DNA from: a virus
Strand: one strand, 5' to 3'
Virus record (IMG/VR): IMGVR_UViG_3300021437_000030
Coordinates: 1 to 47,358 of that record
Length of the DNA stretch: 47,358 nt
In this document: one piece after another, positions 1-47,358 of the stretch
How positions within the stretch are numbered: the stretch's first letter is position 1
How the letters are laid out: every line of letters begins with the position of its first letter
Notes under the pieces: generated by a model
The model's database searches: none
What the model was told of the DNA's origin: nothing
Seen by the model: the letters and a program-made list of their open reading frames with translations, nothing else
Program-made: the position numbers and the translations under genes

Positions 1-52
1 CCTCCGCCGCCGCCGCCGCCGCCCTCGCCGCCGCCGCCACCGCCTCCTCCGC
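1..52. repeat. GCC-type triplet repeat at window edge
   Basis: Near-perfect GCC/CTC triplets. On the minus strand they are in frame as Ala/Glu codons of the gene ending beyond position 1. Such tracts are a likely place for a short-read assembly to stop. Confidence 0.8.
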
Positions 53-508
53 CGCCTGTGTTCGATTACTGCCGTCGAGATAATGAATGGCCCAGGAGTC
101 CCAGATAGGAATCGGTATGCGCGTAGGTAGACTCAGGACCACATAGATTGCCCATACTGCGCGTTCGTAGGATGTAAAGATTGGCACTGGCAGTTCGCGG
201 ACCAATCGAAGATTTGAGACGCCGATCTTCAAGCCGTCTGATCGCCAGATCCCCGCCGCGTCGGCCTCAAAGAGTCGAGGCGCGGCGATACCCGCGTGAA
301 TCGGATTCAGCAGAATCGCCAGATCAGGATCGGCATATGCATGGAGCCAGCGATCTGTACAGAGCGGCCCGGATCCGGGATTGACACCTGGCACGACGAC
401 CCACGTATCAAGTTCCCAGGGAAATGTCTTGTGGGTCTGCATGGCCGCATCGGTCAGCTTGAAGACACGCGTCCCTATCGGGACTGGACAAATTTCGAAG
501 GCCCGCAT
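1..508 (-). CDS. Ala-rich repeat protein, C terminus beyond window
   Basis: The frame opens with ATG at 508 and stays open to the window edge (169 codons, no stop), so the gene is partial. About 145 residues of mixed sequence rich in Trp and Pro (begins MRAFEICPVPIGTRVFKL) are followed by an almost pure Ala/Glu/Arg tract after WAIHYLDGSNRT. The tract is coded by GCG, GAG and AGG triplets, which explains the GCC-type simple repeat on the + strand. The ATG overlaps the stop of the upstream gene (ATGA) and GGGAG lies seven bases before it, which supports this start and translational coupling. I do not recognise the N-terminal part. A comparable Ala-rich tail is present in the gene at 9400-10077. 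Function unknown. Confidence 0.75.
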   Translation of the reverse strand, partial: MRAFEICPVPIGTRVFKLTDAAMQTHKTFPWELDTWVVVPGVNPGSGPLCTDRWLHAYADPDLAILLNPIHAGIAAPRLFEADAAGIWRSDGLKIGVSNLRLVRELPVPIFTSYERAVWAIYVVLSLPTRIPIPIWDSWAIHYLDGSNRTQAAEEAVAAAARAAAAAAE

Positions 509-969
509 CAGCACACTCCCGTCGCGCCGAGCGCCACGAACTTCTGCCGGCAGTCGTTGATATGCGTGGGATCGGCGCCGCGCACGCCGCCGTAGATGTA
601 GTACTCGAAAACCCGGTACACGTACGGGCCGCCCGGGCTCGTCTCGGCCAACAAGAATTGCGGGGCATCGGCTGCGAACGGCGCCCCCGGATCGTCACTC
701 GGCGGCTGCACAGCGGGCCGGTGATACGCGGGACCGAGGTAGCGCGCAAGAATCTGCCAGACCGTATCGTCGAAGCGATCATCGTCAAACTCACCGAGGA
801 TCAAGTCGTAGCCGCGCATGGCGCCGCCCGGCGCGTAATCCGCGCGACCGCCGCCAACCAGCGGGTACCCCGTGCCGTGCTCGATGCCCACATACCACGC
901 CCCAGCCGAACGAGCCGTCGTGGCAAATTGGGTGATCTGCACTGGCCAGCCATAATGGCTAATCCGCAA
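508..969 (-). CDS. hypothetical phage protein
   Basis: 153 aa, no recognised domain. It is acidic and aromatic-rich (FDDDRFDDTVWQILARYL, YVYRVFEYYIYGG), suggesting a folded soluble protein. The longest start is TTG at 969, overlapping the end of the upstream gene by 11 bases. A GTG about nine codons in is an alternative, and neither has a clear ribosome binding site. Its stop overlaps the next ATG. It sits between two accessory genes in a leftward operon. Function unknown. Confidence 0.6.
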   Translation of the reverse strand: MRISHYGWPVQITQFATTARSAGAWYVGIEHGTGYPLVGGGRADYAPGGAMRGYDLILGEFDDDRFDDTVWQILARYLGPAYHRPAVQPPSDDPGAPFAADAPQFLLAETSPGGPYVYRVFEYYIYGGVRGADPTHINDCRQKFVALGATGVC

Positions 970-1309
970 CTAACCGTATATCAGCTGGGGTGTACTCACG
1001 CTGACGAATGACTTCCCAAGCACCCTTACCAAGAGGATTGAGCAGCACATCCCCTTGTCGTACTTGAATGGGATTTGCCGGATCGAGCATGATAGGCGCG
1101 TGCTCTTGGTGTCGCAGTTCACACGGGTGTAACACCAACAGAATCCGTCGTCCGTCCGGTTCCTCGAAGTACTCCATCGCGGGAAGTCGTACATCAGTCT
1201 CTGACGCCAGTACCTCATGACAATGCCCAGTGACCTCTCCGTGCGCGAGAATCACCCGTCCTTGCTCTTGGAGATCCTTTACCGTGACTGGCTTCACATA
1301 GGTCTTCAT
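959..1309 (-). CDS. conserved small protein with HGEVTGH motif
   Basis: 116 aa from ATG 1309, chosen because GGGAGGA lies ten bases upstream; an in-frame ATG at 1327 overlaps that site. The core (LAHGEVTGHCHEV, then a FEEPDGRR segment, then RQREYTP near the C terminus) matches a pattern I recall from small proteins in environmental phages and bacteria, often found near DUF6745-type proteins. Several His residues in the HGE...GHCH cluster could bind metal, which is inference. No defined function is known to me. In a circular genome it would lie close to the DUF6745-type gene at the other edge. Confidence 0.7.
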   Translation of the reverse strand: MKTYVKPVTVKDLQEQGRVILAHGEVTGHCHEVLASETDVRLPAMEYFEEPDGRRILLVLHPCELRHQEHAPIMLDPANPIQVRQGDVLLNPLGKGAWEVIRQREYTPADIRLVAD

Positions 1310-1346
1310 TTGCTCACATCCTCCCATCGCTGCCGGTTCATAATGA

Positions 1347-1419
1347 ATTGGGGGGCCGGACTTCTACCGGCAACCTCTCGCTGACCAAGCGAGGCTCTAA
1401 CTTTTTGAGCTACCCCCAA
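1347..1419 (-). tRNA. tRNA-like gene, Thr (GGT) type, degenerate
   Basis: A full cloverleaf can be drawn. It has a 7-bp acceptor stem (TTGGGGG with CCCCCAA), a 4-bp D stem (GCTC/GAGC), a 5-bp anticodon stem (CTCGC/GCGAG) with loop TTGGTCA giving anticodon GGT, a 5-base variable loop, and a 5-bp T stem (GCCGG/CCGGC). The hallmarks are missing: the T loop is TAGAAGT instead of TTCRANY, the D loop has no GG, base 26 is absent, base 37 is C rather than A, and CCA is not encoded. It is co-directional with flanking genes. It is either a decayed tRNA-Thr or a tRNA-like RNA. The structure is clear but decoding function is doubtful. Confidence 0.6.
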
Positions 1420-1427
1420 AACTGACC

Positions 1428-2096
1428 CTATGCGTACACCGGCAGTTTGGAACTCGCCGGGACACCCGTCCCCACCTTGACCGTACTGATAAAGTTCTGA
1501 ATCCTCAATCGCGCAAAGATGTCCTTCCCACAGTGCTTGCACTGGACAATGTGCTGCGAGAGGCCAGTCTCTTTATCCTTCGGGAAACTTGCCATGCCAA
1601 TAAACTGAGACTTCTTTTCATCACAGTCCGAACAGCGGCCCTCCCAGCGCGTCGTCGCCTGGTAGATACGCCCCAGGGTCTGTTCGAGCAGGTTGGCATA
1701 GACGACATTTTGTTCCGCACCAGACTTGCCCGCCATCAGAGGACCAGGATTGATCCCATGAGCACGAAGGTAATCCCCCATGCTGGTCCCTTCACGGTAC
1801 TTGTTTCGTTTCGTGTCAATCCACCTCCGCTCCCCCCGGTAGCCGTTCGCCCCGTCAACAGTGGCGTTGGTGATGACACTCCCATCGATGATGGCGAGAA
1901 GCGCCCCTTCCTTATCAGCGGTCAGCACGATGGTGTCCCGCTCGCCGGTAGAACCCGGAATCGCTTTGATGTTCGTGGGTACCTGGAAGAAATACTTTCC
2001 TTCCGCAGGCGGACGGCGGTACTCCCCGCTGTCCTTGTAGCCGTCCCAGTCGATTGGGGCAGCGGGGTTGAGAGAGAGACTTGAGATGTCAGCCAT
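1428..2096 (-). CDS. zinc-binding protein, candidate ssDNA-binding partner of Sak4-like ATPase
   Basis: 222 aa from ATG 2096 (MADISSLSL), preceded by AGGAG at good spacing; an upstream in-frame start at 2150 lacks one. The C-terminal third has two Cys pairs, CSDC and CKHC about 40 residues apart, a probable zinc ribbon. The N-terminal part has alternating hydrophobic stretches (KYFFQVPTNIKAIPG, DTIVLTADKEGALLAIIDG) compatible with a beta-barrel. It lies two genes downstream of the Sak4-like ATPase in the same operon. Phage recombinases of that type are often encoded beside single-strand binding proteins. The ssDNA-binding role is inference from context only. Confidence 0.6.
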   Translation of the reverse strand: MADISSLSLNPAAPIDWDGYKDSGEYRRPPAEGKYFFQVPTNIKAIPGSTGERDTIVLTADKEGALLAIIDGSVITNATVDGANGYRGERRWIDTKRNKYREGTSMGDYLRAHGINPGPLMAGKSGAEQNVVYANLLEQTLGRIYQATTRWEGRCSDCDEKKSQFIGMASFPKDKETGLSQHIVQCKHCGKDIFARLRIQNFISTVKVGTGVPASSKLPVYA

Positions 2097-2159
2097 GCGT
2101 TGTGTACTCCTGAAAAAGGTGACCGAGTGTGTACTAGTGTCAGTCTGCAATGTGTGTGC

Positions 2160-2450
2160 CTAGTGCGTCGTTTCCTTCTCATCCCCCTCATAGGGGACTT
2201 CCTCCACGATGACCCGTTTGATGCTCTCTGCCATCACCACCCAATTGTCACGAAGCATCTGCTGAGAACTGCGTGGTTTTCCTCCCTTGCGGGATTCGGC
2301 GATGTGGATCACACCCAAGGTGATGAACATACGATAGATAATGGCGGTCACCTCCACAGAGTTCAAGTCTGGGAGGACTAATAAGGCGGTTAACAACCGT
2401 TCGCTGATGTCTCTGAGCTTGGGAGTGTTCGGATCCGCAGAGCTGATCAC
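2160..2450 (-). CDS. hypothetical protein in recombination operon
   Basis: 96 aa, start GTG 2450 overlapping the TGA of the upstream ATPase gene (GTGA), so probably translationally coupled to it. Predicted mostly helical (ERLLTALLVLPDLNSVEVTAIIYRMFITLG) with a basic middle (ESRKGGKPRSSQQ) and an acidic C terminus. No recognised family. Position between the Sak4-like ATPase and the zinc protein suggests a role in recombination or replication, but nothing in the sequence defines it. Confidence 0.65.
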   Translation of the reverse strand: MISSADPNTPKLRDISERLLTALLVLPDLNSVEVTAIIYRMFITLGVIHIAESRKGGKPRSSQQMLRDNWVVMAESIKRVIVEEVPYEGDEKETTH

Positions 2451-3367
2451 TTTTGCACCTTTTTCATTTCCTCAGCCCTTGCTGCCTGCTGACGCTTGGC
2501 TAGTAACTCCAAGGCCAGCACCACATCAGCAGGATCCAGGATCTGAGGCACTGGAGAACTGTCTCGCCCACCCAGCGGAATGCGCGCATTGGCCAGCACC
2601 ATTGCCCCACCAAAGTTCGCGTCAGACTGACTGACCATGTACAAGAGATGCCGTGTCGGACTGCCCATCTGTGTGGCCTTCACCAACGGGAAGGTATACT
2701 TGAACCAGCTTGGAGCTGCTGTTATCAGTGCCTTTCCAAACAGATCAGGACCAGCAATGGGAGCCCGCGTATCTTGGTCCTGATCCAATCGGCGCATGCC
2801 GGCAGTCCAGATCAAATGCCCTGGCAGGGATTGGGACACTTTGATCAGATCCTCTAATCGAGTCTGCACCATGCCATAGTGGGACTTGTCCAGGCTGGCC
2901 ACATGCAGAGCGTCTTCCCCTGACCCAATGTCATTGATGAATGCCTTTGCCCCAATGCCCACTTGGGTGGGATCCGCGTGAGAGGTGCGAATGCGTTGAC
3001 CCAGCTTGTGGCCAATCTGGGTGGCTGAGTCAAAGGCATAACAGCCAATTTTGGGGTCCAACCCCGATACCCATGTGCGGTCCTTGACGACCATTCCCCG
3101 TGCCGCCCGTTCCGACCAGAGAAATGGATCCATGTCCGGTGTGTCACTGTGAGCGCACACTTGTATCGTTCCAGCGTCTACAATGGGGAGGATGGAGTCA
3201 AGCCCGCCATAGTCCCCGGTGTACAGCCGCGTCAAGAGCCCCGTCTCCTGCCGCAACCTGGAGGCGAATAAACCGATCTGGGTGGTTTTGCCGCTCCCTG
3301 TCAAACCCGTGAGCAAGATGGTGAGTCGCTTGAACACCCCAAAGATGGGTACGAGGACATCAGCCAA
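2447..3367 (-). CDS. Sak4-like phage ATPase (AAA_24 type, RecA-like core)
   Basis: 306 aa. Walker A GLTGSGKTT at residues 21-29 and a Walker B-like FDSAT near 112-116, the arrangement of phage nucleotide-binding proteins of the Sak4/AAA_24 group, which are RecA-core recombinases promoting single-strand annealing. Start TTG 3367 is supported by AGGAGG six bases upstream, placed at the end of the preceding small gene. The C-terminal ~30 residues are a charged helix. Neighbours (helicase, RecB-like nuclease, zinc protein) form a recombination module. Other RecA-fold ATPases cannot be excluded by eye. Confidence 0.75.
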   Translation of the reverse strand: MADVLVPIFGVFKRLTILLTGLTGSGKTTQIGLFASRLRQETGLLTRLYTGDYGGLDSILPIVDAGTIQVCAHSDTPDMDPFLWSERAARGMVVKDRTWVSGLDPKIGCYAFDSATQIGHKLGQRIRTSHADPTQVGIGAKAFINDIGSGEDALHVASLDKSHYGMVQTRLEDLIKVSQSLPGHLIWTAGMRRLDQDQDTRAPIAGPDLFGKALITAAPSWFKYTFPLVKATQMGSPTRHLLYMVSQSDANFGGAMVLANARIPLGGRDSSPVPQILDPADVVLALELLAKRQQAARAEEMKKVQK

Positions 3368-3368
3368 C

Positions 3369-3491
3369 CTAATCCTCCTGTCTGAGATTGATCTTTGCCG
3401 CGATCACTTTGTCCCGTGCGGCATCCCCACGAGGCTTGAGGGGATGCGGTGTCGGTGGAGCATTGGGGTCAGGCACGGGAATGGAACTCAC
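3369..3491 (-). CDS. 40-aa Pro-rich basic peptide
   Basis: Start GTG 3491 overlaps the stop of the upstream membrane gene (GTGA). Sequence begins VSSIPVPDPNAPPTP and ends with a basic helix (AARDKVIAAKINLRQED). The stop is followed at once by the ATPase start, and the AGGAGG serving the ATPase is coded within its last codons. Real by position and coupling; function unknown. Confidence 0.5.
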   Translation of the reverse strand: MSSIPVPDPNAPPTPHPLKPRGDAARDKVIAAKINLRQED

Positions 3492-3775
3492 GGCAATCCC
3501 CGATAGGTATGCAGATTGTACACAGCGGCCCCTGCGTGAATCCCAATTATCGTCCATTGCAATGTTCGAGCCAGCTTGGGACGGGTGTGATGCAGTCGGT
3601 CCAGGACCAGCCAACCCACAATCGCTTGTGTAGCCATCACGCCATCCAGGACGTACGGCTGTTGAGATCCCAATAACTGTTCATGCCCCCCACGAGCCAC
3701 CGCCAGGTGGGTGGTCGTCGCGTCCGCGGCCATCGCCGCAATCCACGCCGCGAGCACTGCCTGTGTCAACATCAT
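3488..3775 (-). CDS. small membrane protein, DUF5658-like
   Basis: 95 aa from ATG 3775, which overlaps the helicase stop (ATGA). Three hydrophobic segments are visible: residues 1-25 (LTQAVLAAWIAAMAADATTT), about 48-65 (MATQAIVGWLVLD), and about 73-92 (LQWTIIGIHAGAAVYNL). The DATTT stretch inside the first segment followed by a short polar loop resembles the D-x-TT feature of small DUF5658-type membrane proteins. That assignment is tentative. Probably in the inner membrane; role unknown. Confidence 0.6.
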   Translation of the reverse strand: MMLTQAVLAAWIAAMAADATTTHLAVARGGHEQLLGSQQPYVLDGVMATQAIVGWLVLDRLHHTRPKLARTLQWTIIGIHAGAAVYNLHTYRGLP

Positions 3776-4941
3776 AACCACTGCCTCACTTTCAGATCGA
3801 CCACACACCGCGCCGCGAATTGTTTCGCGGTGCCAACAATCCGCAACCCGTCTGGTGTCCGTGCGCGGCTCAACGCCACATAGAGCATGTGAGGGTGGGC
3901 AAAGAACCGATCACGAAGATCGACTTGTACCTGATCAAGGCTGAGCCCTTGCGCCTTGTGAACGGTACTCGCCCACGCAAGTCGTAAGGGCATGTACGCC
4001 ACACTTCCCACACACTGACGCTGTTTGCCTGCACCAACGACGTTATCACGTGTCGCCATGGTCACTTCCACAATCTCCCCGGTACGCACAAGCTGTACCA
4101 CTGCCGAGCCAGCCACTTGATCCTGTATGATCCCCAGGTCCCCATTGACATAGGTAAAGGCGGATGATCTGGGCTCCCGCTTGTTTGCGAGAATCATCAC
4201 CAACGCTCCCACCTTCAGCGACAGATTGTGCGGGATGTGCTTCCATTCTGCACGGGGGGTTCTCCACTTCGTACTGGTAAACTCCAACACCCGCCCTGGC
4301 AGCTGTTCCAGCTTGACGGCATTGTACGTATCCACCTCAACATTCCTGGCCTTGAGCGTGGTCCCGTCAAAGGAGGACAGCGGGGCAGAGGACAGTCTGT
4401 CCCCAAAATAGGACAGAGCGGTGTGGTGGTCGCCCCTGCGCACGGCGCCCAGGGCCTCAACAAAGTCCCGGTCTGTTTGGCGGTAAATCTCAGTCAGGTG
4501 TGTGACGTGTGGAGTCACCTGTCCCCATTCCTCGGATTCAAACGCAAAGGGCTCGTTGATGGGTGGGAGCTGAGCAAAGTCTCCCACGAGTGTGAGTGTG
4601 ATGGGCCGGGATGATCCCAGATTGACCGCAGTGATGGCTTGTATCAGGTAGGTGAGTTGAGTCCCACTCAGCATGGAGACTTCATCCAGCAGGAGATGAC
4701 AGACACCGTGGTCTCGTAATGACCGCAAGCGTGTATGGAGTGTTTTAGACGTGAAGATCCGCGCCAATTCGTGGGTGTCGAAGTATCGTAGCAGGGCGTT
4801 GATCGTCGTCCCCCCACAGTTGACCGCAGCGATGCCAGTCGTCGCACACAACACGGCAGTGGGATCCTGATCAGCCTCTGCATGGATACGGAAGGTCTTG
4901 CCCGTGCCTGCCGGGCCGGTGATGAAACTGAAGACCGACAT
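3772..4941 (-). CDS. SF1B DNA helicase, Pif1/RecD2-like
   Basis: 389 aa. Motif I GPAGTGKT (residues 9-16), motif II LLLDEVSM (83-90), motif III GDFAQLPP (120-127), a YRQTD motif, and near the C terminus TVHKAQG and YVALSRA. These are the classic motifs of Pif1/RecD-type 5'-3' helicases such as T4 Dda, which unwind DNA during replication and recombination. The length fits a compact Dda-like enzyme. ATG 4941 overlaps the upstream stop (TAATG) and its own stop overlaps the next start. Catalytic Lys, Asp-Glu and Gln are all present. Confidence 0.9.
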   Translation of the reverse strand: MSVFSFITGPAGTGKTFRIHAEADQDPTAVLCATTGIAAVNCGGTTINALLRYFDTHELARIFTSKTLHTRLRSLRDHGVCHLLLDEVSMLSGTQLTYLIQAITAVNLGSSRPITLTLVGDFAQLPPINEPFAFESEEWGQVTPHVTHLTEIYRQTDRDFVEALGAVRRGDHHTALSYFGDRLSSAPLSSFDGTTLKARNVEVDTYNAVKLEQLPGRVLEFTSTKWRTPRAEWKHIPHNLSLKVGALVMILANKREPRSSAFTYVNGDLGIIQDQVAGSAVVQLVRTGEIVEVTMATRDNVVGAGKQRQCVGSVAYMPLRLAWASTVHKAQGLSLDQVQVDLRDRFFAHPHMLYVALSRARTPDGLRIVGTAKQFAARCVVDLKVRQWL

Positions 4942-6059
4942 TATGCCTGCATGGGCGTTGGGATCAACGCGATGAATGGCTCCTGGTGGCTCGTATCCCG
5001 CTCCTCGTACAACCCACTACCCACCGGATCCTCTCCTATCCACGGCGTCCAGCACGCATCCCGGTAGCTGCATTTGGAACCAAACCCGGGTTCGCAGGCA
5101 CGGAACGTGTGGGGAAAGAGATCGTCCAGGCTGTCCGTGTACTGTTCGGTGGAGGCTCCCATGAGCTGACGAAGGCGGGCCGCGTGCACGCGCACCTCCC
5201 GCAAAAACACCTCGACGAGTTCATTCCTGATGAGAATCGGGGGGGTCAACCCATACTGCCCTTCCAACACCTGTGGACACTCATGCTGTATGTGCTGCAC
5301 CCACGGCCCCAGCCCCTCTGTCAGTGTCCATGTGGGGAACTTCTCCCAGCCTTTGTAGGATTTCGGACGCTCCACTTGGTACTGATCCGGGACCACACCG
5401 GGACTGCCTCGTCGTACCCATCCCCAAGCAAAGGGGCTGGCCTGGGTTCCATCATAACTATTCCGATACCCTTTGGACAGACCCAGCACGAGACAGCCAG
5501 CCAGGGGAATGTGGAGGGTCTGTTCGGCCGCGCGAAGGCCACTGTGGACTTGTACAGCCGTGTTCCACTGCCCCAACCATCGGGCATCAAACCGCGCGGA
5601 GGTGGTTTTGTACTCGACGTACCAGTACTCTCCTGTCGTGCGGTGCTGGATGATCAGATCGGGGCGGGCGACGAAGTACACGTCATCCCCGAGCGGGAGC
5701 ACACATGGGGGTTCCACATGCGTGACACGGTACTCCTGCATGAGCTTCGGCCAGAGGGAGATCATGAACCCCCGCATGGAGCCTTCAGCAATAGCCCCCC
5801 ATTGATTCGCGTCGGCCCCATTTCGGCCCAAGGAGGTACACAGCGTACGTACCGTGGTCTGGACCATACGGTACGCTGTCCCATCATCGTGCTGGGCCAG
5901 GTTGGCCAGCGCCTCATGGATGATCGTCCCATACTCCAAATCAAAACTCTGTCCAACAGGCTTGATCCCCGCACCGCCGTGCATGTATGCCCAATACCCA
6001 GCGCGGGGACACGTCCAGAACGATTCCATGTGAGATTTGGAGATAAGGACAGGAGTCAT
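4941..6059 (-). CDS. PD-(D/E)XK nuclease, Cas4/RecB-like
   Basis: 372 aa from ATG 6059 (MTPVLISKSHMESFWTCP); an N-terminal extension from GTG 6095 or 6101 is possible, and GTG 6095 has GGGGG five bases upstream. The core shows VARPDLII, then WYVEYKTTS (E-x-K of the active site), then a QVHSGLRAAE helix as in the QhXXY motif of RecB-family nucleases. Cysteines in TCPRAGYW near the N terminus and CEPGFGSKC, CSYRDAC near the C terminus match the four-Cys iron-sulfur arrangement of Cas4/AddB-type nucleases. Likely an exonuclease processing DNA ends with the adjacent helicase. Divergent from the gene at 6129. Confidence 0.8.
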   Translation of the reverse strand: MTPVLISKSHMESFWTCPRAGYWAYMHGGAGIKPVGQSFDLEYGTIIHEALANLAQHDDGTAYRMVQTTVRTLCTSLGRNGADANQWGAIAEGSMRGFMISLWPKLMQEYRVTHVEPPCVLPLGDDVYFVARPDLIIQHRTTGEYWYVEYKTTSARFDARWLGQWNTAVQVHSGLRAAEQTLHIPLAGCLVLGLSKGYRNSYDGTQASPFAWGWVRRGSPGVVPDQYQVERPKSYKGWEKFPTWTLTEGLGPWVQHIQHECPQVLEGQYGLTPPILIRNELVEVFLREVRVHAARLRQLMGASTEQYTDSLDDLFPHTFRACEPGFGSKCSYRDACWTPWIGEDPVGSGLYEERDTSHQEPFIALIPTPMQA

Positions 6060-6128
6060 AATTTGTGAGAAAGCGTCTTGCAAATCCAACGCCACTGGCA
6101 CCCCCGTTGCAGCATGGTAAGATCACGC

Positions 6129-7007
6129 ATGTCCAATCCGCTCATTCCTGGGTGGTGTGACCGGGGCGCCATCACACTACTCGCAGGGGCTTCCCACGCA
6201 GGCAAGACGACACTACTGGGCCAGCTCCTGTGTGGGCTGAGTACAGTACCATCAACATGGCTGGGTGTCCCAGTACAAGGACACCTCACAGTCGCGTATG
6301 TCCTCGCAGGAGATGCCAAGCCTTGGGAGGATACCGCCGAGGTGTTTCACGATTTGCATGCGGTGGTGGATCCGCAACGACTCAGCACCTCATTGGAATA
6401 TCCTACCCATAACCCCCACACGTCCATCGACCTGCTCCTCACAGCCCTGGACCATCTGCCGGCATCGGATCTGTACATCATTGAGGGGTTGACCACGTTC
6501 ATCTCCCCGATCAATGTCAATCACTACCATGCCCCACTTCAAGGGCTGAAAGAGTTAACCCGCTGGGCGGGACGACAGCACGCCGCCATCCTCGGGACAC
6601 ATCATGTCGCCAAGCTGGATGGAGGCAACAAACCACGACGACCGCTCGACAGGGTACTAGGCACCACGGCGCTGGTCGGGAACGTCTCACACTGTGCAGT
6701 CCTGGAAACGCCAGAGGAGATCCGACTGCCCACCTATCGCATCACGGTGTACCACCGTCGCGCGAAGACCCAGACGTTGTACCTCACCCGTGCGGACCGT
6801 CCAGCGGGTCCGTTTGAGTTAGTCGTGAGTAAGGATCCGCTCCGGGAGATATTTCTGGCCGGCATCCCACACGCCCCCAATACGGTGCATATCAAAGCCT
6901 TGTACACGCTGGCCCCCTCCGAGGACAAAGCCAAGCGGTGGGTGGATCAGCTCCTGGACGAGGGATTGATTGCGCGCGGTGGCCGGGGCACCTACTCTCA
7001 GCTGTAA
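6129..7007 (+). CDS. RepA/DnaB-type replicative ATPase (AAA_25-like)
   Basis: 292 aa from ATG 6129 (MSNPLIPGWCDRG). Walker A GASHAGKTT at about 20-28, Walker B region DLYIIEGL, and a later ILGTHHVAK stretch, the layout of RecA-fold hexameric helicases of the RepA/AAA_25 group. The last ~60 residues (LYTLAPSEDKAKRWVDQLL, then GLIARGGRGTYSQL) look like a winged helix that could bind DNA. It is the only rightward gene in this region, divergent from the nuclease with about 70 bases between, and an iteron-like array lies just downstream. Role as origin-binding or loading ATPase is inference. Confidence 0.75.
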   Translation: MSNPLIPGWCDRGAITLLAGASHAGKTTLLGQLLCGLSTVPSTWLGVPVQGHLTVAYVLAGDAKPWEDTAEVFHDLHAVVDPQRLSTSLEYPTHNPHTSIDLLLTALDHLPASDLYIIEGLTTFISPINVNHYHAPLQGLKELTRWAGRQHAAILGTHHVAKLDGGNKPRRPLDRVLGTTALVGNVSHCAVLETPEEIRLPTYRITVYHRRAKTQTLYLTRADRPAGPFELVVSKDPLREIFLAGIPHAPNTVHIKALYTLAPSEDKAKRWVDQLLDEGLIARGGRGTYSQL

Positions 7008-7009
7008 CG

Positions 7010-7049
7010 CTTCCTCGTAACTGTCTACACTTCCTCGTAACTGTGTACA
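7010..7049 (+). repeat. two tandem 20-base repeats after RepA-like gene
   Basis: Positions 7010-7029 and 7030-7049 are direct copies (CTTCCTCGTAACTGT then C or G, then TACA) with one mismatch, starting three bases after the stop of the RepA-like gene. They form the left edge of the noncoding origin-like region. Confidence 0.85.
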
Positions 7050-7051
7050 TA

Positions 7052-7077
7052 GTGGCGGTTGCCGCGGTTGCCGCCAC
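7052..7077. repeat. GC-rich palindromic element, 23 bases repeated at 11643
   Basis: GTGGCGG and CCGCCAC (7-bp inverted arms) flank TTG-CCGCGG-TTG. The first 23 bases recur exactly at 11643-11665, also in a noncoding region. Could be a protein binding site or a hairpin. Confidence 0.75.
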
Positions 7078-7097
7078 GGTCGTCACAGACCGCCCGA

Positions 7098-7126
7098 CTG
7101 ACAATTTTTGTCACATGCACTATATA
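7098..7126 (+). promoter_or_regulatory. sigma70-like promoter with overlapping palindromic operator
   Basis: CTGACA at 7098-7103, exactly 17 bases, then TATATA at 7121-7126. The -35 is overlapped by the palindrome TGACAATTTTTGTCA (7099-7113; 6-bp arms around TTT), a typical repressor site geometry. It fires rightward into the iteron array, where no convincing rightward gene exists, so an RNA or origin-activating transcript is possible. Confidence 0.6.
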
Positions 7127-7154
7127 TAGGGTAGGGTAGTGACGGAGGTGGAAG

Positions 7155-7334
7155 TTTGCACCTAACTCACCTAAGTCCAATGTTCTCCTAAGGTTCCTAG
7201 GTGCAAACCCTCTGCACCTAACGTGCACCTTGCACCTAAGGGTGCAGGAGTGTGAACCTTAGGTGCACCTTAGGTGCAACCCCTTTGCACCTAGGAACTT
7301 GTTGTATCCACTGGAGTTAACCTCCATAGGTGCA
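7155..7334. repeat. iteron-like array, candidate replication origin
   Basis: About nine copies of a TGCACCTAAG-type word in both orientations. Forward copies are near 7158, 7168 (partial), 7214, 7225 (partial), 7231 and 7287. Inverted copies (CTTAGGTGCA type) are near 7198, 7258, 7269 and 7327. No rightward gene occupies this stretch; only the last copy overlaps the 3' end of the leftward gene at 7317. Closely spaced iterons next to a RepA-like ATPase gene are typical of plasmid and phage origins. Function as origin is inferred. Confidence 0.65.
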
Positions 7335-7502
7335 CACTTCACGGGCTCTATAAGGGGTGTGGTTTTGTGTCTTTGCTGTCATAGGTTCCCTGATGCAGTT
7401 GATCCACGAAGGAGGACTACAGACATCGGGCCGTTTCAGGGGCCATCCAACCGTGGGACGACCACACTTCGGGCAGATGGTTACTTTTGTAGGCGGGGTC
7501 AC
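7317..7502 (-). CDS. small zinc-finger-like protein
   Basis: 61 aa from GTG 7502, which overlaps the upstream TGA (GTGA) and has AGGAG six bases before it; the ATG at 7508 lies too close to that site. CPKC near the N terminus and two later Cys residues about 17 and 27 residues on suggest a metal site. The rest is polar and basic. Its 3' end reaches the outermost iteron copy. Function unknown. Confidence 0.5.
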   Translation of the reverse strand: MTPPTKVTICPKCGRPTVGWPLKRPDVCSPPSWINCIREPMTAKTQNHTPYRAREVCTYGG

Positions 7503-7651
7503 AAACATCTCCTGTGCTTTGCCATCGCCCTGCCCTGCTCTGTAAGCGTCACATAATACTCTCCGTTTTCACGTTCAATCGGCTTCCCGCAAAAAGGACA
7601 GAATGAATATTCATGGGCAATTGGCCCATAACAAAAAGAACAAGTTTTCAT
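7499..7651 (-). CDS. 50-aa zinc-ribbon protein
   Basis: ATG 7651 has GGAGAA upstream. The sequence carries CSFC at residues 4-7 and CPFCGKP at 18-24, a compact C-x2-C...C-x2-CG zinc ribbon, followed by a charged tail (RENGEYYVTLTEQGRAMAKH). Coupled by GTGA overlap to the next small gene. Similar stand-alone ribbons are common in phages; the partner is unknown. Confidence 0.65.
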   Translation of the reverse strand: MKTCSFCYGPIAHEYSFCPFCGKPIERENGEYYVTLTEQGRAMAKHRRCL

Positions 7652-7704
7652 ACATTCTCCGTGCTGAAGTAGCGTCTATGTTCTCAAGGTTGTCCGATTG
7701 GCCC

Positions 7705-7734
7705 TGACCTTGACCCTGACCTTGACCTTGACCC
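7705..7734. repeat. hexamer tandem repeat (TGACCY)x5
   Basis: Five contiguous TGACCT/TGACCC units in the gap between two small leftward genes. No inverted arms and no reading frame use; it may be slippage-prone sequence. Confidence 0.8.
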
Positions 7735-7737
7735 GGT

Positions 7738-7947
7738 TCATCGACGGGCGATCCGTTCACTCACGTCTGAGGCTGTCTCAATGCACTGTCGCCACAAACG
7801 GCAGACGTTTGGCTCTTGGACATGTTTGACCTGCTTCGCATACTTCAGTTGTAGCACGTCAGCTAAGTACTCCCGATAGACCTTGAGCGCATCGAGGACC
7901 ACCATTTGTTCTTGGGAGGTCAGGAAGATCAATCGACGGTGAGTCAT
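7738..7947 (-). CDS. hypothetical 69-aa helical protein
   Basis: ATG 7947 preceded by AGGAGAGG at good spacing. Predicted as one or two helices (QEQMVVLDALKVYREYLADVLQLK). Shares 89 bases with the 3' end of the upstream HTH gene in another frame, an unusually long same-strand overlap. No recognised family. Confidence 0.6.
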   Translation of the reverse strand: MTHRRLIFLTSQEQMVVLDALKVYREYLADVLQLKYAKQVKHVQEPNVCRLWRQCIETASDVSERIARR

Positions 7948-8173
7948 GGTCCTCTCCTATATTGTCGCCAGAAACGTCGCCACGCAACAGCCTGCGTGTG
8001 TCGTCTCTCTTCGGGGTGGGTAGCGTCAGTGTTCCGTGCTGTACCAGCCAGTCAATGCCTTGTTGCACACGCTCGATGCCAGTCGCGCCGTTCAGTCCGC
8101 ACTTCTTAGCAATCTGCTCCACGGACATGCCGGCCGCTGCCAGCTTGCCGATGCGCGCGTTCTTGTGATTCAT
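7859..8173 (-). CDS. small helix-turn-helix protein
   Basis: 104 aa from ATG 8173, which overlaps the stop of the 32-aa gene upstream (ATGA). Residues ~6-40 read as a helix-turn-helix (ARIGKLAAAGMSVEQIAKKC then GLNGATGIERV), like phage regulators or small terminase-type HTH domains. The last ~30 residues, read in the region shared with the next gene, are Pro/Gly-rich and may be incidental. Likely a DNA-binding regulator acting in the early region; its target is unknown. Confidence 0.6.
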   Translation of the reverse strand: MNHKNARIGKLAAAGMSVEQIAKKCGLNGATGIERVQQGIDWLVQHGTLTLPTPKRDDTRRLLRGDVSGDNIGEDHDSPSIDLPDLPRTNGGPRCAQGLSGVLS

Positions 8174-8268
8174 GAACTTGACTCCCACGCATAGACGGAT
8201 TTGGGTTCTTCACTCATACATGCATCCTTCCGAAAAACCGTGCGCGGCCGCAATTCTTGAGGGGTCAT
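8170..8268 (-). CDS. 32-aa peptide upstream of HTH gene
   Basis: ATG 8268, sequence MTPQELRPRTVFRKD..., stop overlapping the HTH gene start (ATGA). GAGGAG lies 12 bases upstream, a little far. A second in-frame ATG would give 15 residues. The coupling overlap is the main support. Confidence 0.4.
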   Translation of the reverse strand: MTPQELRPRTVFRKDACMSEEPKSVYAWESSS

Positions 8269-8297
8269 ATTTTCTGGGCGCTCCTCAGTAGCGAAAC

Positions 8298-8327
8298 TTG
8301 AACCGTAATGACGGAGTCAAGTATATA
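8298..8327 (+). promoter_or_regulatory. possible sigma70-like promoter
   Basis: TTGAAC (8298-8303), 18 bases, TATATA (8322-8327; TATAAT is in a shifted register at 8324). CTTGA and TCAAG form short inverted arms around the spacer. It points rightward against the leftward genes, so its role is unclear. Confidence 0.3.
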
Positions 8328-8338
8328 ATTCCCCTATG

Positions 8339-8500
8339 TTAACAGTCTCCACGCTCGTCCACAATTTCAATGTAGGGTGCAACCGCAATCAGCCACGCCA
8401 CCCGGACGGCCGGCGAATCAAAGACCTTCACCTTGATCGGGCCGGTCGGTGACCAGCGATAGCGGATGATGGACAGGGGCAGTGGATAGGGTGCCATCAT
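8339..8500 (-). CDS. 53-aa hypothetical protein
   Basis: ATG-ATG at 8500/8497 with AAGGAGG upstream, and the first ATG overlaps the stop of the preceding gene (ATGA). The sequence contains LSIIRYRWSPTGPIKVKVFD and WLIAVAPYIEIVDERGDC, a small alpha/beta-looking protein. No recognised family. Strong initiation signals and coupling make it a real gene. Confidence 0.6.
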   Translation of the reverse strand: MMAPYPLPLSIIRYRWSPTGPIKVKVFDSPAVRVAWLIAVAPYIEIVDERGDC

Positions 8501-8808
8501 CCTGCCTCCTTCTCGGACCGATCCAGTCCGTCATGCCTACACCCCAATTGGCCGCACTCTCCACAATACTCTTCGCGATCGATGGGTGTCAGATCCTCCG
8601 GATCGACCACGATCCGTTGATCGTCGCCGATCATCGTGACCACAACGTGACCTGTGCGGTTCTCGCAACCGGACCATTCGGTATCCTCGTCCGGAACGGT
8701 TTCCCACCCACGGGCATGGAAGGCCACGCCCTGATACCCTCTGACCCTGTAGGCATCGGCTGGGAAGGCCTGATCGTCTGATTCGTAGTGGATTCGATGA
8801 TGTTTCAT
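8497..8808 (-). CDS. conserved small phage protein with Cys motif
   Basis: 103 aa from ATG 8808 with AAGGAGAG upstream. Pattern GVAFHARGWE, PDEDTEWSGCENRTG, VTMIGDDQRIVVDPEDLTP and YCGECGQLGCRHDG resembles a small protein I recall from environmental phages, in which the final Cys/His cluster (C-x2-C-x4-C-x-H) looks metal-binding. Role unknown. Its end is coupled to the 53-aa gene. Confidence 0.7.
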   Translation of the reverse strand: MKHHRIHYESDDQAFPADAYRVRGYQGVAFHARGWETVPDEDTEWSGCENRTGHVVVTMIGDDQRIVVDPEDLTPIDREEYCGECGQLGCRHDGLDRSEKEAG

Positions 8809-8829
8809 GACTTGTTCTCTCCTTTGTCA

Positions 8830-8895
8830 TTACGCCGCCGGTTTTGAGATGAACGCGATCACGAGCCAGGCAAGGACAACGAGGATGATCATCAT
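8830..8895 (-). CDS. 21-aa single-span membrane peptide
   Basis: ATG 8895 overlaps the upstream TGA (ATGA). The whole peptide (MMIILVVLAWLVIAF...) is one transmembrane segment ending ISKPAA. Too short for usual gene calling, but it resembles the 34-aa (10472) and 28-aa (10705) membrane peptides in the same operon, each with a VV-x-x-AW core. Confidence 0.45.
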   Translation of the reverse strand: MMIILVVLAWLVIAFISKPAA

Positions 8896-9191
8896 ACGGC
8901 TACCCCCTGCGTGTAAAGCGAATCGATCCGGCCGTCGTCACACTGGTCGCGCGTCAGGATGTAGAGCGCACACCCACGCGGATCGCCTTGCACATACGCG
9001 CGCAGGGCGTAGGGCTTGCCGGTCTCTTCGTCGCGCTCAATGCAGCCGTGATCGGTGCCGCATTCCCGCTCGTGCCAACGGTGCAACGTGAGACTGATTC
9101 GGCGAAGCGCGTCGGTATCCCCACGACTGACGCCGAGCGCCATCAGTCGATTCTGTGTCGCAGTGATCTCCATGGCTTCGCGTTTCGTCAT
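8892..9191 (-). CDS. conserved small phage protein (WHERECG / DPRGCALY)
   Basis: 99 aa, ATG 9191 with AAGGAGG four bases upstream. Features LRRISLTLHRWHERECG, then a RDEETGKPY segment, then QGDPRGCALYILT. This layout matches a recurrent uncharacterised phage family known to me only as hypothetical. Cys and His residues in WHERECGTDHGC could bind metal. It is coupled by ATGA overlaps to both neighbours. Confidence 0.7.
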   Translation of the reverse strand: MTKREAMEITATQNRLMALGVSRGDTDALRRISLTLHRWHERECGTDHGCIERDEETGKPYALRAYVQGDPRGCALYILTRDQCDDGRIDSLYTQGVAV

Positions 9192-9403
9192 AGAACCTCC
9201 TTATGACGGAAACGAACGCGCATCACGTCGGCGTAGGACTGGAGATTGCCCCGGCCAATGTTGCGTCGATACTGCGGAATGTCATCTACTCCACCGTCTT
9301 CCGTACAGTCACGAACAATCAAGGCTTGGTCGGCGTCCGACAGATCATGCCAGTCCTGGCCGAAGTTGTAGCCAAGCGCGAAGCGTAAATCATTGCTCTT
9401 CAT
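9188..9403 (-). CDS. hypothetical 71-aa protein
   Basis: ATG 9403 overlaps the stop of the Ala-rich gene (ATGA), with GGAG seven bases upstream. Sequence contains LRFALGYNFGQDWHDLSDAD and a polar C terminus. No recognised domain. Its last codons (AAG GAG GTT CTA) supply the ribosome binding site of the next gene. Confidence 0.6.
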   Translation of the reverse strand: MKSNDLRFALGYNFGQDWHDLSDADQALIVRDCTEDGGVDDIPQYRRNIGRGNLQSYADVMRVRFRHKEVL

Positions 9404-10077
9404 GACGAACTCCGATCTGCCGCGGGAACAAATCCCTGTCGCCGGCACGCATGGAGGGCGGCTCGAAGGTCAAGAATTTGTTGCCGATATTCTGCCGTCC
9501 GTGCCGCGTTTGCCGCCCATGCCGCGCTTGCCGCCCGTGTTGCCGCCCATGCCGCGCTTGCCGCCCGTGTTGCCGCGCTTGCCGCGCTTGCCGTCCGTGT
9601 TGCCGCGCTTGCCGCCCATGCCGCGCTTGCCGCGCTTGCCGCCCGTGTTGCCGCGTCTGCCGCCCATGCCGCGCTTGCCGCCCGTGTTGCCACCTCTGCC
9701 GTCCGTGCCTCGTCTGCCGCCCGTGCCGCGTTTGCCGCCCATGCTGCCGCGTCTGCCGCCCCTGCTGCCGCCCGATTTTCGCCTGACAACCATCTTGCCG
9801 CCCACTGCTCAACTGCTGTGACCCCGCACGTCAGGGCATGAGTCGTAATCGCGCGCGTCAGGACGGCGACCTGCCAGCGTGTCAAACATGTGGTAGACAA
9901 CGTCCCAGGACGGCAGGCCATCCAGACCTTGTGCTCATCGGATAGGTCAGGGAGATCAAGGATCTGCTGCAGTGTCAACGTGCGGCGGCTCCCGAAATGC
10001 CGCCGGATTTCAGTCTTCGATAAGCACGGCCGATGTTTCAACACGGCCGCGATTGTCCAGGAGGTTTTGGTGTTCAT
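9400..10077 (-). CDS. Ala-rich repeat protein
   Basis: 225 aa from ATG 10077, which overlaps the upstream stop (ATGA) and has GGGAGA before it. Residues 1-100 are globular (QQILDLPDLSDEHKVWMACR, later LTRAITTHALTCGVTAVEQW); residues ~101-190 are degenerate repeats of the type AASAAWAADAATRA. The tail (YRQQILDLRAALHACRRQG) is again non-repetitive. The repeat would form an amphipathic Ala helix. The N-terminal layout recalls proteins annotated as Imm-5-like or simply Ala-rich in metagenomes; I do not claim an immunity function. Compare the gene at the left window edge. Confidence 0.7.
   Translation of the reverse strand: MNTKTSWTIAAVLKHRPCLSKTEIRRHFGSRRTLTLQQILDLPDLSDEHKVWMACRPGTLSTTCLTRWQVAVLTRAITTHALTCGVTAVEQWAARWLSGENRAAAGAADAAAWAANAARAADEARTAEVATRAASAAWAADAATRAASAASAAWAASAATRTASAASAATRAASAAWAATRAASAAWAANAARTAEYRQQILDLRAALHACRRQGFVPAADRSSS
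9490..9770. repeat. degenerate tandem repeat inside Ala-rich gene
   Basis: Interleaved 9-15 base units (GCCGCGCTTGCC, GCCGCCCGTGTTGCC and relatives) repeated for about 280 bases. In the minus frame they keep Ala at most positions, so selection on the protein or slippage-driven expansion both fit. Confidence 0.8.
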
Positions 10078-10475
10078 TGTTTGTCTCCCGCACCCCAAAA
10101 GGGCGAATACGCAAATGGCACGTCATACCAGAGGGTGTTCGTGATCTGATCGACAAACACAGTGACGCACGCACGGCACGTGTAGGACGCAAGAATGGCT
10201 CGACTCTCGGCCGTCACGTGGACATACAAATCGCTGTTATGCTGGGGCTGGGGCGCCCCCCTGCACAAAATCGGACGCACCGAAGACACACAGATAAGCC
10301 GACTCTCAGGAGTCGCAGCCTTTCGTGCGTGACGTGTGCAGAAATAGAGGTAGTACACCGTCATACCAATGTGACGAACACTTTCGAGCGATGCGCGGCG
10401 TCCGCATTCATGCCACCCTCGGCGAACAGATCCGATCTCAGCACAACACCGAGGTACGTTGGCTGTTGTCTTCAT
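10074..10475 (-). CDS. small phage protein ending in LWYDVPFAY motif
   Basis: 133 aa from ATG 10475, overlapping the stop of the 34-aa membrane peptide (ATGA) and preceded by GGAGGA. The first half has a possible Cys/His metal site (CC, WHECGRRA, FCTRHAR). The second half (HNSDLYVHVTAES, then VFVDQITNTLWYDVPFAY) matches a recurrent small phage family of unknown function. The last 59 bases of homology are shared with the gene at 10570, indicating duplication. Confidence 0.65.
   Translation of the reverse strand: MKTTANVPRCCAEIGSVRRGWHECGRRASLESVRHIGMTVYYLYFCTRHARKAATPESRLICVSSVRPILCRGAPQPQHNSDLYVHVTAESRAILASYTCRACVTVFVDQITNTLWYDVPFAYSPFWGAGDKQ
10094..10152. repeat. 59-bp direct repeat, copy 1
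   Basis: Matches 10597-10655 at 57 of 59 positions. Codes for the DQITNTLWYDVPFAY region in both genes, in the same frame. Confidence 0.9.
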
Positions 10476-10576
10476 ATATCCTCCGGCCGGTCGATCCGGC
10501 GAACAAGACCCCACACCCAGACGAACACCACGTCAATCGCGAGCCAGGCACCGACGACGACAAGGGCGGTCAGCAT
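10472..10576 (-). CDS. 34-aa single-span membrane peptide
   Basis: ATG 10576 lies within the end of the upstream 41-aa gene, and its stop overlaps the next ATG (ATGA). Sequence MLTALVVVGAWLAIDVVFVW... then a basic tail WGLVRRIDRPEDI: one transmembrane helix with a positively charged cytoplasmic end. Part of a set with the peptides at 8830 and 10705. Confidence 0.5.
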   Translation of the reverse strand: MLTALVVVGAWLAIDVVFVWVWGLVRRIDRPEDI

Positions 10577-10695
10577 ACCCTCACCTTCCGGCCAGACCAA
10601 AAGAGCGGATACGCAAATGGCACGTCATACCAGAGGGTGTTCGTGATCTGATCGAGGAGCACTCCTGCTGCGATAAGTTGATCGTAAATACTCAT
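10570..10695 (-). CDS. 41-aa truncated paralogue of the 10074-10475 protein
   Basis: ATG 10695 with AGGAGG five bases upstream. The first residues (MSIYDQLIAAGVLL) match the usual start of the small LWYDVPFAY family. The middle (DQITNTLWYDVPFAY) is nearly identical to the C terminus of the gene at 10074; after it the reading diverges to PLFWSGRKVRVC. It probably arose by duplication and internal loss. Confidence 0.6.
   Translation of the reverse strand: MSIYDQLIAAGVLLDQITNTLWYDVPFAYPLFWSGRKVRVC
10597..10655. repeat. 59-bp direct repeat, copy 2
   Basis: Second copy of the 10094-10152 repeat, offset 503 bases, two mismatches. Confidence 0.9.
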
Positions 10696-10704
10696 GCTGT
10701 CCTC

Positions 10705-10791
10705 CTACCTCGACAGTCGTGACCAGACGATGCCAAACGCGAACGACGCCGCTACCCACGCGAGCAATACGACAATCACTGTATGTAACAT
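10705..10791 (-). CDS. 28-aa single-span membrane peptide
   Basis: ATG 10791 with GGAGG five bases upstream, starting one base after the previous stop. Sequence MLHTVIVVLLAWVAASFAFG then IVWSRLSR: one membrane helix with a basic end. Its stop sits inside the ribosome binding region of the 41-aa gene. Confidence 0.5.
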   Translation of the reverse strand: MLHTVIVVLLAWVAASFAFGIVWSRLSR

Positions 10792-10792
10792 C

Positions 10793-11041
10793 TCAGCCTC
10801 CATGTGAACACCGACACCCTCCACGGTGGTGGGACAAGCCAAACACACAGTCACGACTAACATAATCGTAATTACGCCGCGGCCTGGAACTGTCTGTCCC
10901 ATGCACCATGTCGGCCAACCACCCCGCATACCGATAGTCCCCACAATCGTCATCGAAGTCGTCGGAGGTGCGTCCGTGCCAGTCGCAGAGTTCCCCGCCA
11001 TCGTCGTCGGTCATTACGAGCGCAGATGTATCCTCAATCAT
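10793..11041 (-). CDS. acidic Cys/His-rich hypothetical protein
   Basis: 82 aa from ATG 11041 with AGGAGG five bases upstream. Strongly acidic first half (MTDDDGGELCDWHGRTSDDF, DDDCGDYRYAGW), Cys/His near the end (GLSHHRGGCRCSHGG). Cys-Asp-Trp-His spacing suggests a metal site. An overlapping frame through 11001 lacks a start signal and was not chosen, except for the short membrane peptide downstream. Confidence 0.6.
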   Translation of the reverse strand: MIEDTSALVMTDDDGGELCDWHGRTSDDFDDDCGDYRYAGWLADMVHGTDSSRPRRNYDYVSRDCVFGLSHHRGGCRCSHGG

Positions 11042-11109
11042 GATATCCTCCTGGCAACCAGTACGACTTCACCGTTCTGTCGGGTTATGGGAACAGCGGA
11101 TCGGATCAA
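11038..11109 (-). CDS. possible 23-aa peptide
   Basis: TTG 11109, sequence MIRSAVPITRQNGEVVLVAR..., stop overlapping the next ATG (ATGA). The only support is this coupling and a protein-like sequence; no ribosome binding site is visible. Confidence 0.25.
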   Translation of the reverse strand: MIRSAVPITRQNGEVVLVARRIS

Positions 11110-11134
11110 CGTTCAATCTTTGTAACTGCACCTC

Positions 11135-11326
11135 TCATGCCGGCCCATCTCCCCACGAGCCACAATGAATACGAACGGTGTATTGGGCATCCGGCTCAAT
11201 GGAATGCATTCTACTGAACCACAAGCGCAATAGCCTAGACTGCCGTAAACGACTGCCAGCGAGAACGATCTCTACGCATTGCGACAGGGCCGTTCCGCGC
11301 CAGAACTCAATCCGCGTGCAATACAT
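11135..11326 (-). CDS. hypothetical 63-aa basic protein
   Basis: ATG 11326 with AGGAG seven bases upstream; in-frame ATGs at 11371 and 11413 are less well supported. Basic (RLRQSRLLRLWFSRMHS) with several Cys. It is the first gene downstream of the repeat-rich region at 11.3-12.1 kb, so it may head this leftward transcript. No family recognised. Confidence 0.5.
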   Translation of the reverse strand: MYCTRIEFWRGTALSQCVEIVLAGSRLRQSRLLRLWFSRMHSIEPDAQYTVRIHCGSWGDGPA

Positions 11327-11475
11327 ATCTATTCTCCTGCCCAGAAGTAGGCACCTTTGATGCCAGTTCATTTCCCCACCACCGCACACCGCATGCCAGG
11401 TTTTTCGCCCCACTGTGTACCGTTTTAGGGCACATCATGCTTGTAAACCACAGAAGTCAAACGACTTATGACGAA

Positions 11476-11511
11476 TGTCCCATTATAGAACACTCTGTCC
11501 ATAATGGGACA
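11476..11511. promoter_or_regulatory. 11-bp perfect inverted repeat
   Basis: TGTCCCATTAT and ATAATGGGACA around a 14-base loop. There is no T run after it, so an operator or RNA hairpin fits better than an intrinsic terminator. Confidence 0.65.
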
Positions 11512-11570
11512 GTCCAATAGTCTAATACAATTTGGCATAAGGAGACATCCTTTCCCCTGTATGTATGAAA

Positions 11571-11739
11571 TGTGAGCGCAGGACACTCAACCTAAATGTG
11601 AGTGGGGGACACTCAACCCAGTGCGGGGACGACCGATATAACGTGGCGGTTGCCGCGGTTGCCGCATGCCCGCCTCAGGCGAGCTGCCTCCAGGACACTC
11701 ACGTACGACATGGTATGTGAGCGGAGGACACTCAACCTA
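11571..11739. repeat. three 24-base operator-like repeats
   Basis: Copies at 11571-11594, 11597-11620 and 11716-11739 share TGTGAGYG...GGACACTCAACCYA; a fragment (GGACACTCA) lies at 11693. TGAG and CTCA give each unit partial dyad symmetry, strongest in copy 2 (TGAGTG/CACTCA). Confidence 0.75.
11643..11665. repeat. second copy of 23-base GC-rich element
   Basis: Identical to 7052-7074, but here the right arm of the palindrome is not completed. Confidence 0.85.
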
Positions 11740-11991
11740 GCACGACATTGTGTGACATTGTATGACACTGACCACCTGGGGGGACACCGCGCGGGGAGGG
11801 AGTCAGCGCAGTGGAACGGGGTGACCTCACGAAAATTTTTTCCCTTAACCCGTACATCAACAAGCAGTTAGCGCAAAGCCACACTCGCCAATATTTCGTT
11901 TCCCAGTTTACTGTCTGACACACCACACCCTAAGTAGTGGTACGAGCAGCACTTAAAGGATGAAAAAGGCTGTGCGGGAGTTACGGGTATT

Positions 11992-12096
11992 TCACCGTAT
12001 CTTCGCCTCCAAGCCCCAAAAGTGTGTGTCGATAAAGCGTTGCCAGTCAGGATTCCACGAGTGCATCCAGACCTCATGATGCCAGGACCGTTGCAC
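11992..12096 (-). CDS. possible 34-aa Trp-rich peptide
   Basis: GTG 12096, sequence with VQRSWHHEVWMHSWNPDWQ then RFIDTHFWGLEAKIR. The amphipathic, Trp-rich sequence looks protein-like, but there is no clear ribosome binding site. It begins right after a 14-base repeat. Confidence 0.25.
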   Translation of the reverse strand: MQRSWHHEVWMHSWNPDWQRFIDTHFWGLEAKIR

Positions 12097-12109
12097 TGCA
12101 CACCACACC

Positions 12110-12307
12110 CTAGTCATCATCATCGATCACCAACCGCTCACACAGCAGGTTGAGGATCTCCCGCCCCACATGTTCACAGATCACTTCGTGGTCAGGAGTC
12201 TCGGTATGCTTGAATGCACGACGTATCCCGAACGCGGCACCTTCCTCCACACAGGCCACCAGGACCGGATAGAGCCTGGCACGAGGACGGGGTTTGCGTG
12301 TGGGCAT
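12110..12307 (-). CDS. hypothetical 65-aa protein
   Basis: ATG 12307. Basic N terminus (MPTRKPRPRARLYPVLVAC), acidic C terminus ending IDDDD. Helical middle. No family recognised. The stop overlaps the 14-base repeat at 12099-12112. Confidence 0.55.
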   Translation of the reverse strand: MPTRKPRPRARLYPVLVACVEEGAAFGIRRAFKHTETPDHEVICEHVGREILNLLCERLVIDDDD

Positions 12308-12316
12308 GAGTGGAAC

Positions 12317-12505
12317 CTACTTGGGCCGCTCGTCTCCGCACAGCGGAGATTCGCGGAGCAGCTGACGGAGGCATTGATCAGCCTCATCACAAGTGTGACA
12401 CAATCCGGTACGAATGCCTGTGGGTTTATGGTAGTACTCAACCTGCACAGGCTGACCGTGTTCATACTTACAATACGTTGAGAGATCCGCTGGAGCAATT
12501 TTCAC
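12317..12505 (-). CDS. hypothetical 62-aa Cys-containing protein
   Basis: GTG 12505 overlaps the upstream TGA (GTGA). Contains YCKYEHGQPV, CHTCDEADQC and a late Cys, consistent with a small zinc-binding fold. No family recognised. Confidence 0.55.
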   Translation of the reverse strand: MKIAPADLSTYCKYEHGQPVQVEYYHKPTGIRTGLCHTCDEADQCLRQLLRESPLCGDERPK

Positions 12506-12912
12506 TTGAACACCCGCAGGACGCGAAACTCTGGTTCGGGCAAATCAATGGGCGCATTGATATCGCCCCCGTCCCAGTGACGGCTTTCCAGCAGCATCCA
12601 CACCATCCCATTTTGCGCTCCTGCATTGAGCAGCACAACGCCATCTGGAAGGGCGTGGGTATGACACTCCACATAGTGCTTCCCGGAGGTACAGAGGTAC
12701 AGATACGTCATCGCCGGCAGGGTGAGCAGTCGTACGCCCATTACGTCCGCTCCGGCCGCCGCCAACGAAACGTCACAGCGACATGCCCACAATGGATGGT
12801 CGTGAACCAGGCAGAGCGTTGACAACTCCAACTGGTTTGTGAAAACCAACGCACTTGCAACAAGGTGCGGGGGGTGCAGATTAGGTCCATTTCTTCTCCA
12901 AGCAGGCATCAC
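12502..12912 (-). CDS. hypothetical protein
   Basis: Up to 136 aa. The start is uncertain: ATG 12912 overlaps the upstream gene, while internal TTG codons would give about 110 residues. Core LCLVHDHPLWACRCDVSLAA and YLYLCTSGKHYVECHTHALP are Cys/His-rich. Its end is coupled to the next gene by a GTGA overlap. Function unknown. Confidence 0.5.
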   Translation of the reverse strand: MMPAWRRNGPNLHPPHLVASALVFTNQLELSTLCLVHDHPLWACRCDVSLAAAGADVMGVRLLTLPAMTYLYLCTSGKHYVECHTHALPDGVVLLNAGAQNGMVWMLLESRHWDGGDINAPIDLPEPEFRVLRVFK

Positions 12913-13117
12913 AGAGAGGGGTCACACTTCCGGTGGGAATGGTGACACCACACGTTGTACAGAAGGTGGGCAGCACACCCCGTGCCATTTGTCGCCGTCG
13001 CCGTTGGGCTGCCTGCGTGCCGTCATGAGGGAGCCATGCGGCCCGCTCCACAACGATTTGGCGCTTGGTGATGGGATGCTCCACGGTCTTGTCTTTGGTG
13101 CGTAAGGGGCTCGTCAT
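12881..13117 (-). CDS. small zinc-finger protein
   Basis: 78 aa from ATG 13117 (MTSPLRTKDKTVEHP). The C terminus has CTTCGV and CDACLEKKW, a C-x2-C...C-x2-C zinc finger after a very basic stretch (QAAQRRRRQMARG). Divergent from the packaging operon, so the ~60-base gap at 13117-13180 should hold promoters for both directions, though I see no clear boxes. A longer start at 13162 is possible. Possibly DNA-binding. Confidence 0.6.
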   Translation of the reverse strand: MTSPLRTKDKTVEHPITKRQIVVERAAWLPHDGTQAAQRRRRQMARGVLPTFCTTCGVTIPTGSVTPLCDACLEKKWT

Positions 13118-13179
13118 CAATATTGGCCACAAAGAATTGCATGGTTGCACGAACTGTGCCATACTACTCTTCGGAGCCG

Positions 13180-13794
13180 ATGTCTCACGCCAACCCGCCC
13201 ACACCTCCCGGTGTTATGCAGCCCGTGCCCCCTCCTCACGAGGCCGCGCGCATGGCGATAGGGGTGTTGGCTCCTCTTTCTCCTCCCCTTCCAGCAGTGA
13301 ATGGCTTCCGAGGCATGGTGTCCATCCCAGTTCCCGCAGGCACGCTCATCTCCAAGCGGGAAGCCCGCCTTCGCCGGCAGCTTGCTAAGGCCATGGCGAT
13401 GCGGAATGCCGGGTCCACGTGGGAGGACATTGGCGCACGACTCCACCGCCACAAGGATACTATCCGCATGGCGATCCGCAATGCCATTCGTCGCGGGTGG
13501 ATTGAAATCGCCACGACGTCCACAGACGAGGACACACGGGATCTCCTGCTCAAGCCCAAGGTGGTGCGCAATTTGAATAAGCTGTTGGATGATGAAGATC
13601 GAGCTGCCACACTGATGGCGGCAAAGGGTTTGGGGGTCTTCCAAGACTACTCCGCAAACAAGAACGGGCAGGCTGCACCCCAGGTGCTCCAGATCAATAT
13701 TGCCATGCCCACGGGACCAACCCCCCGACTTCCCCCGGGAAGTTGTGGGGGCACCCCGGCCATTATAGAGGGATTGACCCTCGAACAGGACTAA
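13180..13794 (+). CDS. terS: putative small terminase subunit
   Basis: 204 aa from ATG 13180 (upstream ATG 13141 and TTG 13123 are alternatives). A Pro-rich N terminus is followed by a helix-turn-helix (RRQLAKAMAMRNAGSTWED then IGARLHRHKDTI), and a helical part ending RNLNKLLDDEDRAATLMAAK. The first gene of the rightward packaging operon, with HTH and helical oligomerisation region, fits a small terminase that recognises phage DNA and recruits the large subunit. Identity rests on architecture and position, not a family match. Confidence 0.55.
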   Translation: MSHANPPTPPGVMQPVPPPHEAARMAIGVLAPLSPPLPAVNGFRGMVSIPVPAGTLISKREARLRRQLAKAMAMRNAGSTWEDIGARLHRHKDTIRMAIRNAIRRGWIEIATTSTDEDTRDLLLKPKVVRNLNKLLDDEDRAATLMAAKGLGVFQDYSANKNGQAAPQVLQINIAMPTGPTPRLPPGSCGGTPAIIEGLTLEQD

Positions 13795-13795
13795 C

Positions 13796-14122
13796 ATGAA
13801 TTTCGCTGGCTGGCTCAAACTCGTGGAACAGATCGCTCCCATCGCATTGTCCGTGACGCCGCTCGCTCCTATTGCCCCCTTTATTGCTCTGGGCATCAAG
13901 ACTGCTGAACAGATTCCTGGAGCCTCCGGAGCGGATAAACTGGCCCTGGCGACGACCATTGCGCAATCAGGGGTTGCCGCAATCAACGCCCAGGCAGGGC
14001 ACCAGGAAATCGATCCCATGCTGGTCAATCAGGCCATCGCGCAGGGGATTGGAACAGTCGTCGCCGTGGTCAACACGGTCCACGCAGCCCAGGCGGAAGA
14101 TGCGGCGGAAGTCCCCAAGTAA
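13796..14122 (+). CDS. hydrophobic small phage protein
   Basis: 108 aa. N-terminal amphipathic region (FAGWLKLVEQIAPIALSVTP), then Ala-rich helices with GASGADKLALATTIAQSGV and a QAGHQEIDP segment. This pattern recurs near packaging genes in environmental phages, without a known role. Not clearly membrane spanning. Starts one base after the previous stop. Confidence 0.65.
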   Translation: MNFAGWLKLVEQIAPIALSVTPLAPIAPFIALGIKTAEQIPGASGADKLALATTIAQSGVAAINAQAGHQEIDPMLVNQAIAQGIGTVVAVVNTVHAAQAEDAAEVPK

Positions 14123-14128
14123 TCATGT

Positions 14129-14350
14129 GTGGTCCTTGTTCAATCGCGGGTGTTCCATCGGACGATTGACGGCATTCCGACCGCGGATGAAGTCAACACC
14201 CTCATTGATGGTGTGCAATCACAGGCCAATGTGTTCATGGCGACCCTCGCACCCGATCATGTTCTCGATTATCACTCGCACTTCGCGCAGGCGGGCAAGT
14301 ACGGCCCTCTGACGCATTATCAGATTACGATTGTGTACCTGACCTCGTAG
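14129..14350 (+). CDS. hypothetical 73-aa protein
   Basis: GTG 14129. Contains RTIDGIPTADEVNTLIDG and a His-rich stretch (DHVLDYHSHFAQ), ending in beta-like TIVYLTS. Compact operon spacing supports it; function unknown. Confidence 0.6.
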   Translation: MVLVQSRVFHRTIDGIPTADEVNTLIDGVQSQANVFMATLAPDHVLDYHSHFAQAGKYGPLTHYQITIVYLTS

Positions 14351-14357
14351 GTGATCC

Positions 14358-14738
14358 ATGAGTTTACTAACAGCCTCCGTTCGTGAATTAACTGATGCGC
14401 GTGCCCTCGATGTCTCCGTGGTGGATGGGAATGGGGATCAACTCACTGGGTTTGATGCCTCCCGCCCAGCGACAGCCACACTGACATCTATCGCGTCCAG
14501 CATCACGTCTGTGACCATTCTTGCGTCCAATCCCGCACGCCGAAAATTTCTGATCGTGAACGAATCCACGCGGGTGCTCAAGCTCGCATTTGCGGCCACG
14601 GCCACGGCCACCGCGTACTCCATCTTGCTTGCAGCCAACAGCTTTTATGAATCCGAACTGGGGGGCTATACCGGGATCATTACCGGTCTCTGGGCGGCAG
14701 TCAACGGGAACGCGCGGGTCACGGAAATTACCACCTAA
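14358..14738 (+). CDS. small beta-rich virion-type protein
   Basis: 126 aa. Repeated Ser/Thr/Ala beta pattern (PATATLTSIASSITSVTILA, later FYESELGGYTGIITGLWAA) that resembles small structural or decoration-like phage proteins. It sits upstream of the large terminase. The role in the particle is inference. Confidence 0.6.
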   Translation: MSLLTASVRELTDARALDVSVVDGNGDQLTGFDASRPATATLTSIASSITSVTILASNPARRKFLIVNESTRVLKLAFAATATATAYSILLAANSFYESELGGYTGIITGLWAAVNGNARVTEITT

Positions 14739-14742
14739 TGGC

Positions 14743-14952
14743 ATGGGGAGTGTCCTCGTTGAGGAACATCGTCCCTCACGGGAGCCGGTCAAGACGCATG
14801 TGGATAGCCACGGGTGTGCTTGGGCCATCCACATCAAAGGGGAAGGATACCTCGTCATGCGCGTCCGGCGCAGTGCCACCCAGTTGAGTGAAGGGGTGGC
14901 CTGGTTCGATGAGGGGACGGTTCAACGCGCTGCGGACATTGAGGAAGCGTAA
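14743..14952 (+). CDS. hypothetical 69-aa protein
   Basis: ATG 14743 (MGSVLVEEHRPSREPVKTH). Contains GCAWAIHIKGEGYLVMRVRR, an alpha/beta pattern. The stop overlaps the next ATG (TAATG), indicating coupling. No family recognised. Confidence 0.55.
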   Translation: MGSVLVEEHRPSREPVKTHVDSHGCAWAIHIKGEGYLVMRVRRSATQLSEGVAWFDEGTVQRAADIEEA

Positions 14953-15101
14953 TGCCTATCAGCAAGTACTTCAAAGGGTCCGGGACGAAGGTCATGGCGT
15001 CCATGCAGAAGCAGTATGGGGCCAAGAAGGGGGCGCAGGTATTCTATGCGACCGCCAACAAGCAGGGTGCCACACCATCGATTGAGGGGTTGAAGAAGTA
15101 A
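14952..15101 (+). CDS. 49-aa conserved small phage protein
   Basis: ATG 14952 shares its A with the upstream stop. Sequence starts MPISKYFKGSGTKVMASMQK and contains VFYATANKQG. Basic, probably helical, and resembles a small protein common in phage head operons. No defined function is known to me. Confidence 0.65.
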   Translation: MPISKYFKGSGTKVMASMQKQYGAKKGAQVFYATANKQGATPSIEGLKK

Positions 15102-15102
15102 T

Positions 15103-15405
15103 ATGGTGGTCAGCTTCGGCCACGCTCGGGCAAAACCTCCTCAGGTTGATCGCGTGTGGGATGTGCGGGATCTCTCCCACAACTTCACAGATCCCGCCGT
15201 CAAGGCCCGGATTGATTTCATCACTCGTATGTGCCTTGAAACTCCAGGAGACATTGCCATTGGGTGTCAGTGGGGTCAGCACCGCGCTCCCTACATCGCC
15301 GAGGAAGTGGCGCGGCGACTCAAAACAAGTGTGAGACACCGGGATCGCGTCCCTGGAATTGCGAGGGCCAGCCGTGTCCTGACAAAGGTTCTGGCCAAGT
15401 TGTGA
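15103..15405 (+). CDS. RapZ C-terminal-domain-like protein
   Basis: 100 aa. VSFGHARAKPPQ, VWDVRDLSHNF and GDIAIGCQWGQHRAPYIAEE correspond to the three conserved blocks of the RapZ C-terminal domain (VxDxRxLxNP and GCTGGxHRS type). Here QWGQHRAP replaces the usual TGGxHRSV. In RapZ this domain binds RNA and metabolites; stand-alone phage versions are known as hypothetical or RNase-adapter-like proteins. The stop overlaps the terminase start (GTGA), tying it to packaging gene expression. Confidence 0.6.
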   Translation: MVVSFGHARAKPPQVDRVWDVRDLSHNFTDPAVKARIDFITRMCLETPGDIAIGCQWGQHRAPYIAEEVARRLKTSVRHRDRVPGIARASRVLTKVLAKL

Positions 15406-16958
15406 GTAAACGCCTTCCGCCGTCTGTGGGACAGGATCTCAAAAAGCCTCTCCTGTACAACCCCTATCAGATCGAATTTCAAAAAGCGCGTCGGTTGCGT
15501 TGGTGTTATGCCTGTCAGCATGTAGGCAGTACCAATCCATCAAATGGCGGCATCTTCACCTGCGACCACTGTCACACTATCTATCATGACACGATTTCCG
15601 CCCCTCGATACTACCGCTGGCTGGGAGTGTTCAGTGGACGGCGCGGCGGCAAGTCGCTCATCGGCGCACACGCGGCTCGGGAGGAAATGCAGGTACCCAA
15701 TACCCTCGGATGGGTCTGTGGGCCGACCTTCAAGATTCTCCACGATGCGACCACTCCCACCCTCCTCAAACTCATTCCCCCGGACTGGGTGGATGATTGG
15801 TCTGAAGAACACATGGAGTTGCGCCTGACGAACGGGTCGGTGGTGCAGTTCAGGTCACTGGATGACCCTGATCGCGCTAGAGGCCAGGGGGTCCATTGGG
15901 CGTGGTTCGACGAGGCCGCATTTATCCCCGAGCAGGCGTGGAACATCTTTCGCCCCTCCCTCTCAGAGCACCGGGGCGGAGCCTTCTTCACGTCCTCGGT
16001 GAACTCCTTTGATTGGACCTACGATCGCATCGAAGTCCCCGCATTGGTGACACACAAGCCGGGATTCTGGGCCTGTAAGTACAAGACCTCCGAGAACCCA
16101 CTCATTCCACGCGAGGAAATCGAGGAAGCCCGCGCGACGATGCCGGAATGGATGTTCAAACAGGAGTATGAGGCAGAGCGACTGACGGCAAGCGGAGCCG
16201 TGTACGGAGGCGCGATTGATTCACAGATTCTTGCGGATGATCAGGCCATCCGCACACTCATCCCCGAATGGCCCGCGATCAGTCCTGATCGTTTGTGCGT
16301 GGTGGGGTTGGATTCCGGTGCTGACCATCCATTTGGTGCGGTGCTGCTCGTGGCCACCGAGAAGGGACTGATTATCGTCGCTGAGTATCTCGAACGTATG
16401 GCCTCATACACCACCCACATTGCGGCCATCAAACGCACCATGACGCGCATGGGCAGTCTCAGTCCCCGCTGGGCTGCGAACCGCAACGAAGCACAACTCC
16501 GGGTGGAGTTTTATCAGCACGGGCTGAGCGTGTGGCCTGCGGAGAACAACCAGGAAGCGGGCATTCAGCGAGTCCATGCGTGGCTGGCTCCTCACCAACT
16601 CTGGTTTGCCTACACCTGTCCGAAAACCATCGAGCAAATGCGGCGCTACCGCTACGCCGACCCTCCACCAAACGGCGAGAAGCGCACGAAGGAGCTGGTC
16701 TACAAGAAAGATGACGAACTTCCCGATGCCGTGCGATATGCGTTGATGACCTGGCCCACGCTCCCAAGCCCACCACTGGCAGACAAAGGACGAGACTGGA
16801 CACAGGTACCCGAGAAGGTCCGCATGGACATCGAACGGATGCAGAGGTACGGCAAGGACGAACGCGATCTGACTCCGGTGGATGAAGGATACCCCTTGGG
16901 CAATTTCCACGATACCGTCGTGGAGGAGTTTAGCCCCTTTGGAGGACAGTTTTGGTAA
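15402..16958 (+). CDS. terL: terminase large subunit with zinc-ribbon insert
   Basis: 518 aa from GTG 15402 (GTGA overlap). N-terminal C-x2-C...C-x2-C pair (CYACQH, CDHCH) at about 33-60 precedes the ATPase Walker A FSGRRGGKSL and Walker B WAWFDEAAF. The nuclease domain shows VVGLDSGADHPFG (first catalytic Asp) and DELPDAVRYAL near the C terminus (last acidic pair). It packages DNA into proheads using ATP and cuts the concatemer. The zinc-ribbon-like segment before the ATPase is not part of the canonical fold. Confidence 0.9.
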   Translation: MSKRLPPSVGQDLKKPLLYNPYQIEFQKARRLRWCYACQHVGSTNPSNGGIFTCDHCHTIYHDTISAPRYYRWLGVFSGRRGGKSLIGAHAAREEMQVPNTLGWVCGPTFKILHDATTPTLLKLIPPDWVDDWSEEHMELRLTNGSVVQFRSLDDPDRARGQGVHWAWFDEAAFIPEQAWNIFRPSLSEHRGGAFFTSSVNSFDWTYDRIEVPALVTHKPGFWACKYKTSENPLIPREEIEEARATMPEWMFKQEYEAERLTASGAVYGGAIDSQILADDQAIRTLIPEWPAISPDRLCVVGLDSGADHPFGAVLLVATEKGLIIVAEYLERMASYTTHIAAIKRTMTRMGSLSPRWAANRNEAQLRVEFYQHGLSVWPAENNQEAGIQRVHAWLAPHQLWFAYTCPKTIEQMRRYRYADPPPNGEKRTKELVYKKDDELPDAVRYALMTWPTLPSPPLADKGRDWTQVPEKVRMDIERMQRYGKDERDLTPVDEGYPLGNFHDTVVEEFSPFGGQFW

Positions 16959-16980
16959 TTCGTCCACTTTCGAGTACAAT
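16952..16980 (+). promoter_or_regulatory. candidate promoter for portal genes
   Basis: TTGGTA (16952-16957), 17 bases, TACAAT (16975-16980), followed by TAGGAGG before the ATG at 17006. The -35 overlaps the terminase stop. Confidence 0.5.
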
Positions 16981-17005
16981 AGCTAAGCGGTAGGAGGCTC
17001 TCTCT

Positions 17006-17338
17006 ATGTTTGTCGCCCGTCGGCGGTACATCAACGCCCTCAGCCAGCTTCGTGAGCAACGGTCTCTGCGAGAAGCTGCGGAGCGTCAGAATAAAGTCCT
17101 CGAAGTCAACCTTGACTGGCTGCGCGCCCAGTACAACCAGGCCCAGATTGAGCGATCGGCGTTGTTTCAGCGCGTCACAGGGCTCAGTCTTCCCACCATG
17201 GCCATTGAGCGGGCCAAGCGGGGAGACATGACACCCGATTTTGGGGCCATGCCGTCGTTTGAAGATGCAGGGGATGAGGAAGCGGGTCGTTTGGGCATCC
17301 GACATGCGGAAGATGGCACACTTCAGTACACCAAGTAG
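17006..17338 (+). CDS. coiled-coil protein upstream of portal
   Basis: 110 aa, start supported by TAGGAGG. Residues ~5-50 are a charged helix with heptad pattern (LREQRSLREAAERQNKVLEV), the rest acidic (DAGDEEAGRLGIRHAEDG). Position directly before the portal suggests a head-assembly accessory. No family recognised. Confidence 0.65.
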   Translation: MFVARRRYINALSQLREQRSLREAAERQNKVLEVNLDWLRAQYNQAQIERSALFQRVTGLSLPTMAIERAKRGDMTPDFGAMPSFEDAGDEEAGRLGIRHAEDGTLQYTK

Positions 17339-17345
17339 GATATGA

Positions 17346-19682
17346 ATGGCTGAATCCTCACCTGCCGACCGCGCTAACTCTCCCACCACCTCCCCAGACG
17401 CGGTTCCCCAATCTCCTCCCACATCCAGCATCGGCAAGTCCGATTCCGAGCTGCATGACCTGTTCATCAGACTGCGCCGGGAGTCGTTTGACCAACGATG
17501 GATTTTTGAACGGCAGTGGTTGCGAAACATCTACTACGTGTTGGGCCGTCAGTGGATCTTTTACAACACAAAAAGAGGGGAATGGCAGGACAAGCGGCTG
17601 GCCAAGTGGATTCCCCGGCCCGTCACCAACAAAGCCAAGGAAATTGTCCAAACCATCCGCGCCATGTTCACCTCTGTCAAAATCGGGGTGAATGCGCGAC
17701 CAAATGGGGAGGATCCCGCCAGTGTCGTGACGGCCAGCGTGGCGGATGACCTCGCCCCCATCCTCCATGAGGAGCACGCGATGAACACCGTGCTCAATGA
17801 GATGGATTATTGGTTGATCGTCACTGGGAACAGCTTCCTGTACACCTACTGGGACCGCGATCCCAAGTACGGCGTGCTTCAGGTCCAGTTTGAAATCTGC
17901 AATAAGTGTGGAGCCGTCAGTTCCAGTGACGACATCCTCAGCGCTGGCCAGCGATGTCCTGAGTGTGGACAACAGGACTTCCGGCCGGCGATTGACCCCA
18001 CAACGAATCTCCCTCGGATCGAAACGTCGCCGCTCGGGCGGGGGGTCACCCAGGCACTGTCCCCACTGGAGCTGGCCTTCCCCACGTCCATCCCCCGATG
18101 GGAAGATGTTCCCTACGTGATCCGCCTCCGATGGCGGGACAAGCTGTACTACGAGAATCACGCAGAACTCAAGGCACTCGTCCCGAAGATTCGCTGGGTG
18201 AAGGCACCAGCCGATCGTTCACTCCAAATCTTCCGCTCGCTCCCGCTGCAAAATGATCTCGGTACCGCACCACTGACATGGGGAGCCGGGCCACAGTCCA
18301 CCGAAGCTGAGGGCATTGCGGAGTACGAACTGTGGATGAAACCGAACAACGACTTTCCGGAGGGCCTGGTCGTGCGCTTCGTGGGGGATGACGACCCTCA
18401 GGTGCTCCACATCGAGAGTGAAAACCTCCCAGGGCCGCTCCCCTACCACCACGCAAACGGTCACCCGCTGTTTCCCTTTGCTCATGCCGCGTATGAGCAC
18501 GTGGGGGGCAGGATTCTCGGCAGTGGCGCCCTCGATCCGGTCATCCAGAAGTTTGACCAGGTCAACCAGCTGGACAGTCTCATCCAGATGATCATCCAGC
18601 GCATGGCCAATCCAGTCTGGCTGGAACCCAAGGGTGCGGAAGTGGAGAAGTTCACTGGGGAGCCTGGGTTGGTCGTAAAGTGGAATCCTCTTGTAGCTGG
18701 GGGAAATGCGAAGCCCGAGCGGATACCCGGTGAAGAAGTGAATCAATCGCTGTTTGCGATTCGCGAACAGTACTTGAAAGACATCGAAGAAGCGACTGGC
18801 ACGTATGACATCCTAAAAGGTGCGCGTCCGACCGGGGTGGAAGCCTTCTCAGCATTACAACTGCTCGTTGAGCGTGGGCAATCGCGGTTTGCCAATGCGT
18901 TTCAAGCCCGTGGGGATGCGTATCGTTCATGGTTTGCCTCGGCGCTCGAATTGGAGCGCGAATTTGGCCCGGATACTCGAACCAAGGCCGTGCTTAGTCC
19001 CACGCGCCAGTACGCCTTCGAAACCTTCAAGAATGCGGACCTCAGTGGCAGCGTGACTATCATTGTTGAGGATGGGACGAATACTCCTAAGACTTCCCTC
19101 GGGGAACGTGCGGCCATCGAGCATCTGAATCAACTCGGGATGGTGAATCCGCAAGACCCGGATCAGCGGTACGCCATCTATCAGAAGTTTGGACAATCGC
19201 GGCTGGCTCCGGGCATGGATGTTCAGGTACAAGGGGCGCTCCAGAAGCAGGAAGCTTTTGAGAAATGGGTGACCAACGGGGGTCCGGCACAAACGCCTGA
19301 TCCAACTCATCCCACCTATCCTTTGCGATGGCTTCCCTGGTATGACCCCCAGATCCACCGGCAGGAATTTCTGAAGTGGGCGAACTCGGATCGGGTGCGC
19401 CAACTGTTACAGATGCAACCCTCGTTGGAAGGATTGCTGACGGCACACTTGCAATTGATCGATGTGGCGATTCAGGAGAAGCAGATGGGACAACTCGATC
19501 CCACTGGGCTTCCAGTTGCTCCATCGTCTGGAACAGCACGTCCCGGTCGTGCTCCAACACCCATACCCGGCGTTCCAGGTCAGGGAGCGGGTCGGGCGTT
19601 GGCGAACTCAAACCAGAACTCGGGGGCGCTGGCGGCGCTACCGGGAGGTCCGGCCATGCAAGGACCGCAGGCCCCACAGTGA
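17346..19682 (+). CDS. portal protein with zinc-ribbon insert
   Basis: 778 aa. Pro/Ser-rich N terminus; then conserved-looking portal segments such as RWIFERQWLRNIYYVLGRQW, VTNKAKEIVQTIRAMF, a long loop, FDQVNQLDSLIQMIIQRMAN and the helical ARP-TGVEAFSALQLL region. CNKCG and CPECG around residues 180-215 form a probable zinc ribbon inserted in the wing. The portal is the dodecameric DNA gate of the head. Its large size fits podoviral portals. The Gly/Pro/Gln-rich C terminus (residues ~730-778) overlaps an antisense frame described below. Confidence 0.9.
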   Translation: MAESSPADRANSPTTSPDAVPQSPPTSSIGKSDSELHDLFIRLRRESFDQRWIFERQWLRNIYYVLGRQWIFYNTKRGEWQDKRLAKWIPRPVTNKAKEIVQTIRAMFTSVKIGVNARPNGEDPASVVTASVADDLAPILHEEHAMNTVLNEMDYWLIVTGNSFLYTYWDRDPKYGVLQVQFEICNKCGAVSSSDDILSAGQRCPECGQQDFRPAIDPTTNLPRIETSPLGRGVTQALSPLELAFPTSIPRWEDVPYVIRLRWRDKLYYENHAELKALVPKIRWVKAPADRSLQIFRSLPLQNDLGTAPLTWGAGPQSTEAEGIAEYELWMKPNNDFPEGLVVRFVGDDDPQVLHIESENLPGPLPYHHANGHPLFPFAHAAYEHVGGRILGSGALDPVIQKFDQVNQLDSLIQMIIQRMANPVWLEPKGAEVEKFTGEPGLVVKWNPLVAGGNAKPERIPGEEVNQSLFAIREQYLKDIEEATGTYDILKGARPTGVEAFSALQLLVERGQSRFANAFQARGDAYRSWFASALELEREFGPDTRTKAVLSPTRQYAFETFKNADLSGSVTIIVEDGTNTPKTSLGERAAIEHLNQLGMVNPQDPDQRYAIYQKFGQSRLAPGMDVQVQGALQKQEAFEKWVTNGGPAQTPDPTHPTYPLRWLPWYDPQIHRQEFLKWANSDRVRQLLQMQPSLEGLLTAHLQLIDVAIQEKQMGQLDPTGLPVAPSSGTARPGRAPTPIPGVPGQGAGRALANSNQNSGALAALPGGPAMQGPQAPQ

Positions 19683-19851
19683 TCGCTCCGTCCTCAAGGG
19701 CACCCAGCACCCCAAGCGCGGCATGGAAGGCCTTGGTGAGATTTTCCTGATGGACCACTGTAATACGTCCGGCGGTCACCGATACCGTACTGAGCACCTT
19801 ATCCACAGCCGCACACAGGGTCTTTAACGCATTGATTTCAATACTGGACAT
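19087..19851 (-). CDS. possible antisense gene overlapping portal 3' end
   Basis: 254 codons from ATG 19851 with GGGAG six bases upstream. The first ~55 residues lie outside the portal gene. The N-terminal ~125 residues look protein-like: helical start, Pro-rich linker (PVAPPAPPSSG), then a heptad-patterned helix (DLERRVWVLEHDRDVLFQ). The rest lies fully antisense to the portal, is Pro/Ser/Arg-rich and may be incidental. If real, it is the only leftward gene between 13.1 and 39.6 kb. A truncated product cannot be judged by eye. Confidence 0.35.
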   Translation of the reverse strand: MSSIEINALKTLCAAVDKVLSTVSVTAGRITVVHQENLTKAFHAALGVLGALEDGAITVGPAVLAWPDLPVAPPAPPSSGLSSPTPDPLPDLERRVWVLEHDRDVLFQTMEQLEAQWDRVVPSASPESPHRSIASVPSAILPTRVASVTVGAPDPSSPTSEIPAGGSGGHTREAIAKDRWDELDQAFVPDPRWSPISQKLPASGAPLVPEHPCPEPAAIVQTSDRWRTADPGLADSPSRVDSDARWPHVPRGKS

Positions 19852-19975
19852 TCCAATCTCCCTAGACTACTCGTCGCCGCGTATGGCAATCACGACAGAT
19901 ATCATACCTGGCATTGAGGTCGAGTTGCCAACAATGCCACCCCACCCAACAACGACACACCATCCACCAGCGCAC

Positions 19976-20004
19976 TTGACCCCCTGTCCTCATTCGGTTA
20001 CACT
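19976..20004 (+). promoter_or_regulatory. sigma70-like promoter for scaffold and capsid genes
   Basis: TTGACC (19976-19981), 17-base spacer, TACACT (19999-20004), about 60 bases before the scaffold ATG in the largest gap of the head operon. A dedicated promoter would fit the high demand for capsid protein. Confidence 0.6.
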
Positions 20005-20065
20005 ATCCGTGTGCCATTTTGGTACACATCCGCAGACCTACCTGCGACACCACTAGGACGTGCCC

Positions 20066-20911
20066 ATGCCTGACACTGCCGTCATCGCTGAATCTCCTGC
20101 CGGGACTCCTGCAACATCCGAGCCAGCGCAAGGGTCAGCCCCCCAGTCTGCACCTTCCAGTACCAGTACCTCCGCTGCACCCGCCAGCGCACCAACCGGG
20201 CAGTACACGTACAAGGAAGATCGCACCAACTGGGTTCCTCCGCATCGGCTGCGGGAGGAAACTCAAAAACGCCAATCGCAGGATCAGGAACTTGCCTCCC
20301 TTCGTGCTCAGGTCCAACAGGAGCAACAGCGCGTTCGCGTGCTGGCCGGAGTCGAGACGCCTGACAAATCTGCCGCCGACCAGCAACAGATCCTTGAAGC
20401 CCTTGTCAAAGTCGCCCCTCAGCTTTCCCCGCTGCTCCGCCTCTCTCCTGATCAGGTGGAGGAATTTTTTGGCTCCATCGACAACGCCAAGCAGACCAAT
20501 CAGCACGTCTGGACCAACTACGGCAACCAGACGCTCAGCAACATTTGGACCAAGCTTGGGGAAGTCAGTGGAGGTGCGTTGACAACTGACGAACAGGAAC
20601 AGGTCCGCGAGGACTTCATCCAGTACCTAAGTGCCAGCGACCAGCGCCGGGAACGGTATGAGGGAGGCGACCCCAAGGTGATTGAGGAATTTGTCAGCCG
20701 GATGTCTCGGTGGGTGGATCGCGGGCGGCGTCTGAGCACGTCCACCACAGCACAGCGGGTGACGAGGCCAATTCCCTCGGGCCGGGGCGGAACCGCTCCG
20801 GTCACCACCACCCAACGTGCCAAGATCAAACCCGGCGATTTCGATGCTCTGCTGGATCAAGCCACCGGCTATCTCCAAGAGCGCGGGATCGGCCTCTCCA
20901 ACGATAGGTAA
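20066..20911 (+). CDS. scaffold-like head protein
   Basis: 281 aa from ATG 20066, preceded by AGGACG. Low-complexity Ser/Ala/Pro N terminus (residues 1-45), then a basic segment (VPPHRLREETQKRQS) leading to a coiled coil (ELASLRAQVQQEQQRVRVLA), helical middle and basic tail (ITRP, RAKIKPGDFDALLDQ). Position between portal and capsid genes with this composition is typical for scaffold proteins that template prohead assembly. Assignment from position and composition. Confidence 0.7.
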   Translation: MPDTAVIAESPAGTPATSEPAQGSAPQSAPSSTSTSAAPASAPTGQYTYKEDRTNWVPPHRLREETQKRQSQDQELASLRAQVQQEQQRVRVLAGVETPDKSAADQQQILEALVKVAPQLSPLLRLSPDQVEEFFGSIDNAKQTNQHVWTNYGNQTLSNIWTKLGEVSGGALTTDEQEQVREDFIQYLSASDQRRERYEGGDPKVIEEFVSRMSRWVDRGRRLSTSTTAQRVTRPIPSGRGGTAPVTTTQRAKIKPGDFDALLDQATGYLQERGIGLSNDR

Positions 20912-20914
20912 TCC

Positions 20915-22279
20915 ATGTTCGGACCTTCACTCTACCAATTCAACCTCCGTGCCCAGATTCTTTCTGGCGCCGAGGGGGTCCTGTTGGTCGGCGCGGACAC
21001 GACGGTCCTCGACGGCCTCCTCAAGGATGTCTTTGAGGATTTCATCGCGGAAGCGGTGAACAACAAGTTCCCTCTCAAGGATGTGTTCAAGACGGAAAAA
21101 GTGCCGTGGGCGGGGGGTCGTGAGACCATCCACGCTGCGCACGTTGGCCGTTCAAACTCTGCCATGGCCTCTGGCGAAGACGGTGCGTTTGCCGTAGCCG
21201 GAGCCCAGAAGCATGTCCAGCTCCGCATTGATCAGCGCAAAATGATGGGCCGGGTCCGTATGACCTGGGAAGCGATGGAGGACACGACTCGTAGTGAGGC
21301 GGCCTTCCGCTCCGGCAAGAAAGACGAGATGACCCGCCTGATCGACGACTTCGCCAAGCGTGAGGAATTTTACCTCGCGACGGACGGTCGGGCGATCTTC
21401 GGCATTGTGTCGGCTGGTGGCACCACGACCACGGTGTCGATGCAGAATCCCGGCAATATCACCAACACGTCGTTCGGCAACCGCTTTGTGCTCTCAGGCA
21501 TGGTCCTCGCGGGAATCAATCCCGCAACGGGTGCGGTACGTACAGGCACACCGGCCGTGACTGCGACCAGTTCAGCGGGTACCACCATTACGGTCGATGT
21601 GGCGCCCACTTGGTCCACAAACGATTACGTGGTCCAGGCCGCGAACACATCAGTGACTGATGTCCTCGACACGTCGTATGAAAAGGCGTTTTGGGGCATT
21701 TGTGCATTGGTGGATGATGGCACGTTCCGCGACAACTACTTCGGGGTGTCGCGCGCCAGCTATCCCAACTACAAGTCCTATGTGAGTGCGGCCACTGGGG
21801 CGCTCTCGCTGGACCTGATGCAGCGCGTGGCGGATATCGTCGATCAGAAGTTGAATGGCAAAATCGACCTGATCGTCTGCCATCACAGCACGCGACGGCT
21901 GTACATCCAGTTGCTGGAAGCGGATCGCCGCTACATGGGCGCTGCGCTCCTCAAACCAGATGGGGCCACGGCGGCATTCAAGCAGGGTGATCTCACGGTC
22001 GGGGAAGTCCCGATCAAGGCCATCCGCACCGTCGGTCTTGACCAGATGTTCTTCCTCGACACCGGCAACTCTGGGTTTGTACAGTACGTCAGCGAGCCCG
22101 GCAAGTGGGTGGATGAGGACAACCGCATTCTCGTGCGTGATGGGGTGGGCAGTTCGGCCCGCCACGCGTTCGAGGCGTGGTATTTTGTGAGGAAGCAGTA
22201 CTACTGCCGGTACCCGGCGTACAACGCCAGACTCGACGGGATCACTGGACAGACGTTGGTTGTTGTCAGAGACGAGTAA
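20915..22279 (+). CDS. major capsid protein, HK97-fold type
   Basis: 454 aa. VPWAGGRETIHAAHVGRSNS and QRKMMGRVRMTWEAMEDT resemble the N-arm and P-domain start of HK97-like capsid proteins. A Thr/Ala/Gly-rich segment (about 170-240) is a likely inserted surface domain, followed by DLMQRVADIVDQKLNGKIDL, LEADRRYMGAALLKPDG and VPIKAIRTVGLDQMFFLDT typical of the A domain. Located after scaffold and portal. A strong stem-loop follows the stop. Confidence 0.85.
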   Translation: MFGPSLYQFNLRAQILSGAEGVLLVGADTTVLDGLLKDVFEDFIAEAVNNKFPLKDVFKTEKVPWAGGRETIHAAHVGRSNSAMASGEDGAFAVAGAQKHVQLRIDQRKMMGRVRMTWEAMEDTTRSEAAFRSGKKDEMTRLIDDFAKREEFYLATDGRAIFGIVSAGGTTTTVSMQNPGNITNTSFGNRFVLSGMVLAGINPATGAVRTGTPAVTATSSAGTTITVDVAPTWSTNDYVVQAANTSVTDVLDTSYEKAFWGICALVDDGTFRDNYFGVSRASYPNYKSYVSAATGALSLDLMQRVADIVDQKLNGKIDLIVCHHSTRRLYIQLLEADRRYMGAALLKPDGATAAFKQGDLTVGEVPIKAIRTVGLDQMFFLDTGNSGFVQYVSEPGKWVDEDNRILVRDGVGSSARHAFEAWYFVRKQYYCRYPAYNARLDGITGQTLVVVRDE

Positions 22280-22293
22280 TTCCAAGTCCTGGG

Positions 22294-22320
22294 GGTCGGT
22301 GGCCAGTACCCACCGACCCT
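22294..22320 (+). terminator. strong stem-loop after capsid gene
   Basis: GGGTCGGTGG and CCACCGACCC pair perfectly (10 bp) around CCAGTAC. Only a weak T stretch follows (TTTT ten bases on), so partial termination or 3' end protection of capsid mRNA is more likely than full termination. Confidence 0.5.
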
Positions 22321-22351
22321 TGGGCAAGTTTTCGGGGGGTACAGTACTTTT

Positions 22352-22777
22352 ATGGGCATTCTGGGTTTGAACTCCGATACGGTCACCCTGATCAACCGCT
22401 GCGATAAGGATCTCTCCGGCATGTGGGATGGTCAGTCCCGCCTCTTCAAGGCCAACAGCAAAACCCACGGCATTCCCCGCGAGGCGGCGGGAATCATTCT
22501 TGGCCAGCATCCCGTGATGGGCAGTGAGGATTTCTACGATCCCACCTCGTTTGATTCGTTGTTTGGTATTGAGGGCGAAACTAACTGTGACCCGCTAGAG
22601 GTGGTGAACGCCCCGCAGCGCGTAGACCTTGGTCCACAGAAGGCACGGCTACACGGGTCGAAACAGGTGATTCAGGTGATCCCCGCACGCGGCGCCAGCG
22701 TGTTTGATGCACGTGCGGACACAGGCGTGGGGCATGTCAGCGTCATGGCGGAGCGCCCTGTCGCACAGCACTCATGA
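22352..22777 (+). CDS. hypothetical head-region protein
   Basis: 141 aa. Contains INRCDKDLSGMWDGQSRLFK and SKTHGIPREAAGIILGQHPV, a soluble mixed fold, then a basic C-terminal half. Its stop overlaps the next start (ATGA). Location directly after the capsid gene suggests a head completion or decoration role; no family recognised. Confidence 0.65.
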   Translation: MGILGLNSDTVTLINRCDKDLSGMWDGQSRLFKANSKTHGIPREAAGIILGQHPVMGSEDFYDPTSFDSLFGIEGETNCDPLEVVNAPQRVDLGPQKARLHGSKQVIQVIPARGASVFDARADTGVGHVSVMAERPVAQHS

Positions 22778-23304
22778 CCAACTGGATTCCCGACATCAAC
22801 CGTTGCAAGTTGTCAGCACCCCCGGAGTGGTGGCTGAAGGGATTAGCGGACTTTGATGCGGATCTTGTGCTCATTCCCTCCCGGCAGGAGATGTTTGTGT
22901 ACCGGGTGGCACGGCGGGCGACAAAAAGTCAGGGAATTGGCACGGCGGTCATTGCGGCGGTGGATCGACAGGCCGATACCGTGATGCTCGCACAGCATCG
23001 GCTCGTTCCAGTGACGACCATCCGAACGATGGGAACTTGGTCTTATAACAACCTCTACCAGCTCACGCACACCTTAGCCGATCGTGACATCTGGCGACAT
23101 GGGGGAGCTAGTAAAGTCGCAGAACGACTGGACATGAACGATCAGCAGGAGCGTATGAAGGTGGATGCCACCATCGCGGCTGATGCCGATTACCGGGCGC
23201 GCGACGCCTGGCGGTCACTCCAAGCCCGAACCGGCCAGCGGGTGTTACATCCTGGCCTGACACCACGTCCCAGCGAGCCAGCCCCATTACGCAATTCCGC
23301 GTAA
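22774..23304 (+). CDS. hypothetical head-region protein
   Basis: 176 aa, coupled to the previous gene. ADFDADLVLIPSRQEMFVYR in the first third and a basic helical C-terminal half (DYRARDAWRSLQARTGQR). Resembles an uncharacterised protein found after capsid genes in other phages. Role unknown. Confidence 0.65.
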   Translation: MTNWIPDINRCKLSAPPEWWLKGLADFDADLVLIPSRQEMFVYRVARRATKSQGIGTAVIAAVDRQADTVMLAQHRLVPVTTIRTMGTWSYNNLYQLTHTLADRDIWRHGGASKVAERLDMNDQQERMKVDATIAADADYRARDAWRSLQARTGQRVLHPGLTPRPSEPAPLRNSA

Positions 23305-23362
23305 GGGGTACGTTACATGGGGTAGCGGGCGATCAAGCGTAGCGTGGTAAGGATAGAGTCTC

Positions 23363-23854
23363 ATGGCATTCTCAGGCGAATCCGCACAACTCACCTGGCA
23401 GCGCGTCAAGATGTTCTTGGCCCTGACCGGGGCGTCTCCCCTCGTCGTTGCCCAGTTCAAGGCGCTCAAGTCGTCCTTGGCGCAACTGGTGGCTGGGGGA
23501 TCTCCCAAACTCCAGTTTGTGTACCTGGACAAGACGACCAACAGCTCAGGCGACGGCAACGCGGATCAGGTGATCTGTGGTGGTGCGTGCCGACTGTATG
23601 GGTTGTACTTGAAGAAGAACACCGGCACCACGGCTGGGTACAACAAGATCAGCAATCATGCCACGGCCGTACAGGCGCAGGGGGAAATTATCCTGGCGAG
23701 TACGGCGGCGTCTGAACAGTGTGTGTACGTCAACCATGTGGGGAAAGACTTCACCACCGGTGCGACGTATGCCTCTGATACGACGTACAACGGCACCACG
23801 CGGAGCCTTCTGGTCGATTCCAGTGATGGCTTTGCCATCATCGCCGCGGAATAA
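23363..23854 (+). CDS. beta-rich structural protein
   Basis: 163 aa, AAGGATAG upstream of the ATG. N-terminal helix (LTWQRVKMFLALTG) then Thr/Ser/Gly-rich beta region (QFVYLDKTTNSSGDGNADQV, TTGATYASDTTYNGTTRSL). The composition suits a virion decoration or tail-associated protein. No family recognised. Confidence 0.6.
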   Translation: MAFSGESAQLTWQRVKMFLALTGASPLVVAQFKALKSSLAQLVAGGSPKLQFVYLDKTTNSSGDGNADQVICGGACRLYGLYLKKNTGTTAGYNKISNHATAVQAQGEIILASTAASEQCVYVNHVGKDFTTGATYASDTTYNGTTRSLLVDSSDGFAIIAAE

Positions 23855-23901
23855 TGCGCAGGGCTGAGTAGGGCCTTCACTTCATCGCACCCCAGGATGG
23901 G

Positions 23902-23935
23902 CTCAGGGCTACTCCCCTGAGTCCCCAGTGGGGTG
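23902..23935 (+). promoter_or_regulatory. two adjacent stem-loops before fibre gene
   Basis: CTCAGGG (23902-23908) pairs with CCCTGAG (23915-23921) around a 6-base loop, immediately followed by a short CCCC-AGT-GGGG hairpin. No T run; possible transcript processing or attenuation. Confidence 0.4.
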
Positions 23936-23946
23936 GAGTACATCAC

Positions 23947-25110
23947 ATGCCTGTCCGTAAAATTCGTCGTGGCGCCGTTGAACCTGTCGTCGGTGGTCCT
24001 GGGTGGAATACCCTCCGAGTGGATGCGACCACCGATACCCTCCGTATCGGGACTGGTGTCTCAGGAACCACAGAGAAGCAGATTGTCGATACCACGTCTA
24101 CACAAACCCTGACGAATAAGACCATTGCCGCACCGACGGCGTTTGTGGATGGAGCGAGTGGAACCGCCATTCAAAACGCTGCCGACGCCACCAAGCAGGT
24201 CAAGTTTGACATTTCCACCCTCACCGCCGGTCAAACCACCACCCTCCAGTTCCCCGACACGAACGGGACACAACTGGTCCTGACCCAGACGGCGACCCAG
24301 ACCGGCATTACCAACAAGACGTTCACGTCTCCGACCATTGCGGCCATTACCGGCGCGTGCTCGGTCGGTGGATCGGTCACCTCGAACGATGCCACCACAC
24401 CGTCCTTCATCCTGCCCACTGGCAAGACCAACACGGGTACCGTGGTGGTGAATGGCAAGACATCGGGCAGTCTGACCGTGACGACGGCAGATGCGACCGC
24501 ACAAGCGGTCACGGTATCGGCTGCGGCTCAGACGGCTGGCGCCTCGACCCTGACCATTCCCGATCAGGCAGGCACGGCACGCAACTTTGTCTTTGACACG
24601 CTGATCCAGACCCTGACCAACAAAACCCTGACCGCTCCACTCTCCACCTTGCCTGCATTTGGTGTGGCAACGGGTGGTGTGGGGTCGGAAACCATTGGCA
24701 CCTTCTTCAAAACCGGCCTGACGGACGCTGCGGCGACCCAAATCGCCGTGGTGACAATACCCAACGCGGTTCATGGGGGTATTGTGGAAATCGAAGCCCT
24801 TGGAGTCCTTGGGGACGGCGATTCTTGTAGTGTGGCAAAGTATCAGGCTGCCTTTAGTCGAATCACCGGAGCCAATGCACTCAAGGTGCTCTCCGCGGCT
24901 GTCACCGAAGCGCATACGACAGGCGCAACGGCCAATGCCACGACCACCATCACGCTAGGAACCGTTACCGGTGCCGTTGGAGCATCAAATACCTTCGCCA
25001 TCAATATCACGGTGACCCGATCCGCAGGCGCGTCCACCAACCATGTTGGGGTCGTCTCCTGCAAATTGCTGAACGCCTTCGCGTCCGGCTTGTCGATCGC
25101 ACAAGGCTAA
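23947..25110 (+). CDS. tail fibre / appendage protein with TLTNKT repeats
   Basis: 387 aa. Basic start (MPVRKIRRGAVEP), then repeated TQTLTNKTI/TGITNKTFTSPTI/IQTLTNKTL blocks, each followed by a beta strand set. These are the hallmark of phage fibre shaft repeats that stack as a trimeric beta-helix. The C-terminal ~120 residues form a separate beta-rich domain (ALGVLGDGDSCSVAKYQAAF). Probably part of the host-contact apparatus. No chaperone or peptidase motif is seen. Confidence 0.7.
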   Translation: MPVRKIRRGAVEPVVGGPGWNTLRVDATTDTLRIGTGVSGTTEKQIVDTTSTQTLTNKTIAAPTAFVDGASGTAIQNAADATKQVKFDISTLTAGQTTTLQFPDTNGTQLVLTQTATQTGITNKTFTSPTIAAITGACSVGGSVTSNDATTPSFILPTGKTNTGTVVVNGKTSGSLTVTTADATAQAVTVSAAAQTAGASTLTIPDQAGTARNFVFDTLIQTLTNKTLTAPLSTLPAFGVATGGVGSETIGTFFKTGLTDAAATQIAVVTIPNAVHGGIVEIEALGVLGDGDSCSVAKYQAAFSRITGANALKVLSAAVTEAHTTGATANATTTITLGTVTGAVGASNTFAINITVTRSAGASTNHVGVVSCKLLNAFASGLSIAQG

Positions 25111-25120
25111 TAGGTGAGGC

Positions 25121-25501
25121 ATGTCTGACGGATATCGTCGCCAACGCGTCATCTACCAGGATGTCAGTGGGTCGCTGGTGGTCACAACGGCCACCACGAC
25201 CTCGATCTTGGTCGCTCTGAAGGCGAATTACACCACGTACGTCCAGCGCATCGACATTCAGGTCACCACCGGGTCGGCCACGACCTGGAGTGTCCGAGAT
25301 GACAACAGTACTGTTGTGGACTTGACAGGCACCCTCGATGTGTCCACAGCCCCGACGCATTTCCAGATCGATCTTGGCCCCATCGGTGTGCCCATCACCC
25401 AAGCAAAGAATCTCAAGCTGGTGATTGGGGCTGCAGGAGCGGCTGGGACGGTCTCATGGGACGGGTACCAGAAACTCACAGGCGTTGCAGGAGACCACTA
25501 A
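25121..25501 (+). CDS. beta-rich structural protein
   Basis: 126 aa, AGGTGAGGC before the ATG. Thr/Val-rich beta sandwich-like sequence (VVTTATTTSILVALKANYTT, QVTTGSATTWSVRDDN). Resembles the later protein at 26934 in composition. Possible virion surface protein. Confidence 0.6.
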   Translation: MSDGYRRQRVIYQDVSGSLVVTTATTTSILVALKANYTTYVQRIDIQVTTGSATTWSVRDDNSTVVDLTGTLDVSTAPTHFQIDLGPIGVPITQAKNLKLVIGAAGAAGTVSWDGYQKLTGVAGDH

Positions 25502-25666
25502 ATGCGCCCATTCTGGTGGTTTGCGGTTGGTGTGGTGATTGGACGGCTGTTGCTCGTTCCTATCCTCGCTGACAATTTCCTGGCCAACGGACGGGACAGT
25601 GTGTCGGGCCTGCCCGTCCCCATCCAAACAGATGGTGCTAATGCACTGAAAGTGACGGGTCAATGA
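25502..25666 (+). CDS. 54-aa membrane-anchored peptide
   Basis: ATG 25502 follows the previous stop directly, and the stop overlaps the next start (ATGA). MRPFWWFAVGVVIGRLLLVP is an N-terminal membrane segment or uncleaved signal; the rest (DSVSGLPVPIQTDGANALKV) is polar and resembles the spacer seen in many phage fibre-associated proteins. Confidence 0.55.
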   Translation: MRPFWWFAVGVVIGRLLLVPILADNFLANGRDSVSGLPVPIQTDGANALKVTGQ

Positions 25667-26664
25667 TCAAACTCCTGCAATCGGGAGGAGCCGTGCTCGC
25701 AGGTATACTGTGCGCACTGCTCCTCTCCATTCCCGTCTCTGGCCAGAATCCCTCCCTCCTGTTTGGTCAATCCAGTGGGGTAGCTCAGGTCGTCAAATCG
25801 ACCAGCAACGCCCTCTGGGTCTCGCTGCAAGCTGTCGCTAACGTGTTTACCGTGACACGCAATGCGTTAGGCACCACATCTACGGATGGTGTGGTGGTGC
25901 AAAACACCACAGCGGCGACTGGCGGCGTTCCTGTACAAATTTCTCCGAGAGTCAAACTGTGTGGAACGGCAGACAATACCTCAGCGGGGGATGTGAGTGA
26001 AACTGACTGTTTTATTGTGGAAACCTTGCCGGCAACCGTCGCAGGTGCAACCACCGCGCAGTTCAACGTCAGTTCGTCGATCGCGGGCGGCGCGTACGCA
26101 AACAAAATGTCGCTGACGAGCGGCGGGAAGGTGACGTTTGCCGGTTCCGTGACATCGCCTAGTATTGCTTTAGGAGGAGCAGGACAAACGAATGGGGACG
26201 TGCGGTTATCGTTAAATGGAGCGATTACATCTGACAATGGTTCTGGTGGAACCGCTTCTTTACTATATCTTAAGTCTGGTACTAATGTGATTACAATCGG
26301 TGATAGCGGAAATGCTATGAATTTAATCACATCAATGTCTTTGAATGGAACGCCCGCTATTTCGAGTACTGCGCCGACAATTTCATCGGGATTCAATACC
26401 ACACCAACGATTACAAATGGTACAGCTTTTTCTTTTGCCATCAACACTGGAGCAACTCCTGCGACCAATACTGGAGTCATCGGTTTACCGACTGCAACTA
26501 ATGGCTGGAGCTGCGCTGGACAAGATTTATCTGATGGTGGTTATGTGAATCAGGTAGCATCAACTGTAAGTAGCGCATCATTTAAGTACTACTCTCGAAC
26601 ACTTGGTACTGCTATCAATTGGCCAGCTTCGGCAACCATTGTGTTTCTTTGTGGCGGTCGATAA
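25663..26664 (+). CDS. fibre-like protein with signal-type N terminus and AT-rich C-terminal domain
   Basis: 333 aa. The N terminus (LAGILCALLLSIPVSGQ) reads as a signal peptide with a plausible cleavage after VSG, unusual for a virion protein. The middle has fibre-type beta repeats (NALGTTSTDGVVVQNTTAAT, VQISPRVKLCGTA). The C terminus has TNTGVIGLPTATNGWSC, a motif I recall from phage host-contact tips. From about 26200 the GC content falls sharply (roughly 38% in 26221-26340), suggesting a swapped-in receptor-binding domain. Confidence 0.65.
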   Translation: MIKLLQSGGAVLAGILCALLLSIPVSGQNPSLLFGQSSGVAQVVKSTSNALWVSLQAVANVFTVTRNALGTTSTDGVVVQNTTAATGGVPVQISPRVKLCGTADNTSAGDVSETDCFIVETLPATVAGATTAQFNVSSSIAGGAYANKMSLTSGGKVTFAGSVTSPSIALGGAGQTNGDVRLSLNGAITSDNGSGGTASLLYLKSGTNVITIGDSGNAMNLITSMSLNGTPAISSTAPTISSGFNTTPTITNGTAFSFAINTGATPATNTGVIGLPTATNGWSCAGQDLSDGGYVNQVASTVSSASFKYYSRTLGTAINWPASATIVFLCGGR

Positions 26665-26702
26665 TAAAGTATCTTTTCGTGATAGATGCTGGAACCTGAC
26701 GC

Positions 26703-26918
26703 GTGCGTTCTCTCCTTGATCTCATCCATGATGCGAACAGCGGAAGCGACACCATTTACTTTCCGCTCACTAGCCTGGAGCATCTCAGAAATGGAGACTG
26801 GCCCCCGGGGCCTGTAGGCCCTCAAGGACCGCCCGGTGCGGGCATGATTTGGTTGGGGGCATGGAATGGGGCGGCCACGCGCATTCCCACCGGCAACACC
26901 GGCACCTTTGCCGCATAA
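26703..26918 (+). CDS. short collagen-like protein
   Basis: 71 aa from GTG 26703. Helical N terminus (RSLLDLIHDANSGSD) then GPVGPQGPPGAG, a short Gly-X-Y run, then IWLGAWNGAATRIPTG. The layout matches small fibre or linker proteins. The start is not well supported; earlier in-frame starts are absent. Confidence 0.55.
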   Translation: MRSLLDLIHDANSGSDTIYFPLTSLEHLRNGDWPPGPVGPQGPPGAGMIWLGAWNGAATRIPTGNTGTFAA

Positions 26919-26933
26919 AAGGACTTCACTGGC

Positions 26934-27302
26934 ATGGCCAGCAACAAACTCTCTCGCTTCGGCCCGGTCGCCCTCAGCAACACGCTGACGACCAACATTC
27001 TCAACCCCGCGGCCGCAGGATCAGGCACCGGGTACACCCCCACAGCCTCCTATATCATCTTGCGGCATGTCCGCATCGTCAACAAGACCGGAGGCGCGGT
27101 GACCTTTAGTCTGTACATCGGGGCGACAGGCGCCAACGCCGCCGGTACGGAGTTTATCGGCACGGCATTGTCCGTTGCTGCGAATTCCGCCTACGATTGG
27201 TATGGAGCGGTTCGACTGGATGCGGCCGACTTTTTGGTTGGCGGCGCCAGTGCGGCAACCTCTCTGACCTTCACGGCAGAAGGCGAAATCGGCTTGTCGT
27301 AA
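26934..27302 (+). CDS. beta-rich virion protein
   Basis: 122 aa, AAAGGA ten bases upstream. SRFGPVALSNTLTTNILNPA and ILRHVRIVNKTGGAVTFSLY, ending in beta strands (TSLTFTAEGEIGLS). Matches a small structural protein type frequent in phages near adaptor genes. Stop overlaps next start (TAATG). Confidence 0.65.
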   Translation: MASNKLSRFGPVALSNTLTTNILNPAAAGSGTGYTPTASYIILRHVRIVNKTGGAVTFSLYIGATGANAAGTEFIGTALSVAANSAYDWYGAVRLDAADFLVGGASAATSLTFTAEGEIGLS

Positions 27303-28018
27303 TGGCCACCACGTTTGCTGCTCTGACGACCAAGATTCGATTCCACCTCATCGAAGCGTCGGCCGTATACTGGACCGATGCGGAGATTGCGGGGTGGTTG
27401 TCGGACGGGTGTCAGGATTTGTGGCGGGCGATCAATGATCTCCATCAGGAACATTTCTGTACCATTGACATCACCAACGTCACGTACGAGATCGGGGCGA
27501 CATCGCTCGCTGGTGTGCCGGCCGATGTGTACCGCGTCCATCTGATCGAGCCCCGGGACACCACGATCAACGCGGCCACCCGTAACATCCTCTTTCAGCC
27601 GCGCGACTACAATGACGCGAACTTCATTTACGCGCGCAGCCTTGACAACCAGGATCCCACACAAGCCCAGATTTTCTATTACTCCATTATCAATGCAGGA
27701 CCGCCTGTTGGCACACCGACGGTCGTGGTCGCTCCTAAATCCACGGCCCAGATCCTCTTGCGGGTGATGTACGTTCCCGTCCTCGCTGCGCTGGACTCCT
27801 CCAGTACCAATCCCATTCCAGGCCAGTCAGACAATGCGCTCGTGGCGTGGGGTGTGGCCTATGCGCGTGCCAAGGAACGAGAGGATCGCAGTCCTGACCC
27901 TAACTGGCTCGCCGTGTACGCCACTGAAAAGCAGAACATTCTCACTTCCCTGACGCCCCGGCAGGATCAGGAACCTGATATTGTCCCGGGGGTGTTTGAA
28001 CCGTACCAGTTATTCTAA
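27302..28018 (+). CDS. head-tail adaptor, gp6-like
   Basis: 238 aa from ATG 27302. N-terminal helices with TKIRFHLIEASAVYWTDAEI then AGWLSDGCQDLWRAI, the signature layout of gp6-like phage adaptor proteins that join portal and tail. A beta region (ILLRVMYVPVLAALDSSS) and a C-terminal helix set (DNALVAWGVAYARAKERED) follow. Position downstream of the capsid and fibre genes is compatible. Confidence 0.7.
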   Translation: MATTFAALTTKIRFHLIEASAVYWTDAEIAGWLSDGCQDLWRAINDLHQEHFCTIDITNVTYEIGATSLAGVPADVYRVHLIEPRDTTINAATRNILFQPRDYNDANFIYARSLDNQDPTQAQIFYYSIINAGPPVGTPTVVVAPKSTAQILLRVMYVPVLAALDSSSTNPIPGQSDNALVAWGVAYARAKEREDRSPDPNWLAVYATEKQNILTSLTPRQDQEPDIVPGVFEPYQLF

Positions 28019-28026
28019 GGATCATC

Positions 28027-28353
28027 ATGGCCCATTCATGGGGACAACCCCACGGACAACTCACATCAGCCGCAGCCGACACGCCCCCAGCGCCCTTCCG
28101 CGCCAAGATTGCCCGCGAGAAAAAGGCGGGAGAGACCAAGCACGCGCCGGCCGGGCCTTCCAGCCATCCTATGCACAGTGAAGGTCGCCGGGCGGCGGGC
28201 AAGGACCAGCGGGGGCGGGCCAAGGAAGCGGCAAGCATCACCGGCCTGAAGCGGGCGTTTTCGTCCATGTCTGCGGGTGGTAAGGGTGCCGCAGGAGCCA
28301 ACTTCGGTCCAACGACCGGGATGGGGCCGGAATCCAGCGGATTTGGTGGATAG
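28027..28353 (+). CDS. basic low-complexity hypothetical protein
   Basis: 108 aa, rich in Ala, Gly, Lys and Arg (FRAKIAREKKAGETKHAPAG, GRRAAGKDQRGRAKEAAS), probably disordered. Could bind DNA or be a minor virion component. No family recognised. Confidence 0.6.
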   Translation: MAHSWGQPHGQLTSAAADTPPAPFRAKIAREKKAGETKHAPAGPSSHPMHSEGRRAAGKDQRGRAKEAASITGLKRAFSSMSAGGKGAAGANFGPTTGMGPESSGFGG

Positions 28354-28356
28354 CCC

Positions 28357-28902
28357 ATGCTATTCTTGTGGCGGTTCTTCAGCCATCTGTGGCTCGCGGG
28401 GTCGCTCCTTGCGCCGGTCCAACGTCTCACCTTTGATGGGACAGACCAGGTGTGTACGGCGTTCGCCATTGAGGCCACGACCTGGGTCACGGCCCACCAT
28501 TGTCTGACCACGGGAACCACGATGCGCATCCACGACCAAGCCGTGGACATTCTGGGGGAATTTCCCGACGCTGATATTCTGGTGTTGGAAGGCCCCAATA
28601 CGCAGTTCTACCCCCTTGCGGCGGTGGATGTGCAGATTTCCGGTGCGGTGACGGTGATTGGGTACCCGTATGGAGTGGGACCAGTCACCACGCATGGCAT
28701 GAAGGCGGCAAAGCCGTTGGAGACTCCTCTGGGTCTGCGGACGCTGTACGCTGTCTCGGTCAGTCCTGGCAGTTCTGGCAGCCCCATTCTCAATGCACGC
28801 GGTGAGGTGGTGGGCATTGTGGAGGGTGTCACCCCAAACAATGCCCTGACGGTGGGCATTCCCTACGATGTCACCGTGATGACGCTTCAACCCTTCCAGT
28901 AA
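28357..28902 (+). CDS. trypsin-like serine protease
   Basis: 181 aa. N-terminal hydrophobic segment (residues 1-20, signal or anchor), then a chymotrypsin-fold core: CTAFAIEATTWVTAHHC (Cys33 and Cys49 placed like the disulfide around the catalytic His48), DADILVL (Asp73) and SPGSSGSPIL (Ser140). All three catalytic residues are present. Length suits a compact S1/HtrA-like peptidase. It lies in the structural operon, so it may mature virion proteins or act outside the cell; the substrate is unknown. Confidence 0.8.
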   Translation: MLFLWRFFSHLWLAGSLLAPVQRLTFDGTDQVCTAFAIEATTWVTAHHCLTTGTTMRIHDQAVDILGEFPDADILVLEGPNTQFYPLAAVDVQISGAVTVIGYPYGVGPVTTHGMKAAKPLETPLGLRTLYAVSVSPGSSGSPILNARGEVVGIVEGVTPNNALTVGIPYDVTVMTLQPFQ

Positions 28903-28905
28903 CCC

Positions 28906-29514
28906 ATGCTCATCTACGTGCGGCACGGCGATACGGCCTTCAATGCTGGGGGTACTGAGGAACGGTTGCGGGGATGGTTACCCGTTCCCCTCACCCCCAA
29001 GGGCGAACAGTCCGCTAACCGTGCTGGACAGCGGCTACGGGGACTGGAACCGAACACGTTTGCCACCTCTGACCTCCATCGGGCCGCACAGTCCGCACAC
29101 ATCATCGGCCAACAGATCGGCCAACCGCCTGATCCTGATCCCGCCCTTCGAGACTGGAACACCGGAGACTTGGCTGGCCGGAAGTTTGAAGATGTCAAGG
29201 AGACGATTTTCCACTTGATCGACCATCCGGACAAGTCTGCTCCCGGCGGAGAATCCATCAACGAGTATCTGACCCGGTTCATCCCTGCCATGCGGACCAA
29301 GGTGGAAGATCCAGGAGTCCACCTCGTGGTCGGCCACGCGCGTGGGGGAATGGTGCTCCAGGGCATCGCATCTCCAGAAGGAGGAGTGGGCCAGGATCTG
29401 GACAAGCAGTTCCTGAAGACCCGCCCCAACTTCAGTCCGGGGGACATGCTGACCTTCCAGCCGACGTGGAAGATGAAGGTATTGAATGGCCACCAGGATC
29501 AGGAGCAGACCTGA
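28906..29514 (+). CDS. histidine phosphatase family protein
   Basis: 202 aa. VRHGDT (residues 5-10) is the catalytic RHG motif, and HLVVGHARGG near 140-150 supplies the second His. TSDLHRAAQSAHIIG matches the conserved S-x-L-x-R-A-x-Q-T-A block. The family includes phosphoglycerate mutase-like phosphatases acting on small molecules or proteins. The stop overlaps the next start (TGATG). A role in a virion operon is unexplained. Confidence 0.8.
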   Translation: MLIYVRHGDTAFNAGGTEERLRGWLPVPLTPKGEQSANRAGQRLRGLEPNTFATSDLHRAAQSAHIIGQQIGQPPDPDPALRDWNTGDLAGRKFEDVKETIFHLIDHPDKSAPGGESINEYLTRFIPAMRTKVEDPGVHLVVGHARGGMVLQGIASPEGGVGQDLDKQFLKTRPNFSPGDMLTFQPTWKMKVLNGHQDQEQT

Positions 29515-30797
29515 TGGGGGGCCAACTCAACGTGTACAATCTAGGGTCCAAGGGCGTCAATGTGGACACGTCCCCCCTGCACCTGGAGGACGGGGAGCTG
29601 ACGCTGGCTCAGAATGTTATTCAGGATCCGATTGGGGGAAAGGGAGGGATTGTCAACCGGCCTGGACTTGCGGCGTTTAGTGGGAGCGCCGCCGCAGGGA
29701 CGCTCGTAGGCGGGATTGGCGTACCGCTCTCGCAAGTGACGGCACATACGACATACATTGGGCGTCAGAACGCCGTTGGATGGTGGAAGTCCACCTCGGC
29801 GTTCACTACGACCGCGACACTCGTGTCGCTGCCAGCCCGAGCAGCGGATACCACCGACTTCACCAGCGATACCTATGAGGGCATTGCGGGTTGCTTTCTG
29901 AATGGGCAGTTCTACTACCCAGCCACTGGCTACTTGATCGGTACCGCCAATCCCTCCATTCGTGCCTTTGACGGCACGACTGACGTTGAAGTCGCACGGG
30001 TGGCTCCCCCGCCTGCCAATGGGTACACGATCTCCAATTATGGGATTGTCTCCATGATTGCAGCCAATGGGGTTGTGTACTTCATCACTCGGGATGGCGC
30101 CATTGCGACCCGTACTGGACGGGTGATGCAGCTCACACCAGCGACTGGTGTCGTCACCCAGCTTGGCTCCGACTTCACCGTGGCGAGTGGCCATACCCCT
30201 CAGTGTCTGTGTTGGCACGCAGGGCGTCTGTGGATGGGTACCTATGTTATCGGTGCGGCTGCCGCTGCCCATGTCTCGTACTTCCGTCCCGGTGTAGATA
30301 CCGATTGGACGACGGAACACAATACCACCACCTGCCGCGCTGTCAGCGCCTTGACATCCTTCAACGGTGAATTGTACGTCGGCCTCACACAGGCTGGAGG
30401 AACGGCGGCGACCATTGAACGGCGCAGCTCTCTTGGCGCATGGACGGCTGCGGTCGATACTGGAGCCACGACCAATGAGGGAAATACCTACTCTGCTGGT
30501 GTGGTCATTGGATCGGCCATCTACCACGCCTATGTCGATGCTCTCGTACCCTCTATGGTCATCCGCAAGTACGACGGATCGTCATGGACCACGGCATTTA
30601 CGGCGGCAGGGACCAACCGCAATCGTGTGGCTGTTCTCTCCACATGGAACAATATCACGTACGCGGCTGGCGGGACAGGGGGCAACCCCATCCTGCTGAG
30701 CACCCCTGATGGGACGACCTGGACTGATCGCAGCAGCAGCCTCGTGAATGCCGGAGCGGCATACGTGGTCCCGGCGATATTTGAGATTGGATCCTGA
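29514..30797 (+). CDS. putative tail / stabilisation protein
   Basis: 427 aa from ATG 29514. GSKGVNVDTSPLHLEDGELT then AQNVIQDPIGGKGGIVNRPG is a recurrent opening of podoviral tail-hub or head-completion proteins. The rest is a long beta-rich repeat region (many Thr/Gly; VARVAPPPANGYTISNYG, CWHAGRLWMGTYVIG) that could be a beta-propeller. Coupled to the next, similarly built protein. Confidence 0.65.
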   Translation: MGGQLNVYNLGSKGVNVDTSPLHLEDGELTLAQNVIQDPIGGKGGIVNRPGLAAFSGSAAAGTLVGGIGVPLSQVTAHTTYIGRQNAVGWWKSTSAFTTTATLVSLPARAADTTDFTSDTYEGIAGCFLNGQFYYPATGYLIGTANPSIRAFDGTTDVEVARVAPPPANGYTISNYGIVSMIAANGVVYFITRDGAIATRTGRVMQLTPATGVVTQLGSDFTVASGHTPQCLCWHAGRLWMGTYVIGAAAAAHVSYFRPGVDTDWTTEHNTTTCRAVSALTSFNGELYVGLTQAGGTAATIERRSSLGAWTAAVDTGATTNEGNTYSAGVVIGSAIYHAYVDALVPSMVIRKYDGSSWTTAFTAAGTNRNRVAVLSTWNNITYAAGGTGGNPILLSTPDGTTWTDRSSSLVNAGAAYVVPAIFEIGS

Positions 30798-32374
30798 TGT
30801 CCTTTACGTTATTGCAGGCGGGAACAGGGCTGCAATTGGTCACCAGTGCAGGAGTGATGGGATCTGCCTTGACACTGCCCACGAATATCACCCTGGACAG
30901 TACCAAAACCCCCCGGTTTGCCGTGTACGGGAAGTATGTGGTCATGGTGAACAGTCCCAGCCGCCCGCTGATCATTGACGGTACGGGAACGGTGCGGGTA
31001 TTGACACCCATGCCCCCTAGCAGCACGCCCACACTGACGGCTACTGGGGCTGGTACCCTCTCTGGAACGTACACGGGGGTGGCTCAGACTTTTGTGGTCA
31101 AGGATAGCAGCGGAAACATCATCAGTGAGAGTGGGTACGGACCTGCCGCCACAGGGTCAGTCGCATTGAACAATAACTTTCTCAAAGCAGCCAATCTCAC
31201 CCTGTCTGGAGACACCGTGACAGGCAGCCGCCTGTACCGTCCTACCACCCAGGGGACGATCTTGTTTCAATGGGTGGATCTGGATGGTAACACGCAAACC
31301 TCCGTGCAAGACGATACGAGCGATGCCGGAATCAGTCTCGTCGCTGCCCCAGTGCGAGGATCAGCCCCAGACCTGACCTTGATCGCGGAATGGCGCGCAC
31401 GGCTGTTTGGGGTGAGCCGCACCGATGTGGATACCCTCCGCTGGACTGAGGCTGGTACTATGTACGCATGGGGTGCGGCAAATACGCTGCCTATTCCCCG
31501 CATTGGTGCTGACACACGAGGTATCACGGCGTTTGCTCCCCGCAGGGAATTTCTGGGAGTGGGACGGCGTAATCTGCTTCAAGCGATTGTGGGAACCAGC
31601 AACAGCGATTTTCGAGTACTCAAAATCAGCGACAATGTGGGCATTGAGTCTCAAGAGTCTGTTGTAGTGATTCGGGATACCGCCTTCTTTCTCTGGAAGG
31701 ATGGGGTGTACACCTGGGGTCAGGATGGCGTGCAGTGTATCAGTGATGGCAAGGTGCGGAACTGGTTTGCTACGGATACCACATTTAATCGAGCTGTGTT
31801 CAACACCAGTTTTGCCCACTATGACAGCGTGAGGAATAAGTACAGACTGTTCCTGGCCGCAGCGGGTGGAACGACCATCAATCGCTGGGTCGAATACGAC
31901 CTCACCGATAAAACCTGGTGGGGGCCGCACCGGACAAGTGCGTTCTCCCCCACGTGTGCCGTTGTGGTCCCGAATGCCAACGATACCCTGGTGCCGATGA
32001 TTGGAGGGAGTGATGGCAATCTGTATCAAGAACAGGCCACGCGTACCGATGGGACCTCCACCGCCATCAGTTCCAGCTGGACCAGCAAGTTCCATGATGG
32101 CGGCACCCCTCATGTCGAGAAGTACTGGGATTTTCTGACGGTCTTGGGAGTTGTCCAAGCCGCGGGCACGGTGACGGTGACGCCCACACTGGGATATCTG
32201 AACAGCACTCCTGGCTCCTCTTTCACGTATGATCTGACCAAGGGCCGTCACCGTATTCGACGTCTCGGGGGTCCGGGGAAACTTGTGCAACTCAACTTTG
32301 CTCATGCCACGGTGGCCCAGGGCTGGTCCATCCTGGGATATGAGATCCCCTTTTTCGAGCTTGGGATTCGGTGA
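30797..32374 (+). CDS. large beta-rich tail protein
   Basis: 525 aa. ADLTLIAEW-type segments (APDLTLIAEWRARLFGVSRT), RGITAFAPRREFLGVGRRNL, RDTAFFLWKDGVYTWGQDGV and KYRLFLAAAGG repeat at blade-like spacing, again consistent with a beta-propeller tail hub or P22 gp10-like stabilisation protein. It may form one complex with the preceding protein, of which it could be a paralogue or second half. No catalytic motif seen. Confidence 0.65.
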   Translation: MSFTLLQAGTGLQLVTSAGVMGSALTLPTNITLDSTKTPRFAVYGKYVVMVNSPSRPLIIDGTGTVRVLTPMPPSSTPTLTATGAGTLSGTYTGVAQTFVVKDSSGNIISESGYGPAATGSVALNNNFLKAANLTLSGDTVTGSRLYRPTTQGTILFQWVDLDGNTQTSVQDDTSDAGISLVAAPVRGSAPDLTLIAEWRARLFGVSRTDVDTLRWTEAGTMYAWGAANTLPIPRIGADTRGITAFAPRREFLGVGRRNLLQAIVGTSNSDFRVLKISDNVGIESQESVVVIRDTAFFLWKDGVYTWGQDGVQCISDGKVRNWFATDTTFNRAVFNTSFAHYDSVRNKYRLFLAAAGGTTINRWVEYDLTDKTWWGPHRTSAFSPTCAVVVPNANDTLVPMIGGSDGNLYQEQATRTDGTSTAISSSWTSKFHDGGTPHVEKYWDFLTVLGVVQAAGTVTVTPTLGYLNSTPGSSFTYDLTKGRHRIRRLGGPGKLVQLNFAHATVAQGWSILGYEIPFFELGIR

Positions 32375-33246
32375 TGACCGCCCGCGCGAAGCCCTATACC
32401 TTCTCTTGGCCCCTCACGCCGGATCAAGTCGAAGGGATCGACGAGTCTTTTCAGATCCTCTTTGATGATGTACGCAATGGTGCGCTGGGACTGACCGCTG
32501 CTCAGCTTCTGGCACTGCTCCAGACTGGGACGAACATCACCATTAGTCTTGCTGGGTCAAAGATCGTCATCTCTGCCACTTCCAGCTCACAGGGGTCAGG
32601 CCTCGATGGAATGGATGGAGAGGACGGTGTGGGTCTTCCAGGGCCACAAGGGTTGCAAGGGTTGCAAGGGTTGCAAGGACTCGCAGGAGCACCAGGACTC
32701 ATGGGTCCTCCTGGAATGGACGGTAATAGCGGTGATGAAGCGACCAATTTTATGGGGTCACCAGTGCGCGCCCTTGGATGTGCCGTATACAAGAATACAA
32801 CACAATCCATTGCCGCTGCGACCTATGTCGCGATTACATGGGAGGTCAACAGTTTTGATACCGGTGGCATTCATAGCACCTCAAGCAATACCAGCCGATT
32901 TTATGCTCCACTCACCGGGAAGTATATTGTACAAGGGTCGGTGGGGTTTATCACCAGCGGGTATACGACCACGGCGTTTAGTCAAGGACAAATAGGGCTG
33001 AAAATTCGCATCAATAATACGACTGATTCTCCGGGCTCTGGGATATTCATGCCAATTGCTAGTGGACTGAACTCACTGAACCAATGGGCCTTTTGTCTCT
33101 CTGTTGTCGATTTGGTGGCCGGAGACTACATCGAAATCTACGCCTATCAATTGAACGCGCTGGATAACACGAAAGCCATCAATGTCTATGGTGACAACAC
33201 ACCGGCAAACTATGTCTCTGGCGCTCGATTTATGTGGCTCGGGTGA
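32371..33246 (+). CDS. collagen-like fibre protein with C1q/TNF-type head
   Basis: 291 aa from GTG 32371 (or ATG 32374), overlapping the upstream stop. Residues ~75-118 are Gly-X-Y collagen-like repeats (LPGPQGLQGLQGLQGLAGAP), coded by near-identical 9-base units. The C-terminal ~150 residues (SRFYAPLTGKYIVQGSVGF, SGARFMWLG) match the jelly-roll pattern of C1q-like phage fibre heads. Likely a host-binding fibre. The GC content falls in the head domain. Confidence 0.75.
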   Translation: MMTARAKPYTFSWPLTPDQVEGIDESFQILFDDVRNGALGLTAAQLLALLQTGTNITISLAGSKIVISATSSSQGSGLDGMDGEDGVGLPGPQGLQGLQGLQGLAGAPGLMGPPGMDGNSGDEATNFMGSPVRALGCAVYKNTTQSIAAATYVAITWEVNSFDTGGIHSTSSNTSRFYAPLTGKYIVQGSVGFITSGYTTTAFSQGQIGLKIRINNTTDSPGSGIFMPIASGLNSLNQWAFCLSVVDLVAGDYIEIYAYQLNALDNTKAINVYGDNTPANYVSGARFMWLG

Positions 33247-33264
33247 TGGGGCTGTCCATCAGTG

Positions 33265-33294
33265 ATGGTAGTCGAAGCAGAAACATAGTACAAT
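33265..33294 (+). promoter_or_regulatory. weak candidate promoter before ejection genes
   Basis: ATGGTA (33265-33270), 18 bases, TACAAT (33289-33294), in the 69-base gap before 33316. The -10 is identical to that at 16975 and the -35 differs by one base from TTGGTA there. Confidence 0.35.
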
Positions 33295-33315
33295 GTCAAG
33301 TGCAAGGATTATGCC

Positions 33316-34230
33316 ATGTTGTTAGATGTCGGATCTAAGGCCAAGCCCAGTCTTCAGGGGTTGTCGTCAACGTCGGACTTCTTTCCTGGCGGTGGTGGTG
33401 GGTTTGGCGGCGTGCCTGCCGGTGGTTCGCTTGCCAGTGCTGGGTTTGGCGGCGTGCCTGCCGGTAGTGGGTATGGCGGATCGCTTGCCAGTGCGGGGTT
33501 TGGCGGCGTGCCTGCCGGTGGTGGGTTAGGCAGAATGCCTGCCGGAGCCCAATCCATTGCGGGACCGTACAAAGACCCCACAACCGGAGCGTCCCTGGAC
33601 TATCCACTTGCTGGGGTGCCACCAGAACAGCAGTATGGGACCACTGCCGCCAAGCAAGCACAAGCCGAAGCTGAAGCCGCCCAAGCGGCCTTGTCCAGGC
33701 AGCAGGCTGGACAGGGACTTACTGCACAGACACAATCGGAACAGGCTGCCTCTGCTATGGCGACACAGCAGGCCGCCAGTGCCGCCGCTTTGCAGGCTCA
33801 GCGCGCAGCTGAGGCCCAGCAGGCATCAGAACGCGGATTCAATCAAGCGTCATCGTTCCTGTCTGCCACCCCTCAGAGTCAGTACGGAGCCGGGGGGCCG
33901 AGTGGCCCGAGCTTAGAAGACGCACAAGCGGCAGCATTTGCCCGTGCAAAGGATACGGCTGGGGCACTGGCTCGTGCCAGTCTGACGGCACTGAGAGAAT
34001 CGGCCGCGAGTCGAGGAACCTTGGGCGCAGGGTTTGAGGGGGTCAGTGAAGCACAGAATGCCATTGCTCCGGCCATGAACACCTTGGGCAACCTCAACGC
34101 AAGCCAGCTCAGTGATGCCTATGCTGCGGCACAGCATCGTGCTGATATGCAGCAGCAGGGCCAAATTGCTCAACGTGGACAGAATCTGGGCATGGCCCAA
34201 TCGATAATGGGCCTGAACAGGCTGTACTGA
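33316..34230 (+). CDS. putative internal virion protein with Gly-rich repeats
   Basis: 304 aa. N-terminal third has tandem SLASAGFGGVPAG-type repeats; the middle and end are Ala/Gln-rich helices (AKQAQAEAEAAQAALSRQQA, QAASAAALQAQRAAEAQQ) with ALRESAASRGTLGAGFEGVS near residue 230. Ala/Gln-rich, helix-prone proteins late in the structural operon before lysis genes are typical ejection proteins of short-tailed phages. Assignment by composition and place. Confidence 0.6.
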   Translation: MLLDVGSKAKPSLQGLSSTSDFFPGGGGGFGGVPAGGSLASAGFGGVPAGSGYGGSLASAGFGGVPAGGGLGRMPAGAQSIAGPYKDPTTGASLDYPLAGVPPEQQYGTTAAKQAQAEAEAAQAALSRQQAGQGLTAQTQSEQAASAMATQQAASAAALQAQRAAEAQQASERGFNQASSFLSATPQSQYGAGGPSGPSLEDAQAAAFARAKDTAGALARASLTALRESAASRGTLGAGFEGVSEAQNAIAPAMNTLGNLNASQLSDAYAAAQHRADMQQQGQIAQRGQNLGMAQSIMGLNRLY

Positions 34231-34631
34231 TGCCCAGCAAGTTTTTGCCCAATCAGTCTACAGGATACAATGGACTGACCGGATCCCCTGCCCAATGGAA
34301 AGAAGGCCCTACCACAGGAGGGGAAACAGGCAGCGGCATGTGGGTAGACGCTCAGGGACAACAGATTCGAGATGATGCTATTCGTGCAACTGCACCTGAT
34401 GTCACAACCACGACGAATGCTCCAAGCGTTACGGGATTGACCTCCAGTGCAACATCTGGTGTGGCGGGAGGTACGAGTGGAGGGGAAGACAGCACCCCAG
34501 GGGGAGGACCACCAGAAACCGTGGGAGCAGAAGGTACACAAATGTTGGCGGGAGCAGGAGGCTTGCGTCCAGGACTAGGCCAACGCATTTTTCCCCAATC
34601 CATTCAGGCACTTCAGGCAAGGATCTACTAA
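34230..34631 (+). CDS. low-complexity virion-type protein
   Basis: 133 aa, Gly/Thr/Ser-rich (SATSGVAGGTSGGEDSTPGG), starts in the stop of the previous gene (TGATG). Probably disordered. May belong with the ejection-like group. No family recognised. Confidence 0.55.
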   Translation: MPSKFLPNQSTGYNGLTGSPAQWKEGPTTGGETGSGMWVDAQGQQIRDDAIRATAPDVTTTTNAPSVTGLTSSATSGVAGGTSGGEDSTPGGGPPETVGAEGTQMLAGAGGLRPGLGQRIFPQSIQALQARIY

Positions 34632-34632
34632 C

Positions 34633-35073
34633 GTGCAAGCCATCAACGCTCTCCGCATCGGCCGGCCTGGCACGAATCTTGCTTTGCCGCGCGATCCTTC
34701 GGAGCCGTCTGATCCCTTGGGTGAAAACATGGCGTTAGCTCAACGAGCGCAGGATCGGGCACATGAATATTATGATCCGCTTGTGCAACAACTGGGCGTG
34801 GCGGGTGCCGAAGCCGCCCGACAGGCGTACTATGCCGAACAACAGGATCCTCAAGGGTTTAATGCACTCAATCAGGCATTGTATGAGAAAGGCGCTCGGG
34901 TCACCTCCGCTCCTGGACTGTCATCTTCCCCCATGGGCCAGCCGTCCACACTGTTTGCTCCCGGACAAACCAGTGCCGTACCCACTCCACCATCCATCAG
35001 CGCACTTCGTACCCGACGCGGCTATCCCGTTGGCGTTTCTCAACCCACACAGGAGATGCGAGGATCAGCATGA
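34633..35073 (+). CDS. hypothetical virion-type protein
   Basis: 146 aa from GTG 34633. Helical core (ENMALAQRAQDRAHEYYDPL, EAARQAYYAEQQ) then Pro/Ser/Thr-rich tail. Overlaps the next start by four bases (ATGA). Part of the ejection-like cluster by composition. Confidence 0.55.
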   Translation: MQAINALRIGRPGTNLALPRDPSEPSDPLGENMALAQRAQDRAHEYYDPLVQQLGVAGAEAARQAYYAEQQDPQGFNALNQALYEKGARVTSAPGLSSSPMGQPSTLFAPGQTSAVPTPPSISALRTRRGYPVGVSQPTQEMRGSA

Positions 35074-35438
35074 CCGGGCCAGCATGGATTGCCTCTCTGA
35101 CCGCTTCCAAGGGGCCTGGAACGCGCGCATTGGACGGGAGGCTCGGAAGCCCTACCCCGCAAACAATGGGGCCTCCTGCGCCGCCTAATGCCCTTGGACG
35201 CCCAGCCTCGTGGGGAGACAGTCCCGCGCAAGGTGGCACCACCAATGGCCCTGAAAGTGGATCGGGTGTTGGTAGTGTGCAGCCAGAAGCCATTGCGAGC
35301 ATGTACAGGCAGGGGGGCATCAGTCCTGCAAGACCCATGCCAGCGTCCATCAGTGGCCTGTATAGGCCTGTAAAATCCATCCCCAGTCAGTCCGGGCAGT
35401 TTAAGCCAGGCGGCGGGGGTAGTATGGGACCATTTTAA
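35070..35438 (+). CDS. Pro/Gly-rich hypothetical protein
   Basis: 122 aa, coupled by ATGA. Almost entirely Gly/Pro/Ser (PPAPPNALGRPASWGDS, RQGGISPARPMPASISG), probably disordered. Role unknown; it lies within the ejection-like cluster. Confidence 0.5.
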   Translation: MTGPAWIASLTASKGPGTRALDGRLGSPTPQTMGPPAPPNALGRPASWGDSPAQGGTTNGPESGSGVGSVQPEAIASMYRQGGISPARPMPASISGLYRPVKSIPSQSGQFKPGGGGSMGPF

Positions 35439-35439
35439 T

Positions 35440-36495
35440 ATGCCTGACTACAGCGCCCTACAGAACATCCTGAATCCCACTCGGAAGGTCATCACCGACC
35501 CTACCGAAGCGGTGTCTACCCGGCAGGGGATGATTCCCTCGATGTCTCCAGAGATCGCGTTAGCGTCCCTGCGCGATCAGCGGAAGGGAGAATTGGAGGA
35601 GGCACACATCGCGGATCCTGGTAATACGCGTCTTGCCGGGTTATTGGGGATCCTCAAAGGGGATATCGCCAGTGATCCTTCTACCGGGGACGCCGCACGG
35701 AAGATCCACCAAGCCTACACCCAGTATGCGGATCCCGAGGCGACCTACACTCGTGAACACGTCGCGCGGGATGTCACGGCGGCCGAACAAGCCAAAGCCC
35801 ATGCAGAATCATACGGAAAGGCGACAGGCAGTCAAGAAGCGGAATTGTCCGATCAAGGACAGGCTGTCGCCCAACATACCCTTGAACGCGCACAGACACT
35901 GAAACAGACACCCGTTCCCGTTCCAGGTCAGTACTCATTTCCACCAACCGGCAGTGCGGGCGGTGTGGGTGGTGTGGGTGGTGTGGGTAGTGTGGGTGAG
36001 ACAGGTGGTCTGCCTCCCAATCTCAAACCCCTCTCTCAAAAAGAATCCGGATCGTTGGATGCACTCCACACCGCGGCCCCGCTCATTGGAGAACTGGAAC
36101 AAACGCTTGGACAGGGTGATCAGGGAGGCAATGCCTTCTCTAACAGGTTGGCGTACTATGGGTACAAGGCGGGCATGGCGCCTGACACCATTCAATCCAT
36201 CCCGGGTGTCAGTCCACACACGAACAAGCGTATTCAATTGGCCGGGTTGCTCCGCATTATGGGCGCTGCTCCGTACATGGCCGGCTCTCGCAGTTTTCAA
36301 TTGCTCAAACAAGCTGAGGAGCATCTAACCGATCCCGGGGCAGCAGATGCACAAGTGTCGGCCCGGTTGCAGGAATTGAAAGCGTTGTGGCCTCGACTGC
36401 AACAGGAATTGATTCAGGCCCACATCTCTCCGGGGGCTCCCATCAACTTCGCTCCGTATTCATCGAGTGAATCGGATTGGCAGGATGTCAAGTAA
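35440..36495 (+). CDS. putative ejection / internal virion protein
   Basis: 351 aa. Helical segments (PEIALASLRDQRKGELEEAH, TAAEQAKAHAESYGKATG), a Val-Gly repeat linker (GGVGGVGGVGSVG), then a helical C-terminal half (LIGELEQTLGQGDQ..., LKALWPRLQQELIQAH). The layout resembles internal virion proteins of other podoviruses, which enter the host with the DNA. No enzymatic motif. Confidence 0.6.
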   Translation: MPDYSALQNILNPTRKVITDPTEAVSTRQGMIPSMSPEIALASLRDQRKGELEEAHIADPGNTRLAGLLGILKGDIASDPSTGDAARKIHQAYTQYADPEATYTREHVARDVTAAEQAKAHAESYGKATGSQEAELSDQGQAVAQHTLERAQTLKQTPVPVPGQYSFPPTGSAGGVGGVGGVGSVGETGGLPPNLKPLSQKESGSLDALHTAAPLIGELEQTLGQGDQGGNAFSNRLAYYGYKAGMAPDTIQSIPGVSPHTNKRIQLAGLLRIMGAAPYMAGSRSFQLLKQAEEHLTDPGAADAQVSARLQELKALWPRLQQELIQAHISPGAPINFAPYSSSESDWQDVK

Positions 36496-37650
36496 ATGCC
36501 TACACCGGGTCAAGTACAACACAACAGCAAAACTGGCGAGTACCGTCGGTGGACGGGGGACGCCTGGGAATCCCACCCACCCGCACCGCCCGTTGCGGAA
36601 AGTGAGCCAGGGACGTGGTGGGGTGGGTTTACCAAACACCTCCTGGAAAAAGAACCCGCCACGCTCGCAGCGTTGGGCGGGGGTGCGGCCATGGCGACCG
36701 GCGGTGCGGGATTACTTGGTCCGGCAGCGGTTAATGCGATCACGGCTGGAGCCCCGGCGGCCTCCATCGGCCTACAAAAATTATCCCAATTGCTGTACGG
36801 GGATCCAGTAGACCCATTGTCTGCGGGGGATGTGGCCACAGCGGCGTCTGGACCCCTGAGCGCGTATGGGGGCCCAGCGATCGGTCGAGTCGCGGGGCGC
36901 GTTGGTGCCTCTCCTGTCGCACAAAAGATTATTGGAGCGGCCGGCGGAATGTTGGCTGGCGGGACCGCGGGCCAAACCGTTGGACATCCCTTCTTGGGCG
37001 CCATGTTGGGAGAACAAGCTGGGCAACGCAGTGCTCCATATGTCGTCGGTCCAATCGCGCGGGGGGTAGAGTCAGTCGCTAGTAAGATCCAACCCGGTAT
37101 TGTGACCCGATTGAAGGAGATGTGGGCGCCACAGCAGGCAATGGCCAGTACTGTGACATCCCCAGCAGAAACCGCAGCACTCAAGCTCAGCATTCGCCCC
37201 AGTCAAGAGATTCCCTATCGTGCGGGTGGATCAGTTCAGCCACTGACTCCGGAACCCCCATCGATTCAAGCGTTGAAGAACGCCGAGACGTTCGGCCGTG
37301 CCACCAGAGTGGGCGGACGGTACGGTCCAGAATCCACACCCCAACCCCTTCCTGGTATTGCTCGGCGTGGTGTGGAAGTGAGGCAGGCCCTTGAAGGGGA
37401 GCAACCCACAGGTCCTCGCTCCGCCAATGATATGTGGGCAGGGGGCACGTATGATCCAATTCTCCAGCAAGTGGCCAACAACGCTCCCATGAGTGAGATT
37501 CGCCCGGTGGCTCAGGATATCTGGGAGAACCAGGTCAATCAGCAGGCACTGGAACCCAGTATTCAAGTCCACGATCTTCTTCGCCGACAGGCAAAGAACC
37601 CTCCCGGCCCCGAATCCCTGATGTCCCTGTGGCCCAGGCAAACCCCATGA
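36496..37650 (+). CDS. putative internal virion protein with hydrophobic core
   Basis: 384 aa. Starts with QHNSKTGEYRRWTGDAWESH, a short beta motif seen in phage internal proteins, followed by a long Gly/Ala-rich hydrophobic region (AALGGGAAMATGGAGLLGPA, IIGAAGGMLAGGTAG) able to insert in membranes through Gly-zipper helices, then a polar C-terminal half. A membrane-inserting ejection protein is a reasonable inference. Its stop overlaps the next start (ATGA). Confidence 0.6.
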   Translation: MPTPGQVQHNSKTGEYRRWTGDAWESHPPAPPVAESEPGTWWGGFTKHLLEKEPATLAALGGGAAMATGGAGLLGPAAVNAITAGAPAASIGLQKLSQLLYGDPVDPLSAGDVATAASGPLSAYGGPAIGRVAGRVGASPVAQKIIGAAGGMLAGGTAGQTVGHPFLGAMLGEQAGQRSAPYVVGPIARGVESVASKIQPGIVTRLKEMWAPQQAMASTVTSPAETAALKLSIRPSQEIPYRAGGSVQPLTPEPPSIQALKNAETFGRATRVGGRYGPESTPQPLPGIARRGVEVRQALEGEQPTGPRSANDMWAGGTYDPILQQVANNAPMSEIRPVAQDIWENQVNQQALEPSIQVHDLLRRQAKNPPGPESLMSLWPRQTP

Positions 37651-37865
37651 CCCCCCAACGCGTCAATAATGTCCTTGCTGCGGCCGCGTTGCTGGTCGCT
37701 TTGGCCACATGGGCCATGGGCGCCATCCATGTATACACCAAAGAAGGTGTGGAAGCCACGTCACGCATCACTAAAGTGGAAGTCAAGCAAGATGATGCGG
37801 AAAAGCGCCTCGACCGCATGGAAACCAAACTCGACTATTTGGTCGAGAAGCTGAAAAAGTGGTAA
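37647..37865 (+). CDS. small single-span protein with coiled coil (holin or spanin-like)
   Basis: 72 aa from ATG 37647. One membrane segment (VLAAAALLVALATWAMGAIH) followed by a charged coiled coil (TKVEVKQDDAEKRLDRMETK). The topology is that of small phage lysis proteins such as i-spanins or class III-like holins. It lies in a three-gene lysis cassette. The exact role cannot be fixed from sequence. Confidence 0.6.
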   Translation: MTPQRVNNVLAAAALLVALATWAMGAIHVYTKEGVEATSRITKVEVKQDDAEKRLDRMETKLDYLVEKLKKW

Positions 37866-37873
37866 ACTGGGTT

Positions 37874-38044
37874 ATGAAACCGTGGTACCTCTCCAAGACC
37901 CTCTGGGTGAACGCCCTGGCTATAGCGATCTATGCCATCAAGGTGTATTTCAAGATCGACGCCATCCCCGCGATTGACCCGTCTGCGCTCGCCTTCGTCA
38001 ATCTGCTCCTGCGGGTCATTACCAGCAAACCGCTCACCACGTAA
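37874..38044 (+). CDS. holin-like small membrane protein
   Basis: 56 aa from ATG 37874. WYLSKTLWVNALAIAIYAIK is one membrane span preceded by SKTLWVN, an opening I associate with small phage holin-like proteins; the C terminus (FVNLLLRVITSKP) is amphipathic. Directly followed by the wall-degrading enzyme gene. Confidence 0.6.
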   Translation: MKPWYLSKTLWVNALAIAIYAIKVYFKIDAIPAIDPSALAFVNLLLRVITSKPLTT

Positions 38045-38440
38045 ATGTGGCGGTACGTCCAAAGTACCGGCAGGCTCTACCAGAACAGTACCTACATTTC
38101 TGTCGGGTACTCCGGCTTTGGGATTGGGCGCAACAACCCACAGGAACAAGCCACGCCTAACGTCGGGCCGATTCCCTGCGGACAATACACGATTGCCCCA
38201 CCTGTGGATCTTCACGTTCCTGGCCCACACGGTCCCTTTGTACTGCCTCTGCTTCCCAACCCAGCCAATGAAATGTTTGGCCGGAGTGGCTTCCTTATTC
38301 ACGGGGATGCCATTCATCATCCTGGCGATGCCTCCCATGGGTGTATCATTCTCCCTCGCGCTACCCGTGACTATCTCTGGGCCTCCGGAGACCGAGCCCT
38401 GCTGGTCGTCGCACGAGAGGCCGCAGCCACAATATGTTAA
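38045..38440 (+). CDS. cell-wall hydrolase, L,D-transpeptidase/DUF2778-type fold
   Basis: 131 aa. FLIHGD (His86) and ASHGCI (Cys100) form the H-x-D...S-x-G-C motif of L,D-transpeptidase-like and Tlde1/DUF2778 enzymes, which cut or exchange peptidoglycan peptides. A Tyr/Gly-rich N-terminal beta region (YVQSTGRLYQNSTYISVGYS) completes the fold. Placed after two small membrane proteins, it is the probable endolysin. No signal peptide is visible. Such folds act on Gram-negative-type peptidoglycan, which hints at the host. Confidence 0.75.
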   Translation: MWRYVQSTGRLYQNSTYISVGYSGFGIGRNNPQEQATPNVGPIPCGQYTIAPPVDLHVPGPHGPFVLPLLPNPANEMFGRSGFLIHGDAIHHPGDASHGCIILPRATRDYLWASGDRALLVVAREAAATIC

Positions 38441-38582
38441 GGGGACTAAACACATCGCCCTCAAACTGTTAGGACCATAAGGTTCTCCATCCCCAACCAT
38501 CCCATCGTGCATGAGCGTTAACGATAACTGCCTTAACTTGAAATTGTCCTAGAACGGCACACGGATTGCTTGTGGAAACTCA

Positions 38583-39353
38583 ATGCCCAAACCCCGAATT
38601 GTGTTGTATGACCTAGAGACATCACATAATCTGGCGGCGGTGTTCCAGCTCAAGCAGCAAGACAACTACATTCCCTACGACAACATCATTCAAGAACGAT
38701 ACATTATCTGTGCCTCGTGGAAGGTGCTGGGGGAAAAGGCTGTCCATGCCGTGAGTGTCCTGGATGATCCCAAGCGGTTTGCCAAGCACCCACAGGATGA
38801 CTTCCATGTCTGTACCGTCCTTCACCAGGTGCTCTCTGAATCCGATGTGATCGTGGCACATAATGGCGATCAGTTTGACCAGAAGTTTGTGGCCGCACGG
38901 TTTCTCATCCATGGCTTAGACCCCCTCCCGCCCATCACTTCCATCGACACCCTCACCGTCGCCCGCTCCCGCTTCCTGTTCAACGCCAATCACCTGGATT
39001 ACCTCGGCAACATCCTCAAAGTCGGACGCAAAAAGCCGACCACCGGAGGATTGTGGCTGCGGGTGCTTAAGGGTGATGCCTCAGCCGTCAGGGAGATGGT
39101 GAAGTACAACAAACAGGATGTGGCACTATTGGAGCGTGTCTTCCTCAAGCTTCGCCCCTACATGGCCAACCATGTCAATCGGGAGTTGTATGGAGAGCAG
39201 GGCTGTCCACGTTGTGGATCCCGTCGGGTGCAGGCGCGTGGCCTCCATCGCGCCATCAGTCGAGCCTATCAGCGGTGGCACTGTCAAGCCTGCGGTGGGT
39301 GGTACAAGAGCGTCAAAGCCGACCCCATTCGTACCACAAAGCGTACGCTCTAG
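38583..39353 (+). CDS. DEDD-type exonuclease with C-terminal zinc ribbon
   Basis: 256 aa. YDLETS (Asp10, Glu12), VAHNGDQFDQKF (Asp99 region) and YNKQDVALL (Asp179, with Tyr175) are the three Exo motifs of RNase H-like 3'-5' exonucleases (YprB/RNase_H_2 type). CPRC (208) and CQAC (234) form a zinc ribbon. All catalytic acids are present. Since the polymerase gene set carries its own exonuclease domain, this one may serve recombination or DNA end processing. The 142-base gap before it shows no gene. Confidence 0.8.
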   Translation: MPKPRIVLYDLETSHNLAAVFQLKQQDNYIPYDNIIQERYIICASWKVLGEKAVHAVSVLDDPKRFAKHPQDDFHVCTVLHQVLSESDVIVAHNGDQFDQKFVAARFLIHGLDPLPPITSIDTLTVARSRFLFNANHLDYLGNILKVGRKKPTTGGLWLRVLKGDASAVREMVKYNKQDVALLERVFLKLRPYMANHVNRELYGEQGCPRCGSRRVQARGLHRAISRAYQRWHCQACGGWYKSVKADPIRTTKRTL

Positions 39354-39359
39354 GTCCGT

Positions 39360-39761
39360 ATGGACCAAACCTTTCTCAAACTCGTTCCCCAACGCCACGA
39401 TCAGGACTGTCTAATCTGCTGCTTGGCCATGCTGCTAGGCACCTCCTACGAGGCGACCCTGCTTGCGGTGAGCAAGGTCAAGCCCGACTCGGGCACACAC
39501 GGATTGTACTGGACAGATGCACGGAAAGCGGCCAGGAAGTTAGGGTACAAGGTACGAACAGTACGCACCAAGCGAACGTACCCTAGTCTTATCGGCGTCT
39601 TAGACTGCGTGCCAACACGGGTCGATCAGCTGCACCACGCGGTGATGATTCTCCGTGGGGTGGTGGTGGATCCACACAATCAGTCGGTGTGGGATGATTG
39701 GGAGGTGTACCTGGAGATGGAGGGGTACCATGCAGGGTCGGTACTGATTCGGGCATCCTGA
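39360..39761 (+). CDS. C39/papain-like protein
   Basis: 133 aa. VPQRHDQDCLICCLAMLLG (Gln15, Cys17) then HHAVMILRGVVVDPHN (His93, Asp104) follow the Q...C...H...D order of peptidase C39-like domains, which cleave leader peptides or act as cysteine proteases. Length fits the bare domain. Its last 173 bases overlap the 3' end of a convergent gene. No partner transporter is present. Substrate unknown. Confidence 0.65.
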   Translation: MDQTFLKLVPQRHDQDCLICCLAMLLGTSYEATLLAVSKVKPDSGTHGLYWTDARKAARKLGYKVRTVRTKRTYPSLIGVLDCVPTRVDQLHHAVMILRGVVVDPHNQSVWDDWEVYLEMEGYHAGSVLIRAS

Positions 39762-40056
39762 CCCACGGATGCTGTTCAATATCACATTGTAGCTCTGCCA
39801 GAATCCGCCATGCAGCCTTCGCCAAGTGTCGGCCCCCATCCATGTCGTATCGGTGTCCCTGTCCGTGATCAAGGAGATGCCGAACGGCGGCGTTCATCTG
39901 ATCCGGGGACTTGTCCCGTGACCAGTACATCGGTTCACCGGGATTGTGTTGCTGACTGCCGAGACGACTCACTTCCGACACCGCACGCAAGGCATCAGGG
40001 AAGTACATCAGAACCCCGGACCACACAGGGTACAATTTACGCTCGTCGTCGCGCAT
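39589..40056 (-). CDS. dATP/dGTP diphosphohydrolase-like protein (DUF5664 type)
   Basis: 155 aa from ATG 40056. The first ~95 residues, KLYPVWSGVLMYFPDALRAV, SQQHNPGEPMYWSRDKS, MNAAVRHLLDHG, HLAKAAWRILAELQ, match the MazG-like dATP/dGTP diphosphohydrolase/DUF5664 family, which removes pyrophosphate from purine dNTPs in some phages. The C-terminal 60 residues are Pro/Arg-rich and overlap the convergent C39-like gene; they may be an incidental extension. It sits beside the DUF4406-like and polymerase genes, suggesting a dNTP-pool role. Confidence 0.7.
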   Translation of the reverse strand: MRDDERKLYPVWSGVLMYFPDALRAVSEVSRLGSQQHNPGEPMYWSRDKSPDQMNAAVRHLLDHGQGHRYDMDGGRHLAKAAWRILAELQCDIEQHPWVRMPESVPTLHGTPPSPGTPPNHPTPTDCVDPPPPHGESSPRGAADRPVLARSLRRR

Positions 40057-40396
40057 CCGCCCACGCCTCCAGCGCTGGAAGGTTGAAAAACACCGGAATC
40101 CCTTGATCCTCGGCAAAGACTTTCTCTGATCGGGCCCCTTGAGACAATTCCCAGTGCGACATCAGGAGGAGTGCATCACACCGGGTAATCAACACCATAT
40201 CCCCCTCCAACCATGTCTCGTCATTCAAGGCCCCTTGGTACGGCGCGGTGTTGAGGTGTGGACAGAGACAGGTAAACCCCGCTCGCCAGACATCCAATGC
40301 CGCTTTGGCAGCCAAAAAAATGTTCATGGATATCTGCCACGCATCGCGGCCACGAAACGGGCCAGCCACGTAGATCACCAGCGAACGACGCGTCAC
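40037..40396 (-). CDS. DUF4406 / nucleoside 2-deoxyribosyltransferase-like protein
   Basis: 119 aa from GTG 40396, fixed by its overlap with the stop of the tiny gene upstream (GTGA). IYVAGPFRG, FTCLCPHLNTAP, WLEGDMVLITRCDALLLMSH and WELSQGARSEKVFAE are the standard blocks of DUF4406 proteins, related to nucleoside deoxyribosyltransferases and to base-salvage or modification enzymes. Neighbours include a dNTP diphosphohydrolase-like protein and the polymerase. Confidence 0.75.
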   Translation of the reverse strand: MTRRSLVIYVAGPFRGRDAWQISMNIFLAAKAALDVWRAGFTCLCPHLNTAPYQGALNDETWLEGDMVLITRCDALLLMSHWELSQGARSEKVFAEDQGIPVFFNLPALEAWADARRRA

Positions 40397-40500
40397 CGTA
40401 GATACCACAACGCGGCACGGGCCAGTCCATAGCCCATGGCCCACCCTACAAGTGACAAGAGTATCGCATTTCGCACACCACGCCAGAAATTCATGTCCAT
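40393..40500 (-). CDS. 35-aa membrane peptide
   Basis: ATG 40500 overlaps the stop of the small frame upstream (TAATG) and its stop overlaps the next start (GTGA). Sequence MDMNFWRGVRNAILLSLVGW then AMGYGLARAALWYLR: one membrane span with basic flanks. Its support is the coupling at both ends; no ribosome binding site. Confidence 0.45.
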   Translation of the reverse strand: MDMNFWRGVRNAILLSLVGWAMGYGLARAALWYLR

Positions 40501-40604
40501 TAGGGTACCGTAATTTTAATGGTCACCGTGATGGATGTCGGAGCCGCCGGCGCAACACCAGGCGTGTACGCACAGCAGAAAACACGCAATACACCCAAGA
40601 ACAT
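40500..40604 (-). CDS. possible 34-aa peptide after polymerase
   Basis: ATG 40604 (MFLGVLRVFCCAYTPGVAPA then a Thr/Ile-rich beta stretch). It starts just after the polymerase stop and ends in the next start, filling the gap, but has no clear ribosome binding site. Confidence 0.3.
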   Translation of the reverse strand: MFLGVLRVFCCAYTPGVAPAAPTSITVTIKITVP

Positions 40605-40617
40605 TTGTGTGTAGTTA

Positions 40618-41520
40618 TCAATGCATATCTCCCCAGGAAATGCCTCGTTTCCCAGCTGATCCAATGCTGAGATGATTGCCCATTCCCCAGCCCGGATCCA
40701 GCGGCAATTGTGGAATGGGTTGCTCCATTTCTGCCTGCAATCGCTGATCCACCACATCCGCTAACGCAACGGGACACTCGCACAGGATCTCATCATGGAT
40801 GAACAGACGGAGATAGGGTCCTATCGGCGTTCCGCCCCACAGCCGCTTCAACACCTCTCGCCCAATAAAGGCTGCCATGTGTTGGGGAACAGACGCAATG
40901 AGCGCCTTTCCACTGTCCCCTAATTTTGACACCCACCGGCCGTCCACCTTCGACCAATCCCGCACGCGGAAAAAGCGCATCACGAACCCGCTGGGGGCCC
41001 GGACGTACCCGGTTTGGTCCACTTGCACAGTCAATCGCTCGTGCCACTGGGGGATTTCGGGGAACAAAGCGAAATACGCCCCTTGGCGACGTGACGCCTC
41101 CTGCTTGGTCGTGAAGGTTTCAGGGTATTCCTCAAAGATTTTGGCCGGGGTACCTGCGTAATTGGACAAATGCACGACCCTCTTTGCCACGTCACGCTCG
41201 GATGGGAAACGAGCCTTGAGACTGCGGAAACAGGCACGCAAATCATCGTCTGACCACCGCAAATCGGGCAAGTCAGCATCAGCGATCATCCCCGCTGGAC
41301 GAAGAATCCCATGAGCCATGAAGTAGTCATGAACACCCAATTTGGCCAACCGTGTGTACTTCGACGATCCCGCTAACCATCCCACCAGCACCGCCTCGAT
41401 GCCTGAAAAGTCTCGGGCGACGAATATGTGGCCAGGTGGGGCCACAAACATCTCCTTACAGTGTCTGGCCAAGGAGGACAGCGAGTATTCACCGCGCTGA
41501 GTCGAGGGGCCTTCGATCAT
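40618..41520 (-). CDS. polA: DNA polymerase A, C-terminal half (palm/fingers) as separate gene
   Basis: 300 aa, ATG 41520 overlapping the upstream stop (ATGA). FVAPPGHIFVARDFSGIE carries motif A (Asp37...Glu42), RDVAKRVVHLSNYAG is motif B (Lys113, Tyr121), and FIHDEI is motif C (His242-Asp243-Glu244). So both metal-binding Asp residues are present. It continues exactly where the upstream protein stops, so the two together form one family A polymerase. By hand alignment the residue at the E. coli Phe762 position is His117. The last ~40 residues are a Pro-rich tail. Confidence 0.85.
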   Translation of the reverse strand: MIEGPSTQRGEYSLSSLARHCKEMFVAPPGHIFVARDFSGIEAVLVGWLAGSSKYTRLAKLGVHDYFMAHGILRPAGMIADADLPDLRWSDDDLRACFRSLKARFPSERDVAKRVVHLSNYAGTPAKIFEEYPETFTTKQEASRRQGAYFALFPEIPQWHERLTVQVDQTGYVRAPSGFVMRFFRVRDWSKVDGRWVSKLGDSGKALIASVPQHMAAFIGREVLKRLWGGTPIGPYLRLFIHDEILCECPVALADVVDQRLQAEMEQPIPQLPLDPGWGMGNHLSIGSAGKRGISWGDMH

Positions 41521-43442
41521 CGTGGGAGGTTTTGCAAATTTGGCGCCCGCATACTTGTCCGCAGCGTAGAGGGGGCGTTGGTAAATTGTGCATGAACACG
41601 GCCATCGATGCCCACGCGAAATCCCCCGACCAACGCCCCATCGACCACTTTCCCAATGTACGTGCCCGATAGCTTCCCCAACTTGCGATCGTCCATGATA
41701 AGGGGGTACAAGGGGTCCGTGTGGTACTTTGCCCGCAGCTTCTTCAGCGCCTTGATGTCAGTCGTGGGTTTCCGCTGCTCCCCTTTCCCCACCATGACCG
41801 GTTGCTGACCCTTGAGCTTCTGGTAGACCAGGATTTGCTTGGGACTGGGAATGAATGGCTGACGACGAACCCACCGGAGAACACCTTCCTGTACAGTACG
41901 TACTGTACAGGTACTACACGGATTGTCTTTTTTCTTGTACAGTTTGAAGTGGGGCTTCTTGGGGTTAAGGAGACCACACCCCGAGCACCGTTTCACTGTT
42001 TGGGCATTGAACAGATGTTCAGCCAGTACCTCCCCAGGTTCGAGGAGACCGCGCAAGGTATCAAGGTCGGGGGTGCGGACATACCCCTGCTTCGGCTCCA
42101 TGCGACACGCCTCAGGCGGTACCACCTGTTGCATTTTGGCGCGACACTCCTGTTGAAGGTCGGTCAGTTCTTGCGCGAACTGGAAGCGTTTTTGAGCATC
42201 AATCGGCATCCCCGCCGAGGACATCGCCGTCCAGATCACATCCAGCGCGAGGATCTGGCCCTCATACACCCCCCACAAACCGTGTGCCTTCAAATCCTTG
42301 CAGATTTTCAAGTGGTTGACATCAGCGGCATAGGCGTCTTGTGCATTGTAGTGCGCGGGCTGGGTGCTGCTGGTGTGTTTCCACATGGCCAGCCGAGGGT
42401 TAAGGAAACTGGCGACATGACCAAGCGAGCGGCGCAAATCGCTGTTGAGCACATGCCAGGATTCCATTCCATCATGCTGTACCCCACCAACGCGCATCCC
42501 CGAAGCCAATACGCGAGGAATGTCAAACGACTTATTCCACCACAGTTTGTCGTAGGGGCTTTCCAGGAGCCGCAGATGCGCCAGGTGGTAGGGACCGGCC
42601 CATGGCATGCTTAGGACGTGTGGACCTGATTCATCGTGGTAGCTGTACCCACACCGCAAGATTGTATAACTGCGGTCCTTGATCTCTTCCTCGACCGGGT
42701 CTTCCAGCTCGTCCTCGGCCGCGTCCTTGTCAGACGTTTCAATATCGCACGACAGATGGGACACCACACCACGGGGTACGGCTGCAAGGTACGACTCAAC
42801 CCACGCAAGTGCGTCCGCTGGAGTGGGGTCAAGGACGTAGAATGCCGTGTCAAGATAGCTAAAGCTGTCTCGGGCGATTTCCACTGCTTTGGTAAGGTCA
42901 TGGATGAAGACCGCGGTTAACGAGGTTTGACCCCGGAGGATGCGTGCGGGGTGAATCGTGGGGACGACCCATGTCTTCCACCCATCCGGATGAATGTATT
43001 CATGGACGTATCCCCGAGCATCGTCAACGCCCACAGGGCAATCGGGCAGCATTCGACGTGTAGCCACGCTTCCACAAGCCAGCACAGCCCGAGGACGCAT
43101 ACGCTCAATCTCAGCCGCCAAGTACTGGTGGCACCGTGCCAGCACCTCCTCGGTGTAGGATTGTCCCGAGAGATGGTTGTTGGGAGGACGGCACCAGAGG
43201 ACGTTGGCGATGCGAAAGTCGTCTCGCACATACCCAGCACGCTGGAGCATGGTGCCAAACTGGAAACCGGACTTGCCGATGACGGGGGTGCCTTCACGAC
43301 TCTCTTCTTCTCCTGCCGCTTCGAGAACGACGAGGACACCATTCTTGCCGGTTCCGGCAGCGGGCACGAATCCAAACCCAGGGACAGGGCAGGGCCAAGC
43401 ATATCCCGGACATCCCTCACATTGAATTCCTTTAGGCAACAT
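41517..43442 (-). CDS. uracil-DNA glycosylase – 3'-5' exonuclease – PolA N-terminal part
   Basis: 641 aa in three parts. (1) Residues 1-190: family-4 uracil-DNA glycosylase: EAAGEEESREGTPVIG (41-56), NVLWCRPPN, TIHPAR (163-167) and four cysteines at 8, 11, 84, 104 matching the iron-sulfur ligands. (2) Residues ~225-385: exonuclease with CDIETS (Asp233/Glu235), WWNKSFDIPR (Asp307) and YNAQDA (Tyr365/Asp369). (3) Residues ~395-641: polymerase thumb with a zinc ribbon insert (CSGC 486, CSTC 509) ending TSMRAPNLQNLPR, the block that precedes motif A. The palm is in the next gene. Confidence 0.85.
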   Translation of the reverse strand: MLPKGIQCEGCPGYAWPCPVPGFGFVPAAGTGKNGVLVVLEAAGEEESREGTPVIGKSGFQFGTMLQRAGYVRDDFRIANVLWCRPPNNHLSGQSYTEEVLARCHQYLAAEIERMRPRAVLACGSVATRRMLPDCPVGVDDARGYVHEYIHPDGWKTWVVPTIHPARILRGQTSLTAVFIHDLTKAVEIARDSFSYLDTAFYVLDPTPADALAWVESYLAAVPRGVVSHLSCDIETSDKDAAEDELEDPVEEEIKDRSYTILRCGYSYHDESGPHVLSMPWAGPYHLAHLRLLESPYDKLWWNKSFDIPRVLASGMRVGGVQHDGMESWHVLNSDLRRSLGHVASFLNPRLAMWKHTSSTQPAHYNAQDAYAADVNHLKICKDLKAHGLWGVYEGQILALDVIWTAMSSAGMPIDAQKRFQFAQELTDLQQECRAKMQQVVPPEACRMEPKQGYVRTPDLDTLRGLLEPGEVLAEHLFNAQTVKRCSGCGLLNPKKPHFKLYKKKDNPCSTCTVRTVQEGVLRWVRRQPFIPSPKQILVYQKLKGQQPVMVGKGEQRKPTTDIKALKKLRAKYHTDPLYPLIMDDRKLGKLSGTYIGKVVDGALVGGFRVGIDGRVHAQFTNAPSTLRTSMRAPNLQNLPR

Positions 43443-43493
43443 GGATATGGTTACGGTTGGGACGCACGACGCATTACCACCACTCGACGACGG

Positions 43494-43703
43494 TCATCGC
43501 CGCACGTGTACGTCCTGTTGATCCCGCAATTCCCCCAACATCTCAGCCCGATATCGCTCAGGATCCCATCCCTGTACTTTCTGGTGCTGTTTGATCCGCA
43601 AGTGCATCTGATGCAAACGAAGCATCATCCGCTCACGCTGGATGAAACAGAAGTCTTCGAACTGGTCGTCGAACACCGCATTGGTAATCATCTCAATGTC
43701 CAT
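43494..43703 (-). CDS. hypothetical 69-aa helical protein
   Basis: ATG 43703, inside the end of the upstream gene. Acidic start then a basic Met/Arg/His-rich helix (QRERMMLRLHQMHLRIKQHQ). Located immediately before the polymerase, it could be a small accessory factor. No family recognised. Confidence 0.6.
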   Translation of the reverse strand: MDIEMITNAVFDDQFEDFCFIQRERMMLRLHQMHLRIKQHQKVQGWDPERYRAEMLGELRDQQDVHVRR

Positions 43704-44835
43704 TCCCGCTTCCCATCACCTGCACATCGTGTACCGCTGGCGTAGTGATGGCCACCTGTCCCCAACGATTCCCTTCCCTTTCACTCATGCTTCCGTCAAA
43801 CTGCAGCTGAGCCGTGATCTCCAGTGTCACAAAATCAAAGGGATGACCAAAACCACTATCAACCGGGAAGTTGAACCCACCGGCAAATCGCTGCAAACAG
43901 TCAGTAATGCGGGCCTGATACATGGGTTCGTCCCAATCAAGCACGCGCTGATGAAGCACCCCGGTGAGTTTACCCACTTGGAGTTTCCAGTAATCGGCAG
44001 TCGTGGCTCCTGGGGCATCCACTTCGAAGGCAAAATACCCTTCCTGAAAATGGACATAGCCCAAGGTCTCTGGTTGCTGGAGCCAGACCGGAGCCAGCTG
44101 GTCAGTGAGGAATTGGACATCGGCTGGGCTCAACCACAGGCTCAGCTCCCAGCCGACACAGAACATAGGAACAACCCCCACGAGTCGGGGCAACACGAGG
44201 AGGATGTTCGTAAGGGTTTCCTGCACCGTACGTACTGTACTGCTGCTCGTTGGCTTGGCAGACAGCATGACACACGGATACCCACCATCCGCGATAATTT
44301 CTTGGCAGAGGACTGCGAACCGCTCCGGGCTGACCCCTGCGTCTTGAGCGTCCGGCCACGACAGCAACCAGTGCGTGTAGACTCCGAGGTACACACGCCT
44401 GATATGTGCGCGCGTGTCAGGATCGTAGAGATGGTAGAACCAGCTGAGGAACAGGGCAGGGTCTGCTGCCCCGCCAGGCACCGCCGGAAGCCCCGGAATT
44501 CGCATCCCACACATATTGGCGTTCCAGTACCGGGGCGCTGGCCGGAACGCCTTACGAAAAGACTCAGCGGTGAGGGTCACCGTGAGATTGTTCGCGTTTC
44601 CCAAACGAAGGTAGTACGGTCCCTCTGGAGGGGCTGTATCAGAGCCGGTGATGCGATACCCATTGGTGAGAAAGGTACACAGGTCACCTGCATTTCCTGG
44701 CATCTGATGGTTGGTATAGCCATTCCCATCAGTATACCGGCTACTCACCCACCCTAACACGTCATTATTGATGGTCACCTCCATGTTGGGGATGGGAGTG
44801 CCAGCCTTGTCATGAACGGTCACTTCAATAATCAT
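43693..44835 (-). CDS. Ig-like domain plus glycoside-hydrolase-like protein
   Basis: 380 aa. Residues 1-90: carboxypeptidase-regulatory/Ig-like domain (EVTVHDKAGTPIPNMEVTIN, SSRYTDGNGYTNHQM). Residues ~95-370: a TIM-barrel-like domain with PAPRYWNANMCGMRIPG, VYLGVYTHWLLSWPDAQD, CVGWELSLWLSP and SGFGHPFDFVTLEITAQ; the acidic residues in VGWELSLW and the LEITA block are candidate catalytic ones. It resembles a recurrent phage protein I would expect among virion or depolymerase genes, yet it sits in the replication/methylation operon. Enzyme activity is inferred. Confidence 0.65.
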   Translation of the reverse strand: MIIEVTVHDKAGTPIPNMEVTINNDVLGWVSSRYTDGNGYTNHQMPGNAGDLCTFLTNGYRITGSDTAPPEGPYYLRLGNANNLTVTLTAESFRKAFRPAPRYWNANMCGMRIPGLPAVPGGAADPALFLSWFYHLYDPDTRAHIRRVYLGVYTHWLLSWPDAQDAGVSPERFAVLCQEIIADGGYPCVMLSAKPTSSSTVRTVQETLTNILLVLPRLVGVVPMFCVGWELSLWLSPADVQFLTDQLAPVWLQQPETLGYVHFQEGYFAFEVDAPGATTADYWKLQVGKLTGVLHQRVLDWDEPMYQARITDCLQRFAGGFNFPVDSGFGHPFDFVTLEITAQLQFDGSMSEREGNRWGQVAITTPAVHDVQVMGSGNGH

Positions 44836-44841
44836 AAACCT

Positions 44842-45348
44842 TCATCTCCATGTCCAGATGTCACTTGAATAGGGCGGCGCATCCTCATCTCCAAACAGGA
44901 CGAGCATACAATCCTTCGGATACAACCAGTTTGGCTTGTCGGGGATGAACGGGATCCGTCCATTCAAAAACAGCACCCGCACGCCATACGCTCCATGAAT
45001 GTAATCGCGAAACCAGTTGCTCCCAACAGAAGCCGGGACGAGGAAGGCGATTTTCGCGCCCTGTCGCGAGGCTTCCAGACACTTCTTCGCCCACGGGCCA
45101 ATACTGGCGTAGGGTGGGTTAAGCCACCCCCAGTCCGATCCACATTGCCGTTTCCATGCCGCAGGGGGCTGTGAGAGGGCATCGTTGGTGATCATCCAAT
45201 AACGTGAAGCTTTGTGGTTAGATAGATCCGCGGCGAAGTCGAAAGCAAAACGATCAATTGACAAGAGTGACTTCACTGCATTGATGAAGATCATTGGTGT
45301 AGCGTAGTCTTGCTTTGAACGATGAGGCCGCTGTTGAGGCACCGTCAT
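44842..45348 (-). CDS. dam: phage N6-adenine DNA methyltransferase (Dam family)
   Basis: 168 aa from ATG 45348 (a GTG one codon earlier overlaps the Dcm stop). SKQDYATPMIFINAVKSLL is the conserved opening of phage Dam-type MTases, FDFAADLSNHKASRYW the SAM-binding block, and WGWLNPPYASIGPW the NPPY catalytic motif (about residues 77-80). Single-domain length is normal for this family. Adjacent to a C5-MTase, so the pair probably protects the phage from restriction. Confidence 0.9.
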   Translation of the reverse strand: MTVPQQRPHRSKQDYATPMIFINAVKSLLSIDRFAFDFAADLSNHKASRYWMITNDALSQPPAAWKRQCGSDWGWLNPPYASIGPWAKKCLEASRQGAKIAFLVPASVGSNWFRDYIHGAYGVRVLFLNGRIPFIPDKPNWLYPKDCMLVLFGDEDAPPYSSDIWTWR

Positions 45349-45371
45349 CACGTCTCCTGCACCGGGGCATA
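45343..45371. repeat. 29-bp direct repeat at dcm 3' end
   Basis: Matches 46451-46479 at 26 of 29 positions. Both copies code for YAPVQET plus the stop and the start region of the next gene. Confidence 0.8.
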
Positions 45372-46448
45372 GGCTCGATATTCCATGTACGCCTCTATGA
45401 ACGCTTGTGCGACTTGCGGCACGATAGCATTGCCGTAACCCCGCAATCGTCCCATACGCGCGGGTACCCCATAAGCCAGCGGGAATGTGCCGGATTCAAC
45501 TGGCCGCGATCTGTTGTCAATACAGGGGATCCAGTCACACGCAGTCCATGCGTGATCTGGTAGTCGAGACTGTCGCCGATCTTGTCCGGCCGACGACGAG
45601 CGCGACTGACACCCTGTCCTTTGTAGTCTCGTGCCAGTCGAGTCTTGCGACTGTTCTGTGAGTCGCCGACCTCGTTGTAGCCCTTCTGGGCGGGTGTCCC
45701 CGCCATTGGTGCCGGCCACCCCGCAAGACTGGAAGCCTGACCGAGAGTCATCCCAAATCCGTTGCCGTTCTTGTGTTGGGCCTTCAACGTCACTCGACGC
45801 CTTTGCCACGTTGTATCTCCGTCGTTTTGTGGTCCTGCGTTGGGAGTCGGCCACGATGTCAGCATCACAAAGTCTTGAAGGTTGCTGCCGTGTCGCGTCG
45901 TACCGACTGCCTGCTTGGCTTGCCCTCCACGATGGGCGTCGTGTACTTGAGTGGTCGGCCACGAAGTACAATCGTTGTCGGATATGCGGTGCCCCGACGC
46001 TGTGTGCGCCCAATATAACCGTCCCAACGGCGTAGTCTTCTCCCTCCAAGTCTCCCGAAACAAGATCGAACCACGTAGTTGCATTTGCAACTTGTTCACC
46101 AAACACGACTGAAGGGCGACACTCACGGATGAGATTGAACCAGATGGGCCAGAGGTGCCGTATATCGGCAAATCCTTTTTGCCTGCCCGCCGCCGAGAAC
46201 GGCTGACACGGACAACTGCCGGTCCAGACGGGACGGTTATTGGGCCATCCAGCAAGCCGCAGCGCATAGGCCCAGCCGCCGATTCCCGCGAAGAAGTGGC
46301 AGTGGGCGTACGGCGCGAGATCGCTTGGTGCGATATCTGTGATAGATCGGTCATCCACGTCTCCATCGGGTAAGGCACCTTGTCGAATTAACTCACGCAG
46401 CCACGCCGCTGTCTTGGGATCGTTCTCATTGTAATAGGCGACCAACAT
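45348..46448 (-). CDS. dcm: DNA (cytosine-5) methyltransferase
   Basis: 366 aa from ATG 46448, seven bases after the upstream stop; the longer frame to 46646 overlaps that gene and is not needed. FFAGIGGWAYALRLAG (motif I, 52-67), SCPCQPFS (catalytic Cys81, motif IV), VVFGEQVA (ENV-type motif VI), GAPHIRQRLYFVA (motif VIII), and near the end SGTFPLAYGVPARMGRLRGY then GNAIVPQVAQAF (motifs IX-X). A complete enzyme. The recognition region between residues ~165 and 310 overlaps another frame (45395-45985) that also looks conserved. The last residues (YAPVQET) recur in the next gene. Confidence 0.9.
   Translation of the reverse strand: MLVAYYNENDPKTAAWLRELIRQGALPDGDVDDRSITDIAPSDLAPYAHCHFFAGIGGWAYALRLAGWPNNRPVWTGSCPCQPFSAAGRQKGFADIRHLWPIWFNLIRECRPSVVFGEQVANATTWFDLVSGDLEGEDYAVGTVILGAHSVGAPHIRQRLYFVADHSSTRRPSWRASQAGSRYDATRQQPSRLCDADIVADSQRRTTKRRRYNVAKASSDVEGPTQERQRIWDDSRSGFQSCGVAGTNGGDTRPEGLQRGRRLTEQSQDSTGTRLQRTGCQSRSSSAGQDRRQSRLPDHAWTACDWIPCIDNRSRPVESGTFPLAYGVPARMGRLRGYGNAIVPQVAQAFIEAYMEYRAYAPVQET
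45395..45985 (-). other. second open frame inside dcm with Dcm-tail-like sequence
   Basis: In the +1 frame relative to dcm, from about 45985 to the stop at 45395 (the frame itself is open from 46378), the reading gives CTSWPTTQVHDAHRGG, LTSWPTPNAGPQND, NGNGFGMTLGQASSLAGW and GQLNPAHSRWLMGYP then VWDDCGVTAM. These are the blocks I associate with the recognition region and C terminus of many phage Dcm proteins. No start signal was found, so expression would need a +1 frameshift near the LYFVA codons or an internal start. Confidence 0.5.
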
Positions 46449-46450
46449 AT

Positions 46451-46479
46451 CGTCATCACGTCTCTTGGACAGGGGCATA
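46451..46479. repeat. 29-bp direct repeat at DUF6745 gene 3' end
   Basis: Second copy of the 45343-45371 repeat. Confidence 0.8.
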
Positions 46480-47358
46480 CGCCTCACCGCGTAATCCCGA
46501 CAGTGACGCCACGGCATTGCGGGCAGTGAACGTCTGTGGTTTCTGACGCACGAGAAATTCCCGCTGTCGATCCTCAGACCAGTCACCCGGTGGCAACGGG
46601 CGTAGCTGTGGATCGGTACGCAACCAGTACGACTTCGCCGTTCCATCAGGTTCTGGTGTAGAGTTCAGCACGCGAATCATCACCAACGGTTCATCGCCCG
46701 GTACGTCAACCTGATACAGATCACCAAAACCATCGCAGTGGACAGGCAGTGCACCACTCTCTCGCACAAAGCGTTCCTCTCCGAAGCGCGCCAACATCAC
46801 CCGCCGGACTTCCGCGTTGGGTTCTGCAAGGATCTCCGCTGGTGTCAGTGTCGCGGGTGTCTCGACCACGCGTTGAGACACACGGACACCGTGTATCGCC
46901 CACACACCCCAACCATCAGGCCAGACGATGGCTGGACCATCATTGCAATGCAAGCGGTGTGACCCCCAGCCACGAGGATGTGCCGGGTCCACGAGTTCAC
47001 GATGAATGATCAACGGACGTTCGCATACCATGATGAAGTCACGATGCGGCCACCACCAGCACGCCGATTCCAGCGCGTGCTCGTAGGCCTTCCCGCGTGC
47101 CCACAGATCGCCCAGCAGTTCGAGATGACAGACTTCACGAAAAAAAGAGGTCCATGCACCGCCCCAGTACCGCCCACTACCAACCCAAAATTGCCCTCCT
47201 AAATAGTTAGTCCAAGTACGTTGTATTGTGTCCCGGACCGCGTTGCGAATTACGTTGCCAACCGCGTCGCCAACCGCGTCGCCAACCGCGCCGTGAACCG
47301 CGTCGTCAACCGCGCTGCCAACTGCGTTGTGAATCGCGCCGCCAACCGCGCCGTGAAC
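46456..47358 (-). CDS. DUF6745-type protein with V-x-x-A repeats, N terminus beyond window
   Basis: The frame is open from the window edge to 46456 (300 codons visible), so the 5' end is missing. The first ~45 visible residues are a four-residue repeat (AVGDAVGDAVGN type), followed by LGGQFWVGSGRYWGGAW, ESACWWWPHRDF, CERPLIIHRE, RLHCNDGPAIVWPDGWGVW, AIHGVRV, NSTPEPDGTAKSYWLR. This order and the N-terminal repeat are characteristic of DUF6745 proteins, widespread in bacteria and phages and of unknown function. The internal ATG at 47031 is not the real start. Confidence 0.8.
   Translation of the reverse strand, partial: VHGAVGGAIHNAVGSAVDDAVHGAVGDAVGDAVGNVIRNAVRDTIQRTWTNYLGGQFWVGSGRYWGGAWTSFFREVCHLELLGDLWARGKAYEHALESACWWWPHRDFIMVCERPLIIHRELVDPAHPRGWGSHRLHCNDGPAIVWPDGWGVWAIHGVRVSQRVVETPATLTPAEILAEPNAEVRRVMLARFGEERFVRESGALPVHCDGFGDLYQVDVPGDEPLVMIRVLNSTPEPDGTAKSYWLRTDPQLRPLPPGDWSEDRQREFLVRQKPQTFTARNAVASLSGLRGEAYAPVQET
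47222..47358. repeat. 12-base tandem repeat at right window edge
   Basis: About eleven degenerate units of AACCGCGTCGCC type. On the minus strand each codes for V-x-x-A. The assembly probably stops here because of the repeat. Confidence 0.85.

Follow-up and report, generated by a model that had tools for sequence, protein, structure and literature searches.

The family A DNA polymerase of the viral DNA analysed here (47,358 nt, the window) is split over two overlapping genes, and is quite probably a naturally split replicative polymerase that arose by insertional fission and is made as two coupled subunits. As originally predicted, two open reading frames share an ATGA; both lie on the minus strand (Table 1). 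The predicted domain order and catalytic residues were likewise borne out, by Pfam and PHROG matches and by invariant or nearly invariant columns in the clade alignments. A single profile, PHROG_17 (DNA polymerase), covered both genes, at profile positions 544–987 and then 994–1233, so that almost none of the profile is missing between them.

Table 1. Features of the split polymerase locus (positions in the window; residues numbered within each gene product).
Feature	Position	Strand	Description
Gene 1	41517..43442	(-)	641 aa; family-4-type uracil-DNA glycosylase, DEDDy 3'-5' exonuclease, and polymerase thumb to PNLQNLPR
Uracil-DNA glycosylase domain	42867..43442	(-)	aa 1–192; Pfam PF03167; PDB 1l9g/1vk2/4zbx/1ui0 by sequence and fold
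DEDDy exonuclease	42333..42758	(-)	D233, E235, D307, Y365, D369; Klenow match, invariant columns
Cys/His cluster	41916..41987	(-)	C486, C489, H498, C509; insertion before thumb; fully or nearly invariant across 14 members
R628...PNLQNLPR641	41520..41561	(-)	Klenow R668-Q677-P680; polymerase active-site residues remaining on chain 1
A_AAT_TTG heptamer	41535..41541	(-)	gene 1 frame, 22 nt before stop; possible, probably non-functional -1 site
ATGA	41517..41520	(-)	gene 2 start over gene 1 stop
Extra segment	41494..41520	(-)	27 nt coding MIEGPSTQR; absent from all relatives; AF2 pLDDT < 50 (residues 1–12)
Gene 2	40618..41520	(-)	300 aa; palm and fingers of family A DNA polymerase, motifs A, B, and C
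Motif A	41395..41412	(-)	D37 ... E42; invariant
Motif B	41158..41196	(-)	R109, K113, H117, Y121; K113 and H117 invariant, R109 nearly so
Motif C	40792..40797	(-)	H242, D243; invariant

In Pfam, gene 1 matched UDG (PF03167, E = 2.9e-16) and an N-terminal portion of DNA_pol_A (E = 4.9e-9). Its glycosylase domain has the hallmarks of family 4 uracil-DNA glycosylases, namely the fold, four Fe-S cysteines (C8, C11, C84, and C104), the catalytic Glu and Asn, and an HP motif (H164-P165). In a 14-member clade alignment, these cysteines together with E41, N80, and H164 were nearly or fully invariant, and the five exonuclease residues of Table 1 as well as T626, R628, P634, N635, and Q637 at the end of the thumb were invariant. 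The residues needed for glycosylase activity are thus present but, because LEAAG replaces GEAPG in motif 1, activity is likely but not certain. The Cys-Cys-His-Cys cluster, conserved throughout the clade, is a probable zinc finger. Alignment to Klenow (query 539–640 to chain 267–357, constant numbering offset of 40) placed the end of chain 1 at approximately Klenow residue 681, with R668, N675, and Q677 retained, and the beginning of chain 2 before motif A. The structure model of gene 1 best matched family-4 glycosylases, followed by PolI structures and 9QHS. Folded alone, gene 1 had a lower pLDDT (76.5) than gene 2, and the poorest part was its C-terminal tip, which would pack on the partner chain.

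Gene 2 matched a C-terminal portion of DNA_pol_A (E = 6.6e-11) and was modelled with a pLDDT of 92.7, except for its disordered-scoring first residues (Table 1); Foldseek matched the model to Klenow/Taq. Conservation of its motifs was scored over 19 clade members. Across the two chains, all features expected of family A were found: the motif A Asp, R-x3-K-x7-Y, HD, and a Klenow-like thumb and exonuclease. By spacing, H117 corresponds to E. coli F762 in the O helix and is an invariant His clade-wide. A survey of phage PolA sequences retained only Phe, Tyr, and Leu at the F762-equivalent position (PMC9069017), and a His-bearing clade would therefore have been missed.

The -1 relation of the two frames, which had been taken to leave room for a frameshift product or a sequencing indel, was confirmed. 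It cannot by itself place an indel, since the gene 2 frame has no stop in the 79 codons that precede its ATG; homology does, as that of gene 1 reaches the last codon and that of gene 2 begins at approximately residue 10–16. No Shine-Dalgarno sequence was found ahead of the gene 2 ATG; about half of the window genes have none, and 4-nt overlaps occur at other gene pairs in the window. No ORF lies between the polymerase halves in the window, and their overlap does not fit a gene interrupted by a group I intron.

The palm and the capsid gene served as queries to recover relatives, whose polymerases were 35–49% identical to that of the window. The resulting clade comprises about 27 glycosylase-exonuclease-PolA polymerases, which were called single or split by running a clade profile on stop-to-stop frames; 27 members were placed on a tree. 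Twenty have a single open frame and seven, including the window, are split. Most of the clade has one open polymerase frame of ~900–946 aa. Among the phages with the capsid family of the window (56–59%), four of five polymerases were intact, as one frame of 926–946 aa. Close relatives thus carry glycosylase, exonuclease, and PolA in one polypeptide, which in the window is interrupted by the thumb/palm break. A continuous gene in all close relatives had been named beforehand as evidence against a genuine split, and the outcome was mixed: of the nearest relatives (46–49% identical), L042 has a single gene, as do most others, whereas L041, the best-supported sister of the window (100/96), is split elsewhere. 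The same junction, sought in related phage contigs, was shared by none of them, and the split of the window is a singleton. Searches via capsid, terminase, and palm genes and in bacterial genomes gave no relative closer than 49%. A pattern search of IMG/VR for the exact PNLQNxPx-TGA split gave 10 matches, none of them in a polymerase frame, and alignments mixing distant polymerases diverged too far to serve as search query.

The splits of the clade fall in three regions: the exonuclease, the end of the thumb, and the thumb-palm loop. Two are accompanied by HNH-type endonuclease ORFs (L050 and L064) and one by a small zinc-ribbon ORF (L041). In L041, the exonuclease domain is cut by this 40-codon ORF (2814–2936), which starts in TAATG, ends on ATGA, and is thereby coupled on both sides. 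L043 and L054, well-diverged sisters (100/100) with a split common to both, are cut at the end of the thumb, after TYIGR, and their gene 2 restarts at GTG or TTG, 4 nt after GGGAGG. L050 and L059 are split in the same region. L050 has an Endonuclease VII-type ORF between the halves (PF02945, E = 9e-20; 2832–3203), while gene 1 of L059 has a 60-aa tail and an overlapping ATG. Since the gene 1 tail of L050 (VLQPGEKW) resembles that of L059 (VTLSPEQKW), the sequences suggest that L059 lost an insert like that of L050. In L064, the thumb-palm loop is split by a 2-kb insert in which an HNH_3-like ORF (2607–3077) was weakly matched, below the cut-off (E = 0.0035), so that an endonuclease lies between the halves in L050 and probably in L064; the intervening ORFs of both are likely homing endonucleases. 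Parsimony required at least four changes between single and split and, given the different split sites, there are at least five split forms. A group I intron sought in L039/L010 had no match in Rfam. In the more distant L001 and L002, a glycosylase-exonuclease gene and a polymerase gene are parted at the exonuclease/polymerase boundary, and the L002 glycosylase is without Fe-S cysteines.

The length of the thumb-palm loop pointed to the origin of the break in the window. The stretch from PNLQ to motif A has 50 aa in the window vs. 33–42 in the 24 other members with both motifs readable, and the ~9 excess residues sit exactly at the break, at the start of gene 2. Omitting MIEGPSTQR from the alignment restored the R-G of L041, L043, and L054, and one ~26-nt insertion between the R and G codons would hence suffice. 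Such a single insertion would account for the stop, the start, the -1 frame, and the extra residues together, and we propose that the MIEGPSTQR segment is a remnant of the insertion that caused the fission. No second copy of the 26-nt segment was found in the window at ≤3 mismatches. A tandem duplication at the junction, hinted at by PST.R on both sides, was rejected, as its score was matched by 66 of 300 shuffles.

Loss of one base at or just before the TGA, by an error of assembly or sequencing, could instead have broken a continuous polymerase gene. This fits the -1 frame relation, the single occurrence of the split, and the one frame seen in four of the five related-capsid phages and in most of the clade. 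However, it would also need ~9 aa to have been added in frame at this very position by an unrelated event, and random deletions seldom yield this junction: only 0.6% of simulated single-base deletions in intact relatives (n = 40,836) produced an ATGA junction carrying no more than one foreign codon. No other window gene was frame-broken in a translated comparison with five related phages, and the polymerase was the sole window gene to be matched in two frames by single ORFs of relatives, bar one gene pair that a single relative has as one ORF (L116:472–3303) and that other relatives, like the window, keep separate. Six other clade members are, moreover, split by other means. Recurrent splitting in the clade and the extra residues at the break thus favour natural fission over a sequencing mistake, which we consider unlikely.

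It is very unlikely that a fused protein is produced by -1 ribosomal frameshifting, whether alone or beside the two separate chains. The -1 frame that is open upstream of gene 2 does overlap a stretch of gene 1 with one in-frame X_XXY_YYZ heptamer, but a slip there would give PNLAKPPT for PNLQNLPR, replacing the conserved QNLPR by AKPPT; as the zero frame preserves QNLPR past the heptamer, a functional chain 1 has to be translated without a shift up to the stop. The heptamer is also not conserved, relatives having other codons at this place, no stable RNA structure was found downstream (z 0.48), and finding one or more such heptamers across 79 codons would be no surprise (~0.3 expected by estimate). 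Highly improbable, finally, is a decaying gene, in which the split inactivates the polymerase and the phage relies on other replication enzymes, for instance those of the host. A split gene can be a pseudogene, and a separate exonuclease-subunit gene lies nearby (38583–39353). Against decay, both sides of the break retain all their catalytic and structural residues, 941 codons contain no second break, and none of the window genes scanned was recognised as another polymerase.

Under the favoured natural fission, the ancestor would have been one glycosylase-exonuclease-polymerase chain, in which a ~26-nt insertion into a thumb-palm surface loop would have created a TGA stop and, overlapping it, an ATG start. 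The ribosome would finish chain 1 and restart at once on chain 2, by coupled translation at the ATGA. Uracil-DNA glycosylase, proofreading exonuclease, and thumb would come from chain 1, as would the strand bearing R628 and Q637 (Klenow R668 and Q677), and chain 2 would supply the fingers and both catalytic aspartates. We infer that the two chains assemble one polymerase and, because its active site draws residues from both, activity would be expected only as a complex. A two-subunit polymerase, as proposed in the original prediction, is hence the best reading with seven of 27 clade members split. The glycosylase, whose intact residues would allow the screening of template uracil suggested originally, may remove uracil from the DNA being copied and/or help to hold the enzyme on it. 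In poxviruses, a uracil glycosylase holds the polymerase on DNA. It is rather doubtful that the split is kept by selection, with chain 1 in excess or working alone in uracil removal, proofreading, or clamping, and the palm-finger chain docking to give a trans-assembled active site. If it were, the clade would constitute a natural series of independently split polymerases.

The glycosylase fusion was already known from PaBG and ten related phages (PMC7412058), and 9QHS contains a related domain. The polymerases of this PaBG gp205/Lupandier group have the same order of glycosylase, 3'-5' exonuclease, and family A polymerase as the window, but in a single gene, with no split reported, and in jumbo myophages, whereas the window is a podovirus-like 47-kb contig. 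The phiLo family A polymerase (PDB 9QHS, released 2026-03-25) also has a UDG-like N-terminal domain, but is a longer single chain and only distantly similar, with a match to residues 15–151 of 1142. Glycosylase-exonuclease-PolA modules like that of the window, at under 30% identity, also occur in the Caudoviricetes ctLwi270 (MW202554), vir526 (BK063670), and ctfzr933 (MW202455); the latter two are single-gene, while ctLwi270 has two genes like the window, but cut at the exonuclease/polymerase boundary.

Split polymerases have been published as well. In the OM43 phages MEP401 and MEP402 (PMC10580990), exonuclease and thumb are followed by a palm gene, with the break between PNLQN and motif A as in the window, but there is no glycosylase and the halves are separated by a 77-codon ORF; an intron was suggested by the authors. 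The break in MEP401, an unrelated isolate, is thus in the same thumb-palm loop as that of the window. In T4-related Aeromonas phages, the PolB halves gp43A and gp43B co-purify and are polymerase-active (PMC2988022); as in the window, a replicative polymerase comes from two genes, but it belongs to family B and an endonuclease gene or intercistronic sequence separates the halves. In the limited library of literature searched, we did not find the combination of fusion and split, a break without an intervening ORF, or recurrent splitting in one clade. What is new, as read from sequence, is a clade of ~27 members with splits at three regions. A family A polymerase apparently tolerates a thumb/palm break within its active-site-forming region, and one phage clade appears to have undergone several separate splits of its polymerase gene, in some cases with endonuclease ORFs still in place. 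This would offer natural cut sites for the engineering of split polymerases and a test case for genes becoming subunits. With a uracil glycosylase attached to the polymerase, a possible connection of copying with uracil repair could be tested in a single small system.

Elsewhere in the window, two adjacent structural genes (29466–32374) are fused as a 944-aa ORF (L116:472–3303) in the relative G005 only. The exonuclease gene at 38583–39353 (+), present despite the polymerase's own exonuclease, was annotated as 'DNA polymerase exonuclease subunit' (PHROG 403, E = 2.8e-69; RNase_H_2) and is 64% identical to an ORF of G005. Adenine and cytosine-5 DNA methyltransferase genes with a 4-nt overlap (44842–46646, minus strand) adjoin the polymerase operon, and a gene for a DUF6745 protein (46456–47031, minus strand; E = 1.2e-45) has the same operon direction.
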